From contig NZ_QRBF01000003.1 of NCBI RefSeq assembly GCF_003363265.1, positions 124,001 through 188,000 on the forward strand: DNA of 64,000 nt. Direction: 5' to 3'. The DNA comes from Dyella psychrodurans (lineage in GTDB: Bacteria; Pseudomonadota; Gammaproteobacteria; Xanthomonadales; Rhodanobacteraceae). The translations under genes were made by a program, and so were the position numbers. Of the stretch, positions 1 to 64,000 are shown one piece after another. Every line of letters begins with the position of its first letter. Within the stretch, counting starts at the first letter, position 1. The notes below the pieces were generated by a model. The model searched no databases and was not told where the DNA came from. It was given only the letters and a program-made list of their open reading frames with translations.

Positions 1-1073
1 AGCAGGCCAAGCCGGACTTGCATCTGAGTTTCGTCGATCCGCAAAAAGATCCCGCCGCGATGCGCAACCTTGGCATCACGGTGGATGGCGAACTGATCCT
101 GCAATACCGCCATCGCGAGCAGCGCCTGGATACGCTGACCGAACGCAGTCTCACCGATGCGATGGAGCGCCTCGTGCGCGGCAACGATCGCATCGTCGCC
201 TTCGTGACAGGCGACGGCGAACGCCGCGCGGACGGTGACGCCAACGCCGATCTCGGCACCTTCGTCCAACAGCTCGAACACAGCGGCATGCGTGCCGTGC
301 CGCTGAACTTCTCGCAAGTCACCGCCGTTCCCGATCACACGGATCTTGTCGTGCTTGCAAGTCCTCAGGCTGCGCTGTCCGCCGGTGCCGTGAAAGCGCT
401 GATCGATTACCTGGGCAAGGGCGGCAACGTGCTTTGGCTCGCCGACCCGGGCAATCAGGATCCCAGCTTGCAACCGCTCGCCGATGCGCTGGGCGTCCGT
501 GTGCTGCCTGGCGAACTGGTCGATGCATCGGCCGCCGCGACGGGCCTGAAAGACCCGCGCATGATCGTGCTTGGAGATTACCCACTCAGCGATATCACGC
601 GCGGTTTCACGCTCACGACGCTATTCCCTGAAGTCGCGCCGCTTGCCGAAGTGAGCAAGCAGGACTGGCAGATCGTTCCGTTCCTGCGTTCCAGCCCACA
701 GGCGAGCACGCAGACGCTCGACGGCTCGCAAGCCAATGCACTGAAAGGACCGTTGGATTTCGGCTTCGCACTGAGTCGACTTTCTCCGAGCCCGAACAAG
801 AGCGAGCAGCGCATTGTGATGATCGGCAACGGCGATTTCCTGTCCAACAGTTATCTCGGCAACGGCGGCAATCGCGCCTTGGGCGAGCGCATTTTCGATT
901 GGCTGCTCGGCGACGATGCCTTGATCAACATGCCGCCACGCGGCGCGCCGGATCGGGTGCTGATGGTTTCCCAGGGCGAATTGAACGTGCTGAGCATCGC
1001 CTACATCGTCGTCGTGCCGCTGTTACTGCTGATCATCGGCGGCGTGATTGCATGGCGCCGGCGTCGCGCATGA
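1..1073 (+). CDS. GldG-type ABC transporter auxiliary protein, 5' truncated by window edge
   Basis: Reading frame is open from base 3 with no start codon in the window, so the N-terminus lies upstream. The visible ~356 residues resemble the GldG / ABC-type uncharacterised auxiliary (DUF4350-like) proteins: a periplasmic alpha/beta domain with a 'WLADPG' segment and, at the C-terminus, one transmembrane helix (IAYIVVVPLLLLIIGGVI) followed by an Arg-rich cytoplasmic tail. In this family the protein works with an ABC permease and ATPase, presumably encoded upstream. The stop codon overlaps the next start (ATGA), so it is co-transcribed with the DUF4340-like gene. Family is recognised by overall resemblance only; substrate unknown. 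Confidence 0.75.
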   Translation, partial: QAKPDLHLSFVDPQKDPAAMRNLGITVDGELILQYRHREQRLDTLTERSLTDAMERLVRGNDRIVAFVTGDGERRADGDANADLGTFVQQLEHSGMRAVPLNFSQVTAVPDHTDLVVLASPQAALSAGAVKALIDYLGKGGNVLWLADPGNQDPSLQPLADALGVRVLPGELVDASAAATGLKDPRMIVLGDYPLSDITRGFTLTTLFPEVAPLAEVSKQDWQIVPFLRSSPQASTQTLDGSQANALKGPLDFGFALSRLSPSPNKSEQRIVMIGNGDFLSNSYLGNGGNRALGERIFDWLLGDDALINMPPRGAPDRVLMVSQGELNVLSIAYIVVVPLLLLIIGGVIAWRRRRA

Positions 1074-1561
1074 AGCGTGCAGCGCGCCAACAGTTATGGT
1101 TTGCCGTCGCAGTGCTCGTGCTGCTCACTGCGGCCTGGTGGCAACTTCGCAGCGACCGGATGTCCGCGCCGGGCACGCTGCTTTCGATCGACCCCGATGC
1201 GATCACACGGGTCAACCTGCAAATCGGCAATGCCTCTGAGCATTACGTGAAACGCGATGGCCATTGGTGGCGTACCGACCAGGCAACTTCCACTCGCGCG
1301 GACGATCTGCGCCTGGGCGAATTGACGCGCATCGCCGCCGCGCCAGTACAAAGCTGGCAACGGGCCGATAGCTACGAGCCTGCAAAGATCGGTCTGTCAC
1401 CGCCCCAGGCGAAACTGAATCTCGATGGCCAGACGCTGCTGTTTGGCGGCATGACCGCCATCGGCCAGAGTTGTTATGTGCAAGCCGGCCAGCGAGTGGG
1501 TATCGTTTCGCTGCGCTACATGCCGCGTTCGGCGCAAAGCGCATCGATCAAGGCACCGTGA
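1070..1561 (+). CDS. DUF4340-like membrane-anchored protein
   Basis: 163 residues starting at the ATG that overlaps the preceding TGA. One N-terminal transmembrane segment (about residues 9-25) after a basic start, then a periplasmic part. DUF4340 proteins habitually follow gldG-like genes in ABC-2 type operons, and that order is seen here; at 163 residues it is shorter than many DUF4340 members. Function of the family is not established. Followed after one base by mutM, so probably the same transcript. Confidence 0.65.
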
Positions 1562-1562
1562 C

Positions 1563-2390
1563 ATGCCGGAACTGCCCGAAGTAGAAACCACCCGACGAGG
1601 TATCGCGCCGCATTTGATCGGCCGCCGCATCGTAAGCGTGACGTTGCGCCGCGCGGATTTGCGCTGGCCGATTCCGCGCGAGATTTCCGACGTGCTGCCG
1701 GGACAGCGCATCGACGAGGTGGAGCGTCGCGCCAAATACCTGCTGCTCCACACCTCCGCGGGCAGCGCGTTGCTGCACTTGGGTATGTCGGGTGTGTTGC
1801 GTGTGCTGCCGCCGGACATTCCGGCCGGCGCGCACGATCATGTCGATCTCCTGCTTGAGCCGACCAGGCAGGAACGCGAGCGCATCCTGCGTTTCACCGA
1901 TCCTCGTCGCTTCGGTTGCCTGCTCTGGCAGCCAGCCGGAACCACGCACGAACTGCTCGCCAATCTGGGCCCGGAGCCGCTGACTGATGCGTTCGACGGC
2001 GCACTGCTGTGGCAACGCTCCCGCGGGCGCAAAGCGGCAGTGAAGTTGTTTCTGATGGACAACGCCATCGTGGTGGGCGTGGGAAACATCTACGCCAGCG
2101 AAGCCTTGTTCGCGGCCGGCATCGATCCGCGTCGTGCCGCCGGTTCGGTGTCACGCCCGCGCTACGAACGACTTGCCGCAGAAGTGAAGCGCATTCTCGC
2201 GTGGGCGATCGAGCGCGGTGGCACCACGTTGCGCGACTTCCTCAATCCGGATGGCGCGCCTGGCTACTTCTTCCGCGAATTGTCCGTGTACGGACGCGAA
2301 GGCGAACCGTGCAAGGTGTGCGGCACGGCCATTCGGCAGGCCGTGATCGGTCAGCGCTCGACGTTCTGGTGCCCGCGTTGCCAGAAGTGA
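1563..2390 (+). CDS. mutM: formamidopyrimidine-DNA glycosylase MutM (Fpg)
   Basis: 275 residues. Base-excision repair enzyme removing 8-oxoguanine and formamidopyrimidines, with AP-lyase activity. The mature N-terminus [13 protein letters not shown] carries the catalytic Pro and Glu; the helix-two-turn-helix segment holds '[12 protein letters not shown]'; the C-terminus has the four-Cys zinc finger (CKVC...CPRC) that contacts DNA. The ATG at 1563 is chosen because Pro must be residue 2; it lies one base after the preceding stop. Length is normal for the family. Confidence 0.97.
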
Positions 2391-2403
2391 GCGCTGTCCG
2401 CAC

Positions 2404-3177
2404 TCACTCTTCGCCGGGCCAATAGAACGCGACGTAAGTATTGTTGAACTGCGGATGGTCGTAACCGCCGCCCAATTCGGCCACCAATCCGCCGAAAATA
2501 CCGTCCACTTCCATCGCCTGCCCATCGACGAAGTGCGCGCCCAGCGCCTGCAATTGCATCAGGTGCTGCACCAGTGCGCCGGCGCGATCGGCTTCGTGAG
2601 CAGGCACATCATGCAGGCTGATGTCGGGCCGGCCGAATTTGCGCAGGCCGCGCGTATGAATCCAAAAACGATCGGAATGCTCTTCTTCGTCGCGCAGGAT
2701 CAGCACATGGTTGCGCAGCGGTGCGCCATCCTTGACCAGATAGCGGCGCCGCCATTCGTCCGCATCGAACAGGGTGAGGATCTGCGGATCGAGAATCGCC
2801 ACACCACCGATATCGAGCAATCCGGCAAGCACACCGAACACGTCACGCATGTAGCCCGTATCCGGGCTGTCCTTGAAGCGCCCGCGGATCACCAGCACCT
2901 GCGGCGCGGCGATCGCTTTTTCGAAAGCCTCCGGCGCATCGTTCTTGAACAGGTCGCCCAGCGGACCTTTCAGCGGATAGCCTTCCCATTCGCGCAGGCT
3001 GCTGTGGTGATGGCTGCTCAGTTCCACCTCTTCCGGCAGGCCATCGCTGCCATAGTCGGCGGACGGCACGCGGATCGGCTTGAAATCACCGAAAACATAG
3101 AACTGCAGAATGATTTCCTCGTCGCTCGGCTGCCAGTGCGGGCGCTGCCACGCGGGGAAGTACATCGGATTGCTCAT
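2404..3177 (-). CDS. hypothetical protein (DUF4261-like region not certain)
   Basis: 257 residues, no signal peptide or membrane segment. Acidic, with a His-rich patch (SSHHHSS near residue 60) and an aromatic C-terminus ending in WPGEE. No family is recognised with confidence. The ATG at 3177 is chosen over an upstream GTG (3201) because an AAGGA ribosome site stands about 9 bases before it. It lies between convergent mutM and, upstream, tdk on the same strand (33 bases apart), so it may be co-transcribed with tdk. Codon use resembles the neighbours, arguing for a real resident gene. Confidence 0.7.
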   Translation of the reverse strand: MSNPMYFPAWQRPHWQPSDEEIILQFYVFGDFKPIRVPSADYGSDGLPEEVELSSHHHSSLREWEGYPLKGPLGDLFKNDAPEAFEKAIAAPQVLVIRGRFKDSPDTGYMRDVFGVLAGLLDIGGVAILDPQILTLFDADEWRRRYLVKDGAPLRNHVLILRDEEEHSDRFWIHTRGLRKFGRPDISLHDVPAHEADRAGALVQHLMQLQALGAHFVDGQAMEVDGIFGGLVAELGGGYDHPQFNNTYVAFYWPGEE

Positions 3178-3210
3178 GCATTGTTCCTTCAAAGTCGGCA
3201 CGGATAGGGA

Positions 3211-3843
3211 TCAGTGCTTGCCATCCAGCGGCAAACCCGGCTGTTGCAGTTCGATACGGCCGTGTCCCTGGGTGATCTTCTTGAACTCGGCGCGGCTCAC
3301 CGAGACATAGCGTTCATTGCCGCCGATCTCAACCTGCGGACCGTCGGTGATCGCGCGTCCCTGTTCGTCCACGCGCACCACCATGGTGGCCTTGCGGCCG
3401 GTGTGGCAAATGGTCTTGATCTCCTCAAGATTATCGGCCCAGGCCAGCAGGTACTTGCTGCCCTCGAACAATTCGCCACGAAAATCGGTACGCAGGCCGT
3501 ACGCCAGCACGGGAATGTCGAGCTGATCGACCACGTCGCTGAGCTGCCAGACCTGCGCCTTGCTCAGGAACTGCGCCTCGTCGACAAATACGCAGTGCAG
3601 CGCACCGTGTTCGGCGATATCCGCCTTCACCAGCGCCAGCAGATCTTCCTTGCCGGCAAAGCGCCGCGCCTGCGATTTCAGTCCGATACGCGACGCGACC
3701 ACGCCTTCGCCGTAGCGATTGTCCAGGGCGGGCGTGAGAATCAACGTGCGCATGCCGCGCTCGTAGTAGTTGTAAGCGCTCTGCAGCAGGTTGGTGGTCT
3801 TGCCGGCATTCATTGCCGAGTAATAGAAGTAGAGCTTGGCCAT
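3211..3843 (-). CDS. tdk: thymidine kinase, type II
   Basis: 210 residues. Phosphorylates thymidine to dTMP in the salvage pathway. P-loop SAMNAGKT at about residues 9-16, Walker-B-like VDEAQFL at 87-93, and the [11 protein letters not shown] lasso-domain motif near 177-187. Type II enzymes usually hold a structural zinc with four Cys/His ligands in the C-terminal domain; here only Cys146 remains and the second pair reads Ser, so zinc is probably absent. Divergent from rep with about 140 bases between. Confidence 0.95.
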
Positions 3844-3984
3844 GCGGGCGTCGGGATGCTGGATGGCGCATGTTAACCCGCCGCGCTGCCATCGGAACGG
3901 ATCGGGCGCAAGCCTGCTCGGGGGAGCCGGCGTTTGCTAGGATCACTCGTTACCTCGCCTCCCTCCTACCGGTCCATCCGCCGC

Positions 3985-5967
3985 ATGCTCAACCCCCAAC
4001 AATTGGCCGCCGTCGAACACGTCGACAGCCCGCTGCTGGTGCTGGCCGGCGCCGGTTCCGGCAAGACCTCGGTGATCACCCAGAAGATCGCCCACCTGGT
4101 GCAGCGGCGAAAGCTGGCCGCCTCGAAAATCGCGGCCATCACCTTCACCAACAAGGCGGCGCGGGAGATGCGCGAGCGTGTCGGCAAGCTGGTGAGTGCG
4201 GACGATGCGCAGGCGCTCACGGTGTGCACCTTCCACGCCCTTGGCCTGAAATTCCTGCAGATCGAGCATGAACGCGCCGGCCTGCGCCGCGGCTTTTCCG
4301 TGCTGGATGCGGACGACAGCGAAAACATCGTCAAGGAACTGGCGCCCAAAGGCGCAAAGCCCGACGTGCTGTTCGGCCTGCGCAACCTGCTCAGCCGCGC
4401 GAAGAACAGCGGCCTGTCCCCAGACGAAGCGCTGGCTGCCGCACGCAGTCCGCGCGAGCTGGACGCGGCCACGATTTATCAGATGTACCAGCAGCGCCTC
4501 GCGGCGTTCAATGCGGTGGATTTCGACGACCTCATCCGCTTGCCCCTGCGGATCCTGGAAAGCGACGAAGCGTGCCGCAGCGGCTGGCGCGAACGTCTGC
4601 GCTATTTGCTGGTGGACGAATATCAGGACACCAACGACGCGCAGTACCGCCTGCTGAAAGCCTTGTCCGGCGATCGTGGCAATTTCACCTGCGTGGGCGA
4701 TGACGATCAGTCGATCTATGCATGGCGGGGCGCGAACCCTGAAAACATCGATCAGCTCGGCAAGGACTGGCCGAGCCTGCGCGTGATCAAGCTGGAGCAG
4801 AACTACCGTTGCGGCAAGCGCATCTTGCGTGCCGCGAACCAGCTTATCGCCAACAATCCGCACTTGCATGCGAAGAAACTCTGGAGCGAGCACCCGGAAG
4901 GCGCGCCCATCCGCATCATCGAATGCAAGGATGCGGAGCACGAAGCCGAACGCATCGCCGGCATGGCCGCGACCCTGGCGGAAAAGCACAAGGTGCGTTG
5001 GCACGACATGGCCATCCTCTATCGCGGCAATTTCCAGGCACGTCCGCTGGAAAAGGCGCTGCGCCTGGCACGCGTGCCGTATCACCTTACCGGCGCGCTG
5101 TCGTTTCTGGACCGCGCGGAAGTGAAGGATCTGCTGTGTTATCTGCGGCTGCTCACCAATCCCAGCGACGATGCCGCGTTCCTGCGCGTGGTGAATGTTC
5201 CCAAGCGCGAAATCGGCGCCACCACATTGGAGAAACTCGGCCAGCTTGCGCAATCGCGCCACGGCTCGCTGCTCGATGCCGTCCGCAGCGACAGCGTGCT
5301 GCGCCAGTTGAGTCCGCGTCCTGCCGCGGCACTGGCCTCGTTCTCGGATCTCCTGGACGAACTGCGCAGCGCGTCGCTACATGAAAGTGCAGCCGACCTC
5401 GTGGAATGCGTACTGACGCGCACACAGTACGCCGCGCATGTCGCCGCGGGTACGAGCGATGCCGCTTTGCGCGAACGTCGCCTGGGCAATCTGCGGGAAC
5501 TGACCGACTGGTTCCGCGCCATGCAGAAAGGCGGCAGCGGCGCGGGCGATCTCGCTTCGCAGCTGGCGCTGCTTAGTCACGCCGATCGCGACGAACCGGG
5601 CAACGCGTTGCGCATGATGACATTGCATGCGGCAAAGGGACTGGAGTTCCGCTTCGTTTTCATCGTCGGCTGCGAAGATGGCACGTTGCCGCACGACGGC
5701 GCGATCGACGAAGGCCGCACCGACGAAGAACGTCGCCTGATGTACGTGGGCATCACACGCGCCAAGGAACTGCTAACCTTGTCGTGGTCGTCCAAGACCA
5801 AACGCTACGGCGAAGTGCACAGCAACCAGCCCAGCCGCTTCCTGCACGAACTGCCGCAGGACGACTTGCATTGGGAAGGCAAGGACCCCGAAGCGGACAA
5901 GGAAGCCGTCCGCGAAACCGCCGAGTCGCACATGGCGAAAATTGCCGCGATGCTCGCCGGCAACTGA
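3985..5967 (+). CDS. rep: ATP-dependent DNA helicase Rep (UvrD superfamily 1)
   Basis: 660 residues, close to the E. coli Rep length of 673. 3'-5' helicase that clears proteins ahead of the replication fork and helps restart. Walker A GAGSGKT at about residues 22-28, motif II DEYQDT near 212, VGDDDQSIYAWRGA near 235-248, C-terminal motif VI YVGITRAKE. The near-terminal ELPQDDLHWEGKD favours Rep over UvrD. The ATG at 3985 (MLNPQQLAAVEH) is chosen because it matches the family N-terminus; an upstream in-frame start would add 17 unrelated residues. Confidence 0.95.
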   Translation: MLNPQQLAAVEHVDSPLLVLAGAGSGKTSVITQKIAHLVQRRKLAASKIAAITFTNKAAREMRERVGKLVSADDAQALTVCTFHALGLKFLQIEHERAGLRRGFSVLDADDSENIVKELAPKGAKPDVLFGLRNLLSRAKNSGLSPDEALAAARSPRELDAATIYQMYQQRLAAFNAVDFDDLIRLPLRILESDEACRSGWRERLRYLLVDEYQDTNDAQYRLLKALSGDRGNFTCVGDDDQSIYAWRGANPENIDQLGKDWPSLRVIKLEQNYRCGKRILRAANQLIANNPHLHAKKLWSEHPEGAPIRIIECKDAEHEAERIAGMAATLAEKHKVRWHDMAILYRGNFQARPLEKALRLARVPYHLTGALSFLDRAEVKDLLCYLRLLTNPSDDAAFLRVVNVPKREIGATTLEKLGQLAQSRHGSLLDAVRSDSVLRQLSPRPAAALASFSDLLDELRSASLHESAADLVECVLTRTQYAAHVAAGTSDAALRERRLGNLRELTDWFRAMQKGGSGAGDLASQLALLSHADRDEPGNALRMMTLHAAKGLEFRFVFIVGCEDGTLPHDGAIDEGRTDEERRLMYVGITRAKELLTLSWSSKTKRYGEVHSNQPSRFLHELPQDDLHWEGKDPEADKEAVRETAESHMAKIAAMLAGN

Positions 5968-5976
5968 GGTGATTGT

Positions 5977-6684
5977 ATGAACCATCACGGCTTTCCGGAC
6001 GAACAGCGCGAAGGGTTGTACCGCGCGATTCGCGAACGTCGCGACGTGCGCTCGCAGTTCCTGCCCGATCCCATTGCGCCGGATGTGCTGGTACGCCTGC
6101 TGCGCGCGGCGCATCACGCGCCCTCGGTCGGCTTCATGCAGCCGTGGGATTTTCTCGTCATCGACAGCATCGAGATCAAGCGTGCAGTCAAGACGCTGTA
6201 CGAAGAGGCCAATGCCGATGCCGCGGCGAACTACACCGACGAACGCGCGGTGCTTTATCGTCGATTGAAGCTGGAAGGCATCGTCGACAGTCCGATCAAT
6301 CTTTGCATCACTTGCGACCGCCAGCGCGGCGGCCCGCACGTACTTGGGCGCAACACGATGCTGGAGACCGATCTCTTCAGCACCTGCCTGGCCGTGCAGA
6401 ATCTATGGCTGGCCGCGCGCGCCGAAGGTATCGGCGTGGGCTGGGTCAGCATTGTCGATCCGACGCAATTGGCGCAAACGTTGAACCTGCCTTCCCATGT
6501 GCAACCCGTCGCGTACCTGTGCCTGGGCTACGTCAGCGAATTTCTGCCACGTCCGGAACTGGAAATCGCGGGCTGGCGTTCGCGCCTGCCCCTGGAGCAG
6601 TTGCTGCACGGCAATACCTGGGGTCATGCACTGGATAACGAGGCCTTGATGGCCGCAGTGCGCGCACCGTCCGATGCGATCTGA
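5977..6684 (+). CDS. bluB: 5,6-dimethylbenzimidazole synthase BluB
   Basis: 235 residues of the nitroreductase-like FMN fold. BluB cleaves reduced FMN with oxygen to form dimethylbenzimidazole, the lower ligand of cobalamin. Seen: N-terminal FYRAI-type RERRDVRSQF flavin-binding motif, RAAHHAPSVGFMQPW, and the conserved C-terminal 'EGIGVGWVSIVD'. Starts nine bases after rep and ends in a hairpin shared with the convergent AI-2E gene. No other cobalamin genes are adjacent, so its use in corrin salvage is inferred. Confidence 0.9.
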   Translation: MNHHGFPDEQREGLYRAIRERRDVRSQFLPDPIAPDVLVRLLRAAHHAPSVGFMQPWDFLVIDSIEIKRAVKTLYEEANADAAANYTDERAVLYRRLKLEGIVDSPINLCITCDRQRGGPHVLGRNTMLETDLFSTCLAVQNLWLAARAEGIGVGWVSIVDPTQLAQTLNLPSHVQPVAYLCLGYVSEFLPRPELEIAGWRSRLPLEQLLHGNTWGHALDNEALMAAVRAPSDAI

Positions 6685-6702
6685 GCGCAACGCGCTCAGA
6701 TC
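6678..6702. terminator. shared hairpin across the bluB / AI-2E convergent stops
   Basis: Perfect inverted repeat GATCTGAGCGC-AAC-GCGCTCAGATC style: an 11-bp stem with a 3-base loop that contains both stop codons (TGA on +, TCA on -). No T tract follows on either strand, so it is a transcript-end structure or weak terminator rather than a classic intrinsic terminator. Confidence 0.5.
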
Positions 6703-7715
6703 ATGCCCTCGGTCTCCAGCTCGCTCTTGAGGTAGGCGTAGTAGATCGGCGCCGCAATAAGACCCGACAGGCCGAACGCCGCCTCCATCGCCAGCATCGC
6801 CACCAGCAACTCCCACGAACGCGCGCGGATCTGCGTGCCGATGATCCGCGCGTTGAGGAAATACTCGAGCTTGTGGATCACGATGAGAAAGCCGAGCGAC
6901 GCGACAGCCACCCAGGCCGATACCGACAACGCGGCGATCGTCACCGCGGTGTTGGAAATGAGATTGCCGATCACCGGCAGCAGCCCGGCGACGAAGGTAA
7001 GCACCACCAGCGTCTTGGAGAGCGGCACGTGAATGCCCATCAGCGGCAACACGCCCAGCAGAAAAATCGCCGTCGCGATGGTGTTGATCAGGGAGATCTT
7101 GATCTGCGCGAACACGATGTTGTGGAAGGCCTCGGCCAGGTGCTGGCAACGCTCGCCCAACGCGGCAGCGAGCGGCCCCACCTGGTGCGGCGGACGCTCG
7201 CGGTTCAATGCCACCAGCGCGCCAAGCACCAATCCGATGATGATGCGCACCAACACGCGCACGGTCTCCGTACCGGCCATCTGCAGGCTCATCGCGTGCT
7301 TGCGGGTCAGGTCCAGCGCCATCACGCGCAATTCGTCCACGCTGTCCGGCAACCAGCCGGTGAGCGTCGCCGGCAATTGCTCGCGCGCCTTTTCGACCAG
7401 CGGCATCAGCTGCTGCTGCCACATCAAGTCGGGGTTGCCGATTTCCTTGCGGAAGAAACTGATCAAGGCAATCACCAATAGCGTGAGCAGACCGACGACG
7501 ATCACACCCAACCCCGTCACCACGACCAGGCGCGCACGCTCGCCGGAGATGCGTCGCCCCAGCAGCGGCGTCACGGCATGCACGAGTTCGTACACCAGCA
7601 AGCCCGCAAACAAGGCAGGCAGCAGTCGTATTTGCAGCACCAGCAACAACGTCACGCCTGCCAGCACATAGCTGGTGATGCGGACGCCGCGCGTGGAATC
7701 GGAGAATGCAGGCAT
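6696..7715 (-). CDS. AI-2E family transporter (PerM/TqsA-like)
   Basis: 339 residues with about eight hydrophobic segments in the family pattern: two helices at the N-terminus, a long soluble stretch (about residues 85-150), then a helix-rich C-terminal half with FVAGLLPVIGNL and a closing GLSGLIAAPIYYAYLKSEL. AI-2E family members export autoinducer-2 or act as sodium/proton antiporters; the substrate here cannot be told. Single gene, convergent with bluB; its promoter must lie in 7716-7827, just after the terminator that closes the toxin-antitoxin operon. Confidence 0.85.
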   Translation of the reverse strand: MPAFSDSTRGVRITSYVLAGVTLLLVLQIRLLPALFAGLLVYELVHAVTPLLGRRISGERARLVVVTGLGVIVVGLLTLLVIALISFFRKEIGNPDLMWQQQLMPLVEKAREQLPATLTGWLPDSVDELRVMALDLTRKHAMSLQMAGTETVRVLVRIIIGLVLGALVALNRERPPHQVGPLAAALGERCQHLAEAFHNIVFAQIKISLINTIATAIFLLGVLPLMGIHVPLSKTLVVLTFVAGLLPVIGNLISNTAVTIAALSVSAWVAVASLGFLIVIHKLEYFLNARIIGTQIRARSWELLVAMLAMEAAFGLSGLIAAPIYYAYLKSELETEGMI

Positions 7716-7827
7716 CGTGCTTGCCCTAGGGACAGGATGTCGGCAAGTCTGTCATAAACTTTCGTCATCCTGACCAAGCATGGCTATTTCTTTCACACCC
7801 CTGTAGCAATTTGCCACCTTGCCAACA

Positions 7828-7851
7828 AAAACCCCGCCGAAGCGGGGTTTT
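7828..7851. terminator. bidirectional intrinsic terminator after the toxin-antitoxin operon
   Basis: Stem ACCCCGC / GCGGGGT with a CGAA loop, flanked by A-run on the left and T-run on the right so that it works on both strands. On the minus strand it directly follows the antitoxin stop (7876) and isolates the operon from the AI-2E gene. Confidence 0.8.
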
Positions 7852-7875
7852 ATCGATCTAAATTGGAGATGTGCG

Positions 7876-8238
7876 TTAGGCAATGCGACGCATGAAATCA
7901 CCGACAGGGACAGTCGGCTCTCCTGCCTCACTTTCCTTTCTCTTAGCTTCTTCGAGAAGCTTCTGATAGATCTCTTTGCTTTCCGAAATGGCGAACCTGT
8001 TTAAAAGATCCCGAATCATCGGCTGGTAACCAATGCCGTGATACTTAGCGATCGCCTTTAATGCGTCCAACAGACCTTTCTGAAGCCTGATGGAAATCGG
8101 CTGCAAACCTAATGCAACGTCGACCTCCATCATTTCTTCCGAGGTAGCGACACGCACATGCTCCTCGCTCATCCCGAGCTGGCCAGACTCCCACGGGCAA
8201 TCCTGTTGGATAGCCTCTTTTTTGCGGGCTGCGGTCAT
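7876..8238 (-). CDS. BrnA-like / CopG-type antitoxin
   Basis: 120 residues from the ATG at 8238. That start is chosen because a strong AGGAAGGAGGAG ribosome site stands just before it; an in-frame GTG at 8292 overlapping the toxin stop (GTGA) would add 18 residues. The centre reads PISIRLQKGLLDALKAIAKYHGIGYQPMIRDLL, the ribbon-helix-helix pattern of BrnA/CopG antitoxins, which neutralise the partner and bind the operon operator. C-terminal half is charged and helical. Second gene of the operon, the usual BrnT-BrnA order. Lower GC and different codon use than the flanks suggest acquisition. Confidence 0.75.
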   Translation of the reverse strand: MTAARKKEAIQQDCPWESGQLGMSEEHVRVATSEEMMEVDVALGLQPISIRLQKGLLDALKAIAKYHGIGYQPMIRDLLNRFAISESKEIYQKLLEEAKRKESEAGEPTVPVGDFMRRIA

Positions 8239-8288
8239 TTTCTCCTCCTTCCTGGGGGCGGACTTATTCATGCTGGTACTTTTCTTGG

Positions 8289-8582
8289 TCACGGTTTCAG
8301 TCCGTACTTTCGATAGATACGGATCTCCTCCTCATTGGGCTCGTACGCTGTCTTGATCTCAACACCTTCATTAGTCGGAACAAAGACAATCTTCAGCAAT
8401 CGGCAATGGTTGGTAGGGGCAATAAACCACCGCGTACGCGGATCAGTGAGATGTTCTGCCCGGGTATCGAAAAGATCCGGCCCTTCGCGATTCTCAAAGC
8501 ATTCGCGGATTTCCTTGCCGGTGACGCCGCCATGCTTCGTAGCCAGCTTTTCTTTCGTCTTAGCCGAGATGCGAATGTCCAC
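8289..8582 (-). CDS. BrnT-like toxin
   Basis: 97 residues from GTG at 8582, preceded by a purine-rich GGGATGGAG ribosome site. Features of the BrnT-like RelE-fold family often mis-annotated as ADP-ribosyl-dinitrogen-reductase hydrolase: RISAKTKEKLATKHGG, ECFENREG, DPRTRWFIAPTNHCRLLKIVFV, and the terminal TAYEPNEEEIRIYRKYG. BrnT toxins are ribosome-independent RNases blocking translation. Longer forms from in-frame TTG/ATG at 8642/8639 would start inside the promoter, so the GTG is preferred. Followed by its antitoxin. Confidence 0.75.
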   Translation of the reverse strand: MDIRISAKTKEKLATKHGGVTGKEIRECFENREGPDLFDTRAEHLTDPRTRWFIAPTNHCRLLKIVFVPTNEGVEIKTAYEPNEEEIRIYRKYGLKP

Positions 8583-8613
8583 GGCTCCATCCCTGCAACC
8601 TTTTGTTGATCCT

Positions 8614-8642
8614 ATTGTATATACAAACAGTTTAGGCATCAA
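8614..8642 (-). promoter_or_regulatory. toxin-antitoxin promoter with operator O1
   Basis: Minus strand: -35 TTGATG (8642-8637), 17-base spacer, -10 TACAAT (8619-8614). A perfect 12-bp palindrome TTGTATATACAA (8615-8626) covers the -10, so a bound repressor would block RNA polymerase. Fits autoregulation by a ribbon-helix-helix antitoxin. Confidence 0.65.
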
Positions 8643-8682
8643 CAGATTGTTTATTCAGTGACTTAAATCACGGCATATCACT

Positions 8683-8694
8683 TTGTATATACAG
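8683..8694. promoter_or_regulatory. second operator copy O2
   Basis: TTGTATATACAG, sharing the 10-bp palindrome TGTATATACA with O1 (8616-8625). The two centres are 68 bp apart, upstream of the toxin-antitoxin promoter. Confidence 0.55.
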
Positions 8695-8988
8695 ATCTCA
8701 ATATGAGGGTGCGTAGCCCCTCTTCAAGTCACCCGCTATTTCACTGATTGGCCTGCCCGATCATTCCTTCAATCCGCAGGGCATCAGAAGGGCAAAAAAA
8801 GCATCTTTATACCGAGCGGCTTTCCGTATTTTTTCCGTACTCGCTCCAGAGCTCACTGGATGCAGGCTAAGTAATTGATTTACTTGGCTGACGACACAGG
8901 GATCAAACTAATGACCCCTTACATGCCAACAACTAGTGGGATACCCCTCGCGACCAGCGGAGGCAGCAGAAGATCGAAACCTTGCGCG
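8695..8988. other. non-coding stretch with decayed attachment-site-like sequence
   Basis: No credible gene. Two direct copies of TTTCCGTA (8821-8828, 8832-8839) stand beside a stretch (about 8885-8930) that on the minus strand looks like the 3' half of a degraded tRNA: variable-loop-like AAGGGGTC, a T-loop-like GTTTGATCC (Ψ-loop C replaced by T), then CAGCCA. It sits next to the toxin-antitoxin operon, as the scar of a lost tRNA-integrated element would. Weak evidence. Confidence 0.3.
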
Positions 8989-9029
8989 TTGACTAATTAA
9001 ATATCAATAACTTAGATGATTACATCTAA
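8989..9029 (+). promoter_or_regulatory. orphan -35-like box and palindromic operator
   Basis: TTGACT (8989-8994) followed by an AT-rich spacer and a perfect inverted repeat TTAGATG-ATTA-CATCTAA (9012-9029) at the expected -10 position. The -10 itself is poor (TTAGAT). Looks like a repressor-controlled promoter, but no gene with a good start follows before the terminator at 9135. Confidence 0.35.
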
Positions 9030-9134
9030 AGTATTGCCTGAACTGGAATACGCCCGTATCATGGCCCAGCCGGAACCTGCTGACCTCCAATTTACTGCGG
9101 GCCTGGCCATTTCCCTTCCGGCATTGCCGGCATC

Positions 9135-9168
9135 ACCCCGCGAGGCCCAACGCCCGTGGGGTTTTCTT
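9135..9168 (+). terminator. intrinsic terminator on plus strand
   Basis: Stem ACCCCGCG / CGTGGGGT (8 pairs, one G-U) with a 12-base loop, followed by TTTCTTT. There is no recognisable plus-strand gene upstream of it, so it either ends a small RNA starting near 9030 or is a leftover of a decayed gene. Confidence 0.6.
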
Positions 9169-9177
9169 TAAGATGCA

Positions 9178-9202
9178 CCGCCAGCCCATGCCTGCCTGGC
9201 GG
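9178..9202. promoter_or_regulatory. hairpin in the upstream region of the lipoprotein gene
   Basis: Perfect 7-bp inverted repeat CCGCCAG / CTGGCGG with an 11-base loop, ending 31 bases before the ATG at 9234. Could shape the 5' untranslated leader. Confidence 0.3.
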
Positions 9203-9233
9203 CAGGTCACCGCCCTCTTGAGCGAGACATTCC

Positions 9234-10211
9234 ATGCGTTTTCAGACACTTAGTTGCAGCCTGCTGCTTCTGGCGACGCTCTTGCTGGTCGCCTGCCACA
9301 ACAAGGAACAAGCCTCTACGGCCCCCGGCGGCGATACGCCGGAAGCCGCAGTTCAGCAATCTGTGACGCTCATCAAGAATGGCGATTTCGCCGGCTTCTG
9401 GAAAGAAGGCCTGCCTCCCGCCGATTACGCCAATCTGCGCACCGACTGGACACACCAGCGGCCGGACCAGAAGCCGATCACCGACGAGGATCGCGCCCGC
9501 TTCGCCACGGCCGTGCAGCAGCTCACCGAACCCAACGCCGAGACCAAGCTCTACCAGCAGCTGCAACCCAAGCTCGCGCAGATGGAGCAGCAATATCACG
9601 ACCAATTGCCGGTGATGATCGGCATCGGCCAGGCCATCCTCTCCACCGGCATCGCGCAGAACAAGACGATGACCGAAAACCAGAAGCAGCAGGCTCGCGA
9701 TGTGCTCAACGTGCTTCTGCCCTGGGCTCAGCAAACGCCGTGGTTCGATCAGGGCAAGGCCAAACAGGCCGTAGGCGTTGTCGTCGCCACCACGCGCCAG
9801 CTCAACCTCAAGAGCCCCGATCAGCTGCAAAACATGGATTTCGACAGCGCGATGAAGGAGTACTCGACCGCCTACGGCGGCATCAAGCAGCTGTTTGTGA
9901 TTTACGGACTCTCCGTCGACGACACGTTGAATTCCGTGAAAGTCTCCACGCAAAGCGTCGATCACGATCACGCCACCGTAAAGATCGACTACACCTTGCT
10001 CGGCAAACCGCTCAGCACCCAGTCGCAACTGGTGCAGGTGGATGGACGCTGGTACAGCCAGGACCTGGTCAACAGCGAACGCACGCAGCACGAGCAGCTG
10101 TTGCATCCAGCCCCGGCAAGCAGCGCGGCGGCAGCACCGGCGCCAGCCGCGAGCACCCCCGCACCGGCCAAGGCCGCATCGGCGCCGCCTGCGCTGGCCT
10201 CAAAACCGTGA
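9234..10211 (+). CDS. hypothetical lipoprotein with Pro/Ala-rich tail
   Basis: 325 residues. Lipoprotein signal (LLLVAC lipobox, lipidated Cys about residue 21). The middle is helical and charged with no recognised domain; residues ~205-275 resemble a NTF2-like / DUF-type beta domain (DHDHATVKIDYTLLGKPLS...GRWYSQDLVNS). The last 40 residues are an Ala/Pro linker-like tail. Monocistronic-looking, followed after 23 bases by plsB. Confidence 0.7.
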   Translation: MRFQTLSCSLLLLATLLLVACHNKEQASTAPGGDTPEAAVQQSVTLIKNGDFAGFWKEGLPPADYANLRTDWTHQRPDQKPITDEDRARFATAVQQLTEPNAETKLYQQLQPKLAQMEQQYHDQLPVMIGIGQAILSTGIAQNKTMTENQKQQARDVLNVLLPWAQQTPWFDQGKAKQAVGVVVATTRQLNLKSPDQLQNMDFDSAMKEYSTAYGGIKQLFVIYGLSVDDTLNSVKVSTQSVDHDHATVKIDYTLLGKPLSTQSQLVQVDGRWYSQDLVNSERTQHEQLLHPAPASSAAAAPAPAASTPAPAKAASAPPALASKP

Positions 10212-10234
10212 GCTAAGCGCCGTCCCGCTACACT

Positions 10235-12874
10235 ATGCAGATGCCTATCATGACGACCGCGGAATCCACTTACCGCAGCCGCGCTCCCTGGTGGTTCAAC
10301 ATCGCCGGGCACCTGCTCGAACCCTGGGTACGCATCCGCCGCGACCCGGCCGAACCGGCCGGCCTGCTGCAGGGCGATGCGCCGGTTTGCTACGTCATCG
10401 AGCGCGACGGTTTTTCCGACGCGCTGATCCTTGACCGTGCCTGCCGCGAAGCCGGCCTGCCCAGCCCGATGCAGCCGTTGCTGCACACGCGGCGCAAGCG
10501 CTCCGTGTTTGCCTTGGCGCGTCGCGACGGCTGGATTTTCGGGCGCAATCGGCAGCGCTCGCCGAGCGAACCGCTCGGCCAGCTGATCCGCTCGCTGGAA
10601 GGTTTCCCGGAGCGCGACATCCAGATCGTGCCTGTCTCCATCTACGTCGGTCGTGCGCCGTCGCGCGAATCGGGCTGGTTCAGCGTGCTGTTCGCGGAAA
10701 ACTGGGTGGTTGTCGGTCGTTTCCGCCGCATGCTCGCGTTGCTGCTCAACGGGCGCGACACGGTGGTGCATTTCTCCGCACCGGTTTCGCTGCGCAGCGT
10801 GATGGACGAAGCGGGTGACATTCGACCGGAACGTTTCGCACGCAAGATGGCGCGCGTGTTGCGCACGCACTTCCGCCGCATTCGTGCGGCGGTGATCGGA
10901 CCAGACCTTTCGCACCGCCGCACCGTTGTTGATGCTGTACTCAATTCCGAACCGGTACGTGCCGCCATCACCACCACCGCGGCAAAGGAAGGCATTTCTT
11001 ACGCAAAAGCCTGGGAACGCGCTTACAAGATGGTGATGGAAATCGCCGCCGACTATTCGCACCCCGTGGTGCGTTCGGCGTCGTTCCTGCTGCGCAACTT
11101 CTGGAACAAGCTGTACGACGGCATCACCATGCACCACTTCGACAAGGCCCGCGCTGCCGCGCCGGGTTACGAAGTGGTGTACGTGCCCACCCATCGCAGC
11201 CATGCCGACTATCTGCTGATGTCCTATCAGCTGCACGCATCGGGCGTGGTGGTGCCGCACATCGCGGCGGGCGTGAATCTCAACCTCCCGCTGATCGGCC
11301 CGATCCTGCGTCGCGGCGGTGCGTTCTTCCTGCGCCGCAGCTTCAAGGGCAATGCGCTGTATCCGGTGGTGTTCAACGAATACATGGCGCAGCTCATCGA
11401 CCGCGGCGTGCCGATGGAATACTTCATCGAAGGCGGACGCTCGCGCACTGGCCGATTGCTTGCGCCGCGCGCCGGCCTGCTGGCGATGACGGTTCGCGCA
11501 TTCCTTCGCGCACCACGCCGCCCCGTGCTGTTCCAGCCTGTCTACATCGGCTACGAAAAGCTGATGGAGGGCAAGAGCTACATCGGCGAGCTTTCCGGCA
11601 AGCCGAAGGAAAAGGAATCGCTGATCGGCCTGATACGCGGCCTGAGCGTGCTGCGCCAACGCTACGGACACGTCGCCTTGAACTTCGGCGAGCCGATCGA
11701 ACTGACGCCGCTGCTCGACGCTGCCGCGCCCGACTGGCGCGAAACCACCGCCGATCCGGACGCCAAGCCGGAATGGCTCAACAGCGTCACCAACGAGCTG
11801 GCGGAAAAGATCCAGGTCAACATCAACCGCGCGGCGGACGTCAATCCGATCAACCTGCTCGCGCTCGCCCTGCTTGCCACGCCCAAGCACGCGATGGCGG
11901 AAAACGATCTGCTCGCGCAGATCGAACTGATGAAGGCGCTGCTGGAAGAACTGCCGTATTCCGACCGCGTGACGCTCACGCCGCTGGACCCTCCCGCCAT
12001 CGTCGCTTATGGCGAACAGATGGGCTGGATCACGCGCGTGCGCCATCCTCTCGGCGACGTGCTCACAGTGGAAAGCGAACAGGCGGTGTTGCTGAGCTAC
12101 TTCCGCAACAACGTGCTGCACCTCACCGCCGCCGCGGCGTGGGTGGCTTGCTGCTTCCTCAACAACCGCCGCATGTCGCGCGCCTCGATTCTGCGCCTTG
12201 GCCGCATCATCTACCCCTTCATTCAGGGCGAACTGTTCCTGCCCTGGGATTCGGAAGGCTTCGGCGTACAGCTTCAGGCCACTGTCGATTTCTTCGTACG
12301 CCGCGGCCTGCTGGAAGCCACCGGCGAAGGCCGCGTGCTCGAGCGCGGCCCCGGACAGGACGACGCGGCCTATCAGCTCAAGGCGATCGCACGCAGCCTG
12401 ATCCAGGCGTTCGAGCGCTACTACATCGCCATCGCCGCGCTGGTGAAGAACGGCCCTCATACCATCACCGCCGCGGAACTGGAAAACGTCTGCACGCTCA
12501 CCGCGCAACGCCTCAGTCTGCTTAGCGAACCTTCCGCGCCGGAATTCTTCGACAAAGCGCTGTTCCGCGGCTTCATCCAGAAGCTGCGCGAAAACCGCGT
12601 AGTGTGGACCGACGAGGACGGCAAACTCGACTACGACGCCGTGCTGGAAGACATGGTGCGCGATGCGCGCGTGATCCTGGCCCGCGAAATGCGCCATTCG
12701 ATCCTCAAGATCACCGGCAAGGACAGCGAGAAAGAAGCGCTGCGTGCTGCGGAAGCGGAACCTGCACCGGCTCCCACCGAATCTACGAATACCAGCGAAG
12801 AGCTGCATGAGCGGCATGTGAAGTTCGAACACCACGAGCACGAGCATGTGTCGGAGAATCAGGATAAGGACTGA
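10235..12874 (+). CDS. plsB: glycerol-3-phosphate 1-O-acyltransferase PlsB
   Basis: 879 residues (E. coli PlsB 807). Inner-membrane enzyme making lysophosphatidic acid from glycerol-3-phosphate and acyl-ACP/CoA, first step of phospholipid synthesis. Acyltransferase block I HRSHAD at about residues 319-324, block II FFLRRSF near 366, block III EGGRSRTGR near 398, block IV VLFQPVYIGYEK near 425. The start is uncertain among ATGs at 10235, 10241 and 10250; none has a strong ribosome site. The C-terminus ends in a His/Glu-rich stretch not typical of E. coli. Confidence 0.95.
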   Translation: MQMPIMTTAESTYRSRAPWWFNIAGHLLEPWVRIRRDPAEPAGLLQGDAPVCYVIERDGFSDALILDRACREAGLPSPMQPLLHTRRKRSVFALARRDGWIFGRNRQRSPSEPLGQLIRSLEGFPERDIQIVPVSIYVGRAPSRESGWFSVLFAENWVVVGRFRRMLALLLNGRDTVVHFSAPVSLRSVMDEAGDIRPERFARKMARVLRTHFRRIRAAVIGPDLSHRRTVVDAVLNSEPVRAAITTTAAKEGISYAKAWERAYKMVMEIAADYSHPVVRSASFLLRNFWNKLYDGITMHHFDKARAAAPGYEVVYVPTHRSHADYLLMSYQLHASGVVVPHIAAGVNLNLPLIGPILRRGGAFFLRRSFKGNALYPVVFNEYMAQLIDRGVPMEYFIEGGRSRTGRLLAPRAGLLAMTVRAFLRAPRRPVLFQPVYIGYEKLMEGKSYIGELSGKPKEKESLIGLIRGLSVLRQRYGHVALNFGEPIELTPLLDAAAPDWRETTADPDAKPEWLNSVTNELAEKIQVNINRAADVNPINLLALALLATPKHAMAENDLLAQIELMKALLEELPYSDRVTLTPLDPPAIVAYGEQMGWITRVRHPLGDVLTVESEQAVLLSYFRNNVLHLTAAAAWVACCFLNNRRMSRASILRLGRIIYPFIQGELFLPWDSEGFGVQLQATVDFFVRRGLLEATGEGRVLERGPGQDDAAYQLKAIARSLIQAFERYYIAIAALVKNGPHTITAAELENVCTLTAQRLSLLSEPSAPEFFDKALFRGFIQKLRENRVVWTDEDGKLDYDAVLEDMVRDARVILAREMRHSILKITGKDSEKEALRAAEAEPAPAPTESTNTSEELHERHVKFEHHEHEHVSENQDKD

Positions 12875-12881
12875 TCTGCGT

Positions 12882-13415
12882 TTAAAGTCGCATCCCCAAC
12901 CAGATCACCGACTCTGTAGCCGCCGCCACTATGGGCCTCAGTATTCGATACCAAATGCGCCCTCTGGAAACGTGCGAGGCAGCACGGTCGTGATGCAGTC
13001 GTTCCTCAGAGACGATGACAGAGATGGCAGAAATCGCAGATTCGTCGACGCCGCGCAGCTCTTCTAACTGCCGCTCTAAATGGCGAAGCACCACACTTTC
13101 AACGGCAACCGTAGTCGCCGATATAGCCGGGCGCCCCAACAAACCAGTCATAACGCCAAGCGTCAAGCCACCAACCCCGCACAGCCCATAGCTTCTACAG
13201 CGTCGACATTGTCGTCGCTTGAGTTCCCTCGCAAAAATTTCTCTGTGCCGGTGCTCATGGGAACGAAACTCCACAAGTTCTGGAACCAGTTCCTTTGCAA
13301 AAAGGCGGGCGACCGCGATTTGACCCGTGTAGATACATATGGCGCCGAATTCCCCGGCGTGATTGACCTTGATGACCCGGTTACCGAGATCCATCCGCGC
13401 CATCGGCAGCTCCAT
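12882..13415 (-). CDS. coq7: COQ7-family demethoxyubiquinone hydroxylase
   Basis: 177 residues. Diiron monooxygenase for the C6 hydroxylation in ubiquinone synthesis. The diiron ligands are visible in order: E22 (VNHAGEFGAI), E54 and H57 (SHEHRH), E106 (VAVESV), E138/H141 (EERLHHD). The start could be 13415, 13403 or 13394; a GGAG just inside the first option favours 13403. Shorter than common bacterial COQ7 (about 210) because the N-terminus begins directly at the first ligand helix. Convergent with plsB, seven bases apart. Confidence 0.8.
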   Translation of the reverse strand: MELPMARMDLGNRVIKVNHAGEFGAICIYTGQIAVARLFAKELVPELVEFRSHEHRHREIFARELKRRQCRRCRSYGLCGVGGLTLGVMTGLLGRPAISATTVAVESVVLRHLERQLEELRGVDESAISAISVIVSEERLHHDRAASHVSRGRIWYRILRPIVAAATESVIWLGMRL

Positions 13416-13541
13416 ATAGACGGCTCACGCCACTATTGCATTATCTACACTTCGTGCCAGATGGCAGTACTCCGGATATCAAGCGTCTGCGATCACGGGC
13501 TTTGGAACGATCGACGAGATCACCCCTCCGTTTACCAGTCA

Positions 13542-13573
13542 TATCCGACGGGGCTTGATCCCGTCGTCGGATA
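13542..13573. repeat. imperfect inverted repeat upstream of coq7
   Basis: TATCCGACG ... CGTCGGATA style inverted repeat with a small asymmetry, lying 130 bases upstream of coq7 in the 260-base gap before the DUF899 operon end. It could be a terminator-like end of the DUF899 transcript or an operator; no T tract. Confidence 0.3.
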
Positions 13574-13676
13574 ATTGACCGTAGCGAGAGAGCCGTAACT
13601 CCTCCGGCCGAGCCTGCACCACTCAATGCGTAGAGAAGAGTTCCAATACAAACGGGACACATGACGCGCACTCCAT

Positions 13677-14270
13677 TCAGTGACTTTCACAGCAGGATGG
13701 CCGGCCCTTCGATGGCCCCGGCCACTCGCCGATGCCACCCGGCAGCATGTCGAAGAAGTGCCATATCGCGCAAAAATCGTCGCCAGGACTGAAACCCGTA
13801 TCCGATACCCGCGTGATGACGTCGCCGTCCCGCCTGAAAACAGAAACGCCCGGCATCCATCCGCCCTTCGCCGACACATAGCCCATGTCCGCCGCAAAAC
13901 TCGAATCGGCATGACTCACCATCGGAAATCTCCACCCGCGGCTTTCGGCGAATTTCTTCTGCACCTCGGGACGATCAGGACTCGAAACAACAAAGCCCGC
14001 GCGCGTCACGACGTGCTGATGGAAGCCGTTGTATCCGTCGGCCCACAAGGTGCAGTACGAACACGCCACCCCCATGTTGTGGATGACGATGAGATCTTCG
14101 TGCTCGCCAAAGAGTTCGGACAGGTGCACCGAACCTTCGGCGCTTGCGAATTCGTAGTCCTTGACTTCCTGAGGCTCGACGGTGGCGAGAGTCTCCCTCA
14201 TGCTCTCCCGAATGCTGGCGATTTGCCGGCGATAGTCGGCGAGCTTTCCGTTTACGTCTGCGTATTTCAT
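13677..14270 (-). CDS. DUF899 thioredoxin-like protein, second copy
   Basis: 197 residues. DUF899 domain with thioredoxin-like fold; motif CSYCTLWADGYNG near residues 70-82 holds the CxxC, and the C-terminus has the family 'FFDMLPGGIGEWP'. Ribosome site GGAG before the ATG. Third gene of the arsR-DUF899-DUF899 operon, 27 bases after the first copy. The pair differ greatly in sequence, so an old duplication or two subfamilies. Biochemical role is not established. Confidence 0.85.
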   Translation of the reverse strand: MKYADVNGKLADYRRQIASIRESMRETLATVEPQEVKDYEFASAEGSVHLSELFGEHEDLIVIHNMGVACSYCTLWADGYNGFHQHVVTRAGFVVSSPDRPEVQKKFAESRGWRFPMVSHADSSFAADMGYVSAKGGWMPGVSVFRRDGDVITRVSDTGFSPGDDFCAIWHFFDMLPGGIGEWPGPSKGRPSCCESH

Positions 14271-14297
14271 TGTCGTGCTCTCCAGCCGTGCGCCGAA

Positions 14298-15026
14298 TCA
14301 GTGTTCGTACGCGGTGCGGTACTTCACCCATGACATCGGGAATGACAAGGCATCCTCATCGCGCCCCTTCGGCGCCATGTCCAGGTAGTGGTATGCGGTG
14401 TTGAACATGTCCACGCCGCGCGAGTACGTGGAATAGGTGTGATAGATCTGATCGCCGTCCTTGAAGAACGCGCTGATGCCGGGAAGCTCAGTCGCTGCTT
14501 TCGATGTATGGCAGTCGCGGGTGACTTTTTGCGTCCCGAAGTTGTAGTACGCCTCGCCTTCGGCCACGTCTTCCGGCGAGAACGAAACCTTGTAATCGAA
14601 GTTGAAATCGCTGTCTGACGAGGAAACCCACTTGAACGTCCAACCCAGTTTCCGCGCCTGGGCCCGCAGCTTATGCAGCGGCGCGCGCGAGACGGCCACC
14701 ATGGCGACGTCCCGCTGATTGAGATGCGGAATGATGCCGTTGAAGTTGTCCGCCCAGAAAGAACAGCTCGGGCAACCCATCTCCCAATCCGGATCGAACA
14801 TGAAGTGGTAGACGATCAACTGGCTATGCTTGCCGAAGAGATCCGCAAGCGTTTCCTTGCCGTTCTCGCTTTCGAAGATGTACTGCTTTTCGACGCGTTC
14901 CCAAGGAAGATCCTGCCGCTCCCGACTGAGTTCATCGCGCAGATGGGTGAACTCTTTTTCCCTGGCGAGAAAGCGCGTGCGCGCGGCGATCCATGCTTCG
15001 TGATCCACGATGTGATGTTTAGCCAT
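14298..15026 (-). CDS. DUF899 thioredoxin-like protein, first copy
   Basis: 242 residues, full-length DUF899. The conserved core reads YHFMFDPDWEMGCPSCSFWADNFNG (a CxxC), followed by VSRAPLHKLRAQARKLGW and the C-terminal YHYLDMAPKGRDE. Ribosome site GGAGAG before ATG. Second gene of the ArsR operon. DUF899 genes are commonly paired with ArsR regulators in proteobacteria; a redox or thiol-stress role is inferred from the fold. Confidence 0.88.
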   Translation of the reverse strand: MAKHHIVDHEAWIAARTRFLAREKEFTHLRDELSRERQDLPWERVEKQYIFESENGKETLADLFGKHSQLIVYHFMFDPDWEMGCPSCSFWADNFNGIIPHLNQRDVAMVAVSRAPLHKLRAQARKLGWTFKWVSSSDSDFNFDYKVSFSPEDVAEGEAYYNFGTQKVTRDCHTSKAATELPGISAFFKDGDQIYHTYSTYSRGVDMFNTAYHYLDMAPKGRDEDALSFPMSWVKYRTAYEH

Positions 15027-15089
15027 GACACTCTCCGTACAACGTTCTGACGCTGATATGGGACTGGCACCGCGCCCATGCGGCGCCGT

Positions 15090-15539
15090 TCATTGCTTGC
15101 GCGACGGGCGTTTCTTCGTGTGTTTCGGCGACTGCGCGGATTTGGGCTGCTTCGCCTTTCGTTCGTCGATGTCCGCCAGCGTGGCCGCCAGCATGTCGAA
15201 CTGCTGCTGCCAGTACTTGCTGTAGCGATTCATCCAGACTGCTGCATCGAGCATCGGACCGGCATCCAGGCTGCATCGGCTGATGCGCCCCGTGCGCTCC
15301 TGCTGGACGAGCCCGGTTCGCACCAGCACCTGGATATGACGCGATACCGCCTGCAGCGAGATATCGAATGCTGCAGCGAGCTCGGAAACGAGCAACGCCT
15401 GTCCGTCGAGCCGCTCCAGGATCTCTCGCCGCACGGGGTCCGACAGGGCAAAGAACACCTGGTCCAGCTGCGCCTGCGCCGCATCCGGGTCCAGCCCGGC
15501 CTCACCCACCGCCCGCAGTGTCTGTCGAATAGTCATCAT
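15090..15539 (-). CDS. ArsR-family transcriptional regulator
   Basis: 149 residues. Winged helix-turn-helix at about residues 22-95 (FFALSDPVRREILERL ... LQAVSRHIQVLVRTGLVQQE). No Cys metal-binding ELCVCDL motif, so it belongs to the SdpR-like, non-metal branch. The C-terminal tail is Lys/Ser/Gln rich. It leads the operon and its promoter contains a matching inverted repeat, indicating autorepression. No Shine-Dalgarno precedes the ATG; the promoter position predicts a leaderless message. Confidence 0.88.
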   Translation of the reverse strand: MMTIRQTLRAVGEAGLDPDAAQAQLDQVFFALSDPVRREILERLDGQALLVSELAAAFDISLQAVSRHIQVLVRTGLVQQERTGRISRCSLDAGPMLDAAVWMNRYSKYWQQQFDMLAATLADIDERKAKQPKSAQSPKHTKKRPSRKQ

Positions 15540-15545
15540 GGCGTA

Positions 15546-15587
15546 TGAATATCAACATATCTGTTGATTGTCAAGCATTATGTTGAT
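15546..15587 (-). promoter_or_regulatory. arsR promoter with operator filling the spacer
   Basis: Minus strand: consensus -35 TTGACA (15574-15569), 17-base spacer, -10 TATTCA (15551-15546). The spacer is occupied by the perfect repeat ATCAACA-TATC-TGTTGAT (15551-15568); a third half-site TGTTGAT lies at 15581-15587. Six bases separate the -10 from the ATG at 15539, so transcription should begin at or next to the start codon. Confidence 0.7.
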
Positions 15588-15678
15588 TATTCCGATAACA
15601 GAACGCCCGCCGGTCAAACCACAATAAAGGATTTCAGCCATTTCGTAGGCGATCTGGCTCTATATCCTCGCCATCGCC

Positions 15679-16599
15679 CTACCGCACGGGCTTAATGCCC
15701 GCGCCGATCGCCTCCACAACGCATCGCCTGAACCATACATGCGCCGGATCTTCGTTCGTGGATTCGTGCCAGTACGCCATGATGGGAAACGCCTTCAGCT
15801 TGATCGGCAACGGCAATACGACGATGGGAAGCAGCGAAGACAGATGCAACGCATAGGAACGCGGCACGGTCAGCAGCAGATCGGTGCCGGATGCAATCTG
15901 GCACGCCGAGAAGTAATGCTGGCAGACAAGCCGGATCTGGCGAAACGTGCCGCTTTGCCCCAGCAGTACATCCAACGCACTGATTTCTCCAAACGGCGAC
16001 ACGGTGACATGCTGGGCAGCAAGATAGTCGCTTCGCTTCAATGACGACGCCAGCGAATGACCCGCGCGCATCACGACCACCAGCGTTTCTTCCGCGAGAT
16101 GTTGGCGCGCGATCTGCGGACCGGCGCGCAGGGGACGATCGACGACGAGGCTCAATGTCCCCGCTCGCAGCTCTCTGTCCACTTCACCCGCTGCGATGCG
16201 GTGGCTGACTACTCGCACATGCGGCGCCTCGCGCTCGATGCGCTTGAGCAGAACGGGAAGTGCGATGGATTCGAGAATGTCTCGAAAACCGATCGTGAAT
16301 TCCAGCTCCAGGCGCGCCGGATCGAATCTCGGCTGTGCATGCGCGGTGGCATGCAAGCCCTCCAGATGCGCTTGCACGGCAGGCATCATCGTGCGCACTT
16401 TTTCCGTAGGCAGCAGCCGGTTTCCCTGGCGTATGAACAGCGGATCGCCAAGATGATCTCGCAGGCGCTTCAGTGCGTGCGTCACGGCGGGCTGGGTAAG
16501 GTGCAGCACACGCGCCGCCGCGCTTACGCCGCCATAGGTGTAGATCGCGTCCAGGACCCGGAAAAGGTTGAGATCGATGCGACTGTCCGTGCGTTCCAT
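15679..16599 (-). CDS. LysR-family transcriptional regulator
   Basis: 306 residues from ATG 16599, preceded by GGGGAAG. N-terminal LysR helix-turn-helix (NLFRVLDAIYTYGGVSAAARVLHLTQPAVTHALKRLRD) and a C-terminal periplasmic-binding-like effector domain. Lies divergent from the acyl-CoA dehydrogenase operon across 130 AT-richer bases (16600-16728), so it is the likely regulator of that operon, probably responding to a pathway acyl-CoA or acid. Confidence 0.9.
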   Translation of the reverse strand: MERTDSRIDLNLFRVLDAIYTYGGVSAAARVLHLTQPAVTHALKRLRDHLGDPLFIRQGNRLLPTEKVRTMMPAVQAHLEGLHATAHAQPRFDPARLELEFTIGFRDILESIALPVLLKRIEREAPHVRVVSHRIAAGEVDRELRAGTLSLVVDRPLRAGPQIARQHLAEETLVVVMRAGHSLASSLKRSDYLAAQHVTVSPFGEISALDVLLGQSGTFRQIRLVCQHYFSACQIASGTDLLLTVPRSYALHLSSLLPIVVLPLPIKLKAFPIMAYWHESTNEDPAHVWFRRCVVEAIGAGIKPVR

Positions 16600-16728
16600 G
16601 GCTTCCCCTGATTGACGCTTTGAGCATACGCCAACCCATTCATGAAAGTGATAGGTACCCATTAGACATATTCATTTCAATAATCCCCTTGAGTAGGCGT
16701 AGGCTGAACGGATTCAGGAGACAAGCCC

Positions 16729-17955
16729 GTGGACTTCGCCCCTTCCGAACGCACCCAGGCCCTGGCCGAACGCCTCACCCGATTCATGCGCGAAGAGATC
16801 GCGCCGGCCGAAGCGCTTTACGTCGCCGAGTTGAGCGGCAGCCCCGATCACCGCGTCTGGCGGCAGCCGGCGATCATGGAAACGCTGAAAGCCAAGGCGC
16901 GCGAAGCCCGTTTGTGGAACCTGTTTCTTCCCGACGCCGAATACGGCCCGGGACTGAGTAATGCGGACTACGCACCGTTGGCTGAAATCATGGGGCACTC
17001 GTTCATAGCCCCTGAAGTGTTCAACTGCAGCGCACCCGACACCGGCAACATGGAAGTGCTGCATCGCTACGGCACGGACGAGCAGCGCGAGCGCTGGCTG
17101 AAGCCGCTCCTGGCCGGCGACATCCGTTCGGCGTTTTGCATGACCGAACCCGATGTCGCATCCTCCGACGCCACCAATATGCGCGCCACCGCGCGGATCG
17201 ATGGCGATCATGTCGTGTTGAACGGACGCAAATGGTGGACGACCGGCGCAGGCCATCCGCATTGCCGTTTCGTCATCTTCATGGGTTTGAGCAATCCCGA
17301 AGCGGAACCGCACAAACGGCATGCGATGGTGATCTGTCCGCTCGATACACCCGGTGTGAAGATCGAACGCATGTTGCCGGTGTTTCATCACTACGACGAA
17401 CCCTCCGGTCATGGCGAACTGAGCTTTACCGATGTCCGCGTGCCGGTCGGCAATGTGATACTCGGGCCGGGACGCGGCTTCGAGATTGCACAGGGAAGAC
17501 TCGGGCCGGGACGCATTCATCACTGCATGCGCGCGATCGGCGCAGCGGAGCGCGCGTTGTCCCTGTTGTGTAAGCGCGCCAGATCGCGCAAGGCGTTCGG
17601 AAAGCATCTCGCGGAGCTGGGCGGCAATCCCGATATCGTGGCGAACCTGCGGATGGCCATCGACCAGGCGCGCCTGCTCACGCTGAAGACGGCGTGGACG
17701 CTCGACACGCAAGGCACCAAGGCCGCGCTGGGCCTTATTTCGCAGATCAAGGTGGTGGTACCCGCCGTCGCGCAACAGGCGGCCGATGCGGCGATCCAGA
17801 TTCACGGTGGCGCCGGCCTTTCCGATGACTTCCCTCTCACACAGTTGTTTGCGTATGCCCGCGTGCTGCGCCTGGCCGATGGTCCGGACGAAGTACATCG
17901 CAGCGTGATCGCCAAGCTCGAAGCAAAGGCGCAGGCCCACATGGAGTCGCTTTGA
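16729..17955 (+). CDS. acyl-CoA dehydrogenase of the ACAD10/ACAD11 type
   Basis: 408 residues from GTG with CAGGAG ten bases before. FAD-dependent acyl-CoA dehydrogenase fold. Stretches typical of the ACAD10/11 clade rather than fatty-acid chain-length enzymes: NCSAPDTGNMEVLHRYGT near 102-120, FCMTEPDVASSDATNM near 136-152, GRGFEIAQGRLGPGRIHHCMR near 247-267, and RVLRLADGPDEVH near 380. In animals this domain is fused to a kinase and converts 4-phosphorylated acyl-CoA during 4-hydroxy-acid breakdown; LvaC plays that part in Pseudomonas. Here the kinase is the next gene, overlapping by one base. Confidence 0.88.
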   Translation: MDFAPSERTQALAERLTRFMREEIAPAEALYVAELSGSPDHRVWRQPAIMETLKAKAREARLWNLFLPDAEYGPGLSNADYAPLAEIMGHSFIAPEVFNCSAPDTGNMEVLHRYGTDEQRERWLKPLLAGDIRSAFCMTEPDVASSDATNMRATARIDGDHVVLNGRKWWTTGAGHPHCRFVIFMGLSNPEAEPHKRHAMVICPLDTPGVKIERMLPVFHHYDEPSGHGELSFTDVRVPVGNVILGPGRGFEIAQGRLGPGRIHHCMRAIGAAERALSLLCKRARSRKAFGKHLAELGGNPDIVANLRMAIDQARLLTLKTAWTLDTQGTKAALGLISQIKVVVPAVAQQAADAAIQIHGGAGLSDDFPLTQLFAYARVLRLADGPDEVHRSVIAKLEAKAQAHMESL

Positions 17956-19025
17956 TGAGCAGCACGCTGGATCAGGCGCGCGCCCTGCGCGAGGAAGATG
18001 CCTTCGACGTTGCGCGAGTCGACGACTATCTCAAGCAACACATCGAAGGACTGCAAGGCACGCCGACAGTTGCGCAATTTCCGGGCGGCGCCTCCAATCT
18101 CACGTATCTGTTGACGTACACGAATCGCGAACTGGTCTTGCGCCGCCCACCCATCGGCGCCAAGGCGAAATCCGCGCACGACATGTTGCGCGAGGCGCAC
18201 GTCATGGCGGCACTGAAGCCGCACTATCCGTACGTGCCATTCATCCTCGCCATCTGCGACGACGAATCCGTCATCGGCCAGCATTTCTATGTGATGGAAC
18301 GACTGCGCGGCGCCATCCTTCGCCGCGATATTCCACAGCAACTCGGCCTGGACGCCGATGGCGTGCGCACGCTATGCCATGGCTTCATCGATCGTCTCGT
18401 CGAATTGCACAAGATCGATGCATCCGGAACTGAACTGCACGGCATTGGCAAAGGTGAGGGCTACATCGCGCGCCAGGTTTCCGGCTGGAGCGACCGTTGG
18501 CGCCAGGCCGTCACCGACGGCACCGACGCATGCGAAGACGTGCTTGCATGGCTGGCCGGAAAGCAACCCGCCCGCGACAACGCCACCTGCATCATCCATA
18601 ACGATTACCGCTACGATAACGTGGTGCTCGATCCGGAGCAGCCGCTGCGCATCATCGGCGTGCTCGACTGGGAGATGGCCACGATAGGCGATCCGCTGAT
18701 GGATCTCGGCGGCTCGCTCGCGTATTGGGTGCAGGCCGATGACGATGCCGTCTTCCAGTCGTTTCGCCGCCAACCCTCCAACGCACCCGGCATGCTCACG
18801 CGCCACGAAGTGATCGATTACTACGGCAGCCGTACCGGCATGAGCGTGGGCAACTTCGATTTCTACGAGGTGTTCGGCCTGTTCCGGCTGATGGTGATCA
18901 TCCAGCAGATCTACCGCCGCTTTGTGCTGGGCCAAACCACGAACCCGCAATTTGCCGGTTTTGGCGACGCTGCCCGCTATATGGGCGCACGCTGCCGCCG
19001 CATCATCGCGCGCTCGGCACTGTGA
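17955..19025 (+). CDS. APH-fold phosphotransferase, probable 4-hydroxyacyl-CoA kinase
   Basis: 356 residues; ATG overlaps the previous stop (TGATG). Aminoglycoside-phosphotransferase/choline-kinase fold: N-lobe FPGGASNLTYLLTY and LVLRRPP, then Brenner motif HNDYRYDNVVLD near 214-225 and DWEMATIGDPLMDLG near 238-252 with catalytic and metal Asp. Closest in style to the N-terminal kinase domain of ACAD11 and to LvaA. Role inferred: phosphorylates the 4-hydroxy group so that the dehydrogenase partner can move oxygen to C3. Antibiotic resistance is unlikely given the operon. Confidence 0.82.
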   Translation: MSSTLDQARALREEDAFDVARVDDYLKQHIEGLQGTPTVAQFPGGASNLTYLLTYTNRELVLRRPPIGAKAKSAHDMLREAHVMAALKPHYPYVPFILAICDDESVIGQHFYVMERLRGAILRRDIPQQLGLDADGVRTLCHGFIDRLVELHKIDASGTELHGIGKGEGYIARQVSGWSDRWRQAVTDGTDACEDVLAWLAGKQPARDNATCIIHNDYRYDNVVLDPEQPLRIIGVLDWEMATIGDPLMDLGGSLAYWVQADDDAVFQSFRRQPSNAPGMLTRHEVIDYYGSRTGMSVGNFDFYEVFGLFRLMVIIQQIYRRFVLGQTTNPQFAGFGDAARYMGARCRRIIARSAL

Positions 19026-19717
19026 CCGTGCGCAGCGTGCTTCTGATTCGTCATGGACAGGCCAGCTTTCGCGCGGCGGATTACGACCGTCTTTCGGAGC
19101 TGGGTGAAGAGCAGTCGCGGCGGCTCGGCACGTGGCTGGCAGCGACAAGCCCCACGCCGGACCTCGTCGCCGTGGGACCGCGACAACGTCACTTGCGCAC
19201 GGCCGAGTTATGCCTGCAGACCGCAGGCATCGATCGTCCGCTGTTGCATCTGGACGGATTGGACGAAGTCGACCACGAAGAGTTGCTCGCGCGGCTCCGT
19301 CCCGACCTGGCCGCGCCGGATGCCTTGCGCACTGAACTGAAGCAATCGCCGGATCCGTATCGCGCCTTCCAGCAATTGTTTTCCGCCGCCATCGCACGAT
19401 GGATCGCCGGCGCACACGACAACGACTACACGCTCACCTGGTCACAATTCCGCGATCGCGCAATGGCGACATTGAAGGTGCTTGCGGATCAAGATGCAAA
19501 AACGATCTGGGCCTTCACCTCGGGCGGCCCGATTGCCGTGCTGACCAATGCGGTGATCGAGGCACCCGTCGAGCAGACCTTCAAGCTCAGCTGGCCACTG
19601 GTCAACACCAGCCTCACTCGACTGCGCATGGGCAAGCACGCTCCATCGCTGATCACCTACAACACCTGGCCACATCTGGAACGGATCGAAGACCGACATC
19701 TGATCACCCATCGCTAA
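19022..19717 (+). CDS. histidine phosphatase family protein
   Basis: 231 residues, GTG start overlapping the preceding stop (GTGA). Phosphoglycerate-mutase fold with the catalytic RHGQ at residues 10-13 and a second conserved region around FTSGGPIAVL near 162. Not a glycolytic mutase: gpmA is elsewhere in the window and the sequence is SixA/CobC-like. In this operon it may remove phosphate from a pathway intermediate; that is inference from position. Confidence 0.82.
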   Translation: MTVRSVLLIRHGQASFRAADYDRLSELGEEQSRRLGTWLAATSPTPDLVAVGPRQRHLRTAELCLQTAGIDRPLLHLDGLDEVDHEELLARLRPDLAAPDALRTELKQSPDPYRAFQQLFSAAIARWIAGAHDNDYTLTWSQFRDRAMATLKVLADQDAKTIWAFTSGGPIAVLTNAVIEAPVEQTFKLSWPLVNTSLTRLRMGKHAPSLITYNTWPHLERIEDRHLITHR

Positions 19718-19749
19718 ACGGCACGCCACCTTCAACGGATACACGCATC

Positions 19750-20520
19750 ATGACCACACCACCGAGCTTCGATCTTTCAGGAAAGATAGCCATCGTCACG
19801 GGCGCCAGCCGCGGCATCGGCGCGGACATCGCCAAGCTGCTGGCCGCCCAAGGCGCGCACACGATCGTGTCGAGTCGCAAACAAGCCGATTGCCAGACTG
19901 TCGTCGACGAGATCGTTGCCGCCGGCGGTTCGGCCGAGGCCATCGCCTGCCACATCGGCGAACTCGAACAGATCGAAGCCTTGTTCGCGCACGTCGCGCA
20001 GAAACACGGCCGGCTCGACATTCTCGTCAACAATGCCGCCACCAATCCCTTTTTCGGCCACATTCTGGATACCGAGCCGTCGGTGTTCCAGAAGACCGTG
20101 GACGTGAACATTCGCGGCTATTTCTACATGTCCACGCATGGCGCGCGGCTGATGGCGAAGAACGGCGGCGGCTCCATCATTAACGTGGCATCGGTGAATG
20201 GCGTGGTTCCCGGCTTTCAGCAAGGCATCTACTCGATCACCAAGGCCGCGGTCATTTCGATGACCAAGGCCTTTGCGGTGGAGTGCGCCGAATCGGGCGT
20301 GCGTTGCAACGCGTTGCTGCCGGGCCTTACCGACACCAAGTTCGCCTCGGTGCTGGTCAATACGCCGGCCATTCTCAAACAGGCGCTGGCGCACGTGCCG
20401 ATGCGCCGCGTCGCTCAACCGTCGGAAATGGCGGGCGCGGTTCTTTATCTCGCTTCCGATGCAGCGTCGTACACCACAGGTGCGGTGCTGAATGTCGACG
20501 GCGGCTACCTTTGCATTTGA
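19750..20520 (+). CDS. short-chain dehydrogenase/reductase
   Basis: 256 residues. Rossmann nucleotide motif TGASRGIG near 17-24, NNAA near 96, catalytic S-Y-K (VASVNG, YSITK near 161-165), and the C-terminal GAVLNVDGGY. Three-hydroxyacyl-CoA dehydrogenase or ketoacyl reductase activity would fit the operon. Upstream the frame stays open but the ATG at 19750 matches the family N-terminus. Followed by a second SDR after 15 bases. Confidence 0.88.
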   Translation: MTTPPSFDLSGKIAIVTGASRGIGADIAKLLAAQGAHTIVSSRKQADCQTVVDEIVAAGGSAEAIACHIGELEQIEALFAHVAQKHGRLDILVNNAATNPFFGHILDTEPSVFQKTVDVNIRGYFYMSTHGARLMAKNGGGSIINVASVNGVVPGFQQGIYSITKAAVISMTKAFAVECAESGVRCNALLPGLTDTKFASVLVNTPAILKQALAHVPMRRVAQPSEMAGAVLYLASDAASYTTGAVLNVDGGYLCI

Positions 20521-20535
20521 GAACCGGGATTACAC

Positions 20536-21324
20536 ATGACTGATACCTCCACACAGCGCGTTGCCGGCAAGTGCGCCTTCATTACCGGCGCGGCAGGCGG
20601 ACTCGGTGCCGCAACCGCACGCATGCTTGCGCGACACGGCGCCAAAGTGTTCATCACGGATATCGATGAAACCGCCGTAAAGACGGTGGCATCCGACATC
20701 AATCGCGAAACCGGCGCTGACGTGGCGTGGGCTTCAAAACAGGATGTTCGCGATGAGACGGCCTGGCAACGCTTGCTTGATGAAGCAGCCGACGTCATGG
20801 GCGGTCTGTCGGTGCTCGTCAACAACGCGGGCATCGGGTCGCTGGGCGGCGTCGAGCGCATCGAGCTCAAGGAATGGCGGCGCGTGATGGAAGTAAACGT
20901 GGAGAGCATCATGCTCGGCTGCAAGCACGCATTGCCGCATTTGCGTAAGCAGCAGCCCGCATCCATCGTGAACATCTCCTCGCTGGCTGCATTCAAAGTA
21001 GATCCGGATTACACCGCATACAACACGTCCAAGGCCGCCGTCGCGATGTTGACCAAGTCGGTGGCCGTGGATTGCGCTCGCCAGAAGATCGACGTGCGTT
21101 GCAACTCGATCCACCCGGCATTTATCCGCACGGGTATCGTGGCACCGTTCTTCGCCTCGCTGGGCGAGGAAGAAGCGACGCGCAAACTCACGCGAGGCAT
21201 CCCGATGCGACGTCTTGGCGAACCGGACGACGTGGCCTATGCAGTGCTCTATCTTGCCTCCGACGAAAGCCGCTATGTGACCGCTGCCGAGCTCGTGATC
21301 GACGGCGGCGCCTGCGCCGTGTAA
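20536..21324 (+). CDS. short-chain dehydrogenase/reductase
   Basis: 262 residues. ITGAAGGLG near 16-24, NNAGIGSLGG near 95, active Ser in NISSLAAF, YNTSKAAV near 162-169 with catalytic Tyr/Lys. Resembles 3-alpha/7-alpha-hydroxysteroid or 3-hydroxyacyl dehydrogenases, with LvaD-like function possible. It is the fifth gene of the operon and does not share high identity with the preceding SDR, so the two probably act on different intermediates. Confidence 0.87.
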   Translation: MTDTSTQRVAGKCAFITGAAGGLGAATARMLARHGAKVFITDIDETAVKTVASDINRETGADVAWASKQDVRDETAWQRLLDEAADVMGGLSVLVNNAGIGSLGGVERIELKEWRRVMEVNVESIMLGCKHALPHLRKQQPASIVNISSLAAFKVDPDYTAYNTSKAAVAMLTKSVAVDCARQKIDVRCNSIHPAFIRTGIVAPFFASLGEEEATRKLTRGIPMRRLGEPDDVAYAVLYLASDESRYVTAAELVIDGGACAV

Positions 21325-21348
21325 TGACTCTCTCCAAAGGTGTACGTC

Positions 21349-22365
21349 ATGTCCCTGATCAATCGCCAATTGCGCCTGAAAACCCGTCCCGAAGGCCTGG
21401 TCAAGCGCGAAGATTTCGAGCTGCATCAGCAGCCCGTTCCCGAACTCAAGGACGGCGAATGTCTGGTGCGCGTGCTGTACCTGTCGATGGACCCCACCAA
21501 CCGCGTGTGGATGAGCGACATCCCGCAGTACATGCCTCCGGTGGCGATCGGCGAAGTGATGCGTGCGCTGGGCGTGGCGCGCGTGGTCGCATCCAAGTCC
21601 TCGTACTACGCCGAAGGCGATCTCGTGCAGGGGTTGGTCGGCTGGCAAGACTACGCCGTCATCGACGACCGACGCCGCAAGGACTACGTCAAGCTGCCGT
21701 CACGCGCTCCCGTGCCGCTGCCCACGCTGCTTGGCGCCTGCGGCTTCAGTGGCATTACGGCTTACTACGGCCTTACCGAGATCGCACCCGTGCAACCGGG
21801 CGAAACACTGGTTGTGTCCGCGGCGGCGGGTTCGGTGGGGTCGATTGCCGGTCAGATCGGTAAGCTGCGCGGTGCGCGTGTCGTCGGCATCGCGGGCGGT
21901 GCGGACAAGTGTCGCCATCTTGTCGACGAACTGGGCTTCGACGTGGCCGTCGATTACAAAGCCGACAACTGGAAGCAGGCACTCGCCGACGCCACGCCGG
22001 ACGGCGTGCACGTCAATTTCGAAAACGTGGGCGGACAGGTCATGCGCGCGGTGCTGTCGCGCATGGTCAACGGCGGCCGCGTGGCGCTTTGCGGATTGAT
22101 CGCCAACTACACCACCGGCTCGCGCCCCAGCGACGACTACAGCATCATGATCGTGAAACGCCTGACCGTGCGCGGATTCCTTGCGTTCGACTACCACGAC
22201 ACGCAGAAGGCCGTGCACGATCTGGTCGGATGGGTATCCACCGGAAAGATCAAGGCCGAAGAGACCATCGAAGACGGACTCGAGAATGCGCCGGTCGTGC
22301 TCAACAAACTGTTCGAAGGCGGCAATCGCGGTAAGTTGTTGCTGCGTGTTTCCGACGAAACGTAA
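21349..22365 (+). CDS. NADP-dependent medium-chain oxidoreductase (CurA/PTGR-like)
   Basis: 338 residues from ATG 21349 with AAAGG ribosome site. Zinc-free MDR family of leukotriene B4 dehydrogenase / prostaglandin reductase / CurA: N-terminal INRQLRLKTRPEG, YLSMDPTNRVWM, cofactor motif VSAAAGSVGSIAGQIGK. These reduce alpha,beta-double bonds of enones and enals, including 4-hydroxynonenal-type lipid products, which fits a 4-hydroxyacyl pathway. Last gene of the operon. Confidence 0.88.
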   Translation: MSLINRQLRLKTRPEGLVKREDFELHQQPVPELKDGECLVRVLYLSMDPTNRVWMSDIPQYMPPVAIGEVMRALGVARVVASKSSYYAEGDLVQGLVGWQDYAVIDDRRRKDYVKLPSRAPVPLPTLLGACGFSGITAYYGLTEIAPVQPGETLVVSAAAGSVGSIAGQIGKLRGARVVGIAGGADKCRHLVDELGFDVAVDYKADNWKQALADATPDGVHVNFENVGGQVMRAVLSRMVNGGRVALCGLIANYTTGSRPSDDYSIMIVKRLTVRGFLAFDYHDTQKAVHDLVGWVSTGKIKAEETIEDGLENAPVVLNKLFEGGNRGKLLLRVSDET

Positions 22366-22381
22366 TACTTGGCAATCGCCA

Positions 22382-22407
22382 CGAGGCATCGCCAGTTCGA
22401 TGCCTCG
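22382..22407. terminator. shared hairpin between convergent MDR and tsdA genes
   Basis: Perfect inverted repeat CGAGGCATCG-CCAGTT-CGATGCCTCG (10-bp stem, 6-base loop), extendable by three more pairs past one mismatch. It fills the 53-base gap between the two stops. No T tract. Confidence 0.55.
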
Positions 22408-22418
22408 CGGCGCCATGG

Positions 22419-23348
22419 TTAATCAGTGGGTTGTCCCTGCCCCAACATGCGTCCATTGACTTCGGTGCCGTATAGCGAATCGGGGGTGTCGTGATACGAG
22501 GCACGGGTGGCCTGGATCGAACCCGTGAAGCGCGGATCCTGCGGTCGCTCGTGCGCATCCATGAAGTACGCGACATCCCACGCATCCTGATCAGTCAACG
22601 TGTTGCCGCGACCCAACGGCATGTTGGCCTTGATGAAGCCCGCGGCAAAATTGACCTGCTCCATGCCTGCGCCCCAATTGAACGATTGCGATCCCCACAG
22701 TGGCGGAAACACGGTGCGCCCTGCCGACTGTTGGCCTTGGCCGTTGTCGCCGTGGCATAGCGCGCAATCGCGTTTGAACACCGTCTCGCCACGCGCATAG
22801 TCGGGCGCAAGTGCTGGCTTCGCTAATTTGGGATAGCCGCGACCGGGAAGCGACGCGCCCACCGGTGCGCCTTTCGCCATCCAGTACGCGTAGGTTTCCA
22901 GTGCTACCAGCACGGGATCGCCAAGCGGCGGCGCCTTGCCGTTCATGCTGTAGTTGAAGCAACCCTGCAAGCGCTCGGCAAACGTGTTGACGTGATGATT
23001 CTTGCTGCGATACGCGGGATACATCGGATACGCACCCCACAGCGGCGCTGACTGCGCAAGACGTCCCGCATCGAGATGGCAGTTCTCGCAACTCAACTGA
23101 TTGCCGACGTAAGCCTTCGCATAACGAGCCGGATCGATGAAGATCTGCCGGCCAAGGGCAATCTGCTTGCCGAAATCATCGTTGGGAATGTCCGATTCGG
23201 AAGGTGGAACGAAAGCAGACTGTTTTTTCGAAGTTGACGTTGCAGGTGCAGGATTTTTCGCGACGGGTGCAGCCAGCTGAGGCGTGGCGTGATCGCACGC
23301 TGCCAGCGATAGCGCGGCGCCAAGCAGAATGAAGCGCATGTGTTTCAT
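22419..23348 (-). CDS. tsdA: TsdA-type diheme thiosulfate dehydrogenase
   Basis: 309 residues from ATG 23348 with GGAG eight bases before. Lipoprotein-like signal (LSLAAC, Cys18). Two c-type heme sites CENCH (87-91) and CALCH (195-199). The block NTFAERLQGCFNYSMNGKAPPLGDP contains Cys130 at the position of the TsdA heme-1 axial Cys ligand, diagnostic for thiosulfate dehydrogenase / tetrathionate reductase. Oxidises thiosulfate to tetrathionate in the periplasm. Last gene of a four-gene operon with a TsdB-like diheme cytochrome just upstream (overlap of four bases). Confidence 0.85.
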   Translation of the reverse strand: MKHMRFILLGAALSLAACDHATPQLAAPVAKNPAPATSTSKKQSAFVPPSESDIPNDDFGKQIALGRQIFIDPARYAKAYVGNQLSCENCHLDAGRLAQSAPLWGAYPMYPAYRSKNHHVNTFAERLQGCFNYSMNGKAPPLGDPVLVALETYAYWMAKGAPVGASLPGRGYPKLAKPALAPDYARGETVFKRDCALCHGDNGQGQQSAGRTVFPPLWGSQSFNWGAGMEQVNFAAGFIKANMPLGRGNTLTDQDAWDVAYFMDAHERPQDPRFTGSIQATRASYHDTPDSLYGTEVNGRMLGQGQPTD

Positions 23349-24007
23349 GGCTGCTTCTCCTTCGAGGGTGCCATCGACTGTGCCGCGTACCACGCGCTGA
23401 CTGCCGCGATATCCGCATCGCTCAACCTGGTGGCCACGTTTTGCATCAACTGCAAGGGATCGTTGCGGCGCGCCCCCTGTTGCCAGGCATGCAGCTGGTT
23501 GGACAGATAGACGGCCGATTGCCCGCTCAACGGTGGAAAGTGGTCGCCCACGCCAACACCATCGGGCCCATGGCATTGCTCGCATCCCGGCAACGATTTC
23601 GTCCAGTTCCCGCGCACTGCCAATGCCTGTCCCGTCTGCGCGGCATCGCCGGAAGGTGCAGGCGACAGCGTCCATGCGGGCGCGGGAAGCTTGCTGTAGT
23701 ACGTAGCCACTGCATCGCGCTCGGCGTCGCTCAAGCCATTCGCGACGGGCTGCATGGTGGCGTTGACGCGTGTGCCGCCGGCGAAATCATCCAGCTGTTT
23801 GCGCAAGTAGGCTTGCGACAATCCAGCCAGGCGCGGAAACCCCGCGGCGGCCTGTCCGGCGCCATCCGCGCCATGACAGGCCAGGCAGGGTGCCACGCCG
23901 TGGCCGTTGCCTTGTTGCGCGATCGTCGCACCGTTGGGCGCATCGGCCAGCGCGTGCGATCCCCACAGCGTGAGAAGAACCATCAGCGTGGCGCGCAAGG
24001 TATTCAT
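23345..24007 (-). CDS. diheme cytochrome c (cytochrome c4 / TsdB-like)
   Basis: 220 residues. Signal peptide (about residues 1-21, LWGSHALADA). Two tandem cytochrome c domains with CLACH (41-45) and CEQCH (142-146), each followed by conserved FPxLxGQ/LxxYLxxQL segments. Likely electron acceptor for TsdA, passing electrons to a terminal oxidase. Start and stop overlap both neighbours (ATGA), implying translational coupling. Confidence 0.85.
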   Translation of the reverse strand: MNTLRATLMVLLTLWGSHALADAPNGATIAQQGNGHGVAPCLACHGADGAGQAAAGFPRLAGLSQAYLRKQLDDFAGGTRVNATMQPVANGLSDAERDAVATYYSKLPAPAWTLSPAPSGDAAQTGQALAVRGNWTKSLPGCEQCHGPDGVGVGDHFPPLSGQSAVYLSNQLHAWQQGARRNDPLQLMQNVATRLSDADIAAVSAWYAAQSMAPSKEKQP

Positions 24008-24954
24008 GGTGTCGCCGGCTGGAAGCCGTACTTGCGATAAATGGCTTGCGCATCGGATGACGCCATGAACGCGAGAAAATCCTTGGCGGCCTGCACGTGC
24101 GGCGCAGCTTTCAGGCGCGCCGCCGTGTATGTCGCGGTAACGTTCTGGTCAGCCGGTATCACGATGGTTTCCACTGGCCGATGCAGGATCTGCTGCTGGA
24201 AATAGGCTTCGGTGGACCACACCGGCGCCGCATCCGATTCGCCCTGCAACACGCGCAACGGCGATTCGCGATGATGGATGGTCGTCAAATAAGTGCTGCC
24301 ATCTTTCACCTTGGTATCCATCACGGCCTGATCGAGCGCATCGCCACCGGCTTTGCGATAGCTGGCTTCGATCTGCTTGGCGATGCCTTCCCACTTCGGA
24401 TTGGGCATGCTCACGCGCACATCGGAGCGACCGAGATCTTTGAGGCCCTGGACGTGCTTGGGATTGCCCTTGGCCACCATGATCGCCAAAGGATTGCGCG
24501 CGTAGTCCACCGTATCGGCAAACCAGTCGTGCTCTTTCTGCAGATCGGCCATTGAACCCTTGCCGTTGGTGAAGATGTCCGGTTTGAGCGCAATGCGCAG
24601 ATTGCCCATCACCAGCGAACCGGTTTCGATCTGCTTGGCGAGAATGCCCGGCGGCAGCGTTTCCACGTAAACACGCTGATACTGCGGATAGCGTTGCTTG
24701 AACGCCTCGACCAGATCGTGCACCACCATGAACTGGTTGCCGGCGAAGAACACCGTGAGTTGCGGATCGACGATATCGCCGTGCAGATCGGCGATGGCGT
24801 CGAACGGCGGCATCGCGAACGACACGCCACCGGTCGGCGGTGGATTCCACGGCGGCAGGTAATCGTTTTGACCCGCGCTGGCGCTGCCGCACAAGGCGAC
24901 GAGCAAGCTCGCCAGCAACGCGCGTTGCCAAGGGCCGTTCAAACGTGACGACAT
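24004..24954 (-). CDS. periplasmic solute-binding protein, orphan
   Basis: 316 residues with a signal peptide (SLLVALCGSASA, cleavage about residue 28). Type II periplasmic binding fold resembling molybdate/tungstate ModA-like proteins (SBP_bac_11): FFAGNQFMVVHDLVEAFKQRYP, RNPLAIMVAKGNPKHV. No ABC permease or ATPase is adjacent. It lies inside the thiosulfate operon, so an oxyanion ligand such as a sulfur oxyanion is inferred but not shown. Confidence 0.75.
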   Translation of the reverse strand: MSSRLNGPWQRALLASLLVALCGSASAGQNDYLPPWNPPPTGGVSFAMPPFDAIADLHGDIVDPQLTVFFAGNQFMVVHDLVEAFKQRYPQYQRVYVETLPPGILAKQIETGSLVMGNLRIALKPDIFTNGKGSMADLQKEHDWFADTVDYARNPLAIMVAKGNPKHVQGLKDLGRSDVRVSMPNPKWEGIAKQIEASYRKAGGDALDQAVMDTKVKDGSTYLTTIHHRESPLRVLQGESDAAPVWSTEAYFQQQILHRPVETIVIPADQNVTATYTAARLKAAPHVQAAKDFLAFMASSDAQAIYRKYGFQPATP

Positions 24955-24969
24955 GGTCGGCTCCCTTTC

Positions 24970-25509
24970 TTACAGCGGCAGCAGGGCGTAACCCTTCTGC
25001 TCCAGTTCGGAGATCGTGGTCAACGCGGAAAGACTCAGCGTCACATCCTTGGACGCCCATTCGTTGGGATAGTGATGCTCGGCCATCGCCTGACCGCAGA
25101 CGGCCACATCGACACCCGCCTTGCGCAGTTGCGCGATGGCTGCGAGGTTGGGGTTGGCGGTGCCGAACTGCGCCTTGTAGTGCTCGTCGTCCAGCACCAG
25201 GCTGGTAGCGGCACCGTAGGCCACCGCGACGAACTTCAGATGATCGAGCGGCACGCCCGATGCCACGTATAGATTGACCGTGCGCGCCACGCGCTCGAGG
25301 CCGGGATTGATCTGATCGGGCTTGTCGCTACCCTTGGTCAGCGAGAACACCACCTTGTACGTCGCGGCCGGATCGGGCTGATAGGCCGCCTTGGGCAGTG
25401 GATGATAGGCGCCTGCAGCCGTGATGACGGCAGGGGCGCTCTGGGCCAGGACGGCAGCGCAGCCAAACAGGCCGGCGACGCAGGACAGCAACAGAATCGA
25501 ACGTTTCAT
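24970..25509 (-). CDS. periplasmic DsrE-family protein
   Basis: 179 residues with a signal peptide (about 1-22). DsrE/DsrF-like alpha/beta fold; a single Cys138 in VAVCGQAM occupies the family position for persulfide relay. First gene of the operon DsrE, SBP, cytochrome c, TsdA. A sulfur carrier or binding role in the periplasm is inferred from family and neighbours. Confidence 0.8.
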
Positions 25510-25591
25510 GCTTCTACCTCGCTAGGCAACGCGCGGGTTGCGACCTTGGCAAGGCTACCCCGCTGGCGGCGATCAGGCTACTTCACGTTGC

Positions 25592-25618
25592 CCTTATGGC
25601 GGATAAGGTCGTCTTATC
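25592..25618. promoter_or_regulatory. overlapping palindromes in the DsrE / ubiE divergent region
   Basis: CCTTAT-N5-ATAAGG (25592-25608) overlaps GATAAG-N5-CTTATC (25602-25618), giving three half-sites at 10-11-base phasing. It lies 30-56 bases before the ubiE ATG and about 85-110 bases before the dsrE-like start. Confidence 0.4.
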
Positions 25619-25647
25619 GGCACCCGCCATCGGGTACCATTCCGCTC

Positions 25648-26397
25648 ATGAGCGAACAGCCCACTACCCATTTCGGCTTCCGCGACGTTCCGGTCGGGGA
25701 AAAACAAAAACTGGTCGGCCAGGTCTTCACCTCGGTCGCCCGCAGCTACGACCTGATGAACGACCTGATGTCGTTCGGCATCCACCGCCTGTGGAAGCGC
25801 CATTTCGTGGCCGTAAGCGGCATCCGCCGTGGTGACCGCGTGCTGGATCTGGCGGGTGGCACGGGCGACATCGCCGCGCTGATCAAGCCGGTGGTGGGCG
25901 AGGAAGGCGAAGTGATCGTGGGCGACATCAACGCCGCGATGCTCAACGTCGGTCGCGACCGCCTGACCGACCGCGGCGTGGTATCCGGCCTGCGCTGGAC
26001 GCAGTTGAATGCCGAAGCGCTGCCCTTCCCCGACAACAGTTTCGACGCCGTGACCATGGCCTTCGGCCTGCGCAACGTCACCGACAAGGACAAGGCGCTG
26101 GCCGACATCTGTCGCGTGCTCAAGCCGGGTGGCCGCGCGCTGGTGCTGGAGTTCTCCAGGGTGCAGAACGAACTGTTCGGCAAGCTTTACGATTTCCATT
26201 CCTTCCAGGTACTGCCGAAACTCGGCCGGCTTTTCGCCGGCGATGCGGACAGCTACCAGTACCTTGCCGAATCGATCCGCAAGCATCCCGATCAGGAAAC
26301 GCTCAAGGCGGTGATGGAAAACGCCGGCTTCGGGCGTGTGGAAGTGCGCAACCTCAGCAACGGCATGGTCGCCATTCATCGGGCCTACAAGCTCTGA
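25648..26397 (+). CDS. ubiE: UbiE, C-methyltransferase of ubiquinone/menaquinone synthesis
   Basis: 249 residues. SAM-dependent methylation of 2-octaprenyl-6-methoxy-benzoquinol (and demethylmenaquinol). UbiE signatures: [18 protein letters not shown] near 32-50, SAM site [11 protein letters not shown] near 67-77, [10 protein letters not shown] near 135-145 and C-terminal [15 protein letters not shown]. The ATG 25648 is chosen because the family starts close to HFGF. In E. coli ubiE precedes ubiJ-ubiB; here those two lie 17 kb away. Confidence 0.95.
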
Positions 26398-26422
26398 ACT
26401 GCCTTCGCACCGTGCATCGCGC

Positions 26423-26968
26423 TCAAAACGTGACGCCTCCCACGAGCATCGTTTCACCCAGATTGGGCAAGTGCAGGCCTGCGTTGGAAATGTGGCGAAC
26501 GCCCATCATCCAGTGCGCAGCTTGCCACCCCAGGGTAAGTGTAAATTCGTAAGAGCCGCTCAGGCCCGGTGTGCGTCCGGTGTGCAGCGTCGGCTGCACG
26601 CTGAAGAAAAGCGGGCGGTACCATGCCCACGCTGCGCCGTAATGAAAGCGCAGCCCTCCTGCGATCAACCAGATGTCGTCGCGCGTCGAATAATTGTAGC
26701 GGCCGCCAGGCGGATCGCCGCGTCCTGACATCCAGCCTGCAGTGATGTCAGGCGCCCAGGTAAACGCGGTGTTGCCGATGGAGTAGTCGTCGAACACGGC
26801 CTCCGCGAAGGCGGCGGCAGCTCCTTTGTCCGCGGTGAAATCCTGACCCATGAAACTCCATCCACCTTCGATGGAAATCGCGGGACCGGCGGCCTTTGCA
26901 GGAAATGCAATGCAGCTAAGCATCAACGCAAACACCGCCATATGGCAGGGGATTGCAATAGCTTTCAT
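26423..26968 (-). CDS. pagL: lipid A 3-O-deacylase PagL-like
   Basis: 181 residues with a signal peptide (AVFALMLSCIAFPAKA). Outer-membrane beta-barrel acyloxyhydrolase; the catalytic motif HISNAG near 162-167 supplies His and Ser, and Glu of NLGET near 173 completes the triad. Removes the 3-O acyl chain of lipid A. Start at 26968 (MKAIAI) is preferred to an upstream TTG. Convergent with ubiE. Confidence 0.85.
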   Translation of the reverse strand: MKAIAIPCHMAVFALMLSCIAFPAKAAGPAISIEGGWSFMGQDFTADKGAAAAFAEAVFDDYSIGNTAFTWAPDITAGWMSGRGDPPGGRYNYSTRDDIWLIAGGLRFHYGAAWAWYRPLFFSVQPTLHTGRTPGLSGSYEFTLTLGWQAAHWMMGVRHISNAGLHLPNLGETMLVGGVTF

Positions 26969-27137
26969 TGGCGACAACGTCGATACACATGCTTTTTGGG
27001 CACGTATCAGTCGACCAAGCTATGAACCCCTGCAATCGCCTGCATAAGCGATTTACTTGGCAAACTCGCACGCAGGGGCGCAACACTACCCGCGCATTGA
27101 TTATCGGATCGTTTGCGATACGCGAAGTTTTTGCTAT

Positions 27138-27164
27138 GTCGCCGACCGGATAAGCGTCGGCGAC
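27138..27164. repeat. inverted repeat GTCGCCGAC / GTCGGCGAC
   Basis: Perfect 9-bp stem with a 9-base loop in the gap between pagL and the GST gene, 12 bases downstream of the GST stop on its strand. Probably a transcript-end hairpin; only a short T run on the plus side. Confidence 0.4.
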
Positions 27165-27176
27165 AAGCGTCTTTTG

Positions 27177-27866
27177 TCACGACGCGCGCAGGTCTTCCAG
27201 CAACGTCCCCGAACGCAAGGTGTCCTTCTCGTGATCGGTATCGCGCCAGACTTCCTTCAGCGCGGCGGCATACCAGCGCTGCATGGAAGGCAGCGCAAGC
27301 ATGCGCTGGACATAAGCCTGCGCCGTCGCATCGACGTTCAAGCCATAGCTTTGAATGCGAAAGACAACGGGCGCGTAGAACGCATCGACGGCGGTGAATG
27401 CGTTGCCGGCGAGATAGGGACCGCCGAATCGTTTCAGCCCTTCATGCCACAGCTCCTGCAGGCGGGCGAGGTCGCGCGCCAGCGCGGGCGGCACGGTACT
27501 CAGCTGCAGGCGGATGCCGCAGTTCATCGGGCAGGTCGAACGCAAGGCTTCGAAGCCCGAATGCATCTCCGCCGCCGCGCTTCGCGCCCAGGCGCGTGCC
27601 TGCTTGTCGGCCGGCCACGCCGTGGGATGTTGCTCGGCCACGTATTCGGCGATGGATAGCGAATCCCATACCGTGGTGTCGCCATCGTGCAGGCACGGCA
27701 CCTTGCCGGTGGGACAAAACGCGCGGAATGTCGTCCAGTTCGTCGACGTGCCGTGCTGGAACGGCGTGAGCTTTTCCTCGAACGGAATGCCCAGCTCGGT
27801 CAGCAATATCCAGGGCCGCAGCGACCATGAGGAGTAGTTCTTGTTGGCGATGTAAAGCGTGACCAT
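27177..27866 (-). CDS. glutathione S-transferase family protein
   Basis: 229 residues from ATG 27866 with GAGGGA before it. N-terminal thioredoxin fold MVTLYIANKNYSSWSLRPWILL with the YfcF-like NYSSWS active segment, PTGKVPCLHDGD cis-Pro loop, and WDSLSIAEYVAEQHP glutathione-binding Ser; C-terminal all-helical domain. Substrate unknown. Confidence 0.88.
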   Translation of the reverse strand: MVTLYIANKNYSSWSLRPWILLTELGIPFEEKLTPFQHGTSTNWTTFRAFCPTGKVPCLHDGDTTVWDSLSIAEYVAEQHPTAWPADKQARAWARSAAAEMHSGFEALRSTCPMNCGIRLQLSTVPPALARDLARLQELWHEGLKRFGGPYLAGNAFTAVDAFYAPVVFRIQSYGLNVDATAQAYVQRMLALPSMQRWYAAALKEVWRDTDHEKDTLRSGTLLEDLRAS

Positions 27867-27921
27867 GCAGATCCCTCTCGAAAGATGCAAACGCTATTAG
27901 ATAACCTGCGAGCGAATATGG

Positions 27922-28854
27922 CTATGGTTCGCAGGCTTCCTTGCCCGCCGCGGCAGCGACCGCCGGGGCAACAGGTCGCGCGGTGCTTCGCGCGTTGGCC
28001 AGCGCGACACCACCCACGGTGATCGCGCCGCCGATCAAGGTCAGCCAGCCGGGTTGCTCGCCCAGCCACACCCAACCGATGAGCACCGCAATGGGTGGCG
28101 AAAAGTAAATGAAGCTGGAAACCTGCGACACCGATGCGCGCCGCAGCGCCGCGTTCCAGGCCAGATAACCGACGAATGTCGGCGCAATGCCAAGCCACAG
28201 TAGCGCCGCGATATGCGACCACGGCGCCGCGGCCAGCGCGTGAGGCAACCCGAGTCCGAACGGCACGGTACCCAGCGTGCCCGCGAAGAATCCGAACGCG
28301 GTCACGCCAATCACGTCGTTGCGCGCAAACAGCGGCTTCTGCCCGACAAAGAAGATCGCGCAGGCGATCACGCTCACTAGCACCAGCGCGGCCATCGGCT
28401 GGAATGTCACCTCTTTGCCGCTCGCCAGCACGACCAGCACCACGCCCACGAGCGCTACGCCAAGGCCAAGCGCCCTGCGCGCACTGATGCGCTCGCCGAT
28501 CCAGAACGCCGAGAGCGTGGTCGTGGCCGCCGGTACCAGCGATATCAGAATGGCCGCGGTACCGCTGGCGATGCGCGTTTCAGCGTAGTTGAGGCACATG
28601 TGATAGACCGTGAGCCCGATGACGCCGAGCACCGCGAGCTGCAGCCAATCGCTGCGCCGCGGCATGGGCGTGCGCTTGACCCACATCAGCAAGGCAAAGC
28701 AAAGCGAACCGATCACCAGCCGCGCCAGGGCGACTTCGCCTGGCGTGAACGAGGCAAGGGCATACGCAATCGCCGCATAGGCGGACGACCAGGTTATCAA
28801 GGCAATACCGATATAAATCAGGGCACGCCCGTCGAGGCGTTCGGCCGTGTGCAT
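27922..28854 (-). CDS. EamA/DMT-superfamily transporter
   Basis: 310 residues, ten predicted membrane helices in two EamA repeats (each with a WxxR/GE... loop; WIGERISARRALGL in the first, WLGEQPGWLTLIG in the second). Exporter of amino acids or metabolites. Divergent from an Lrp/AsnC regulator, a common pairing for amino-acid exporters. ATG 28854 is chosen over an upstream TTG at 28884. Confidence 0.87.
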   Translation of the reverse strand: MHTAERLDGRALIYIGIALITWSSAYAAIAYALASFTPGEVALARLVIGSLCFALLMWVKRTPMPRRSDWLQLAVLGVIGLTVYHMCLNYAETRIASGTAAILISLVPAATTTLSAFWIGERISARRALGLGVALVGVVLVVLASGKEVTFQPMAALVLVSVIACAIFFVGQKPLFARNDVIGVTAFGFFAGTLGTVPFGLGLPHALAAAPWSHIAALLWLGIAPTFVGYLAWNAALRRASVSQVSSFIYFSPPIAVLIGWVWLGEQPGWLTLIGGAITVGGVALANARSTARPVAPAVAAAAGKEACEP

Positions 28855-28972
28855 GGGTAAATTCCGTGGGGAAGGAATGTGCAAATCCTAGCCTTGCGAT
28901 GCTCGCCGGTGAATAATGGCCCCGTAACCGTCCTGCATGTTTCGCCGTCGAACGAAATATAGATAAGCGCCC

Positions 28973-29473
28973 ATGACCTACGAATCGAAGCCCGAATGGG
29001 ACGCCAAGGATTGGCAGCTACTGGAGGCCCTTCAGCACGACGCCCGCCTGGGCTACGCCGAGCTGGGCCGCAAGGTGCGACTGTCGGCGCCCGCGGTCGC
29101 CGAGCGCGTCAAGCGCATGGAAGAAGCCGGCGTGATTGCCGGGTATCGCACCGTGATCGACCCGAAGCGGCTTGGCTACGGCATCGAAGCCATGGTGCGG
29201 CTGCGCTGCGACGGCGGCATCTGCGCACGCATCGGCAAAATCGTTGCCGATGTACCGGAAGTGCTCGATTGCCGCCGTCTTGCGGGCGAGGATTCCGCAC
29301 TATTGCGCGTGGTCGCGATGTCGATCAGCCATCTCGAGGTGGTGCTCGATCGCCTGCTTAAAATTCACTCGAGCATCAGCACCACGACACTGATCGTGCT
29401 GCAGACGCCCCATGCGAACCGTTCGATCACGCGCGCCATGTTCGATGCGGGGCGCGCGTTGTCGGAAGAATGA
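28973..29473 (+). CDS. Lrp/AsnC-family transcriptional regulator
   Basis: 166 residues. Helix-turn-helix DWQLLEALQHDARLGYAELGRKVRLSAPAVAERVKRMEEAGVI near 13-55 and a C-terminal RAM ligand-binding domain. Starts 118 bases from the divergent EamA gene, which it probably controls in response to an amino acid. Confidence 0.9.
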   Translation: MTYESKPEWDAKDWQLLEALQHDARLGYAELGRKVRLSAPAVAERVKRMEEAGVIAGYRTVIDPKRLGYGIEAMVRLRCDGGICARIGKIVADVPEVLDCRRLAGEDSALLRVVAMSISHLEVVLDRLLKIHSSISTTTLIVLQTPHANRSITRAMFDAGRALSEE

Positions 29474-29496
29474 TGCGCTTGACTGTGTGACCGAAA

Positions 29497-29527
29497 GGCC
29501 TCTTTGCCCGGGATATGCAAAGAGGCC
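29497..29527. terminator. shared hairpin between convergent lrp-like and DUF3300 genes
   Basis: Perfect 11-bp stem GGCCTCTTTGC / GCAAAGAGGCC, 9-base loop, within the 61-base gap between stops. Only TTT follows on the minus side; none on the plus side. Confidence 0.6.
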
Positions 29528-29534
29528 ACTGATA

Positions 29535-31325
29535 TCAGTTGTGCTGCTTGTCGTCCTTCTTCGGCGGCGGCTGATGCGCAGCATTGTTGTTTTGGTGCTG
29601 CTGCGGCGGCGGAGGTGGCGGCGCAGCATGTGCCTGTGGTTGCGGCTGAGGCTGTGGACGCGGCTGGGGTTGCGGCTGTGGGCGCGACGGAGGTGCAGGC
29701 TGCGCCGGCGGCGGCACGAATCGCGGCGCGGGCGCGACGGCAGGAGCCGGACGCTGCGGTGGTTGCGGATGCGCCTGTTGCTGCGGCGCCGAAGCAGGAT
29801 GGAATACCGGCTGTGCTCGCTGCGGCTGCGGCGCCGGGGCGGGATGGAATACCGGTTGCGCTCGCTCCGGCTGCGGAGCCGGGACAGGATGGAATGCGGG
29901 TTGCACTCGCTCAGGCTGCGGCGCCTGCGGGACGGGCTGATGTACCGCTTCCTGTGGCCGTGGCGTAAAAGCCGGATGCGTAGGAGCCGGCACATTCGGC
30001 TGCTCGTGCGCGATGTTCGCGCGCGGCGCTTCCATCGGACGAGGCGAATACTCCGGATGAGGCACTTGCACCGGACGTGCCGCCTCGGCGGCGGCGCGCG
30101 GCGCGGCCGCCGGCGGATATCCCGCACGGGCGAAGTTCGGCACGCTCATCGGCTGCCCTGCCGGACGATTGTTATTGGTGACGTTGTTAGCAGCGTTGCG
30201 ATTGAACTCGTTGCGATTGTTGTTGACGTTGTTCGTTGTGCTGTTGTTGTTGAACGTACGACTGTTGTTGACGTAGTTGGTGTTGTTGACCGTGTTGTAG
30301 CGATTGTTGGTGATGTTGGTGTAACGATTGATCACCGTCGTCGAGCGCGACACATACGTCTGGTTGTTGTAAACCACCGCAGGGTGATGCCAGCCGCCAC
30401 CTTGGCCTCCACCGTTGTAGCCACCGCCACCACCGCCATGCCAGTTCATGCCCCACGAATGCCAGCCACCTTCGTGGCGGTTGTCGAGCATGCTGCCGAT
30501 GATGATCGCCGCTCCGAATGCCACGGCACCGACTGCAACCACTTCGCCGGTGGTGTATGTCGGCTGCTCGTACTGGTAGCTGGGGTAGTACGGCACGTCG
30601 CCGCCGTAGACGGTCTGCGGATCGTAACTGGGCACGTACACCGCATCCGACTGCGCCGGTTCGATCTGGATGATCTGGCTCGGCGGCGGCACCACGTCCG
30701 GACCGGAATAGACGGGCGGCTCGCTGCCGTTATCGGCATAACCGCTTTCGTCCTCGCTCTGCGCGACCTGCTGCACGGGCTGCGTGACGACTTGCTGCTG
30801 CGTCGAACTGCGCAGGTTGCCTTGCGCCGCCGCGCGCTGGCGCATCACCTGGATCGCATTGAGCACGTCGGTGGGATCGTTGACGTACGCCTGACCCAGC
30901 GCGGTGGTCCACTGGACGTTCTGCGCCATCTGGCTGAGCACCGACGGAAACTGCGTGAGCCCTTTTACGCTCGGATCCCAGTTCTGCGGCTGCACGGCGG
31001 CCTGCAGCAGATCGCCTTTCAGATTCGGATTTTGCGTGACCAGGTTTTCCGCTGCCGTGATCTGGTCCGGATAAGTGGCGCCGGCCAGCACCTGCGCAAC
31101 CAGCTTGTCCGGGAACAATGCGATCGGCGCCACCAGCTGATACAGCTGATCGGCGGTCGGCGGCGTATACGCCTGCTGACCCGTGGCGGACGCAGCCGGC
31201 GCGGTGGCCGAAGACGCCGGCGCATTGGCGGAATTGGATGCCTGCTGGCTGCACGCCGCCAATACCAGCATGGTGGCGCACAGGCCTGCGGCAATCGCCG
31301 GGCCGGTTGAATAGTGCTTGGTCAC
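29535..31325 (-). CDS. DUF3300 lipoprotein with Asn-rich and Pro/Gln-rich tail
   Basis: 596 residues. Lipobox LAAC (Cys about 25). Residues ~55-290 form DUF3300: YQLVAPIALFPDKLVAQVLAGATYPDQI, VQPQNWDPSVKGLTQFPSVL, IEPAQSDAVYVPSYDPQTVYG. One membrane-like segment VVAVGAVAFGAAIIIGSML follows, then a Gly/His/Trp patch, an Asn/Thr-rich stretch (~325-400), and a Pro/Gln/Ala tail with a 15-residue repeat. Envelope protein of unknown role. Confidence 0.88.
   Translation of the reverse strand: MTKHYSTGPAIAAGLCATMLVLAACSQQASNSANAPASSATAPAASATGQQAYTPPTADQLYQLVAPIALFPDKLVAQVLAGATYPDQITAAENLVTQNPNLKGDLLQAAVQPQNWDPSVKGLTQFPSVLSQMAQNVQWTTALGQAYVNDPTDVLNAIQVMRQRAAAQGNLRSSTQQQVVTQPVQQVAQSEDESGYADNGSEPPVYSGPDVVPPPSQIIQIEPAQSDAVYVPSYDPQTVYGGDVPYYPSYQYEQPTYTTGEVVAVGAVAFGAAIIIGSMLDNRHEGGWHSWGMNWHGGGGGGYNGGGQGGGWHHPAVVYNNQTYVSRSTTVINRYTNITNNRYNTVNNTNYVNNSRTFNNNSTTNNVNNNRNEFNRNAANNVTNNNRPAGQPMSVPNFARAGYPPAAAPRAAAEAARPVQVPHPEYSPRPMEAPRANIAHEQPNVPAPTHPAFTPRPQEAVHQPVPQAPQPERVQPAFHPVPAPQPERAQPVFHPAPAPQPQRAQPVFHPASAPQQQAHPQPPQRPAPAVAPAPRFVPPPAQPAPPSRPQPQPQPRPQPQPQPQAHAAPPPPPPQQHQNNNAAHQPPPKKDDKQHN
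29790..29935 (-). repeat. three tandem 45-bp coding repeats in the DUF3300 gene
   Basis: GGATGGAAT recurs at exact 45-base steps (29797, 29842, 29887), encoding a 15-residue unit of the type ERAQPVFHPAPAPQP. Copies differ by a few bases, so the array is not freshly expanded but is prone to length change. Confidence 0.75.
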
Positions 31326-31551
31326 TGGACCACTCCTGAGTGAAGCCCGTCGCGGGTAGGTCGGCGCGCCCTGTGTCGCGTTTGCCGACCGTTCGTAAGA
31401 ACGGCTTGAGTATGCCTACGCGATGGCTGCATTTGGGCTAATGCGCGATAAACGTCGCGCGCGTTTTGCCTGCATTAGGCAAGCCAGTAAGCTTCCCGTC
31501 AGCCGCGCGCCGGCAACCCGCTTCTTCCTCGCACGACCGGACGATTCGACC

Positions 31552-32502
31552 ATGCGCACGATGTACCCCGAGATCGAGCCCTACCGCACGCATCGGATCG
31601 CGGTGAGCGGCGGCCATACGCTCTATGTCGAGGAATGCGGCAATCCGCGGGGGTTACCCGTGGTGTTCCTGCATGGCGGTCCGGGTGCGGGATTGTCGCC
31701 GTATCACCGGCGCTTCTTCGATCCGACGCGCTACCGCATCGTGCTGTTCGATCAGCGCGGTGCGGGACGTTCCACGCCGTTTGCCGATCTCACCGACAAC
31801 ACGACATGGCATCTGGTCGACGATATCGAAGCGATTCGCGAGCACCTCGAGATCGAGCGCTGGGTGGTGTTCGGCGGATCATGGGGCTCGACACTTGGAC
31901 TTGCCTACGCGCAGACGCATCCCGAGCGCGTGCTCGGCCTGGTGCTGCGCGGCATCTTTCTCGGCCGGCCCGAGGAAATTCGCTGGTATTACGAAGAAGG
32001 CGGCGCTTCCTGGATTCTGCCGGAGAAGTGGCAGCGCTACGCGTCGGCGATTCCGCCGGAAGAACGCGGCAACATGCTCGACGCGTATTGGAAGCGACTG
32101 ACGAGCGACGATGAAACCGTGCGCTTGAACGCGGCGCAGGCGTGGGGCGCATGGGAAGGCGGCGGCATCACGCTGGAAGAAAGTCCGGAAACCGAGGCCA
32201 GCTTTGCCGCGCCCGATGTCGCGTTGAGTTTGGCGCGCATCGAAGCGCATTACTTTCGCAATCGCGTGTTCCTGGAAGAGGATCAGCTGCTGCGCCATGT
32301 CGACAGGTTGCGCCACATCCCTGGCACGATCGTGCACGGTCGCTACGACATCATCTGCCCCGTGAAGAGCGCCTGCGATCTCGCCGCCGCGTGGCCGGAA
32401 GCGGACCTGCGCATTGTGCTCGCCGGACATGCCGCATCGGAGCCGGCGATCGTCGACGTACTCGTCGAAGCAACCGACCGGCTCGCCGATCGCTACTGCT
32501 AG
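31552..32502 (+). CDS. pip: proline iminopeptidase
   Basis: 316 residues, alpha/beta hydrolase of peptidase family S33, releasing N-terminal proline. Oxyanion HGGPGAG near 42-48, nucleophile elbow GGSWGS near 107-112, Asp in HGRYDIICP, His in AGHAASEP. Start may also be the ATG at 31561 (MYPEIEPYRTH); both fit the roughly 313-residue Xanthomonas enzyme. Confidence 0.95.
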   Translation: MRTMYPEIEPYRTHRIAVSGGHTLYVEECGNPRGLPVVFLHGGPGAGLSPYHRRFFDPTRYRIVLFDQRGAGRSTPFADLTDNTTWHLVDDIEAIREHLEIERWVVFGGSWGSTLGLAYAQTHPERVLGLVLRGIFLGRPEEIRWYYEEGGASWILPEKWQRYASAIPPEERGNMLDAYWKRLTSDDETVRLNAAQAWGAWEGGGITLEESPETEASFAAPDVALSLARIEAHYFRNRVFLEEDQLLRHVDRLRHIPGTIVHGRYDIICPVKSACDLAAAWPEADLRIVLAGHAASEPAIVDVLVEATDRLADRYC

Positions 32503-32511
32503 GTCTGTCCG

Positions 32512-34227
32512 TTACTGGTACACGTGCAGATGGTTGAAGATCCACGCGTAGTACGACCGCACCAGATCCTTGTCCGCGCAATCGGCATACAAACCGTTGC
32601 AACGCTCGCGCAGTGAAGTCAACGCGGAGAAGTACGGATCCATCGGCAAACCCGCCGCCTTGAGCACCATGCCGGGCAGATGCGCGATATCCAGCATGGG
32701 ATACGTCGGCAGCAGCGCACCCTGCACGTTGCTCTTGATCATGTAGTACGTGAGGTAGTCCTGGTACGGCACCAGTGCCGGCGGCATGGTGCGCGGCAGT
32801 TGGCGCATCTGGTCGTCGAACGACGGTTGGTGATCGCCGAAGTGCACCAGCACGGTCGGCTGTGCACGATCCAGGAAATCGTGCTCCAGGCCCTTCATCG
32901 CCGCATCCGAATCGTGCAGGCGCTGCAAATACGTATCGAAGTTCAACGCAGCGAGCGAAGGCAGTCCCTGCAGCAGATTCTGGAACTGCTTGGGCAAGGT
33001 CGACATCGGATCGTCGTGCGGCCCGTGCTGGTTGATCGTGAGGATCATGATGAAGACCGGCTGTCCCGGCTTCTTCAACTTGTCGTAGACGCGCTTGGCG
33101 GCGGCGAACATCTGCGCGTCGGTTTCATCCCAGTCGTCCAGGCCCAACTCCGCGGCGCCGTAGAAATGATCGACGCCGTAGCCCTTGTATGCATCGCGTC
33201 CGTTGAGGAACACGCCATTGGTCGGATAGATCGCCACGGTGAGATAGCCCAGTCGCTGCAACTGGCGCGGCAGCGAGTCGCGCACGTGCGGTGCGAGCAC
33301 GTAAGGTGCGTACATGCCGCCCGGCCCGAAGATGTCCTGCGGCATGCCGGTGAGCGCGGCAAATTCGCTAACCCATGTGCCGCCGCCAAACGTATGCACG
33401 CGCATCGCGCCCGTGCCGCGCGTGCGCGCATCGGACTTGAACATGTCGAGGTTGCATTCGGGCACGGTGCAATGCGTGAACGGCGCTGGATCGAAGGTGC
33501 TCTCTTCCAGTACCTGGACGATGTCCGGGTACTGGCCTGGATCGACCGTTCCCGTTGCCGGATCCGATGCGGTGGCCTGCCAGTCGCGTTCGGCGGCCTC
33601 ATCGCTGGCCATGGCCGGAATGTGCACACTGGAATCGCGTAGGTTGACGAAGAAGTTGGTGAGGTCGGCGTCGTCGGACATCTTTTCCCACGTCCCGCGC
33701 TCATGCACCTTCGCGAACGGGCCCGAAGGTAGCAGGCAAACCCAGAACGCCGACGCGCACAGTGCGATACCGCCCAAACGCAGCAGCGTCTGCGGCAACG
33801 CGCGTAACGTTGCGAGGCGTCGCCGATCGCAGTACCACGCCAGCCAAAGCACGACGGGCACGGCGATGCCCACGCATATGCCGACGCTGTAGAGATTGGG
33901 ATAGCGACGCAACGTTTCGAACAAACTCGAACGCACGTAATAAACGAAATCCGCCGGCATCAGCGGCGATTCGAGATACTCCTGCTTCAGCACCGTGATC
34001 GCGCGCAAGAGCAGAAACAGGCCTCCGCTCAGCGCGAGCGCAAAGGCCAGTCGCACGAACAGAAAAAATGCAACGCCGAAGACGCAGAGCATCAACGCCA
34101 GCACGAAGCAGCGCTGCTCCAGCAGCGGCTCCTGCCAGGCGGTAAACCAGATGCAGATGGCGTAGAACGCCACCGCGCAGACCATAGTCGTACGGTTTCG
34201 CGAGGCGCGAAACGGAATCAACGGCAT
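32512..34227 (-). CDS. LTA-synthase-like membrane sulfatase / phosphoglycerol transferase
   Basis: 571 residues. Five N-terminal membrane helices (about 15-165) followed by a periplasmic alkaline-phosphatase-like domain. Thr244 in VLEESTFDP is the expected nucleophile; LTINQHGPHDD and VHFGDHQPSFDD give metal ligands. Family members (LtaS, MdoB/OpgB, XcbB-type) transfer phosphoglycerol or phosphoethanolamine to glycans or lipid. No opg genes are adjacent, so substrate is open. Confidence 0.85.
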   Translation of the reverse strand: MPLIPFRASRNRTTMVCAVAFYAICIWFTAWQEPLLEQRCFVLALMLCVFGVAFFLFVRLAFALALSGGLFLLLRAITVLKQEYLESPLMPADFVYYVRSSLFETLRRYPNLYSVGICVGIAVPVVLWLAWYCDRRRLATLRALPQTLLRLGGIALCASAFWVCLLPSGPFAKVHERGTWEKMSDDADLTNFFVNLRDSSVHIPAMASDEAAERDWQATASDPATGTVDPGQYPDIVQVLEESTFDPAPFTHCTVPECNLDMFKSDARTRGTGAMRVHTFGGGTWVSEFAALTGMPQDIFGPGGMYAPYVLAPHVRDSLPRQLQRLGYLTVAIYPTNGVFLNGRDAYKGYGVDHFYGAAELGLDDWDETDAQMFAAAKRVYDKLKKPGQPVFIMILTINQHGPHDDPMSTLPKQFQNLLQGLPSLAALNFDTYLQRLHDSDAAMKGLEHDFLDRAQPTVLVHFGDHQPSFDDQMRQLPRTMPPALVPYQDYLTYYMIKSNVQGALLPTYPMLDIAHLPGMVLKAAGLPMDPYFSALTSLRERCNGLYADCADKDLVRSYYAWIFNHLHVYQ

Positions 34228-34398
34228 GGAAGGGATCCCCCTGGTGTGGCGTCGCCTCGCAGGACGGCGCTTCGTCTTGTGGTTGTCAACAACGCGTCAT
34301 TTTAAAGCCTTTTTATCGTCAAAAAGTCAGCCGAACGCAGCGAACGGTCATTCATATCTGCTAGGTTCATGCCCTGTTCGCCTTCTGCCGGAACTTTC

Positions 34399-36423
34399 AT
34401 GCTCTCCCGTGCTTGCCGCTCCACCGCTCTCGCCCTCGCCTTTCTGCTTGCCGGCTGCGCAACCCAAGCACCTGCCCCACAAGCCCCGAAACTTCCCGAT
34501 GGCTTGCGCGCCGACGTGGCGGTGCTGGAAACCACGGACCTGCATTCGAACATCCTCAGCTACGACTACTACAAGCAGAAAGCCGATCCGACCGTCGGTT
34601 TCGAACGCACCGTGACGCTGATACGCAAGGCACGCACGCAGTTCACCAACAGCTTCCTGTTCGACGCCGGCGACACCATCCAGGGCAGCGTGCTGGCCGA
34701 TTACCAGGCGCAGGTCCAGAAGGTGGACTGCGGGCAGGAACTTGCGATGTACAAGGCGATGGACGCCATCGGCTACGACGGCGGCACCATCGGCAACCAC
34801 GAATTCAACTACGGCCTGTCCTACCTTTCGCAGGTCACCGGCACGCCGATGAATGTGGACGGCGGTGCGACGCAACGCTGCGCCGGTCCGCACTATCCGC
34901 TGGTGCTGGCCAATGTCTACAGCGCGCGGGACGGCAAACCGATCTTCAAGCCGTGGACGATCGTCGATCGCAAAATCGCTGCGTTCACGCCCGACGGCAG
35001 CGAGCTGAGCGTGCCGCTGCGCATTGCCATCATCGGCTTCGCGCCCCCGCCGATCATGCAATGGGACAAGCAGAATCTCGAAGGCAAGGTCACCGTCACC
35101 GGCGTAGTCGAGGCGGCGCGGAAGTACATGCCGGAAATCCAGGCGCAGCATCCGGATCTGGTGATCGCGATTCTTCACGGCGGCTTGAATACGGCGCCCT
35201 ATACGAACGACATGGAAAACGGCGGCTGGTATCTCGCCGGCGTGCCGGGCATCGATGTGCTGCTGCTCGGCCACGAACACGTCGACTTTCCCGGCCCGCG
35301 CTTCGCGCACATGCAGGACGTGGACGATCAGCACGGTTTCGTGCGTGGCGTTCCCGCCGTCATGGGCGGTTTTTTCGGCAAGGATCTCGGCGTAGTCAAA
35401 CTCGCACTGGTGCGCCAGCAGGATCATTGGGCGATCGACAAGACCAAGACCTTCAGCCAGGTGTGGCCGATCTGTCCGCCCGTCACGGTCGCGGGCAAGC
35501 CCACCGTTTCGCCATCCAATTGCGTACCTGCCGATCCGCAGGTGTCGCTGACCGTCGACAAGGTGCATCAAGCAGCGATCGACTACGTGAACACGCCGAT
35601 CGGTCAAAGCAATGTACGCATGAGTACCTACTTTGCCGATGAAGGCGACATGAGCGCGCTGGCGCCGGTCAATGCCGCGCAGATCGACTACGCGAAACAG
35701 GAACTGTCGTCGGCGCATCCCGAACTGGCCAACGTGCCGGTCATCGCATCGGCCGCCGCATTCCGCACGGGTTTCGGCGGCCCCGACGATTACACCGATG
35801 TGCTGCCCGGACCGTTGACGCTGCGCAGCGCAGCGGATCTGTACTTCTATCCGAATACGCTGACCGCGGTGAAACTCGACGGCGCCGGCGTGAAGGCGTG
35901 GCTGGAAACATCGGCCCAACGCTTCAACCGCATCGATCCGAGCGCGACTGGCGAACAGCCGCTGATCAACGCGAAGTATGTGGGCTTCAACTTCGACCAG
36001 ATTCAAGGCGGCATCGCGTACGTCATCGACGTTTCCAAGCCGGTGGGTCAACGCATCGTCAAGCTCACGTACCTCGGCAAGCCCATCAAGCCCTCGCAGA
36101 CCTTCATCGTAGTGACGAACAACTATCGCGCCAGCGGCGGCGGTCATTTCCCTGGATTGGATGGCACTAACGTGGTGCTGGCCGCGCCTGACGGTACGCG
36201 GGAAATCCTGGCGCGTTGGTTGCAGGCGCATCCTTCGCTCGACGCCAAGGATCTGCCGCGCACGTCATGGCATTTTGCCCGTCTTAAAACGCGCGGCACG
36301 GTGGTATTCACGTCCGCAGGCGACAAACAAGCCATCGCGGAAACGGACGGCCTGCATATCATCCGCCAGCTTCGCGATAACGGTGACGGCACCGCCGTTT
36401 ACGCCATCGACCTGTCGCACTGA
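34399..36423 (+). CDS. cpdB: 5'-nucleotidase / 2',3'-cyclic-nucleotide phosphodiesterase, CpdB-like lipoprotein
   Basis: 674 residues. Lipobox LLAGC (Cys about 15). Calcineurin-like metallophosphatase domain: LETTDLHSN near 40, DAGDTIQGS, GNHEFNYG, LLLGHEH; then the 5'-nucleotidase C-terminal domain with substrate Phe/Tyr. Periplasmic breakdown of nucleotides. Start 34399 chosen for the signal peptide; an upstream ATG at 34369 adds 10 residues without a better leader. E. coli CpdB is soluble, whereas this one is a lipoprotein. Confidence 0.9.
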   Translation: MLSRACRSTALALAFLLAGCATQAPAPQAPKLPDGLRADVAVLETTDLHSNILSYDYYKQKADPTVGFERTVTLIRKARTQFTNSFLFDAGDTIQGSVLADYQAQVQKVDCGQELAMYKAMDAIGYDGGTIGNHEFNYGLSYLSQVTGTPMNVDGGATQRCAGPHYPLVLANVYSARDGKPIFKPWTIVDRKIAAFTPDGSELSVPLRIAIIGFAPPPIMQWDKQNLEGKVTVTGVVEAARKYMPEIQAQHPDLVIAILHGGLNTAPYTNDMENGGWYLAGVPGIDVLLLGHEHVDFPGPRFAHMQDVDDQHGFVRGVPAVMGGFFGKDLGVVKLALVRQQDHWAIDKTKTFSQVWPICPPVTVAGKPTVSPSNCVPADPQVSLTVDKVHQAAIDYVNTPIGQSNVRMSTYFADEGDMSALAPVNAAQIDYAKQELSSAHPELANVPVIASAAAFRTGFGGPDDYTDVLPGPLTLRSAADLYFYPNTLTAVKLDGAGVKAWLETSAQRFNRIDPSATGEQPLINAKYVGFNFDQIQGGIAYVIDVSKPVGQRIVKLTYLGKPIKPSQTFIVVTNNYRASGGGHFPGLDGTNVVLAAPDGTREILARWLQAHPSLDAKDLPRTSWHFARLKTRGTVVFTSAGDKQAIAETDGLHIIRQLRDNGDGTAVYAIDLSH

Positions 36424-36508
36424 TACGGCCGGGCCGCCCTCCTCGCGAGCGCGGCCCATGATCGGCGCGGGTGTAACAGCTACATGCCATTGTTTCATTA
36501 GCGAACAA

Positions 36509-36538
36509 TTGACAGCGGCTCGGAGGCGCAACTATCTT
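36509..36538 (+). promoter_or_regulatory. thr operon promoter
   Basis: Consensus -35 TTGACA (36509-36514), 18-base spacer, -10 TATCTT (36533-36538). The predicted start of transcription coincides with the ATG at 36546 of the leader peptide. Confidence 0.6.
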
Positions 36539-36545
36539 CGGACCC

Positions 36546-36695
36546 ATGTCGCCACTCTTTACGCCAGCATCCATGCACAACACCCCGGTCCATACCGGGC
36601 GTGCCGGCGTTTTTGCCGCGACGATCGCCACGATTATTACCACCTCCACCGGAACCGGTACGACCGGCTCTGGGTGGGTGTCCGTGCGCGAATAA
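36546..36695 (+). CDS. thrL: thr operon leader peptide
   Basis: 49 residues from ATG 36546, or 40 from the in-frame ATG 36573. The core TIATIITTSTGTGTT holds eight Thr and three Ile codons in 15, the classic threonine/isoleucine attenuation signal. It precedes hom-thrB-thrC by 90 bases. Neither start has a good ribosome site; with the promoter at 36509-36538 the upstream ATG would be leaderless. Too short to be called by length alone, but its codon run and position are diagnostic. Confidence 0.85.
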   Translation: MSPLFTPASMHNTPVHTGRAGVFAATIATIITTSTGTGTTGSGWVSVRE

Positions 36696-36711
36696 GGTTT
36701 TCCATACGCAA

Positions 36712-36735
36712 CGGCCCCCTCGACGAGGCGGGCCG
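36712..36735 (+). promoter_or_regulatory. thr leader hairpin
   Basis: Stem CGGCCCCCTC / GAGG-C-GGGCCG (10 pairs, one bulged C), loop GAC, starting 17 bases after the leader stop. It is where an attenuator terminator would be, but no T tract follows. Confidence 0.5.
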
Positions 36736-36763
36736 GCATCCACCGAACCGTCACAGCGAAAGG

Positions 36764-36782
36764 GGTCTCTACCGGAGAGGCC
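36764..36782 (+). promoter_or_regulatory. hairpin hiding the ribosome site of hom
   Basis: GGTCTCT pairs fully with AGAGGCC (7 pairs, one G-U) around a 5-base loop. The right arm is the Shine-Dalgarno region GGAGAGG of the homoserine dehydrogenase gene, so the leader could control translation as well as or instead of transcription. Confidence 0.45.
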
Positions 36783-36785
36783 ATC

Positions 36786-37928
36786 ATGGACAGCTGTGCA
36801 TCACTCATCGCCGAACACCCTCATCGCCTGCCGCCGATTCAGGCCGCCAGCACGCGTCGCCGTACCCTGGCCATCGGCCTGATCGGCCCCGGACGTGTCG
36901 GCGGCGTGCTGCTGACCCAGCTGCGTGCCGCGCAAGACCGGCTGGCCCGCGAGACCGGACTCGAATTGCAGCTACGCGGCGTCGCGGCGAGCCGCCGCAT
37001 GTGGCTGGATTGCGACGATGCCGAACTCAATGCGCAGCACGACGCGCAAACCTGGCGCCCCACCGATCTCTATGAATTCGCCGCCTACATTCGCGGCGAC
37101 GACCGGCGCCACGCGATGCTGATCGACTGCAGTGCGAACGAAGACGTGGCTTCGCAATATCCCTACTGGCTCGCTTCCGGCCTGCACGTCGTCACGCCCA
37201 ACAAGCTGGCGAGCAGCGGTCCACTTTCCCGCTGGCAGGCGATTCGCGCGGCGGGCAGCCACGGTGGCCGCTTCCGCTACGAAGCGACGGTATGCGCGGG
37301 CCTGCCGGTCGTGCAGACGCTGCGCGATCTGCTCGATACCGGCGATCAGCTGCTGTCGGTGGAAGGCATGTTCTCCGGCACGCTGGCCTGGCTGTGCTGC
37401 CAGTTCGACGGCTCGCGTCCGTTCTCCGAACTGGTGCGCGAAGCGCATGCGCTGGGCTACACCGAACCGGATCCGCGCGACGACCTGTCCGGCATGGACG
37501 TGGCGCGAAAATTGGTGATCCTCGCGCGCGAAGCGGGTTGGCCGCTGTCGCTGCAGGACGTCCCCGTCGAAAGCCTGGTGCCTACCCACTTGAAAGCGCT
37601 ACCGCTCGATGAATTCATGCAGCGGTTGGACGAACTCGACGCGCCGATGGCCGAACGCCTCGCGGCGGCCCAGGCGGCGCATGGCGTGCTGCGCCACGTT
37701 GCCAGCCTCGACCATCACGGTCACGCCCAGGTCCGCCTGCAAGCGCTTCCGGCGGCCCACCCCTTCGCGCACACGCGCCTCACCGATAACATCGTGCAAT
37801 TCCGCACGCAGCGTTACCGCGATAATCCGCTGCTGGTGCAGGGCCCCGGCGCCGGTCCGGAAGTGACGGCCGCCGGTGTGTTTGCCGATCTGCTGCGCAT
37901 CGCCGAATCGCTGGGGGTGCGCGCATGA
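36786..37928 (+). CDS. hom: homoserine dehydrogenase (ThrA-type domain, no aspartokinase)
   Basis: 380 residues. Reduces aspartate semialdehyde to homoserine. Rossmann motif [10 protein letters not shown] near 33-42, [16 protein letters not shown], and the catalytic/substrate block [26 protein letters not shown] near 221-246. This block is of the ThrA/MetL fusion type, yet no aspartokinase domain precedes it; the N-terminus is a 30-residue extension. First gene after thrL; its stop overlaps thrB (ATGA). Confidence 0.92.
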
Positions 37929-38914
37929 ATACTCCTCTTGCCACGAAGTCCGCCATGTCCGCGCAACAACTTGAGTCCGCTTCCGCGATCGCCTACGCCA
38001 GCGTGGGCAACGTGGGCGTGGGTTTCGATATTCTCGGTCACTGCATCGAAGGCGCCGGCGATCGCGTCGAGGTGCGGCGCATCGATACGCCCACGGTGCG
38101 GATCGCCGGCATCCACGGCTGTGTCGAAGTGCTGCCTACGGATGCGGCGCAAAACACCGCCGGCATGGCGTTGATGGCGTTGCGCAAGGCGCTCGGCTTG
38201 CAGCATGGATTCGAACTTTCCATACACAAGGGCATTGCGCTCGGGTCAGGCATGGGCGGTTCGGCAGCCTCGTGCGTCGCGGCGCTGGTGGCGGCGAACG
38301 CCTTGCTTGAGCGGTCGCTGCCACGCGAAGCGCTCTACAACTTCGCACTTGAGGGCGAAGCGGTCGCCAGCGGCGGCCGTCACGGCGACAACGTGGGACC
38401 GATGCTGCTCGGCGGCCTCGTACTCGCCACGCGCGATCGGCTGGTGCGCGTTCCCGTTCCGCCAACCTGGCACTGCGCCCTGGTGCATCCGCATGCGGTG
38501 CTGGAAACACGCACAGCGCGCGCGGCGCTGGCCGGCGATTACGCGCTCGGCGAATTCGTTGCGCAATCGGCCAATCTTGCGCTGGTGCTTGCCGGCTGCT
38601 GGCGCGGCGATGCGGCGCTGGTGCGCGAAGGACTGAAAGACGTGCTGATCGAACCGCGACGCGCGCCCCTGGTGCCCAATTTCGCGCGCGTGAAGCAGGC
38701 CGCACTGGATCACAAGGCCCTGGGTGCGAGCATTTCCGGCGGCGGCCCCAGCGTATTCGGATGGTTCGAACACCGTGTTGAGGCTGAAGCAGCAGCCGAT
38801 GCCATGTGCAGCGCGTTCGCGGAAGCGGGGCTGGATAGCGATCGTTTTGTTGCGCCGGTGGAGGGTCCCGCAGCCTCGCTGGTCTCCACCTCCAACAAGG
38901 GCGGCGCGGCATGA
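37925..38914 (+). CDS. thrB: homoserine kinase (GHMP family)
   Basis: 329 residues. Phosphorylates homoserine. GHMP motif 1 [14 protein letters not shown] near 22-35, ATP loop [10 protein letters not shown] near 107-116, motif 3 [14 protein letters not shown] near 268-281. ATG overlaps the hom stop and its own stop overlaps thrC, so the three are translationally coupled. Confidence 0.95.
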
Positions 38915-40248
38915 ACGTGGCGTTGCGATATCTGAGTACACGCGGCGCAACACCCGCGGCCACGCTCAGCGAAGCGATAGCGGCGGGCCTGGCGCCGGAC
39001 GGCGGCCTGTATGTGCCCGAACGTTTGCCGGCGCTGCTTACCGAGCAATTCGATCCCGAAGGCACGCTCGCCGATACCGCTGCAACGTTGCTCGCGCCTT
39101 TTTTCGCGGGCGATGCACTCGCCAGCGAGCTGCCGGCCATCTGTGCCGAAGCACTGACGTTTCCGACACCGCTGCGCGTGTTGCCGCAGCATCCCAAGTC
39201 ATCCGTACTGGAGCTGTTTCATGGCCCGACGGCGGCATTCAAGGATGTCGGCGCGCGCTTTCTCGCCGCATGCATGCGGCGCCTTCGCGCCGAGGCCACC
39301 TCACCGCTGACCATTCTGGTGGCGACGTCCGGCGACACCGGTGCAGCCGTGGGCGCGGCATTCCATCGCCAACCTGGCATCGACGTGGCGATCCTCTTTC
39401 CGGATGGCCGTGTGTCGCCGCGACAGGCGCACCAGCTCGGATGCTTCGGCGACAACGTGCAAGCTTTGCGCGTACAGGGTCATTTCGACGATTGCCAACG
39501 CATGGTCAAGGCGGCGTTGAACGATAGGACACTGCAGGCGCAATCGCCGCTCTCCTCCGCCAACAGCATCAGCCTCGGGCGACTGCTGCCGCAGATGAGT
39601 TATTACGCGCACGCTGCACTTGCATGGTGTCGCGAGCATCACGAACCACTGAACCTGATCGTGCCGACGGGCAATCTGGGCAATGCGCTCGCAGCGCAAT
39701 GGGTCCGCACGATGGGCTTGCCCGTGGGGCAGATCAAACTCGCCTGCAACGCCAACGCCACGCTGCCCGATTTCTTCGCCGGCAACGACTACTCACCGCG
39801 CGAGGCCGTCGCAACGCTTGCCAATGCGATGGATGTCGGCGCGCCGAGCAACTTCGAACGCCTGCGCTGGACGCTTCCCGACGCGGCTTTGCTGCGCTCG
39901 CAGCTGCAGGCGCAAAGCGTGGATGACCGCACGATCAGCGCAACGATCGCCGCGCATGCACGCGAACACGGCGAGGTGTTCTGCCCGCACACGGCGACGG
40001 CCATGCATCTGCTGGATCAGCTGCGCGCCGCCGGCGATGACGCGTCCTGGGCCATCGTCGCCACGGCGCATCCGGCGAAATTCGAAAGCGTGGTCGAACC
40101 CTTGATCGGCAGGCCCGTCGAGGTTCCCAGCTCGCTGGCGGCGATGCTGCAGCGTTCGGCGTCGGCCGAAGCCATGCCTGCGCAGGATGGCGCGTTACGT
40201 CAATGGCTGCTGGAACGGGCGACACATCACGCTGACGCTCTGTCTTGA
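38911..40248 (+). CDS. thrC: threonine synthase
   Basis: 445 residues, PLP enzyme converting O-phosphohomoserine to threonine. N-terminal [20 protein letters not shown] Lys in [13 protein letters not shown] near 107-119, phosphate loop [14 protein letters not shown], and [14 protein letters not shown]. Last gene of the thr operon. Confidence 0.96.
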
Positions 40249-40296
40249 ACGCATGCCATGTCGGCGAAGGCTCCGGTCTCCGCCGAATGACATCGA

Positions 40297-40866
40297 TCAG
40301 CCAAGCATCTCTAGGATCTGCGCCGAACTGCGCACACGGCCAAGGCGCGGAAAGATGTTTTCCACGGCAAAGGCGTGCTGCTCGCCATTGGCGGCGCTCA
40401 TCGCATCCTCGGCGAAGACGAGACCGAATCCGATCTCCCACGCGTTGCGCGCGGTCGATTCCACGCCGATGTTGGTCGAGATGCCGCCGATGACGATGTG
40501 CTCCACGCCGCGGCGACGCAGCTGCAATTCCAGTTCAGTACCGTAGAACGCACCCCATTGACGCTTGACGATGCGGATGTCGCTGTCGACGACGCGCAGC
40601 GCTTCGGGAAACTCCCACCAGTCCGCCGGCAGGCTCATGTTCGGCATGGGGCGGTCCACCTCCTGGCGCGGTACATCGCCGCCATCGGCCGACCAACCCA
40701 CGCGCACCAGCGCCACGGGTGCATGAAGCTGGCGAAAGCGCGTCGCAAGTGCGCTGGCTTTATCCAGTACGTCGGCTGCCGCATGCGGGCCGCCTGCAAA
40801 CGGTAGGATACCTTTCTGCAGGTCGATCAGAACCAGCGCCGTTCGGCTTGGATCGAGCTTTTCCAT
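40297..40866 (-). CDS. isochorismatase-family hydrolase
   Basis: 189 residues. Cysteine-hydrolase/isochorismatase fold: Asp15 in LVLIDLQKG, Lys in [13 protein letters not shown] near 103-116. The position of the nucleophilic Cys in nicotinamidase-like members reads Gly ([10 protein letters not shown] near 134-143), as in true isochorismatases that do not need Cys. GGAG seven bases before ATG. Divergent from a TetR regulator with a shared operator. Confidence 0.87.
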
Positions 40867-40884
40867 GGAACTCTCCGGACCAGT

Positions 40885-40906
40885 TAAGTGAGGAAACCCT
40901 CACTTA
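40885..40906. promoter_or_regulatory. TetR operator between isochorismatase and tetR genes
   Basis: Perfect 9-bp inverted repeat TAAGTGAGG-AAAC-CCTCACTTA. A second related repeat TGAGGA-TG-TCCTCA (40915-40928) overlaps the tetR start codon. Both centre on GAGG/CCTC half-sites. Confidence 0.7.
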
Positions 40907-40913
40907 GGAGTTT

Positions 40914-41552
40914 ATGAGGATGTCCTCACAAAAATCAAGTGCACCGAAGCCTTCAGAAGCTCGACGCGTGCCGCAGCGACAGCGCGGCCGCGAGCGCGTG
41001 GCCGCGTTGCTGGAGGCGGCGGCGGCATGCTTTGTCGAGAAGGGTTACGAGGCGACCACGATGACCGAAGTGGCCGCCCGCGCCGGTGCGGCCATCGGCT
41101 CGCTCTACCAGTTCTTTCCTACCAAGGAAGCGCTTGCACAGGCGCTGGTAGAACAATACGGGCAGGCGTTCTATGCGGCGATCGGAAAGCTGGCCGAACA
41201 ATCGGCCGACTGGAATATCGACGAACTGGCGGCGCAGTTGAGCACGTTCCTCATCACGTTCCGCCGGCGTCATCCGGCCTTCGTGATGCTGGTGGAATCG
41301 GGCCCCGCACCTGCTGCCGATGGCATGGCGATACGTCGCGGCTTTCGTGCCGAACTGCAGGCGCTGCTGACGCAACGCGCGCCCGGTCGCTCGGCCGAAG
41401 ACATGCATGCCGTCGCAGTTGTCGTGCAGCAGATGATGAAAGCGGCGGTTGCGATTCAGGCGGAGCCTGGCATGCCCGGTCGCCAGGCCGCGTTGGCCCA
41501 ATTGCAACACGCCATGCAGCTCTACCTGCATGGCGTGCTGGAAGCGACCTAG
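40914..41552 (+). CDS. TetR-family transcriptional regulator
   Basis: 212 residues. N-terminal helix-turn-helix RERVAALLEAAAACFVEKGYEATTMTEVAARAGAAIGSLYQFFPTKEALAQAL near 24-76; C-terminal ligand domain with the TetR_C_17/41-like pattern. Basic, Ser/Lys-rich first 20 residues. Represses itself and the divergent isochorismatase gene judging by the operator. Stop codon TAG is part of the end of the inverted-repeat element. Confidence 0.9.
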   Translation: MRMSSQKSSAPKPSEARRVPQRQRGRERVAALLEAAAACFVEKGYEATTMTEVAARAGAAIGSLYQFFPTKEALAQALVEQYGQAFYAAIGKLAEQSADWNIDELAAQLSTFLITFRRRHPAFVMLVESGPAPAADGMAIRRGFRAELQALLTQRAPGRSAEDMHAVAVVVQQMMKAAVAIQAEPGMPGRQAALAQLQHAMQLYLHGVLEAT

Positions 41553-41820
41553 GGCCTGTTCGCACTATTTGCGTGGCCCGCGCCGGGAGCTGTTTGCCCG
41601 CCAGCCAAGGAAGAGCGAGGGAGTGTACGTCCGTACACGACTGAGCGATGACGCCGGATGGCGGGCAAACAGACCCGGCCCTTCGGGTTGCCGTTGAGTG
41701 GCCGCCATGCGGCAGCGCGCGGCTTGACTTGGCAGCCAGCCAAGCCTGCGCCACGCACTACCACCTGACGGCCACTCAACCGCAACGCGGGCTACGCAAA
41801 TAGTGCGAACAGGCCCCCCC
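41552..41820. mobile_element. MITE-like clover-leaf inverted-repeat element
   Basis: About 269 bases with 31-bp terminal inverted repeats (41552-41582 and 41786-41816, one mismatch; ends GGGCCTGTTCGCACTATTTG). Inside are two long arms: arm A 41582-41603 / 41659-41679 (core CTGTTTGCCCGCCA), tipped by GTGTACG-TC-CGTACAC (41623-41638), and arm B 41687-41704 / 41769-41786 (core GTTGAGTGGCCG). CTAG lies at both outer edges (41549-41552, 41820-41823), a possible 4-bp target duplication as in IS5-family elements. No transposase. It fills the convergent gap between tetR and a lipoprotein gene. Confidence 0.75.
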
Positions 41821-41826
41821 TAGGCA

Positions 41827-42267
41827 TCAACCGCCTTTGCTGGGATAGGTCTGAAAGCCGCCACTCTGCTGCGGGGCAGGCGGCGCCTGTTGTGGCGACT
41901 GCTGCGATGACGCGCCTTGCACCGGCGGCGGCGCGGACGGTCCCACCACATGACTCCCGCAGTAATAGGCCTCCCACGGCTGCGAACCGTCCACCGGATC
42001 GGCCAGCGGCTTGATGGTGTCCGCCTTCATGTCGACGGCGCTGTTGCGCGCCTGCACATGTAGTTCGTCGCGCACCTTGATGTCGTTGCGATCGATCGGC
42101 CCGACGTGATCGGTCACCGAGACGGTGATCTTGCCCAGATCCCGGCAGCCGGAAACATCGCCGCTCCACGCGGTGCGAACGTTGTCCGAGCCAGCTACCG
42201 GATTGATGCCCCAGGTACAACCGCCGAGCAGCACGACAGGTGCGAGCAGCAGCAGGGTCTTGCGCAT
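41827..42267 (-). CDS. DUF4156-like lipoprotein
   Basis: 146 residues from ATG 42267 with GGAG before it. Lipobox VVLLGGC (Cys about 17). Resembles DUF4156 outer-membrane lipoproteins: VSGCRDLGKITVSVTDHVG and RNSAVDMKADTIKPL. C-terminal tail rich in Pro/Gln/Ser. Role unknown. Confidence 0.75.
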   Translation of the reverse strand: MRKTLLLLAPVVLLGGCTWGINPVAGSDNVRTAWSGDVSGCRDLGKITVSVTDHVGPIDRNDIKVRDELHVQARNSAVDMKADTIKPLADPVDGSQPWEAYYCGSHVVGPSAPPPVQGASSQQSPQQAPPAPQQSGGFQTYPSKGG

Positions 42268-42363
42268 GAGTAGCTCCGTAATTAGGCGGGGAAATGCGAA
42301 GTGTGTGGCCATGCCTTGCATCCTAACTCTTTGACGCGCGCCATCCCCGAACGCAGGCTTAGC

Positions 42364-42412
42364 GTGTCCGTCCGGACACTGTCCGGTCGCGAGTGTCCGG
42401 TGTCCGCGGACA
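42364..42412. promoter_or_regulatory. cluster of TGTCC/GGACA palindromes, candidate enhancer site
   Basis: GTGTCC-GTCC-GGACAC (42364-42379), TGTCCGG (42380-42386), TGTCCGG (42394-42400) and the perfect palindrome TGTCCGCGGACA (42401-42412), all within 49 bases and 94-142 bases before the predicted sigma-54 transcription start: the usual position for a bacterial enhancer-binding protein. Confidence 0.6.
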
Positions 42413-42479
42413 ATGCGGCGCCCATCAGCGCGCGCCAACAAATGCATGCATATCAACGCATTATGCCAAAGCAGAGGGC

Positions 42480-42495
42480 TGGCACGGGGATTGCT
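42480..42495 (+). promoter_or_regulatory. sigma-54 (RpoN) promoter
   Basis: TGGCACG-GGGA-TTGCT matches the -24/-12 consensus TGGCACR-N4-TTGCW at every defined base, with the required 12-base GG to GC register. Predicted start near 42506, 36 bases before the small-peptide ATG. Confidence 0.85.
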
Positions 42496-42541
42496 GAGTA
42501 AAAGGCGAGGACTTTCCCGTCCAAACTTAGGAGATAGGGAC

Positions 42542-42748
42542 ATGAAATTTGAAACCATGGTTCTGCGCAGTCTTTTCGTCGCATGCGTGCTGGTTTGTGG
42601 ACTGATCCTGGCTGGGATGATCACCGCCAAGCCGACACCGGTGCAGCTGGCCAACAGCAACCGTGTCAGTGCGCTGTTCGCCTCGGCCCCCGCGACCTGC
42701 GCACTGCCTGTCGCCGGCGAGATTGCCTGCATCCGCATCGTGGGCTGA
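42542..42748 (+). CDS. small membrane/secreted peptide under sigma-54 control
   Basis: 68 residues from ATG 42542 with AGGAG eight bases before. One hydrophobic helix (about residues 7-27) then a short polar tail with two Cys (about 55 and 64) ending in IRIVG. Either a single-pass membrane peptide or a secreted one. No family recognised. Its own promoter is a perfect RpoN site, which makes it a real gene despite its size. Confidence 0.75.
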
Positions 42749-42788
42749 TCGCGAGACGCGATCGCCCTTGCCGTCCGATAATGACGGC

Positions 42789-43259
42789 ATGCTGCATGTC
42801 ATCCTGTTCCGCCCCGAAATCCCGCCCAATACCGGCAACGTGATCCGTCTGTGCGCCAACACCGGCGCCGGACTGCATCTGATCCGCCCACTGGGCTTTG
42901 AGCTTGACGATACGCGCCTGCGGCGCGCCGGCCTCGATTATCACGAGTATGCGCGCGTCGCGGTGCATGACGATCTCGATGCCTGCCTGGCGGCGATCGG
43001 CCATCCTCGTGTTTTCGCATTCTCCACGCGCGGCCGCACCATGCACGTGGATGCACGCTTCGGCGACGGCGATGCCTTGCTGTTCGGTTGCGAGACCGCC
43101 GGCCTGCCGGACGGCGTGCTCACCGCGTTGCCGCCGGAACAACGCTTGCGCCTGCCGATGTGTCCGGACAGTCGCAGCCTCAATCTTTCCAACAGCGTGG
43201 CGGTGGCCGTTTACGAGGCATGGCGCCAGCTCGGTTTTCCGGGTGCCGTGGCACTCTGA
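42789..43259 (+). CDS. trmL: tRNA (cytidine(34)-2'-O)-methyltransferase TrmL
   Basis: 156 residues, SPOUT family. N-terminal [26 protein letters not shown], then ETAGLP and the knot motif [17 protein letters not shown] near 135-151. Methylates the wobble base of tRNA-Leu. Normal length (E. coli 157). Confidence 0.95.
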
Positions 43260-43307
43260 TTGCCATGGTCACCGCAGCTGCAGCGCGCGGGCAGCTACAA
43301 TCCCGGT

Positions 43308-43958
43308 ATGAATGCCGCCTCATCTTCAAACCTGCTCCCGCAGCCGCTGCGCCAGCTGGCGGGTCGCGCGCTGGAAACCGCGCTCAATCATGTGATGTCG
43401 CTCGATCCGGATACCCAGGCGAAACTCGCCACGCTCGAAGGCCGAAGCGTACAGCTGCAGCTTCGCGGGCTCGATCTTGCGCTCGCCGTGACGGTGGAAC
43501 AGAACCGGCTGAAAGTAGGTCCTGCGCCAGAATCGAGTGATCTGCGCGTGGCCGCCACGCCGGGCAGCCTGCTGTCGATGCTGCTGAGCCGGCACAGCGA
43601 CAGCGTGTCGCCGGGCAAAGTGGAGATTGCCGGCGACGCCGAGCTCGCACGACGACTGGAAAAACTCGCCAGCGGCTTCGCCCCCGATTTCGAGGAAGCC
43701 TTCACGCGCACCTTCGGCGACGTGCTGGGTGTGCCCGTCGCCAAGGCCGTACGCAGCGGCCTTGCGCACGCACGCGACACCGCGACCCATCTCAGCCAGG
43801 ACGGCGCCGCGTGGCTGCGCGATGAATCGCGCATGGCGCTGGCGCCCGGCGAAGTCGAAGCGTTTCTCGACGACGTGGATCAATTGCGCGAACGCACGGA
43901 ACGCCTTGATGCGCGCCTCGCGCGTCTGGAACGTGCACGCCGGGGAACGACTCCGTGA
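43308..43958 (+). CDS. ubiJ: UbiJ, ubiquinone biosynthesis accessory factor (SCP2 domain)
   Basis: 216 residues. SCP2 lipid-binding domain at the N-terminus (ALNHVMSLDPDTQAKLATLEGRSVQLQL) and a C-terminal coiled coil (VDQLRERTERLDARLARLERARRG). Scaffold of the soluble Ubi complex. Stop overlaps the ubiB start (GTGA), the usual ubiJ-ubiB linkage. Confidence 0.9.
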   Translation: MNAASSSNLLPQPLRQLAGRALETALNHVMSLDPDTQAKLATLEGRSVQLQLRGLDLALAVTVEQNRLKVGPAPESSDLRVAATPGSLLSMLLSRHSDSVSPGKVEIAGDAELARRLEKLASGFAPDFEEAFTRTFGDVLGVPVAKAVRSGLAHARDTATHLSQDGAAWLRDESRMALAPGEVEAFLDDVDQLRERTERLDARLARLERARRGTTP

Positions 43959-45601
43959 CGCCGCTGAAAGCCGTGCCGGGCTTGCTGCGTGTTGCTGTGG
44001 TGCTGTTGCGCTACCGGCTGGACGAACTGGTCGACGCGACGCATCTCTTCCGCCCGCTCAAGCTGGTGCGTCCGATGCTGGGACGTCCGGTTGTCGACGT
44101 GCGCCCCTTGTCGCGTGGCGCACGCATTCGGCTGGCCCTGAACGAACTCGGCCCGATCTTCGTCAAGGCCGGCCAGGTGCTTTCGACGCGCCGCGATCTG
44201 GTTCCCGGCGATATCGCCGACGAGCTTGCGCTGCTTCAGGACCAGGTGCCGCCGTTTCCTGGCGACCAGGCACGCGACACTATCCAGCGCGAACTCAAGG
44301 CGCCGATCGACACGCTGTATGCGAGTTTCGATCCGACACCGCTGGCGTCCGCATCGATCGCGCAGGTACACGCCGCGACGCTGAAAGGCGGACACGCCGT
44401 CGTGGTGAAGGTGTTGCGCCCGCGCATCGAGGAACGCATCGCGCGTGACGTGCGTCTTCTGCATTCGCTCGGCGAACTGGCCCAGCGCTGGCATCCCAAC
44501 GCGGACAAGATCCGCCCCCTCGACGTGGTGACCGAAGTCGAGAAGATGCTGGAGAACGAGCTGGATCTGCAGCGGGAAGGTGCCAGTGCCAGCCTGCTGC
44601 GCCGCAATTTCGCCAGCGGCGTCGACATGTACGTGCCGGAAGTCTTTTGGGATTTCACCACGGCGAAAGTGCTGACGCTCGAACGCGTATCCGGCGTGAG
44701 CTGCGACGACATCATCGCCATCGATGCGGCGGGAATCGATCGCAAGAAGCTCGCCGCGAAGGGAGTTCGCCTGTTCTACGAACAGGTGTTCCGCGACAAC
44801 TTCTTCCACGCCGATGCGCACCCGGGCAACATCTGGGTCGATCCCACGCGTATCGACGAACCGCGCTTCATCGCGCTGGATTTCGGCATCATGGGTTCGC
44901 TGCCGGAAGCGGATCAATACTGGCTGGCGCAGAATTTCATCGCACTGTTCGAGCGCGATTATGCGCGCATCGCCAAGCTGCACATCGACGCCGGCTGGAT
45001 GCCCGCCAGCATCCGGGTGGACGAATTGGAAGCGGCCGTACGCACCGTGTGCGAGCCGTACTTCACGCGTCCGCTGTCGCAGATCTCGCTGGCCGAGCTG
45101 GTGGTGAAGCTTTTCCAGACCGCACGGCGGTTCGAGCTCACCGTGCAGCCGCAGCTCATTCTGCTGCAGAAAACCCTGCTCAATATCGAGGGCGTGGGTC
45201 GCATGCTCGATCCGGACATCGATATCTGGGCGGTGGCGCATCCCGTGCTCAAGCGCATTCTGCGCGAGCGTTACAGCCCGCTGCGCACGCTGCGCGAGAT
45301 CCGCAAGCGCGTGCCAGAGTGGTTCCACAACGCGCCCCAGCTTCCGGAACTGGTGCGCAACGCGTTGCGTCAGGCGGCCGTCGGCGAGCAGCGCATGCTG
45401 GCCGATGCGGAAGAACTCATGCATCAGCGCCATCTCGTGCGCCGCATGCTTGGCGTGATCGGCGGCGGACTGTTTGGTACGACGCTGATCATCTGCGCCA
45501 CGGTGATGTGGACGTTCGCTCCGCAGCATGGCATCTGGCCGCCGGTGTGCGTAGGCGGAGTTGGCGTGCTTTCGTTTGCGCTCGCGTGGTTGCGCCGATA
45601 A
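43955..45601 (+). CDS. ubiB: UbiB, ABC1/ADCK atypical kinase for ubiquinone synthesis
   Basis: 548 residues. Kinase-like ABC1 domain: KxGQ-type signature GPIFVKAGQVLSTRRDLVP near 65-83, Ala-rich loop ASASIAQVHAA near 130, VVVKVLRP, catalytic FHADAHPGN near 284-292, DFG near 310. Two C-terminal membrane helices (about 492-545). ATPase helping extract prenyl-lipid intermediates from the membrane. Confidence 0.95.
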   Translation: MTPLKAVPGLLRVAVVLLRYRLDELVDATHLFRPLKLVRPMLGRPVVDVRPLSRGARIRLALNELGPIFVKAGQVLSTRRDLVPGDIADELALLQDQVPPFPGDQARDTIQRELKAPIDTLYASFDPTPLASASIAQVHAATLKGGHAVVVKVLRPRIEERIARDVRLLHSLGELAQRWHPNADKIRPLDVVTEVEKMLENELDLQREGASASLLRRNFASGVDMYVPEVFWDFTTAKVLTLERVSGVSCDDIIAIDAAGIDRKKLAAKGVRLFYEQVFRDNFFHADAHPGNIWVDPTRIDEPRFIALDFGIMGSLPEADQYWLAQNFIALFERDYARIAKLHIDAGWMPASIRVDELEAAVRTVCEPYFTRPLSQISLAELVVKLFQTARRFELTVQPQLILLQKTLLNIEGVGRMLDPDIDIWAVAHPVLKRILRERYSPLRTLREIRKRVPEWFHNAPQLPELVRNALRQAAVGEQRMLADAEELMHQRHLVRRMLGVIGGGLFGTTLIICATVMWTFAPQHGIWPPVCVGGVGVLSFALAWLRR

Positions 45602-45652
45602 TGCCCTCTCTCCTTCCCCTGCAAGGCAGGGCAGGGAGCAGGCGATGCACTG

Positions 45653-46381
45653 ATGCTTGAAATTCTTTATCAGGACGATGCACTCATTGCGGTGAACAAG
45701 CCCGCAGGGCTGGCCGTGCACCGCTCCAAGATGGTCGGCAACGCGGAGACCTTTCTCATCGATGTCCTGCGCGAACAGGTGGGCGGTATCGTATATCTGG
45801 CCCATCGCCTGGATCGCGCCACCAGCGGCGTGCTGCTGATTGCGCGATCCACGGAAGTCGCCGCCGCGCTGGGCGAGCAGTTCATGGGGCGCGATGTGCA
45901 CAAGCAATACCTGGCTGTCGTGCGCGGCTGGCCGGAGCCCACGGAAGGTGTGGTCGACTACGCGTTGCCGGGTTCGCGCGAGACCGGTCCGCGGCGCGAA
46001 GCACGTACCGCTTACCAGCGACTGGCTACGGTCGAAGTACCTATCGCACTGGGGCGCTATCCGCAGCAGCGTTATGCGCTGGTGCTGGCCGAACCTGAAA
46101 GCGGACGCTTTCGCCAGATCCGCAAGCACATGGCGCATATCCATCACCCGGTGATCGGCGACTGCCAGCACGGGCGCGGCGATCACAATCGTCTCTACAA
46201 GCAATACTTCAGTTGCCACCGCATGCTGCTGCATGCCTGGCGCCTGCGGTTTCGCCATCCGGTGGATGGCAGGCCGATGGAGCTGGAGGCGCCCCTGGAC
46301 GATGCTTATCGCGGGCTGCTGGCGCGCTTTGGCTGGCAGCTGCCCATGGACCAGTCCATAAGCCTCGCGCCGACCAGCTAA
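45653..46381 (+). CDS. truC: tRNA pseudouridine(65) synthase TruC
   Basis: 242 residues, RluA family. Catalytic HRLDRATSG near 51-59 with Asp54. No S4 domain, matching TruC, and short FRQIRKHMAHIHHPVIGD segment. Modifies U65 of tRNA-Ile and tRNA-Asp. Fifty bases after ubiB, with GC-rich repeats CCCTGC / GCAGGG between. Confidence 0.9.
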   Translation: MLEILYQDDALIAVNKPAGLAVHRSKMVGNAETFLIDVLREQVGGIVYLAHRLDRATSGVLLIARSTEVAAALGEQFMGRDVHKQYLAVVRGWPEPTEGVVDYALPGSRETGPRREARTAYQRLATVEVPIALGRYPQQRYALVLAEPESGRFRQIRKHMAHIHHPVIGDCQHGRGDHNRLYKQYFSCHRMLLHAWRLRFRHPVDGRPMELEAPLDDAYRGLLARFGWQLPMDQSISLAPTS

Positions 46382-46382
46382 A

Positions 46383-46814
46383 ATGCGCGGCATGTTGCCC
46401 GTAAGCCCATCCATCGTCCTACCGGAATCCGAGCTGGTCGTGCGCTTTTTGCGCGCCGACGGGCCCGGCGGCCAGCACGTAAACCGCACCGAGAGCGCGG
46501 TCGAACTGCGTTTCGACGTGCTGAACTCGCCTTCGCTACCCGACGACGTGCGGGCAAGGCTGCTTGCGCGTCGCGATCGGCGTCTTACCGACGAAGGCGT
46601 GCTGGTGATCCAGGCACGCCGTTTTCGCGACCAGGGCCGCAACCGCGACGACGCACGCGAACGCCTGGTGGACATCCTGCGTGGCGCACTGCAAGCGCCC
46701 AAGAAACGCATTGCCACCAAGCCCACTCGCGCATCGAAACAGCGTCGCCTGGAAAGCAAGCAGTCGCGTGCAAAACTCAAGCAGACCCGTTCGCGCTCCT
46801 GGAGCCACGAGTGA
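46383..46814 (+). CDS. arfB: alternative ribosome-rescue factor ArfB (peptidyl-tRNA hydrolase)
   Basis: 143 residues (140 if ATG 46392 is used, the E. coli length). Release-factor-like GPGGQHVNRTESAVELRF near 27-44 with catalytic GGQ at 29-31, and a long basic C-terminal helix (KKRIATKPTRASKQRRLESKQ) that probes the empty mRNA channel. Frees ribosomes stalled on messages lacking a stop. Confidence 0.92.
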   Translation: MRGMLPVSPSIVLPESELVVRFLRADGPGGQHVNRTESAVELRFDVLNSPSLPDDVRARLLARRDRRLTDEGVLVIQARRFRDQGRNRDDARERLVDILRGALQAPKKRIATKPTRASKQRRLESKQSRAKLKQTRSRSWSHE

Positions 46815-47404
46815 GCCAACCCATTCTTCCGGCGATACCGGCGCAAGCCCCGAGACTTAACAGCCGCTTTTGGCCATGGTTGATGCGCAGCCTGCTGCGT
46901 CTCTCCGGCTGGCGCCTGCTCGGCGAGCTACCGAATCTGCCGAAAGTGATCATCATCGGCGCGCCGCACTCTTCGTACTGGGACGGCGTGTGGGGACTGA
47001 TGATGAAGATCGGCCTCGGCGTCAACATCAACATCATGATCAAGCGCGAAGTGCTGGACGGGCCGCTTGGCATCATCCTGCGTCCGATCGGATTGATTCC
47101 CATCAACCGCAGCGCAGCGTTGAACGTCGTCGACCAGATGGTGCAGCGCTTCAAGGATCACGAGCAGATGTGGCTGGGCATTACGCCGGAAGGCACGCGC
47201 AAGCACGTCAAGCACTGGAAATCGGGCTTTCTGCGCATCGCGCACGACGCGAACGTGCCGATCCAGACGCTATTCATCGACTACCCCAGCAGGACATTCA
47301 CGCTCGGACCGCTCATCCGCGCAAGCGACGACCATGAGGCCGATATGGCGACGATTCGCGCGATGTTTCGCCCTTATCGCGGCAAGCACCGCAATACTGA
47401 ATAA
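46811..47404 (+). CDS. lysophospholipid / 1-acylglycerol-3-phosphate acyltransferase-like protein
   Basis: 197 residues, GTG start overlapping the arfB stop. PlsC-like acyltransferase: block I PHSSYWDG with H53-x4-D58, block III TPEGTRK near 124-130. Short of full-length PlsC (about 245) and lacks an evident N-terminal helix, which fits the small COG-type 'acyltransferase family' proteins. Acyl acceptor unknown. Confidence 0.85.
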   Translation: MSQPILPAIPAQAPRLNSRFWPWLMRSLLRLSGWRLLGELPNLPKVIIIGAPHSSYWDGVWGLMMKIGLGVNINIMIKREVLDGPLGIILRPIGLIPINRSAALNVVDQMVQRFKDHEQMWLGITPEGTRKHVKHWKSGFLRIAHDANVPIQTLFIDYPSRTFTLGPLIRASDDHEADMATIRAMFRPYRGKHRNTE

Positions 47405-47491
47405 CTTCTCGGTATTGCGGCTATAGCGTTCACAGCGGGCGGCGCTAGAAACCTTAAGCCCGAAGTTGCGTGCCTATTCCTCGAGAAATCG

Positions 47492-47953
47492 CTATGTCTC
47501 ATCCGGGAATAGCGACGCGTATGACGGGTCCGCATGCTCCCACTGTGCTTTCTTCTCGACGAGATATGAACGCACCTGCTCCAACGCCACGTCAGGCGGA
47601 ATGTTGATCGCGATATACGTGGGCTTGGCTCCCTCGTAGCTGCAGCCGAGTGCTACCAGCTCATGAAGAATTTCATGTGAGGCGTTGCCTGGAGACGCGG
47701 GCGAATCAAAGATGATCCGGATCGTTCGATTGCCGGATTTTTCGATCACGGCCTGAAACGTTGGAAAGCCCTCTTGCGCATCGTAGGGCGCAAGAACGAT
47801 GTCTTCCCATGAAACACCATAAGCAAAGAACGGCGAATTGCAGAGCTTGTATCGATCGTTACCAAGCGGTGTAGCCCAGAGCGTTTCGACGGTGGCGTCA
47901 CCGTCATCGTCCGGCACACGAAAAAGCACTTTGGCTGTAGCGTCATGGCTCAT
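47492..47953 (-). CDS. DUF4265 domain protein
   Basis: 153 residues, no signal peptide. Matches the DUF4265 pattern: ETLWATPLGNDRYKLCNSPFFAYGVSWEDIVLA near 23-55 and the C-terminal YLVEKKAQWEHADPSY. Function unknown; in some bacteria such genes lie near contact-dependent toxin or defence islands, but no such genes are beside this one. Confidence 0.8.
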   Translation of the reverse strand: MSHDATAKVLFRVPDDDGDATVETLWATPLGNDRYKLCNSPFFAYGVSWEDIVLAPYDAQEGFPTFQAVIEKSGNRTIRIIFDSPASPGNASHEILHELVALGCSYEGAKPTYIAINIPPDVALEQVRSYLVEKKAQWEHADPSYASLFPDET

Positions 47954-48051
47954 GCTGTATCACCACCCTTCGGATAGATGACAGCCGGTTATACCTCTTT
48001 TTCGTTTCACCGAAAGAGATGACTACCCGTCCATATCGCGCGACTTCGGCA

Positions 48052-49092
48052 TCAGCGTTCGGAGTGCCCCGATTCGTCATAGTCGCGATGCGTCAGTAAA
48101 CCGGGACGTATCAGATCAATGAAGTTGCGCGCTTCCGTGGTAAGAAATTTGCCCTTGCGCATCACCACGCCGTAGCTGCGCTGCGGGAAGTATTGGCGCA
48201 TGTTGCGCACGGCAAGTCGCCCGCGATCCGCGTCGGTGATGCAAATGCCGGTGACGATGGAAATTCCCAGACCCATCGCCACGTATTCCTTGATCACCTC
48301 CCAGCCGCCGACTTCGATCGCGACCTGATACGGCACCTGGCGCTGCTGGAACACCAGATCCACCAGTCGATAGGTGGACAGGCGTTGCGGTGGAAGGATC
48401 AGGCCGTAGGGCGAGAGGTCCTCCAATGTCACGCTTTCCTTTCGCGCGAGCGGATGATCGGGCGGCGTGATCAGCATCGGGTCGTAGTGATAGACCGGTG
48501 CCCAGGCGATGTCGTTGGGCACATCGAGCATCGAGCCCACCGCGAAGTCGGCCTCGTCCGCGCGTAAGAGCGCCATGCCGTCCTTGCCGGTGACATTGGC
48601 CAATTGAAGCTGCACCGCCGGGAAGCGCTCGCGATAGCGCCTCACCAGCTCGGGCAGCAGGTACTGGATGGTCGAGCTGCCGGCCGCGATGGTAAGCCGG
48701 CCTGTCTGCAGACCTTTTATCTTGGTCTGAAAGTCGCGATCGAGGTTTTCCCAGCCTTCCACCAGCGGGCGTGCCAGCTCGTAAAGCGCTTCGCCCGCAT
48801 CGGTGAGGTTGATGCGGCGCCGGGTGCGCTGGAGCAATTCCACGCCCAGCTCGCGTTCCAGCGCCTGCAATTGCAGGCTGATCGAGGGCTGCGAGAGATA
48901 CAGCGATTCGGCGGCGCGGCTGAGGGTGCCCAGTTTCACCGTGGCGACGAAGGCCCGCATCTGCTTCAGCCGGTTGCCTTTGTAGTAGTAGCGGCTGGCG
49001 TCGCCGGCCGGTTCAGCGCTCTTTTGCACCCGCCGCGAGGGTTTCGCCGCGGGCTTTTTTGTCATGTTCGGCTTTCGGTCAGGCGTTTTCAT
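48052..49092 (-). CDS. LysR-family regulator (CysB-like architecture), divergent from aceBA
   Basis: 346 residues. A basic 35-residue N-terminal extension, then helix-turn-helix LKQMRAFVATVKLGTLSRAAESLYLSQPSISLQLQALEREL and a periplasmic-binding-like effector domain. The C-terminus is Arg/His rich. Divergent from malate synthase by 124 bases, so it very likely controls the glyoxylate shunt. A LysR-type box lies just before its start. Confidence 0.88.
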   Translation of the reverse strand: MKTPDRKPNMTKKPAAKPSRRVQKSAEPAGDASRYYYKGNRLKQMRAFVATVKLGTLSRAAESLYLSQPSISLQLQALERELGVELLQRTRRRINLTDAGEALYELARPLVEGWENLDRDFQTKIKGLQTGRLTIAAGSSTIQYLLPELVRRYRERFPAVQLQLANVTGKDGMALLRADEADFAVGSMLDVPNDIAWAPVYHYDPMLITPPDHPLARKESVTLEDLSPYGLILPPQRLSTYRLVDLVFQQRQVPYQVAIEVGGWEVIKEYVAMGLGISIVTGICITDADRGRLAVRNMRQYFPQRSYGVVMRKGKFLTTEARNFIDLIRPGLLTHRDYDESGHSER

Positions 49093-49105
49093 GACAGTTA
49101 ACTCA

Positions 49106-49136
49106 ATACGTTAGCGTATGTATTGACATTTATAAT
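49106..49136 (+). promoter_or_regulatory. aceB promoter with LysR-type box
   Basis: ATAC-N6-GTAT (49106-49119), the LysR-regulator motif, overlaps a poor -35 and is followed by a perfect -10 TATAAT (49131-49136): an activator-dependent promoter layout for aceB. It also lies 14 bases before the regulator's own start. Confidence 0.45.
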
Positions 49137-49215
49137 ATCAAGAATTGAAACATTTATTTTGTCAAATCGAAGATAGATCACTAGCTTCTGCCCCAAGCCC
49201 AAGGTGGAGAAGCAC

Positions 49216-50811
<1,596 letters not shown>

Positions 50812-50845
50812 TCGCGCGTACCGAAACACTCACGGAGTACACGAC

Positions 50846-52141
50846 ATGAAAAACACACTGCCCACCGCCGAACAGATTTCGCTGGACTGGAAGAACAACC
50901 CGCGCTGGGCCGGCATCCGGCGCAACTACAGCGCCGAGGACGTGGCGCGTTTGCGCGGCACTGTGAATGTCGAGCATTCGCTTGCGCGCCGTGGCGCGGA
51001 GCGCTTGTGGAAATCGCTGCACAAGGAAGATTTCGTCAATGCGCTCGGCGCCCTCACCGGCAACCAGGCCATGCAGCAGGTGAAGGCCGGACTGCAGGCG
51101 ATTTATCTCAGTGGCTGGCAGGTTGCCGCGGATGCGAATGTCGCCGGCGAGATGTATCCGGACCAGTCGCTGTATCCGGCCAACTCGGTGCCGCTGGTGG
51201 TCAAGCGCATCAACAACACGCTGCTGCGCGCCGACCAATTGCATCATGCCGAAGGCAAGGACGACATCGACTGGATGGTGCCGATCGTGGCCGACGCGGA
51301 AGCGGGTTTCGGAGGTGTGCTCAATGCCTTCGAATTGATGAAGGCGATGATCGAAGCCGGCGCGAGTGGCGTGCATTTCGAGGATCAGCTGGCCTCGGTG
51401 AAGAAGTGCGGGCACATGGGCGGCAAGGTGCTGGTGCCCACGCGCGAGGCGGTGGACAAGTTGAATGCCGCGCGCCTCGCGGCAGACGTACTCGGCGTGC
51501 CGACCTTGCTCGTTGCACGCACTGATGCCGATGCCGCGGATCTCATCACCTCCGACATCGACGAGAACGACCAGCCGTTCACGACGGGTGAACGCACGGT
51601 GGAAGGTTTCTTCCGCGTTCGCGCCGGTCTCGATCAGGCAATCAGCCGTGGCCTGGCCTACGCGCCGTATGCCGATCTGGTGTGGTGCGAAACCAGCAAG
51701 CCCAACCTGGAAGAAGCGCGCAAGTTCGCCGAAGCGATCCACGCGAAATTTCCGGGCAAGCTGCTGGCCTACAATTGCTCGCCGAGCTTCAACTGGAAGA
51801 AGAATCTGGACGACGCCACCATCGCGAAGTTCCAGAAGGAGCTGGGCGCGATGGGTTACAAGTTCCAGTTCATCACGCTTGCGGGTTTCCACAGTCTCAA
51901 CTACGGCATGTTCGATCTGGCGCACGGTTATGCGCGCCGCCAGATGAGCGCGTTCGTCGAGCTGCAGGAGAAGGAGTTCGCCGCCGCCGAACGTGGCTTC
52001 ACCGCCGTGAAGCATCAACGCGAAGTGGGCACGGGCTACTTCGATGCCGTGACGCAGGCGATCCAGCAAGGTCAGTCGTCAACCACGGCGCTAAAGGGTT
52101 CGACCGAAGAAGCACAATTCCATCGCGCCAGCGCTGCCTAA
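50846..52141 (+). CDS. aceA: isocitrate lyase
   Basis: 431 residues. Splits isocitrate to glyoxylate and succinate. Catalytic signature [13 protein letters not shown] near 186-198 with Cys188, [15 protein letters not shown] metal site, [13 protein letters not shown]. No aceK (isocitrate dehydrogenase kinase) follows; comM comes next on the other strand. Confidence 0.98.
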
Positions 52142-52154
52142 AAAGCAGCCACAC

Positions 52155-52180
52155 ACCCTCCCCTGCTAGCGGGGGAGGGT
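52155..52180. terminator. hairpin between aceA and comM
   Basis: ACCCTCCCC / GGGGAGGGT, 9 pairs, 8-base loop, in the convergent gap. GC-rich, no T tract; resembles the CCCTCCC-type repeats frequent in xanthomonads. Confidence 0.5.
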
Positions 52181-52236
52181 CGAGCTGCGCACACAGTCAT
52201 TCGATCGCCGCGCGCAGATAGAAAATCTGCCGGCAC

Positions 52237-53751
52237 TTAATCGGAAACCAGCGACAACCGCCGATATTGCAACGCCTCGGCAAGATGCGTGAGATCGAGC
52301 GCCGCAGCACCGTTGTCGAGATCTGCAATGGTACGCGCCACACGTAGCGTTCGATGGTACGCACGCGCAGACAAACCCAGACGCTCCAGCGCACTATCGA
52401 ACCAGCGACGCTCGCTCGGCCCCAACGCGCAATCGCGTTCCAGTTCACGCGTACTGATCTCGGCATTGGGCCTTCCGGCGCGCGCCAGCGCATGCTGACG
52501 CGCACGAATGACGCGCGCGCGCACAGTGGCCGAGTCTTCGTCGTGCACGCTGCGTGGCGCGCCCAGTTCCGCCAGCGGCACGGCAGGTACTTCCACGCAC
52601 AGGTCGATGCGATCGAGCAACGGACCGGAAATGCGCGAGCGGTAGCGCTGCACCTGATCGGGCGTACAACGGCAGCGTCGACGGGTATCGCCCGCATAAC
52701 CGCAAGGACACGGATTCATCGCCGCGACGAGCTGGAACTGCGCCGGAAACGTGAGCTGACGCGCGGCGCGCGAAATGAGGATCTCGCCCGACTCCATCGG
52801 TTCGCGCAGCACTTCGAGCACGTGCCGGCTAAACTCGGGAAGCTCGTCGAGGAAGAGCACGCCATTGTGCGCAAGCGAAATTTCGCCAGGCCTGGGTTGC
52901 GAGCCGCCACCGACCAGTGCCGCGGCGGAAGCGGTATGGTGAGGCGATCGAAATGGACGGTAGCGCCAGCGCGCGGGATCGACCGCCTGACCGGCTACCG
53001 ACATGACCGCGCACGTTTCCAGCGCCTCCGATTCGCTCATCGGGGGCAGGATGCCGGGCAGGCGTTCGGCCAGCATGGTCTTGCCGGTGCCGGGAGGCCC
53101 CATCAGCAACATGTGGTGACCGCCGACTGCGGCGATCTCCAGTGTTCGGCGCGCTTGCAGCTGTCCGCGCACGTCGATCAGATCGGGGCCACCATCGTCG
53201 TTGCTCAAGGTCAATGACGCTGCTGGCGGGGGTAATTCCTGCACACCGCGCAACCAGCCGCAGACATCGGTGAGCGTATCGGCCACGCGCACGTCGACTT
53301 CCGGAATCAGCGCCGCCTCTTCCGCGTTGGCACGCGGCACCACGACGCGGCGCCCGCGCGCCCGCGCGCGGAGCAGTGCCGGCAGCACGCCCGATACCGG
53401 ACGCAATTGCCCCGAAAGCGCCAACTCGCCAAGGAATTCGCAATCGTCGAGCTTCTCGCGCGGCACTTGGTGGCCTGCCGCAAGAATGCCGAGCGCAATA
53501 GCCAGATCGAAGCGGCCACCGTCCTTGGGCAGCTCGGCCGGCGCCAGGTTCACGGTGACCTTGCGGTTGGGGTACTCGAAGGCAGCGCTCTGGATGGCTA
53601 CACGCACGCGATCGCGTGCTTCTCGCACGGCGGCTTCGGGCAGGCCGACGATGCTGGTGCTGGGCAATCCACCGGAAAGATGCACCTCCACCATCACCTG
53701 CGGCGCGGCAACGCCTTCCTGGGCACGACTTAGCGTGACGGCCAGGCTCAT
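52237..53751 (-). CDS. comM: ComM / YifB family Mg-chelatase-like AAA+ ATPase
   Basis: 504 residues. Hexameric helicase promoting branch migration in natural transformation. N-terminal Lon-like domain MSLAVTLSRAQEGVAAPQVMVEVHLSGGLP; Walker A GPPGTGKTM; FRSPHHTAS; LDELPEFSR Walker B; four-Cys zinc region PCPCGYAGDTRRRCRC; C-terminal Mg-chelatase domain. Start 53751 matches the E. coli N-terminus; an upstream ATG at 53817 adds 22 poorly conserved residues. Confidence 0.93.
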   Translation of the reverse strand: MSLAVTLSRAQEGVAAPQVMVEVHLSGGLPSTSIVGLPEAAVREARDRVRVAIQSAAFEYPNRKVTVNLAPAELPKDGGRFDLAIALGILAAGHQVPREKLDDCEFLGELALSGQLRPVSGVLPALLRARARGRRVVVPRANAEEAALIPEVDVRVADTLTDVCGWLRGVQELPPPAASLTLSNDDGGPDLIDVRGQLQARRTLEIAAVGGHHMLLMGPPGTGKTMLAERLPGILPPMSESEALETCAVMSVAGQAVDPARWRYRPFRSPHHTASAAALVGGGSQPRPGEISLAHNGVLFLDELPEFSRHVLEVLREPMESGEILISRAARQLTFPAQFQLVAAMNPCPCGYAGDTRRRCRCTPDQVQRYRSRISGPLLDRIDLCVEVPAVPLAELGAPRSVHDEDSATVRARVIRARQHALARAGRPNAEISTRELERDCALGPSERRWFDSALERLGLSARAYHRTLRVARTIADLDNGAAALDLTHLAEALQYRRLSLVSD

Positions 53752-53896
53752 GGAAGGCGGGGGTGACGAAGTAGCGTCAGGGAGTCGCTGCTCAACCGGT
53801 CCATCGGACGACTCCATGTCATCGGGTGCGGAAAAAACGGCCGCCCCCGACTCCTTGGGGTGATGGTGACGAATCGGGGACGGCTACCGGAACTGG

Positions 53897-54154
53897 CTAT
53901 GTACCGCGAGGTGACATGCCGGTTTCCAGCTCCGCCACGCGTTTCTCGAGTTCCTCGACCCGGGCGCGGGTTCGCGCCAGCACTTGAGCCTGAACATCGA
54001 ATTCCTCTCGGGTAACTAGCTCGAGACGGCGCAGTCCTTGCGCCAGGATATCGCGAAAATTGGCGCGCAAATCCTTATGCGCGTCTGCCAGCCCTGGCGG
54101 TACCAACGAAACCAGTCGTTGAGCAATTTGATCGATATCCTGCCTGCCCGTCAT
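53897..54154 (-). CDS. ubiK: UbiK, ubiquinone biosynthesis accessory factor
   Basis: 85 residues from ATG 54154 with GAGGTG before it. BMFP domain: IDQIAQRLVSLVPPGLADAHKDLRANFRDILAQGLRRLELVTREEFDVQ, then a C-terminal coiled coil VLARTRARVEELEKRVAELE. Partner of UbiJ in aerobic ubiquinone synthesis. A longer in-frame opening to 54226 lacks a good ribosome site. Confidence 0.9.
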   Translation of the reverse strand: MTGRQDIDQIAQRLVSLVPPGLADAHKDLRANFRDILAQGLRRLELVTREEFDVQAQVLARTRARVEELEKRVAELETGMSPRGT

Positions 54155-54189
54155 GGTAGGCACCTCGAACTCGTCGGGGAAAAGTTTAA

Positions 54190-54678
<489 letters not shown>

Positions 54679-55218
54679 TCACTCCGCCAGCTCCGGCCGG
54701 TTGCGCACCAGGCGCTGGTGGTGAATCAAAAGACCCGCGTAATAGCAGATGTAATAACCCACGAAGAGTCCGAATATGGCTAGCGTCAGGGGACTCTGCC
54801 CCATCTCCGGCCCCTGGACGGGCGGCGTGACTCCGGTTGGATCCTGCATCTGGGGAAACAGGACTGAGAAGCGCCATAGCAATCGCCCCAGGAACAACAC
54901 GGTCACCAAGGCACCCACGTAGGGATTGGGCACATAGCAATCCCCTTTCACCGGGTCGATCGTGAAGCGGCTGAGGCGCAAGCCGACGAAACCCAGCACG
55001 AGTCCCGCCACCAGACCGCCACCGAGTCCACCCAGCAGTCGCAAGTCGTGCGTGGCGAAGCTTGCCGCCACGGCACAAAGCACGGAAAAGATGACGATGC
55101 GCACGATCATCCGCTTGCGCTGGATCGGCTGCGCGCCGAACTGCCGGCGCACACGCCGCCAGACCGCGAACACCAGCAGGGGAATCATGACCAGTGGTGC
55201 CGTGAGATGGGGTGCCAT
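54679..55218 (-). CDS. multi-pass membrane protein (DUF1453/CcdC-like)
   Basis: 179 residues, four or five hydrophobic segments (about 5-15, 36-52, 56-72, 98-115, 143-165). The opening LVMIPLLVFAVWRRVRRQFGAQPIQRKRM looks like DUF1453 / CcdC proteins, but the match is by eye. Starts at ATG 55218 or at in-frame ATGs 55269/55296. Convergent with PII, stop-to-stop. Confidence 0.6.
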   Translation of the reverse strand: MAPHLTAPLVMIPLLVFAVWRRVRRQFGAQPIQRKRMIVRIVIFSVLCAVAASFATHDLRLLGGLGGGLVAGLVLGFVGLRLSRFTIDPVKGDCYVPNPYVGALVTVLFLGRLLWRFSVLFPQMQDPTGVTPPVQGPEMGQSPLTLAIFGLFVGYYICYYAGLLIHHQRLVRNRPELAE

Positions 55219-55309
55219 GGCGCTGCCCGCGTCGGGATGGATGCCACCCAGCTTAGCAACCGGCCGCATGACAGGCGACTGACGCCTGTCATGCATTGCA
55301 CGTCCAGAT

Positions 55310-56053
55310 TTACTTCGCCTTGCCCTGGTTGGCCACGGCGGCCATTTTCGCAGCGATGGCGTCGGCGTCGCCCAGGTAATAGTGGCGCAACGGCTTGAGG
55401 TTATCGTCGAATTCGTACACCAGCGGCACACCGTTGGGGATGTTCAATTCCACGATGTCTTCGTCGGAAATGCCGTCAAGGTATTTCACCAGCGCGCGGA
55501 TCGAGTTGCCGTGCGCGACGAGCAGCACGCGCTGACCGCTGCGAATGGCCGGCGCCAGGACCTCGTCCCAATACGGCATGACGCGGGCGACCGTGTCTTT
55601 CAGGCACTCGGTGTCCGGAATGAGCTTGGGATCGAGGTCGGTGTAGCGCGGGTCGCGCAACGCGGGATTCGAATCACGCGGCAGCGGCGGTGGCGGAATG
55701 TCGTAGCTGCGACGCCACACTTTCACCTGGTCCTCGCCGTACTTGGCGGCGGTTTCGGCCTTGTTGAGGCCGGTGAGGCCGCCGTAGTGGCGTTCGTTGA
55801 GGCGCCAGTCGGTGAGCACCGGAATCCACATCAGGTCCATCGCATCCTGCACGTGCCAGAGCGTGCGCACGGCACGCTTGAGCACCGAGGTATGCGCCAC
55901 GTCGAAGTGGTAGCCCGCCTGAAGCAGGAGCTCGCCCGACTCGCGCGCCTCGGCAGCGCCCTGGTCGGTGATGTCGACGTCGGCCCAGCCGCTGAAGCGA
56001 TTTTCGAGGTTCCACAGGGACTGGCCGTGGCGGATCAATACGAGCTTGTGCAT
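55310..56053 (-). CDS. gpmA: 2,3-bisphosphoglycerate-dependent phosphoglycerate mutase
   Basis: 247 residues. Glycolytic mutase. Phospho-His in [24 protein letters not shown] near 6-29, second His in [19 protein letters not shown] near 178-196, [10 protein letters not shown]. Length as in E. coli GpmA (250). Confidence 0.96.
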
Positions 56054-56198
56054 GGCGTGTTCGGATGACTGCGGGGCAAGTGGGGAATGGTGAGGGTCCG
56101 CCCGTGCCTCCGTCAATTCCTGCCCCTGCCGAAGGTCACGCTAAACCTATCGGCAACCTGGCGCATCTTTAGTCCTGACAAACCCACGGAGCTTTCTC

Positions 56199-56840
56199 AT
56201 GCGACTGATTACCCTAGCCCTCGTCACGCTTCTGCCACTGGCCGTTGCCGCGCAGGACATCGACAAGGTCAATGGCAACGCTTCGGTGGCGCCCGGCGAA
56301 CGCGCTGGCGACGTCCATAGCGTCAATGGCTCGGTCCATGTCGGCGATGGCGCCATTGTGCAAACGGCCGGAACGGTCAACGGCTCGGTCGATCTTGGCG
56401 CGAACGCGCAGGCCAGTTCGCTGCACACCGTCAACGGCGCCATCTCGCTTGCCCGCAGCAGCCGTGTAGGCGGCGGGGTCAAGAGCGTGAATGGCGACAT
56501 CTCGCTGGATCCCAGTGCCGATGTGGCCGGCGGCGTATCCAACGTCAATGGCACGATCTCGCTCGATCACGCGCACATCGCCGACGGCATCGAAACAGCC
56601 AACGGCAATATCACCGTGGGCGAAGGTTCGCGCGTGGAAGGCGGCATCGTGGTCGACGAAGTCAACCCGCACGGCAGAAACTGGCCCAATCGTCCGCCGC
56701 ACATCGTGATCGGCCCTCATGCCATCGTGACGGGCACACTCGATTTTCGCCGCGAGGTACGACTCGATGTCAGCGACACCGCGCAGATCGGCCCCGTAAA
56801 AGGCGCCACGGTCAACACGTTCCACGGCGCATCGCCGTAA
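56199..56840 (+). CDS. periplasmic repeat protein with a predicted beta-solenoid
   Basis: 213 residues; signal peptide about 1-18. Residues ~22-140 carry seven 'VNG' turns (NG at 25, 43, 61, 79, 98, 117, 135) at 18-19-residue spacing, each followed by a short strand (SVxL, AISL, DISL, TISL): one rung of a right-handed beta-solenoid per repeat. C-terminus is a non-repetitive beta stretch. No family recognised; bactofilin-like proteins share the shape but not a signal peptide. Confidence 0.7.
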   Translation: MRLITLALVTLLPLAVAAQDIDKVNGNASVAPGERAGDVHSVNGSVHVGDGAIVQTAGTVNGSVDLGANAQASSLHTVNGAISLARSSRVGGGVKSVNGDISLDPSADVAGGVSNVNGTISLDHAHIADGIETANGNITVGEGSRVEGGIVVDEVNPHGRNWPNRPPHIVIGPHAIVTGTLDFRREVRLDVSDTAQIGPVKGATVNTFHGASP

Positions 56841-56855
56841 TCGCGATGATCTGAG

Positions 56856-57833
<978 letters not shown>

Positions 57834-57915
57834 TCACGCGATTGCGTGAACGCCAGCTACCAGAGGCTGCTCGCGCCATCTAGGCAAGGTGTGGGGCCGT
57901 CGCTAGGCTCGTGAC

Positions 57916-59130
57916 ATGCGCGTGACAACCCTACCACTCGCGGTAACGGCCTATACCGCTACCTCTGCACTGGGCCTCGGCCTGGGCGCTCATCTGGACG
58001 CACTCGAGCAACAGCGCAGCGGGCTGCGTGCCAACGATTTTGGGGACAACCCTTTGGCCTGCTGGATCGGCCGCGTTGCCGGGCTCGAATCGGCCGCGTT
58101 TCCCGACCGGTACGCGCAATGGGATTGCCGCAATAACCGCCTCGCCTGGCTGGGATTGAACCAGGACGCGTTCGCGTCGAAGGTGGAAGCCGCCCAACGC
58201 CGCTACGGACCCGCACGCCTGGCGTTGCTGCTGGGCACCTCGACCGCCAGCATCGGCGCCACCGAAGAGGGTTATCGCCGCCTGGAGGACGATGTCCGGC
58301 TTCCGGCCGATCTGCACCGTACCGCTATCCACACGCCACACTCCCTGACGGCCTTCGTCGCATCGGCGCTGGACATCGATGGTCCCTGCCTGACCATATC
58401 CACCGCCTGCTCGTCCAGCGCCAAGGTCTTTGCGGGCGCGGAGCGGCTTATTCGCCTGGGCATGGTCGATGCCGCCGTGGTGGGCGGCGTCGATTCGCTT
58501 TGCGACAGCGTGCTGTACGGGTTCAATGCACTGGAACTGGTGTCGCCCGAACCGTGCCGACCATTCGACGCAGGCCGGCGTGGCATTTCCATCGGCGAAG
58601 CAGCCGGATTCGCGTTGCTCGAACGCATCGGGCCGGACACCGAGCATGCACCACGCGTGCTTGGCTGCGGCGAATCCAGCGACGCGCATCACATGTCCAC
58701 ACCCGATCCCGAAGGCGTCGGCGCCGAACTGGCGTTGCGCGACGTGCTCGAGCGCACCGGCCTCGATGTCGCGCACATCGACTACATCAACCTCCACGGC
58801 ACCGCGAGCCAGAAGAACGACGCCATGGAAGCAGCGTTGGTCGCACGTCGCTTCCCGACCAGCACGCGTGTCAGTTCGACCAAGGGTTTGACAGGCCACA
58901 CGCTGGGCGCTGCCGGCATCGTCGAATCCGTGATCACGTTGCTGGCGATGCGCGAGCGTTTCGTTCCGGGCAATGCGGGCATGGCGACAGCCGATCCGGC
59001 ATGCTCATCGCATTTCGCGTGGCGTAACGAAGCGCGCCCGATTCGGATCGCACTCAGTCATTCGTTCGGGTTTGGCGGCAGCAATGCCTGTCTGGCGTTC
59101 GCGCATGCAGTAGCAGGAATCGACGCATGA
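57916..59130 (+). CDS. beta-ketoacyl-ACP synthase (aryl-polyene/xanthomonadin type)
   Basis: 404 residues. Condensing enzyme fold with catalytic Cys in STACSSSAKVF near 158-168, His in NLHGTASQ near 293-300 and His in GLTGHTLGAAGIV near 325-337. Its closest neighbours in style are the KAS proteins of aryl-polyene clusters. First of three coupled genes (ATGA overlap with the next). Confidence 0.9.
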   Translation: MRVTTLPLAVTAYTATSALGLGLGAHLDALEQQRSGLRANDFGDNPLACWIGRVAGLESAAFPDRYAQWDCRNNRLAWLGLNQDAFASKVEAAQRRYGPARLALLLGTSTASIGATEEGYRRLEDDVRLPADLHRTAIHTPHSLTAFVASALDIDGPCLTISTACSSSAKVFAGAERLIRLGMVDAAVVGGVDSLCDSVLYGFNALELVSPEPCRPFDAGRRGISIGEAAGFALLERIGPDTEHAPRVLGCGESSDAHHMSTPDPEGVGAELALRDVLERTGLDVAHIDYINLHGTASQKNDAMEAALVARRFPTSTRVSSTKGLTGHTLGAAGIVESVITLLAMRERFVPGNAGMATADPACSSHFAWRNEARPIRIALSHSFGFGGSNACLAFAHAVAGIDA

Positions 59131-59918
59131 GTTCCCTGCGTGTTCAAGTGGAGGGCATCGGCGCGTGGTCCCCAACGGTGGCCGACTTCGATGCCTTTCG
59201 CCGCCTGTTGGAGGATGACGCTGTCGCCGCACCTTCCGCACGTCCGCCTGCATCGGCGCTGTCGCCCAACGAGCGGCGCCGCGCGCCGGAGAGCGTGCTT
59301 GTCGCCATCGAAGTCGCCTCGCAGGCGGTCGCCATGAGCGGGCGCGCGGCAGACACACTTGCCTGCGTCTTCGCATCGGCCTATGGCGACCAGGCCACGA
59401 CGGACTATATGTGCCGCGTGCTGGCGAGTGCACCGACAGAGCTATCACCCACGCGCTTCCACAACTCCGTGCACAACGCACCTGCGGGCTATTGGACGAT
59501 AGCCACGAATTGCCGCGCCCCCTCCAGTGCAATCTGCGCAGGGCATGCGAGCTTTGGCGCGGGTCTTCTGGAAGCAGCCGCGCAGGCCTGTGCCGATGAC
59601 CGCGCCGCATTGCTCGTGTGCAGCGATACGGCGGGCATGGGTCCTCTGGGCGAACTTATCGGATGCCGACATCCCTTCGGCGCGGCGCTGGTGCTGTCGC
59701 CATGCAAAGACGCAGGCGTGCCGGGACTACTTCTCGCGCCGGTGACGGACGCTCCTTCACATGCTCCATTGCCTGCCGTATGCGCGACGTGGATGCATGA
59801 CAATCCTTCCGCTGCGAGTCTTCCGTTGCTGGCCATGCTTGCGCGCGGCGGCGGCGAATGCGTACTGGCCGTCTCCGATCGATTGGGGCTGCATGTCGAG
59901 ATGGAGATCGTCGCGTGA
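59127..59918 (+). CDS. ketosynthase-like chain-length factor (Ketoacyl-synt_2)
   Basis: 263 residues, half the size of a KAS. N-terminal thiolase half with the pattern VFASAYGDQATTDYMCRVLASAPTELSPTRFHNSVHNAPAGYWTIATNC typical of aryl-polyene chain-length factors. The catalytic Cys is replaced (SSAICAGHASFG lacks the elbow), so it is a partner, not a condensing enzyme. Overlaps the next gene (GTGA). Confidence 0.87.
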   Translation: MSSLRVQVEGIGAWSPTVADFDAFRRLLEDDAVAAPSARPPASALSPNERRRAPESVLVAIEVASQAVAMSGRAADTLACVFASAYGDQATTDYMCRVLASAPTELSPTRFHNSVHNAPAGYWTIATNCRAPSSAICAGHASFGAGLLEAAAQACADDRAALLVCSDTAGMGPLGELIGCRHPFGAALVLSPCKDAGVPGLLLAPVTDAPSHAPLPAVCATWMHDNPSAASLPLLAMLARGGGECVLAVSDRLGLHVEMEIVA

Positions 59919-60679
59919 ACGAAACGCCACGCTGGTGTGTGCTGATTCCCTGTCTCAATGAGGAGGCGGCGATCGCATCGGTGGTGAAATCGGCGCTGCA
60001 GCTTGGCGCGCCGGTGATCGTGATCGACGATGGATCGACCGACGGCACACCGGAAATCGTTGGCACGTTGCCCGTCACGCTGCTTCATCACGCGACTCGA
60101 CAAGGCAAGGGTGAAGCACTGCGCACGGGATTTCGCGAGGCGCTCCGGCAAGGCTTCGACGCGGTGGTGACCATGGACGGCGACGGCCAACACCTGGCCT
60201 CCGATATACCGCGCCTGGTCGATGTGGCCAGGCGTTTTCCCGATCACATCGTGATCGGCGCGCGACTCCTGCAACGCGAACAGCAGCCCAAGGCGCGCCG
60301 CCGCGCCAATGCCTTCGCCGATTGGGGCATCTCCTGGGCATGCGCGCAGCCGGTGGCCGATACGCAGAGCGGTCAGCGCTGGTATCCGCGCAGCGCTTTG
60401 GATCTGGTGGAACTGGATGCGGAGAACTTCGTGTTCGAAGCCGCGGTACTTATCGCCGGCTCGCGCGAAAAAGGCCTAGGTATCATCTCGGTGCCGATCG
60501 CGTCGCGTTATCAGGGCGAATTCCGCATCAGTCACTTCAGTCCGGTGCGCGATGTGGTGCGCATCACGATGTACACGATCGGACGCGTACTTCACTACGG
60601 CGGCGTCCTAACGAGCTATCGTCGTTCGCGCGCGCAACCGCTGGTCATCGACGACACGTATTCACGCCGGGCGGTGTGA
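59915..60679 (+). CDS. family 2 glycosyltransferase
   Basis: 254 residues from GTG 59915. GT-A fold: PCLNEEAAIASVVKSA, DDGSTDGTPEIVG near 34, DGDGQHLASDIPRLVD near 87 with the DxD-like Asp. DPM1/dolichyl-phosphate-mannose-synthase-like. In polyene clusters such genes add a sugar or phosphosugar head group. Ends three bases from the convergent dehydratase gene. Confidence 0.88.
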   Translation: MNETPRWCVLIPCLNEEAAIASVVKSALQLGAPVIVIDDGSTDGTPEIVGTLPVTLLHHATRQGKGEALRTGFREALRQGFDAVVTMDGDGQHLASDIPRLVDVARRFPDHIVIGARLLQREQQPKARRRANAFADWGISWACAQPVADTQSGQRWYPRSALDLVELDAENFVFEAAVLIAGSREKGLGIISVPIASRYQGEFRISHFSPVRDVVRITMYTIGRVLHYGGVLTSYRRSRAQPLVIDDTYSRRAV

Positions 60680-60682
60680 CGG

Positions 60683-61123
60683 TCACGCTTCCATGTGCAT
60701 CACCGCCACGCGACCCGTGGCAAGCACTTGCGCACGCTGCTCCACCCTGAAGGTGTACTGTGCGCCACGCTCATCGGCGATCAGACACTCTGCGTGTATG
60801 TCCAGGGGTGCTGCTGAAAGGTCGACATATTCGGCCGTCAGATGCACATCGCGCAGGCTTACCAACCTGCCCTGCCGCACTCGCGTATCGCCTCTCGACG
60901 CAGCCAGAAGCGCACCATGCACCGCCACTGCTTGCGCTCCGTATTCGGCCAGATGGACGGCGTGCAGGCTCATACCATCGCACAATGGGTGTTCGTGCGA
61001 TTGGAGACGCTCGCCTTTCGCATGGATGCTCGTCGCATTCCAATCATGCACGATGTCGAGCAAGCGCATGGCGCCCGTGTGTGGTATGCGCTCCATCCAA
61101 TCGGCTTGCACGGTCACGCTCAT
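60683..61123 (-). CDS. hotdog-fold 3-hydroxyacyl-ACP dehydratase
   Basis: 146 residues. FabZ-like hotdog: RIPHTGAMRLLDIV near 11-24, LCDGMSLHAVHLAEYGAQA near 46-64. The catalytic His/Glu arrangement resembles ApeP dehydratases of polyene clusters. Fourth gene of a minus-strand operon; overlaps the acyltransferase (ATGA). Confidence 0.82.
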   Translation of the reverse strand: MSVTVQADWMERIPHTGAMRLLDIVHDWNATSIHAKGERLQSHEHPLCDGMSLHAVHLAEYGAQAVAVHGALLAASRGDTRVRQGRLVSLRDVHLTAEYVDLSAAPLDIHAECLIADERGAQYTFRVEQRAQVLATGRVAVMHMEA

Positions 61124-62067
61124 GCCTCGCGCATGGCATCGACGCTTGCGGGCGCGGCGTCCTGGCGATCGCCTTGCTGCCAGAAGTCGTAGAAGTTGAA
61201 CCAGTTGTACGGCTCCAGGCGCGCATAGTGCTCCAGCCGGGCCGCATAATGGCGCAGGATGTCGTCCAGCGCGCGATGACGATGTTCGCGCGGGATATCA
61301 ACGCGATCGGCGAACGACTCAAAGGTGAGCGTATAGCGCCGTCCACCGCGATACATGCCGAAACACAACATCACGGGTACTTGCAGTGCGTGCGCAAGTA
61401 GCCACGGACCGGTCGGGAATGGCGCGGGCTGCCCCAGGAAATCCACGCGACGCAGTGTTTCGTGTGCCCGGCCTCGATCGGCCAGCAAGGCCACCATGCC
61501 GCCAGCCCGGCAGGTCTCCGACGCCGCCAGCGTGATACCTGCCCCACCCTGTGACACATCGATCACCGCCTCGCCCACTTCGGGAGCGAGCGCTTCAAGC
61601 AGTTGGGTAATCGCAGGCGTCTTCTGCTTGTCGAGCAACACGCGCAGCGGAACCTGCGGGCATCGTGCGCTGAGCGTTCGCAGCACTTCGAAACTGCCTT
61701 GGTGCGAACCGATCAACAGCAAGCCCTTGCCTTGGGCCAGATACTGCTGAAGTTGCTCGATGCCATGTACGTCAATCTCGAAATCGCGCTCGCCATGCGC
61801 AAGCAGAAAGATGCGATCGGTCAACGTGATGGCGAAATAGTAGAGGTGCTTCAGCACCTCCCGCATGCGCGCGGGACGACCGAACACGCGACGAAGATAA
61901 TCGCGTGAAGCACGACGCTCCGCGCCGCGGCGGAAGAAGTAGTACAGCGTGATCGGATACAGGCATGCACGCATGAAGCCGCGCCCGCAACTCAGCGCCG
62001 CACGCACGACAAGGCCGATCGAGAACAGGTCCCCGCCCTCGCGTTGTTCCTGCCAGTGAGCGCTCAT
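61120..62067 (-). CDS. LpxL/HtrB-like acyltransferase of the polyene locus
   Basis: 315 residues. Lysophospholipid/lipid A acyltransferase family: IGSHQGSFEVLRTL near 119-132 with H-x4-E; MVALLADRGRAHETL near 193; membrane-associated N-terminus (FMRACLYPITLYYFF). In aryl-polyene clusters this enzyme attaches the polyene to the lipid anchor. Overlaps both neighbours by four bases. Confidence 0.87.
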   Translation of the reverse strand: MSAHWQEQREGGDLFSIGLVVRAALSCGRGFMRACLYPITLYYFFRRGAERRASRDYLRRVFGRPARMREVLKHLYYFAITLTDRIFLLAHGERDFEIDVHGIEQLQQYLAQGKGLLLIGSHQGSFEVLRTLSARCPQVPLRVLLDKQKTPAITQLLEALAPEVGEAVIDVSQGGAGITLAASETCRAGGMVALLADRGRAHETLRRVDFLGQPAPFPTGPWLLAHALQVPVMLCFGMYRGGRRYTLTFESFADRVDIPREHRHRALDDILRHYAARLEHYARLEPYNWFNFYDFWQQGDRQDAAPASVDAMREA

Positions 62068-62378
62068 GCCGCGCCCTCGATCAGTCCGCGCGCAAGCACA
62101 ATGTCCTCGCGACGGATTTCAAAACGAATGCGTCCTGCGGCGTCGCCCAATTCCACCTCGGCATGTTCCCCGGGGTGCAGCGGCGCCAGAAACTTCGCTT
62201 CCAGCACGCGCGCAAGACGCTGCGCACGCCAGTCGCGCAATGCCTTGGCCACGTGTTCAAGCAGCAACACGCCGGGCACCAGAGGATGCCCGGGAAAGTG
62301 CCCCGGCAGGCAGGGGTGCTCCGGCGGAACGCATATGTCCGCGCGATAACGCTGGGCGCTCGAGTTGCTCTGATCCAC
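62064..62378 (-). CDS. small hotdog thioester protein (dehydratase-like)
   Basis: 104 residues. FabA/FabZ-like core HPCLPGHFPGHPLVPGVLLLEHVAKALRDW near 21-50, catalytic-type His in GHFPGHP. Shorter than FabZ (about 150); lacks the C-terminal strand set. ApeI-type protein of polyene clusters. Starts 68 bases after the acyl carrier gene. Confidence 0.82.
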   Translation of the reverse strand: MDQSNSSAQRYRADICVPPEHPCLPGHFPGHPLVPGVLLLEHVAKALRDWRAQRLARVLEAKFLAPLHPGEHAEVELGDAAGRIRFEIRREDIVLARGLIEGAA

Positions 62379-62446
62379 GTGAATTTGCCGCTGGGAATAC
62401 CGGACTGATGATGCCGATCCGACCTGTCAGCGGCCTTAACGCACCA

Positions 62447-62716
62447 TCAAGCCGTTCGCTCTCGCTCAATATGTTCGGACAGCGCGTGCAAGCTGCTGAA
62501 AATACGCTGGTTGTCGGGGTGGTCCGAACGTAGCTGCATGCCATAGCGCTTGGATACGGCCAGCGCAATCTCCAGGGCGTCGATCGAGTCCAGCCCCAGA
62601 TCGCCGCCAAAAAGCGGTGCCTGAGGGTCGATCTGCGCGGGATCGACCGCCTCCAGATTGAGGGCCTCCACGATCAGGATCGCCAGTTCGTGTTCGGCAG
62701 CGGTCTGCGTGGGCAT
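62447..62716 (-). CDS. acyl carrier protein of the polyene locus
   Basis: 89 residues from ATG 62716. Four-helix ACP with phosphopantetheine Ser in GGDLGLDSIDALEIALAV near 42-59. First gene of the minus-strand operon ACP, hotdog, acyltransferase, dehydratase; divergent from xanB2 with 94 bases between. Confidence 0.88.
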   Translation of the reverse strand: MPTQTAAEHELAILIVEALNLEAVDPAQIDPQAPLFGGDLGLDSIDALEIALAVSKRYGMQLRSDHPDNQRIFSSLHALSEHIERERTA

Positions 62717-62810
62717 GGGTGTTTCGTGCTCCGGATACGCGGCCAACCCGAGGGCTGGAGCGGCCTGCCAGTGTAACATAGGGGGTCTTTAGTCGTTCCC
62801 GGTTGCGAGC

Positions 62811-63803
62811 ATGGTCCAGGCAAGCGAACACCTGCAGGTCGAACCCGGCCTGCCGCGTACTCCGCGCGTTACCTACCGCATGACGGATCTCAAGGCCGCG
62901 CTGGCCGAGCCGGGCGTGCTGGCCGTGTTCGGTTTCGGTGCCGGCGCCCCTGGCAGCGACGATCCGCGCTGGCTGCGCGTGGCGCTGGAGAGTTTCGACG
63001 CACCGGCGCCTTTGGAGCTGTGGCAGGTCGACGGCGAGGTGACCTGCGGTCGCGACGATGTGGTGCGCTGGTCTAGCGGCGGCAGCTGGCTGTTTGCGGT
63101 GATCGAACTCGACGAGCGCGAATGCGGCGGTACCGAGGGTGCTGCGCGAAAAGCGTATGCGGCTTTGCGCCAATTCATGAGCACACGCGGCGAGCGCAAC
63201 GTGTTGCGCATCTGGAACTACATCGGCGACATCAACGAAGGCGATAACGACGCCGAACGCTACAAGCAGTTCTGCGACGGCCGCGCTGCGGGACTGGGCG
63301 ATTTCTTCGCAGAAGGCTTTCCTGCGGCCACCGCCATCGGCCATCACCACCACTCGCGCGTGCTGCAGATTTATCTATTGGCCAGCACGGATGCGGGCAC
63401 CGCCGTGGAGAATCCGCGACAGGTCAGCGCATGGCGGTATCCCCGCCAATACGGCCGCACGTCGCCGGGCTTCGCGCGCGCCATGGTGATGCCCGCGCAG
63501 GATGCGCTGGCGATTTCCGGCACGGCCGCCGTCGTAGGACACGCATCGACGCACGAAGGCGATCTCGAAGCGCAGCTCAACGAAACACTGACCAACCTGG
63601 AAGCCCTGCTCACCACGGCGGGCATGCCGGCCGGTTTCGACACGCATTCGCCACTCAAAGTGTATGTGCGCCTGCCCACGGACGCGCCTCGTGTGCGCGA
63701 CATTCTGCAGCGTCGACTGCCGGGCGTACCCGTGCTTTTGATGCACGGCGATGTCTGCCGCAGCGAGCTGCTGGTGGAAATCGACGGCTGGTGCTTCGCG
63801 TAG
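62811..63803 (+). CDS. xanB2: XanB2 chorismatase (3-hydroxybenzoate / 4-hydroxybenzoate forming)
   Basis: 330 residues. FkbO/Hyg5/XanB2 family with a YjgF-like trimeric fold: VFGFGAGAPGSDDPRW, LRIWNYIGDINEGDNDAERYKQFCDGRA near 138-165, GHHHHSRVLQIYLLAS near 178, QYGRTSPGFARAM near 216. In Xanthomonas it converts chorismate to 3-HBA, the xanthomonadin starter, and to 4-HBA for ubiquinone. Placement beside the polyene genes supports the same role. Confidence 0.9.
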   Translation: MVQASEHLQVEPGLPRTPRVTYRMTDLKAALAEPGVLAVFGFGAGAPGSDDPRWLRVALESFDAPAPLELWQVDGEVTCGRDDVVRWSSGGSWLFAVIELDERECGGTEGAARKAYAALRQFMSTRGERNVLRIWNYIGDINEGDNDAERYKQFCDGRAAGLGDFFAEGFPAATAIGHHHHSRVLQIYLLASTDAGTAVENPRQVSAWRYPRQYGRTSPGFARAMVMPAQDALAISGTAAVVGHASTHEGDLEAQLNETLTNLEALLTTAGMPAGFDTHSPLKVYVRLPTDAPRVRDILQRRLPGVPVLLMHGDVCRSELLVEIDGWCFA

Positions 63804-63814
63804 CGCGAAGTTGC

Positions 63815-64000
63815 TCAGGCCTTTTTTTCAGGCCGTTTCCAACCTGGCAGTACGGTCTGTCGAGCACGGGCAAGGCTGAGCTCGCCGGCGGGCGCATCGC
63901 GGGTGATCACTGAACCCGCGCCGATGGTCGCCTGCGCACCGATCGTTACGGGCGCCACCAGCGCACTGTTGGATCCGATGAACGCGCCATCCTCGATGGT
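63815..64000 (-). CDS. glmU: GlmU C-terminal part (N-acetylglucosamine-1-P uridyltransferase), truncated by window edge
   Basis: Open on the minus strand from the window end to TGA at 63817-63815, 61 residues. Left-handed beta-helix hexapeptides [37 protein letters not shown] followed by the GlmU-specific tail [18 protein letters not shown]. Bifunctional enzyme making UDP-GlcNAc; this is the acetyltransferase end. Confidence 0.93.

Follow-up and report, generated by a model that had tools for sequence, protein, structure and literature searches.

An operon of Dyella psychrodurans that probably feeds 4-hydroxyacyl-CoAs into beta-oxidation, with a histidine-phosphatase-fold protein as third partner

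Results

In a 64,000-nucleotide stretch of Dyella psychrodurans DNA (the window), we found a group of genes that very probably constitutes a bacterial pathway for burning 4-hydroxy fatty acids by phosphate addition followed by phosphate ejection. We put the probability at about 0.65 that these genes form a chromosomal operon feeding (R)-4-hydroxyacyl-CoAs into beta-oxidation, with a histidine-phosphatase-fold protein (HP) as third partner. The chemistry of the kinase and the acyl-CoA dehydrogenase (ACAD) is already known from LvaA/LvaC, mammalian ACAD10/11 and a Burkholderia pair. New here are the co-inheritance of kinase and ACAD, also in genomes that carry the genes apart, the usual presence of HP as a third partner within the class of the window, an HP subfamily with Ser in place of a catalytic His, and the occurrence of three HP subfamilies beside such kinases.

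Operon structure

The operon comprises a LysR gene on the minus strand and, on the plus strand, close-packed genes for ACAD, an APH kinase, HP, two SDRs and an MDR (Table 1). Matches of the six plus-strand genes and the divergent LysR gene to the expected Pfam and NCBIfam families bear out the layout proposed in the sequence-only reading. The proposed one-base overlap of ACAD and kinase was also confirmed, the stop codon and the ATG sharing a base (TTGATG), and a 4-base overlap (GTGA) links kinase and HP. We placed the kinase start at ATG 17955, not at TTG 17952 of the ORF list. The full order LysR<ACAD>KIN>HP>SDR1>SDR2>MDR was kept in 18 of 21 own-family loci with the same kinase clade, indicating that it is not due to chance; two of the other three loci (L103, L107) end at a contig edge, and L109 is ordered differently. 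Two features count against the proposed role: the operon is patchy even within the genus (3 of 9 members among those listed), and no acyl-CoA ligase was found within it.

Table 1. Positions of the operon features in the window
Feature	Position	Strand	Remarks
LysR-type regulator	15679..16599	-	Pfam HTH_1 and LysR_substrate; ORF listed to 16662
Possible LysR operator (CATTAGACATATTCATTTCAATAAT)	16660..16684	.	core ATTCATTT shared upstream of ACAD
ACAD10/11-type acyl-CoA dehydrogenase	16729..17955	+	4hr3 and mouse ACAD11 matches
APH-fold kinase, 356 aa from ATG, predicted 4-hydroxyacyl-CoA kinase	17955..19025	+	PF01636, E 3e-48
HP, second catalytic His replaced by Ser167 (TSGG)	19022..19717	+	
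SDR1, PRK07035 family	19750..20520	+	NF005446, 451.6 bits (cut-off 373)
SDR2, PRK07069 family	20536..21324	+	NF005473, 451.6 bits (cut-off 339)
MDR double-bond reductase, CurA/PTGR1-like	21340..22365	+	NF058644, 349.5 bits, below cut-off of 440

The LysR protein is closest to the NCBIfam models BsrA and LeuO, each below its cut-off. The start of its gene is more likely 16599, at residue 22 of the ORF as listed, than 16662, because conserved sequence covers the listed start. LysR was divergent from ACAD in 20/20 loci (L089-L108), and the unlinked ACAD also adjoins a LysR gene in six Pseudomonas-type loci (35-38% identical). In the window, the core ATTCATTT lies at most 130 bp upstream of ACAD; it has this position in 14 of 21 own-family loci and in 3 of 12 loci of other families as well. 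LysR may control the operon from this shared stretch of about 130 bp.

The dehydrogenase and the kinase

The best matches of the window ACAD were 4hr3 (E 6e-163) and mouse ACAD11 (E 1e-132), with ordinary ACADs at 4e-43 or weaker. In the alignment, its R257, H265, R268 and D384 correspond to R626, H634, R637 (HCMR) and D753 of mouse ACAD11 (chain index equals paper number minus one). These residues are reported to be essential in ACAD11, their replacement disrupting dehydrogenase activity (PMC12440821). Among the loci scanned, in which L281 and L301 are one place, R-x7-H-x-M-R was present in all 130 ACAD-like frames scoring at least 300 bits, and DGP with its Asp in 129, the exception (L088) ending before the site. 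In the tree, the ACADs of 33 loci or genomes with the window's kinase clade, including three unlinked Pseudomonas-type ACADs, were all on the same side of one branch (99/96). Deinococcus L175 counts against the model, its kinase joining the wider kinase clade and its ACAD falling elsewhere. The claimed ACAD10/11-type motifs are present with all four residues, and both matches and tree show ACAD11 to be a closer relative of the enzyme than the ordinary ACADs. On the ACAD11-type residues and the tree, we rejected an ordinary beta-oxidation ACAD.

The kinase matched 9o56 (E 2e-73), 3dxp (1e-49) and mouse ACAD11 (2e-45). Its D218, N223 and R174 (TTG numbering, with the same index shift as for the ACAD) correspond to catalytic Asp220/Asn225 and CoA-site Arg176 of an ACAD10/11-type kinase; R173, D217 and N222 (A2 numbering) were invariant in 22 rows, and the Arg before the alpha-C Glu (R79-E80) was invariant as well. 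With these catalytic and CoA-site residues in the kinase and the ACAD11-essential residues in the ACAD, the predicted kinase/dehydrogenase route for 4-hydroxyacyl-CoA is very likely.

An antibiotic or sugar kinase was considered and rejected: the protein matches ACAD11 and its relatives and fits no NCBIfam resistance-kinase model, the only hits being capreomycin phosphotransferase (30 bits, cut-off 390) and thiamine kinase and LxmK (about 20 bits). Five PDB entries matched the kinase; 9o56 and 9fsg were named after aminoglycoside phosphotransferases by their depositors, and the others are ACAD-linked. Some caution is called for here, in that the nearest solved relative, 9o56, carries the depositor name 'Aminoglycoside phosphotransferase'. 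Phylogeny against ACAD11, suggested as a check in the sequence-only reading, placed the window kinase outside the ACAD11 kinase-domain clade: in the unrooted tree it grouped with 9o56 (90/84), and ACAD11, on a long branch, with 3dxp (100/99).

The SDRs and the MDR

SDR1, nearest in the PDB to DHRS4 (2zat, 5e-51), is a candidate 4-oxo/4-hydroxy- or 3-hydroxyacyl-CoA oxidoreductase, and it also follows the kinase or HP in Pseudomonas and Marinobacter loci. SDR2 is nearest to R-specific alcohol dehydrogenases (4rf5, E 3.5e-52). The MDR matched the structures 4b7c (E 1e-87) and PTGR1 (1v3t, 6e-64), the latter in keeping with the enone-reductase-like character ascribed to it.

Co-inheritance of kinase, ACAD and HP

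The kinase was found in 131 of 398 genomes and the ACAD in 129, every one among the 131 (Fisher 2.6e-104, relatedness ignored). In the Pseudomonas-type genus of genome G344, the kinase and the ACAD were each present in 58/59 genomes and HP in 57/59, and the three genes are unlinked, lying for example at 4.04, 2.20 and 2.31 Mb in G520; all three are absent together from the Pseudomonas-type genome G552. HP was accompanied by the kinase in 68 of 70 HP-bearing genomes (Fisher 4.8e-37). Of the 51 genomes of the window's class that have the kinase, 49 carried HP, and the other two (G249, G322) had a different HP type beside the kinase.

With at most 7 candidates per genome scored, HP was not found in 63 of the 131 kinase genomes, 61 of which belong to the 80 from other classes. 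In 39 of 80 named loci no HP was detected close to the kinase, and a second profile gave none in the 11 non-Pseudomonas loci among those 39 (forward strand; 3 loci incomplete). HP is therefore not essential to the chemistry.

The histidine-phosphatase-fold protein

The histidine phosphatase superfamily is defined by the His of the RHG motif, two Arg and a Glu acid, the Glu varying across families (PMC12051542). HP has this set, with R10, H11 (the nucleophile), R56 and E82 invariant in the aligned rows, and lacks the second catalytic His: Ser167 aligns with that His of 9mmh, and Ser occupied the position in 53/53, 31/31 and 34/34 rows of three overlapping alignments. The missing His is a tetrad residue said to be shared by all histidine family phosphatases, and because of its replacement HP counts as a putative phosphatase. 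HP differs from superfamily branch 1 (PGAM5, PhoE, CobC, HFP) in having at most 22% identity among the 50 rows compared and in the Ser of every aligned row.

Three HP subfamilies adjoin such kinases, SGG, LHGG (L281) and VSHD (L273), the latter two retaining the second His. In other kinase clades, an HP match was found in 19 of 82 loci; with L281 and L301 being one place and L327 weak (28 bits), 17 were convincing (11 SGG, 3 LHGG and 3 VSHD). Some of these HPs lie 1-3.6 kb from the kinase, not adjacent to it. We also considered a HAD hydrolase as neighbour of the ACAD11-like kinases, but the recurrent neighbour (family F52) is by eye a GST.

Discussion

Our results support the earlier interpretation of these genes as a 4-hydroxyacyl-CoA operon through the ACAD10/11 residues, the affinities of the kinase and the enone-reductase-like MDR. 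They do not support the view that the phosphatase is an addition absent from the Lva set, since a histidine phosphatase adjoins the LvaA homologue in the lva cluster of P. citronellolis LA18T (PMC6692424). Beyond that paper, we found no report of a general HP linkage in the open-licence papers searched.

The window operon shares an APH kinase, an ACAD and an SDR with the Pseudomonas lva operon, and the histidine phosphatase with the P. citronellolis variant. The lva operon, however, has a PrpR/sigma-54 regulator, a ligase, a transporter and a DUF6285 gene (the last probably encoding the small protein LvaB, to judge from its place in L273). The window operon has LysR instead, and a sigma-54/PrpR regulator, a CoA ligase, a transporter and a DUF6285 gene are all absent between 15679 and 22365. 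In the Lva-like clusters of our survey, which were named by architecture, the kinases are about 27% and the ACADs about 36% identical to the window's; the window kinase and ACAD lie apart from them in the trees, and the HP of these clusters belongs to another subfamily with the second His kept. The absent genes, and the distance of its kinase and ACAD from those of the clusters, suggest that the window operon is not an lva set. A published identity of 56-62% between LvaC and the ACAD10/11 domains (PMC11342911) contrasts with the figure of about 36% for the ACADs of the Lva-like clusters.

Mouse ACAD11 is 53% identical to the window ACAD (211/397) and 34% to the kinase (106/310), and the window ACAD shares the residues reported to be needed for phosphate ejection. 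The mammalian proteins are kinase-ACAD fusions, whereas the window encodes two proteins, its kinase in a different clade. A Burkholderia kinase/ACAD pair can substitute for the ACAD10 domains in vitro (PMC11342911). ACAD10 also has a phosphatase-like HAD domain; the window operon has a separate HP instead, together with the SDRs and the MDR.

From conserved residues and co-inheritance, we infer two steps that are in print for homologues: the kinase would phosphorylate the 4-hydroxyl of the CoA thioester, and the ACAD, using FAD transiently, would expel the phosphate to give 2-enoyl-CoA. The two SDRs may adjust C4, either its oxidation state (LvaD-like reduction of a 4-oxo group) or its configuration (inversion from S to R), and the MDR may saturate a conjugated double bond ahead of the CoA step. 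HP would clear or limit 4-phosphoacyl-CoA or act as a non-catalytic restrainer. Its probable role is hydrolysis or some other limitation of 4-phosphoacyl-CoA, or of the 4-phospho acid that remains once the thioester is lost, which would keep ATP-driven phosphorylation from trapping CoA. The natural substrates are probably 4-hydroxy acids formed by lipid peroxidation, or gamma-lactones. Tentatively, and with more doubt than confidence, many bacterial modules of the ACAD10/11 kind may have a third enzyme of their own: HP would represent a new subfamily working without the second His and specific for 4-phosphoacyl-CoA, forming with the kinase a futile-cycle valve that meters 4-hydroxy lipids into beta-oxidation. 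Different HP subfamilies would have taken on this role at least three times, and a HAD domain would serve it in animals.

Three other explanations bear on HP and on the substrate. HP might act on the kinase as a sensor or restrainer with no catalysis of its own, a bacterial counterpart of the ACAD10 HAD domain, which is described as having negligible phosphatase activity and restraining the kinase (PMC11342911). The Ser found in every aligned SGG-type row fits this idea, but the invariant His11, Arg10, Arg56 and Glu82 do not resemble a decayed enzyme, and the two other HP types retain the second His; we regard it as unlikely. Far less probable is an on-path dephosphorylation by HP, as proposed for P. 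citronellolis (PMC6692424), combined with an ordinary dehydrogenation by the ACAD. HP does adjoin both genes, but the ACAD retains the phosphate-binding R/H/R and catalytic Asp, elimination by ACAD10/11 needs no phosphatase (PMC12440821, PMC11342911), and hydrolysis would merely regenerate 4-hydroxyacyl-CoA.

The chemistry may also be right and the substrate different, for example a terpenoid, steroid or aromatic side-chain hydroxyacyl-CoA or lactone, which we consider doubtful. Hydroxysteroid and cyclic-alcohol dehydrogenases are among the many families matched by the SDRs, the operon contains no ligase to fix the substrate, and more distant kinase/ACAD pairs (L171-L173) lie by eye among other catabolic genes. 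However, the near-universal presence of kinase, ACAD and HP in the Pseudomonas-type sample argues for a common substrate class, and lipid-derived enals would fit the PTGR1-like MDR and the GST-like genes seen by eye close to some ACAD11-like pairs.

It was only in 2024-2025 that the catabolism of 4-hydroxy acids in mammals was explained. The bacterial version is genetically separable, with a recurrent third partner that is missing along with the other two from one Pseudomonas-type genome and replaced in others by another phosphatase type, and the fate of unused 4-phosphoacyl-CoA becomes testable with three soluble proteins. The pathway would give a function to genes annotated as 'phosphotransferase family' and 'histidine phosphatase family' in nearly every Pseudomonas-type genome of the sample.

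Organization of the operon and its relatives

The genome carrying the operon (4.54 Mb, 16 contigs) gave one kinase match at E<=1e-3. The genes for the ACAD10/11-type acyl-CoA dehydrogenase (ACAD) and the APH-fold kinase overlap by 1 base, and those for the kinase and the histidine-phosphatase-fold protein (HP) overlap by 4 bases. The thioredoxin-like and ArsR-type genes next to LysR are outside the operon. The closest named relative at the locus was a MAG contig labelled Eremiobacteraeota (85%), a label that probably reflects misbinning, followed by Rhodanobacter and Dyella (73-77%).

Features of the window and of the compared loci (L)
Feature	Position	Strand	Remark
LysR gene	window, start of 15679-22365	-	gene listing, family matches
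ACAD, APH kinase, HP, short-chain dehydrogenases SDR1 and SDR2, double-bond reductase MDR (six genes, in order)	window, within 15679-22365	+	gene listing, family matches
Two adjoining thioredoxin-like genes (DUF899-type by eye), ArsR-type regulator	window 13677-15539	-	just beyond LysR
Two cytochrome-c-type proteins, periplasmic binding protein, DsrE-like protein (by eye)	window 22419-25509	-	convergent, downstream
Split ACAD of Pseudomonas-type genome G543	L169:8695-9920		two overlapping frames of a single ACAD
HP followed by an SCP-2 (sterol carrier) domain protein of ~104 aa	L282:6622-7699, L283:6580-7950, L066-L078		Pseudomonas-type loci
Glutathione-S-transferase-like gene (by eye)	L113:10299-11000, L114:4849-5571, L119:10567-11427		near ACAD11-like kinase/ACAD pairs
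Lva-like cluster (resembling the levulinate operon)	L273:6118-13465 (partly also L271, L278)		Pseudomonas-type genomes; L273 combines a PrpR-type sigma-54 regulator and an AMP ligase with an APH kinase, a DUF6285 protein, a canonical histidine phosphatase (VSHD), and an ACAD with the HCMR stretch

Kinase and ACAD share key residues with the ACAD10/11 type

In the PDB search, the kinase matched 9o56, 3dxp, and ACAD11, and alignments showed that Asp220, Asn225, and the CoA-site Arg176 (ACAD10/11-type numbering) are kept. An unrooted tree of 80 rows grouped it with 9o56 and Deinococcus (support 90/84); mouse ACAD11 and 3dxp formed a separate group, and the Lva-like kinases fell outside both (100/100).

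The best PDB matches of the ACAD were 4hr3 (6e-163) and ACAD11 (1e-132 to 2e-128), whereas ordinary ACADs reached 4e-43 or weaker. PMC12440821 reports R626, H634, R637, and D753 as necessary for converting 4-phosphoacyl-CoA to 2-enoyl-CoA. These align with R257, H265, R268, and D384 of the window ACAD, after a shift of one was applied because the PDB chain index equals the published number minus one. In a 69-row tree, from which short or missing ACADs among those chosen were left out, the ACADs of 33 loci with the window's kinase clade lay on one side of a branch (99/96). That side also included four rows outside the predefined group; the Deinococcus ACAD (L175), likewise outside the group, lay off it.

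Kinase and ACAD co-occur across genomes

We drew one sample of 398 genomes from the phylum and found the kinase (both clades, E<=1e-20) in 131 and the ACAD (E<=1e-90) in 129, all 129 within the kinase set; only G012 and G226 had a kinase without ACAD. Both genes occurred in 25/25 genomes of the genus of G062. In the genus of G344, which we take to be Pseudomonas, 58 of 59 genomes carried the kinase, 58 the ACAD, and 57 the HP; G552 lacked all three and G546 the HP alone. The ACAD of G543, counted in two pieces, represents either real decay or a sequencing error, and its kinase and HP matches are whole. The Fisher values (2.6e-104, kinase/ACAD; 4.8e-37, HP/kinase) overstate independence because the genomes are related.

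HP is linked to the kinase

Within the family, 36 of 117 genomes carried the kinase, 22 of them in the window's clade. Apart from the window itself, 21 loci were fetched, and 18 showed the complete seven-gene order; two ended at a contig edge and one deviated. Marinobacter and others showed LysR<ACAD>SDR>KIN>HP>SDR1, and Pseudomonas HP>SCP2>KIN>SDR1 or KIN>SDR1. Of seven Pseudomonas-type ACAD loci, six (L163-L166, L168, L169) had the ACAD divergent from a LysR gene that shares 35-38% identity with that of the window; the seventh, L167, ended before that position. The genes can also be unlinked, as in G520, where ACAD and HP lie at 2.20 and 2.31 Mb and the kinase at 4.04 Mb. In both unlinked Pseudomonas-type HP loci examined, the HP-SCP2 pair was intact with the kinase elsewhere.

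Among 80 named loci, HP was found in 41 and ACAD in 33, and HP lay <=0.9 kb from the kinase in 39 of the 41. Plasmids gave 47 HP records; in 11 of the 13 surroundings examined the kinase adjoined HP (gaps up to 28 bases), a Haematobacter plasmid had it 5.6 kb away, and no kinase match was found around the HP of a C. metallidurans plasmid. Azospirillum, Ideonella, Streptomyces, and Deinococcus radiodurans are among the hosts, and the linkage therefore extends across phyla; the HP and kinase genes of D. aetherius are 24 kb apart. On Sulfitobacter plasmids (L181, L184, L186), HP>kinase is accompanied by two further acyl-CoA dehydrogenase genes, by SDRs, and by an ABC transporter of the branched-chain-amino-acid type; no ACAD10/11-type match was found in the stretch searched. 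The glutathione-S-transferase-like gene recurring near ACAD11-like pairs would fit disposal of lipid enals.

Proposed pathway

The kinase/ACAD pair and its chemistry are already known. A histidine phosphatase is also present in the P. citronellolis lva cluster, and PMC6692424 suggests that it takes phosphate off 4-PV-CoA. In the open-licence literature searched, we found no report of the general HP linkage, of the HP subfamily with its second catalytic His replaced by Ser, or of other HP types taking the place of this subfamily.

As described in PMC12440821 and PMC11342911, homologous kinases and then ACADs turn 4-hydroxyacyl-CoA into 2-enoyl-CoA via 4-phosphoacyl-CoA, the ACAD10 kinase strongly preferring the R form (PMC11342911). 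By analogy, the window's kinase and ACAD would run the same two steps. SDR2, closest to R-specific alcohol dehydrogenases in sequence searches, may together with SDR1 set C4 as the R alcohol. HP may clear or limit the phospho intermediate; it is dispensable for the chemistry, since ACAD10/11 need no phosphatase and many pair-bearing genomes have no HP match. The PTGR1-like MDR would saturate enals or enones such as 4-hydroxynonenal.
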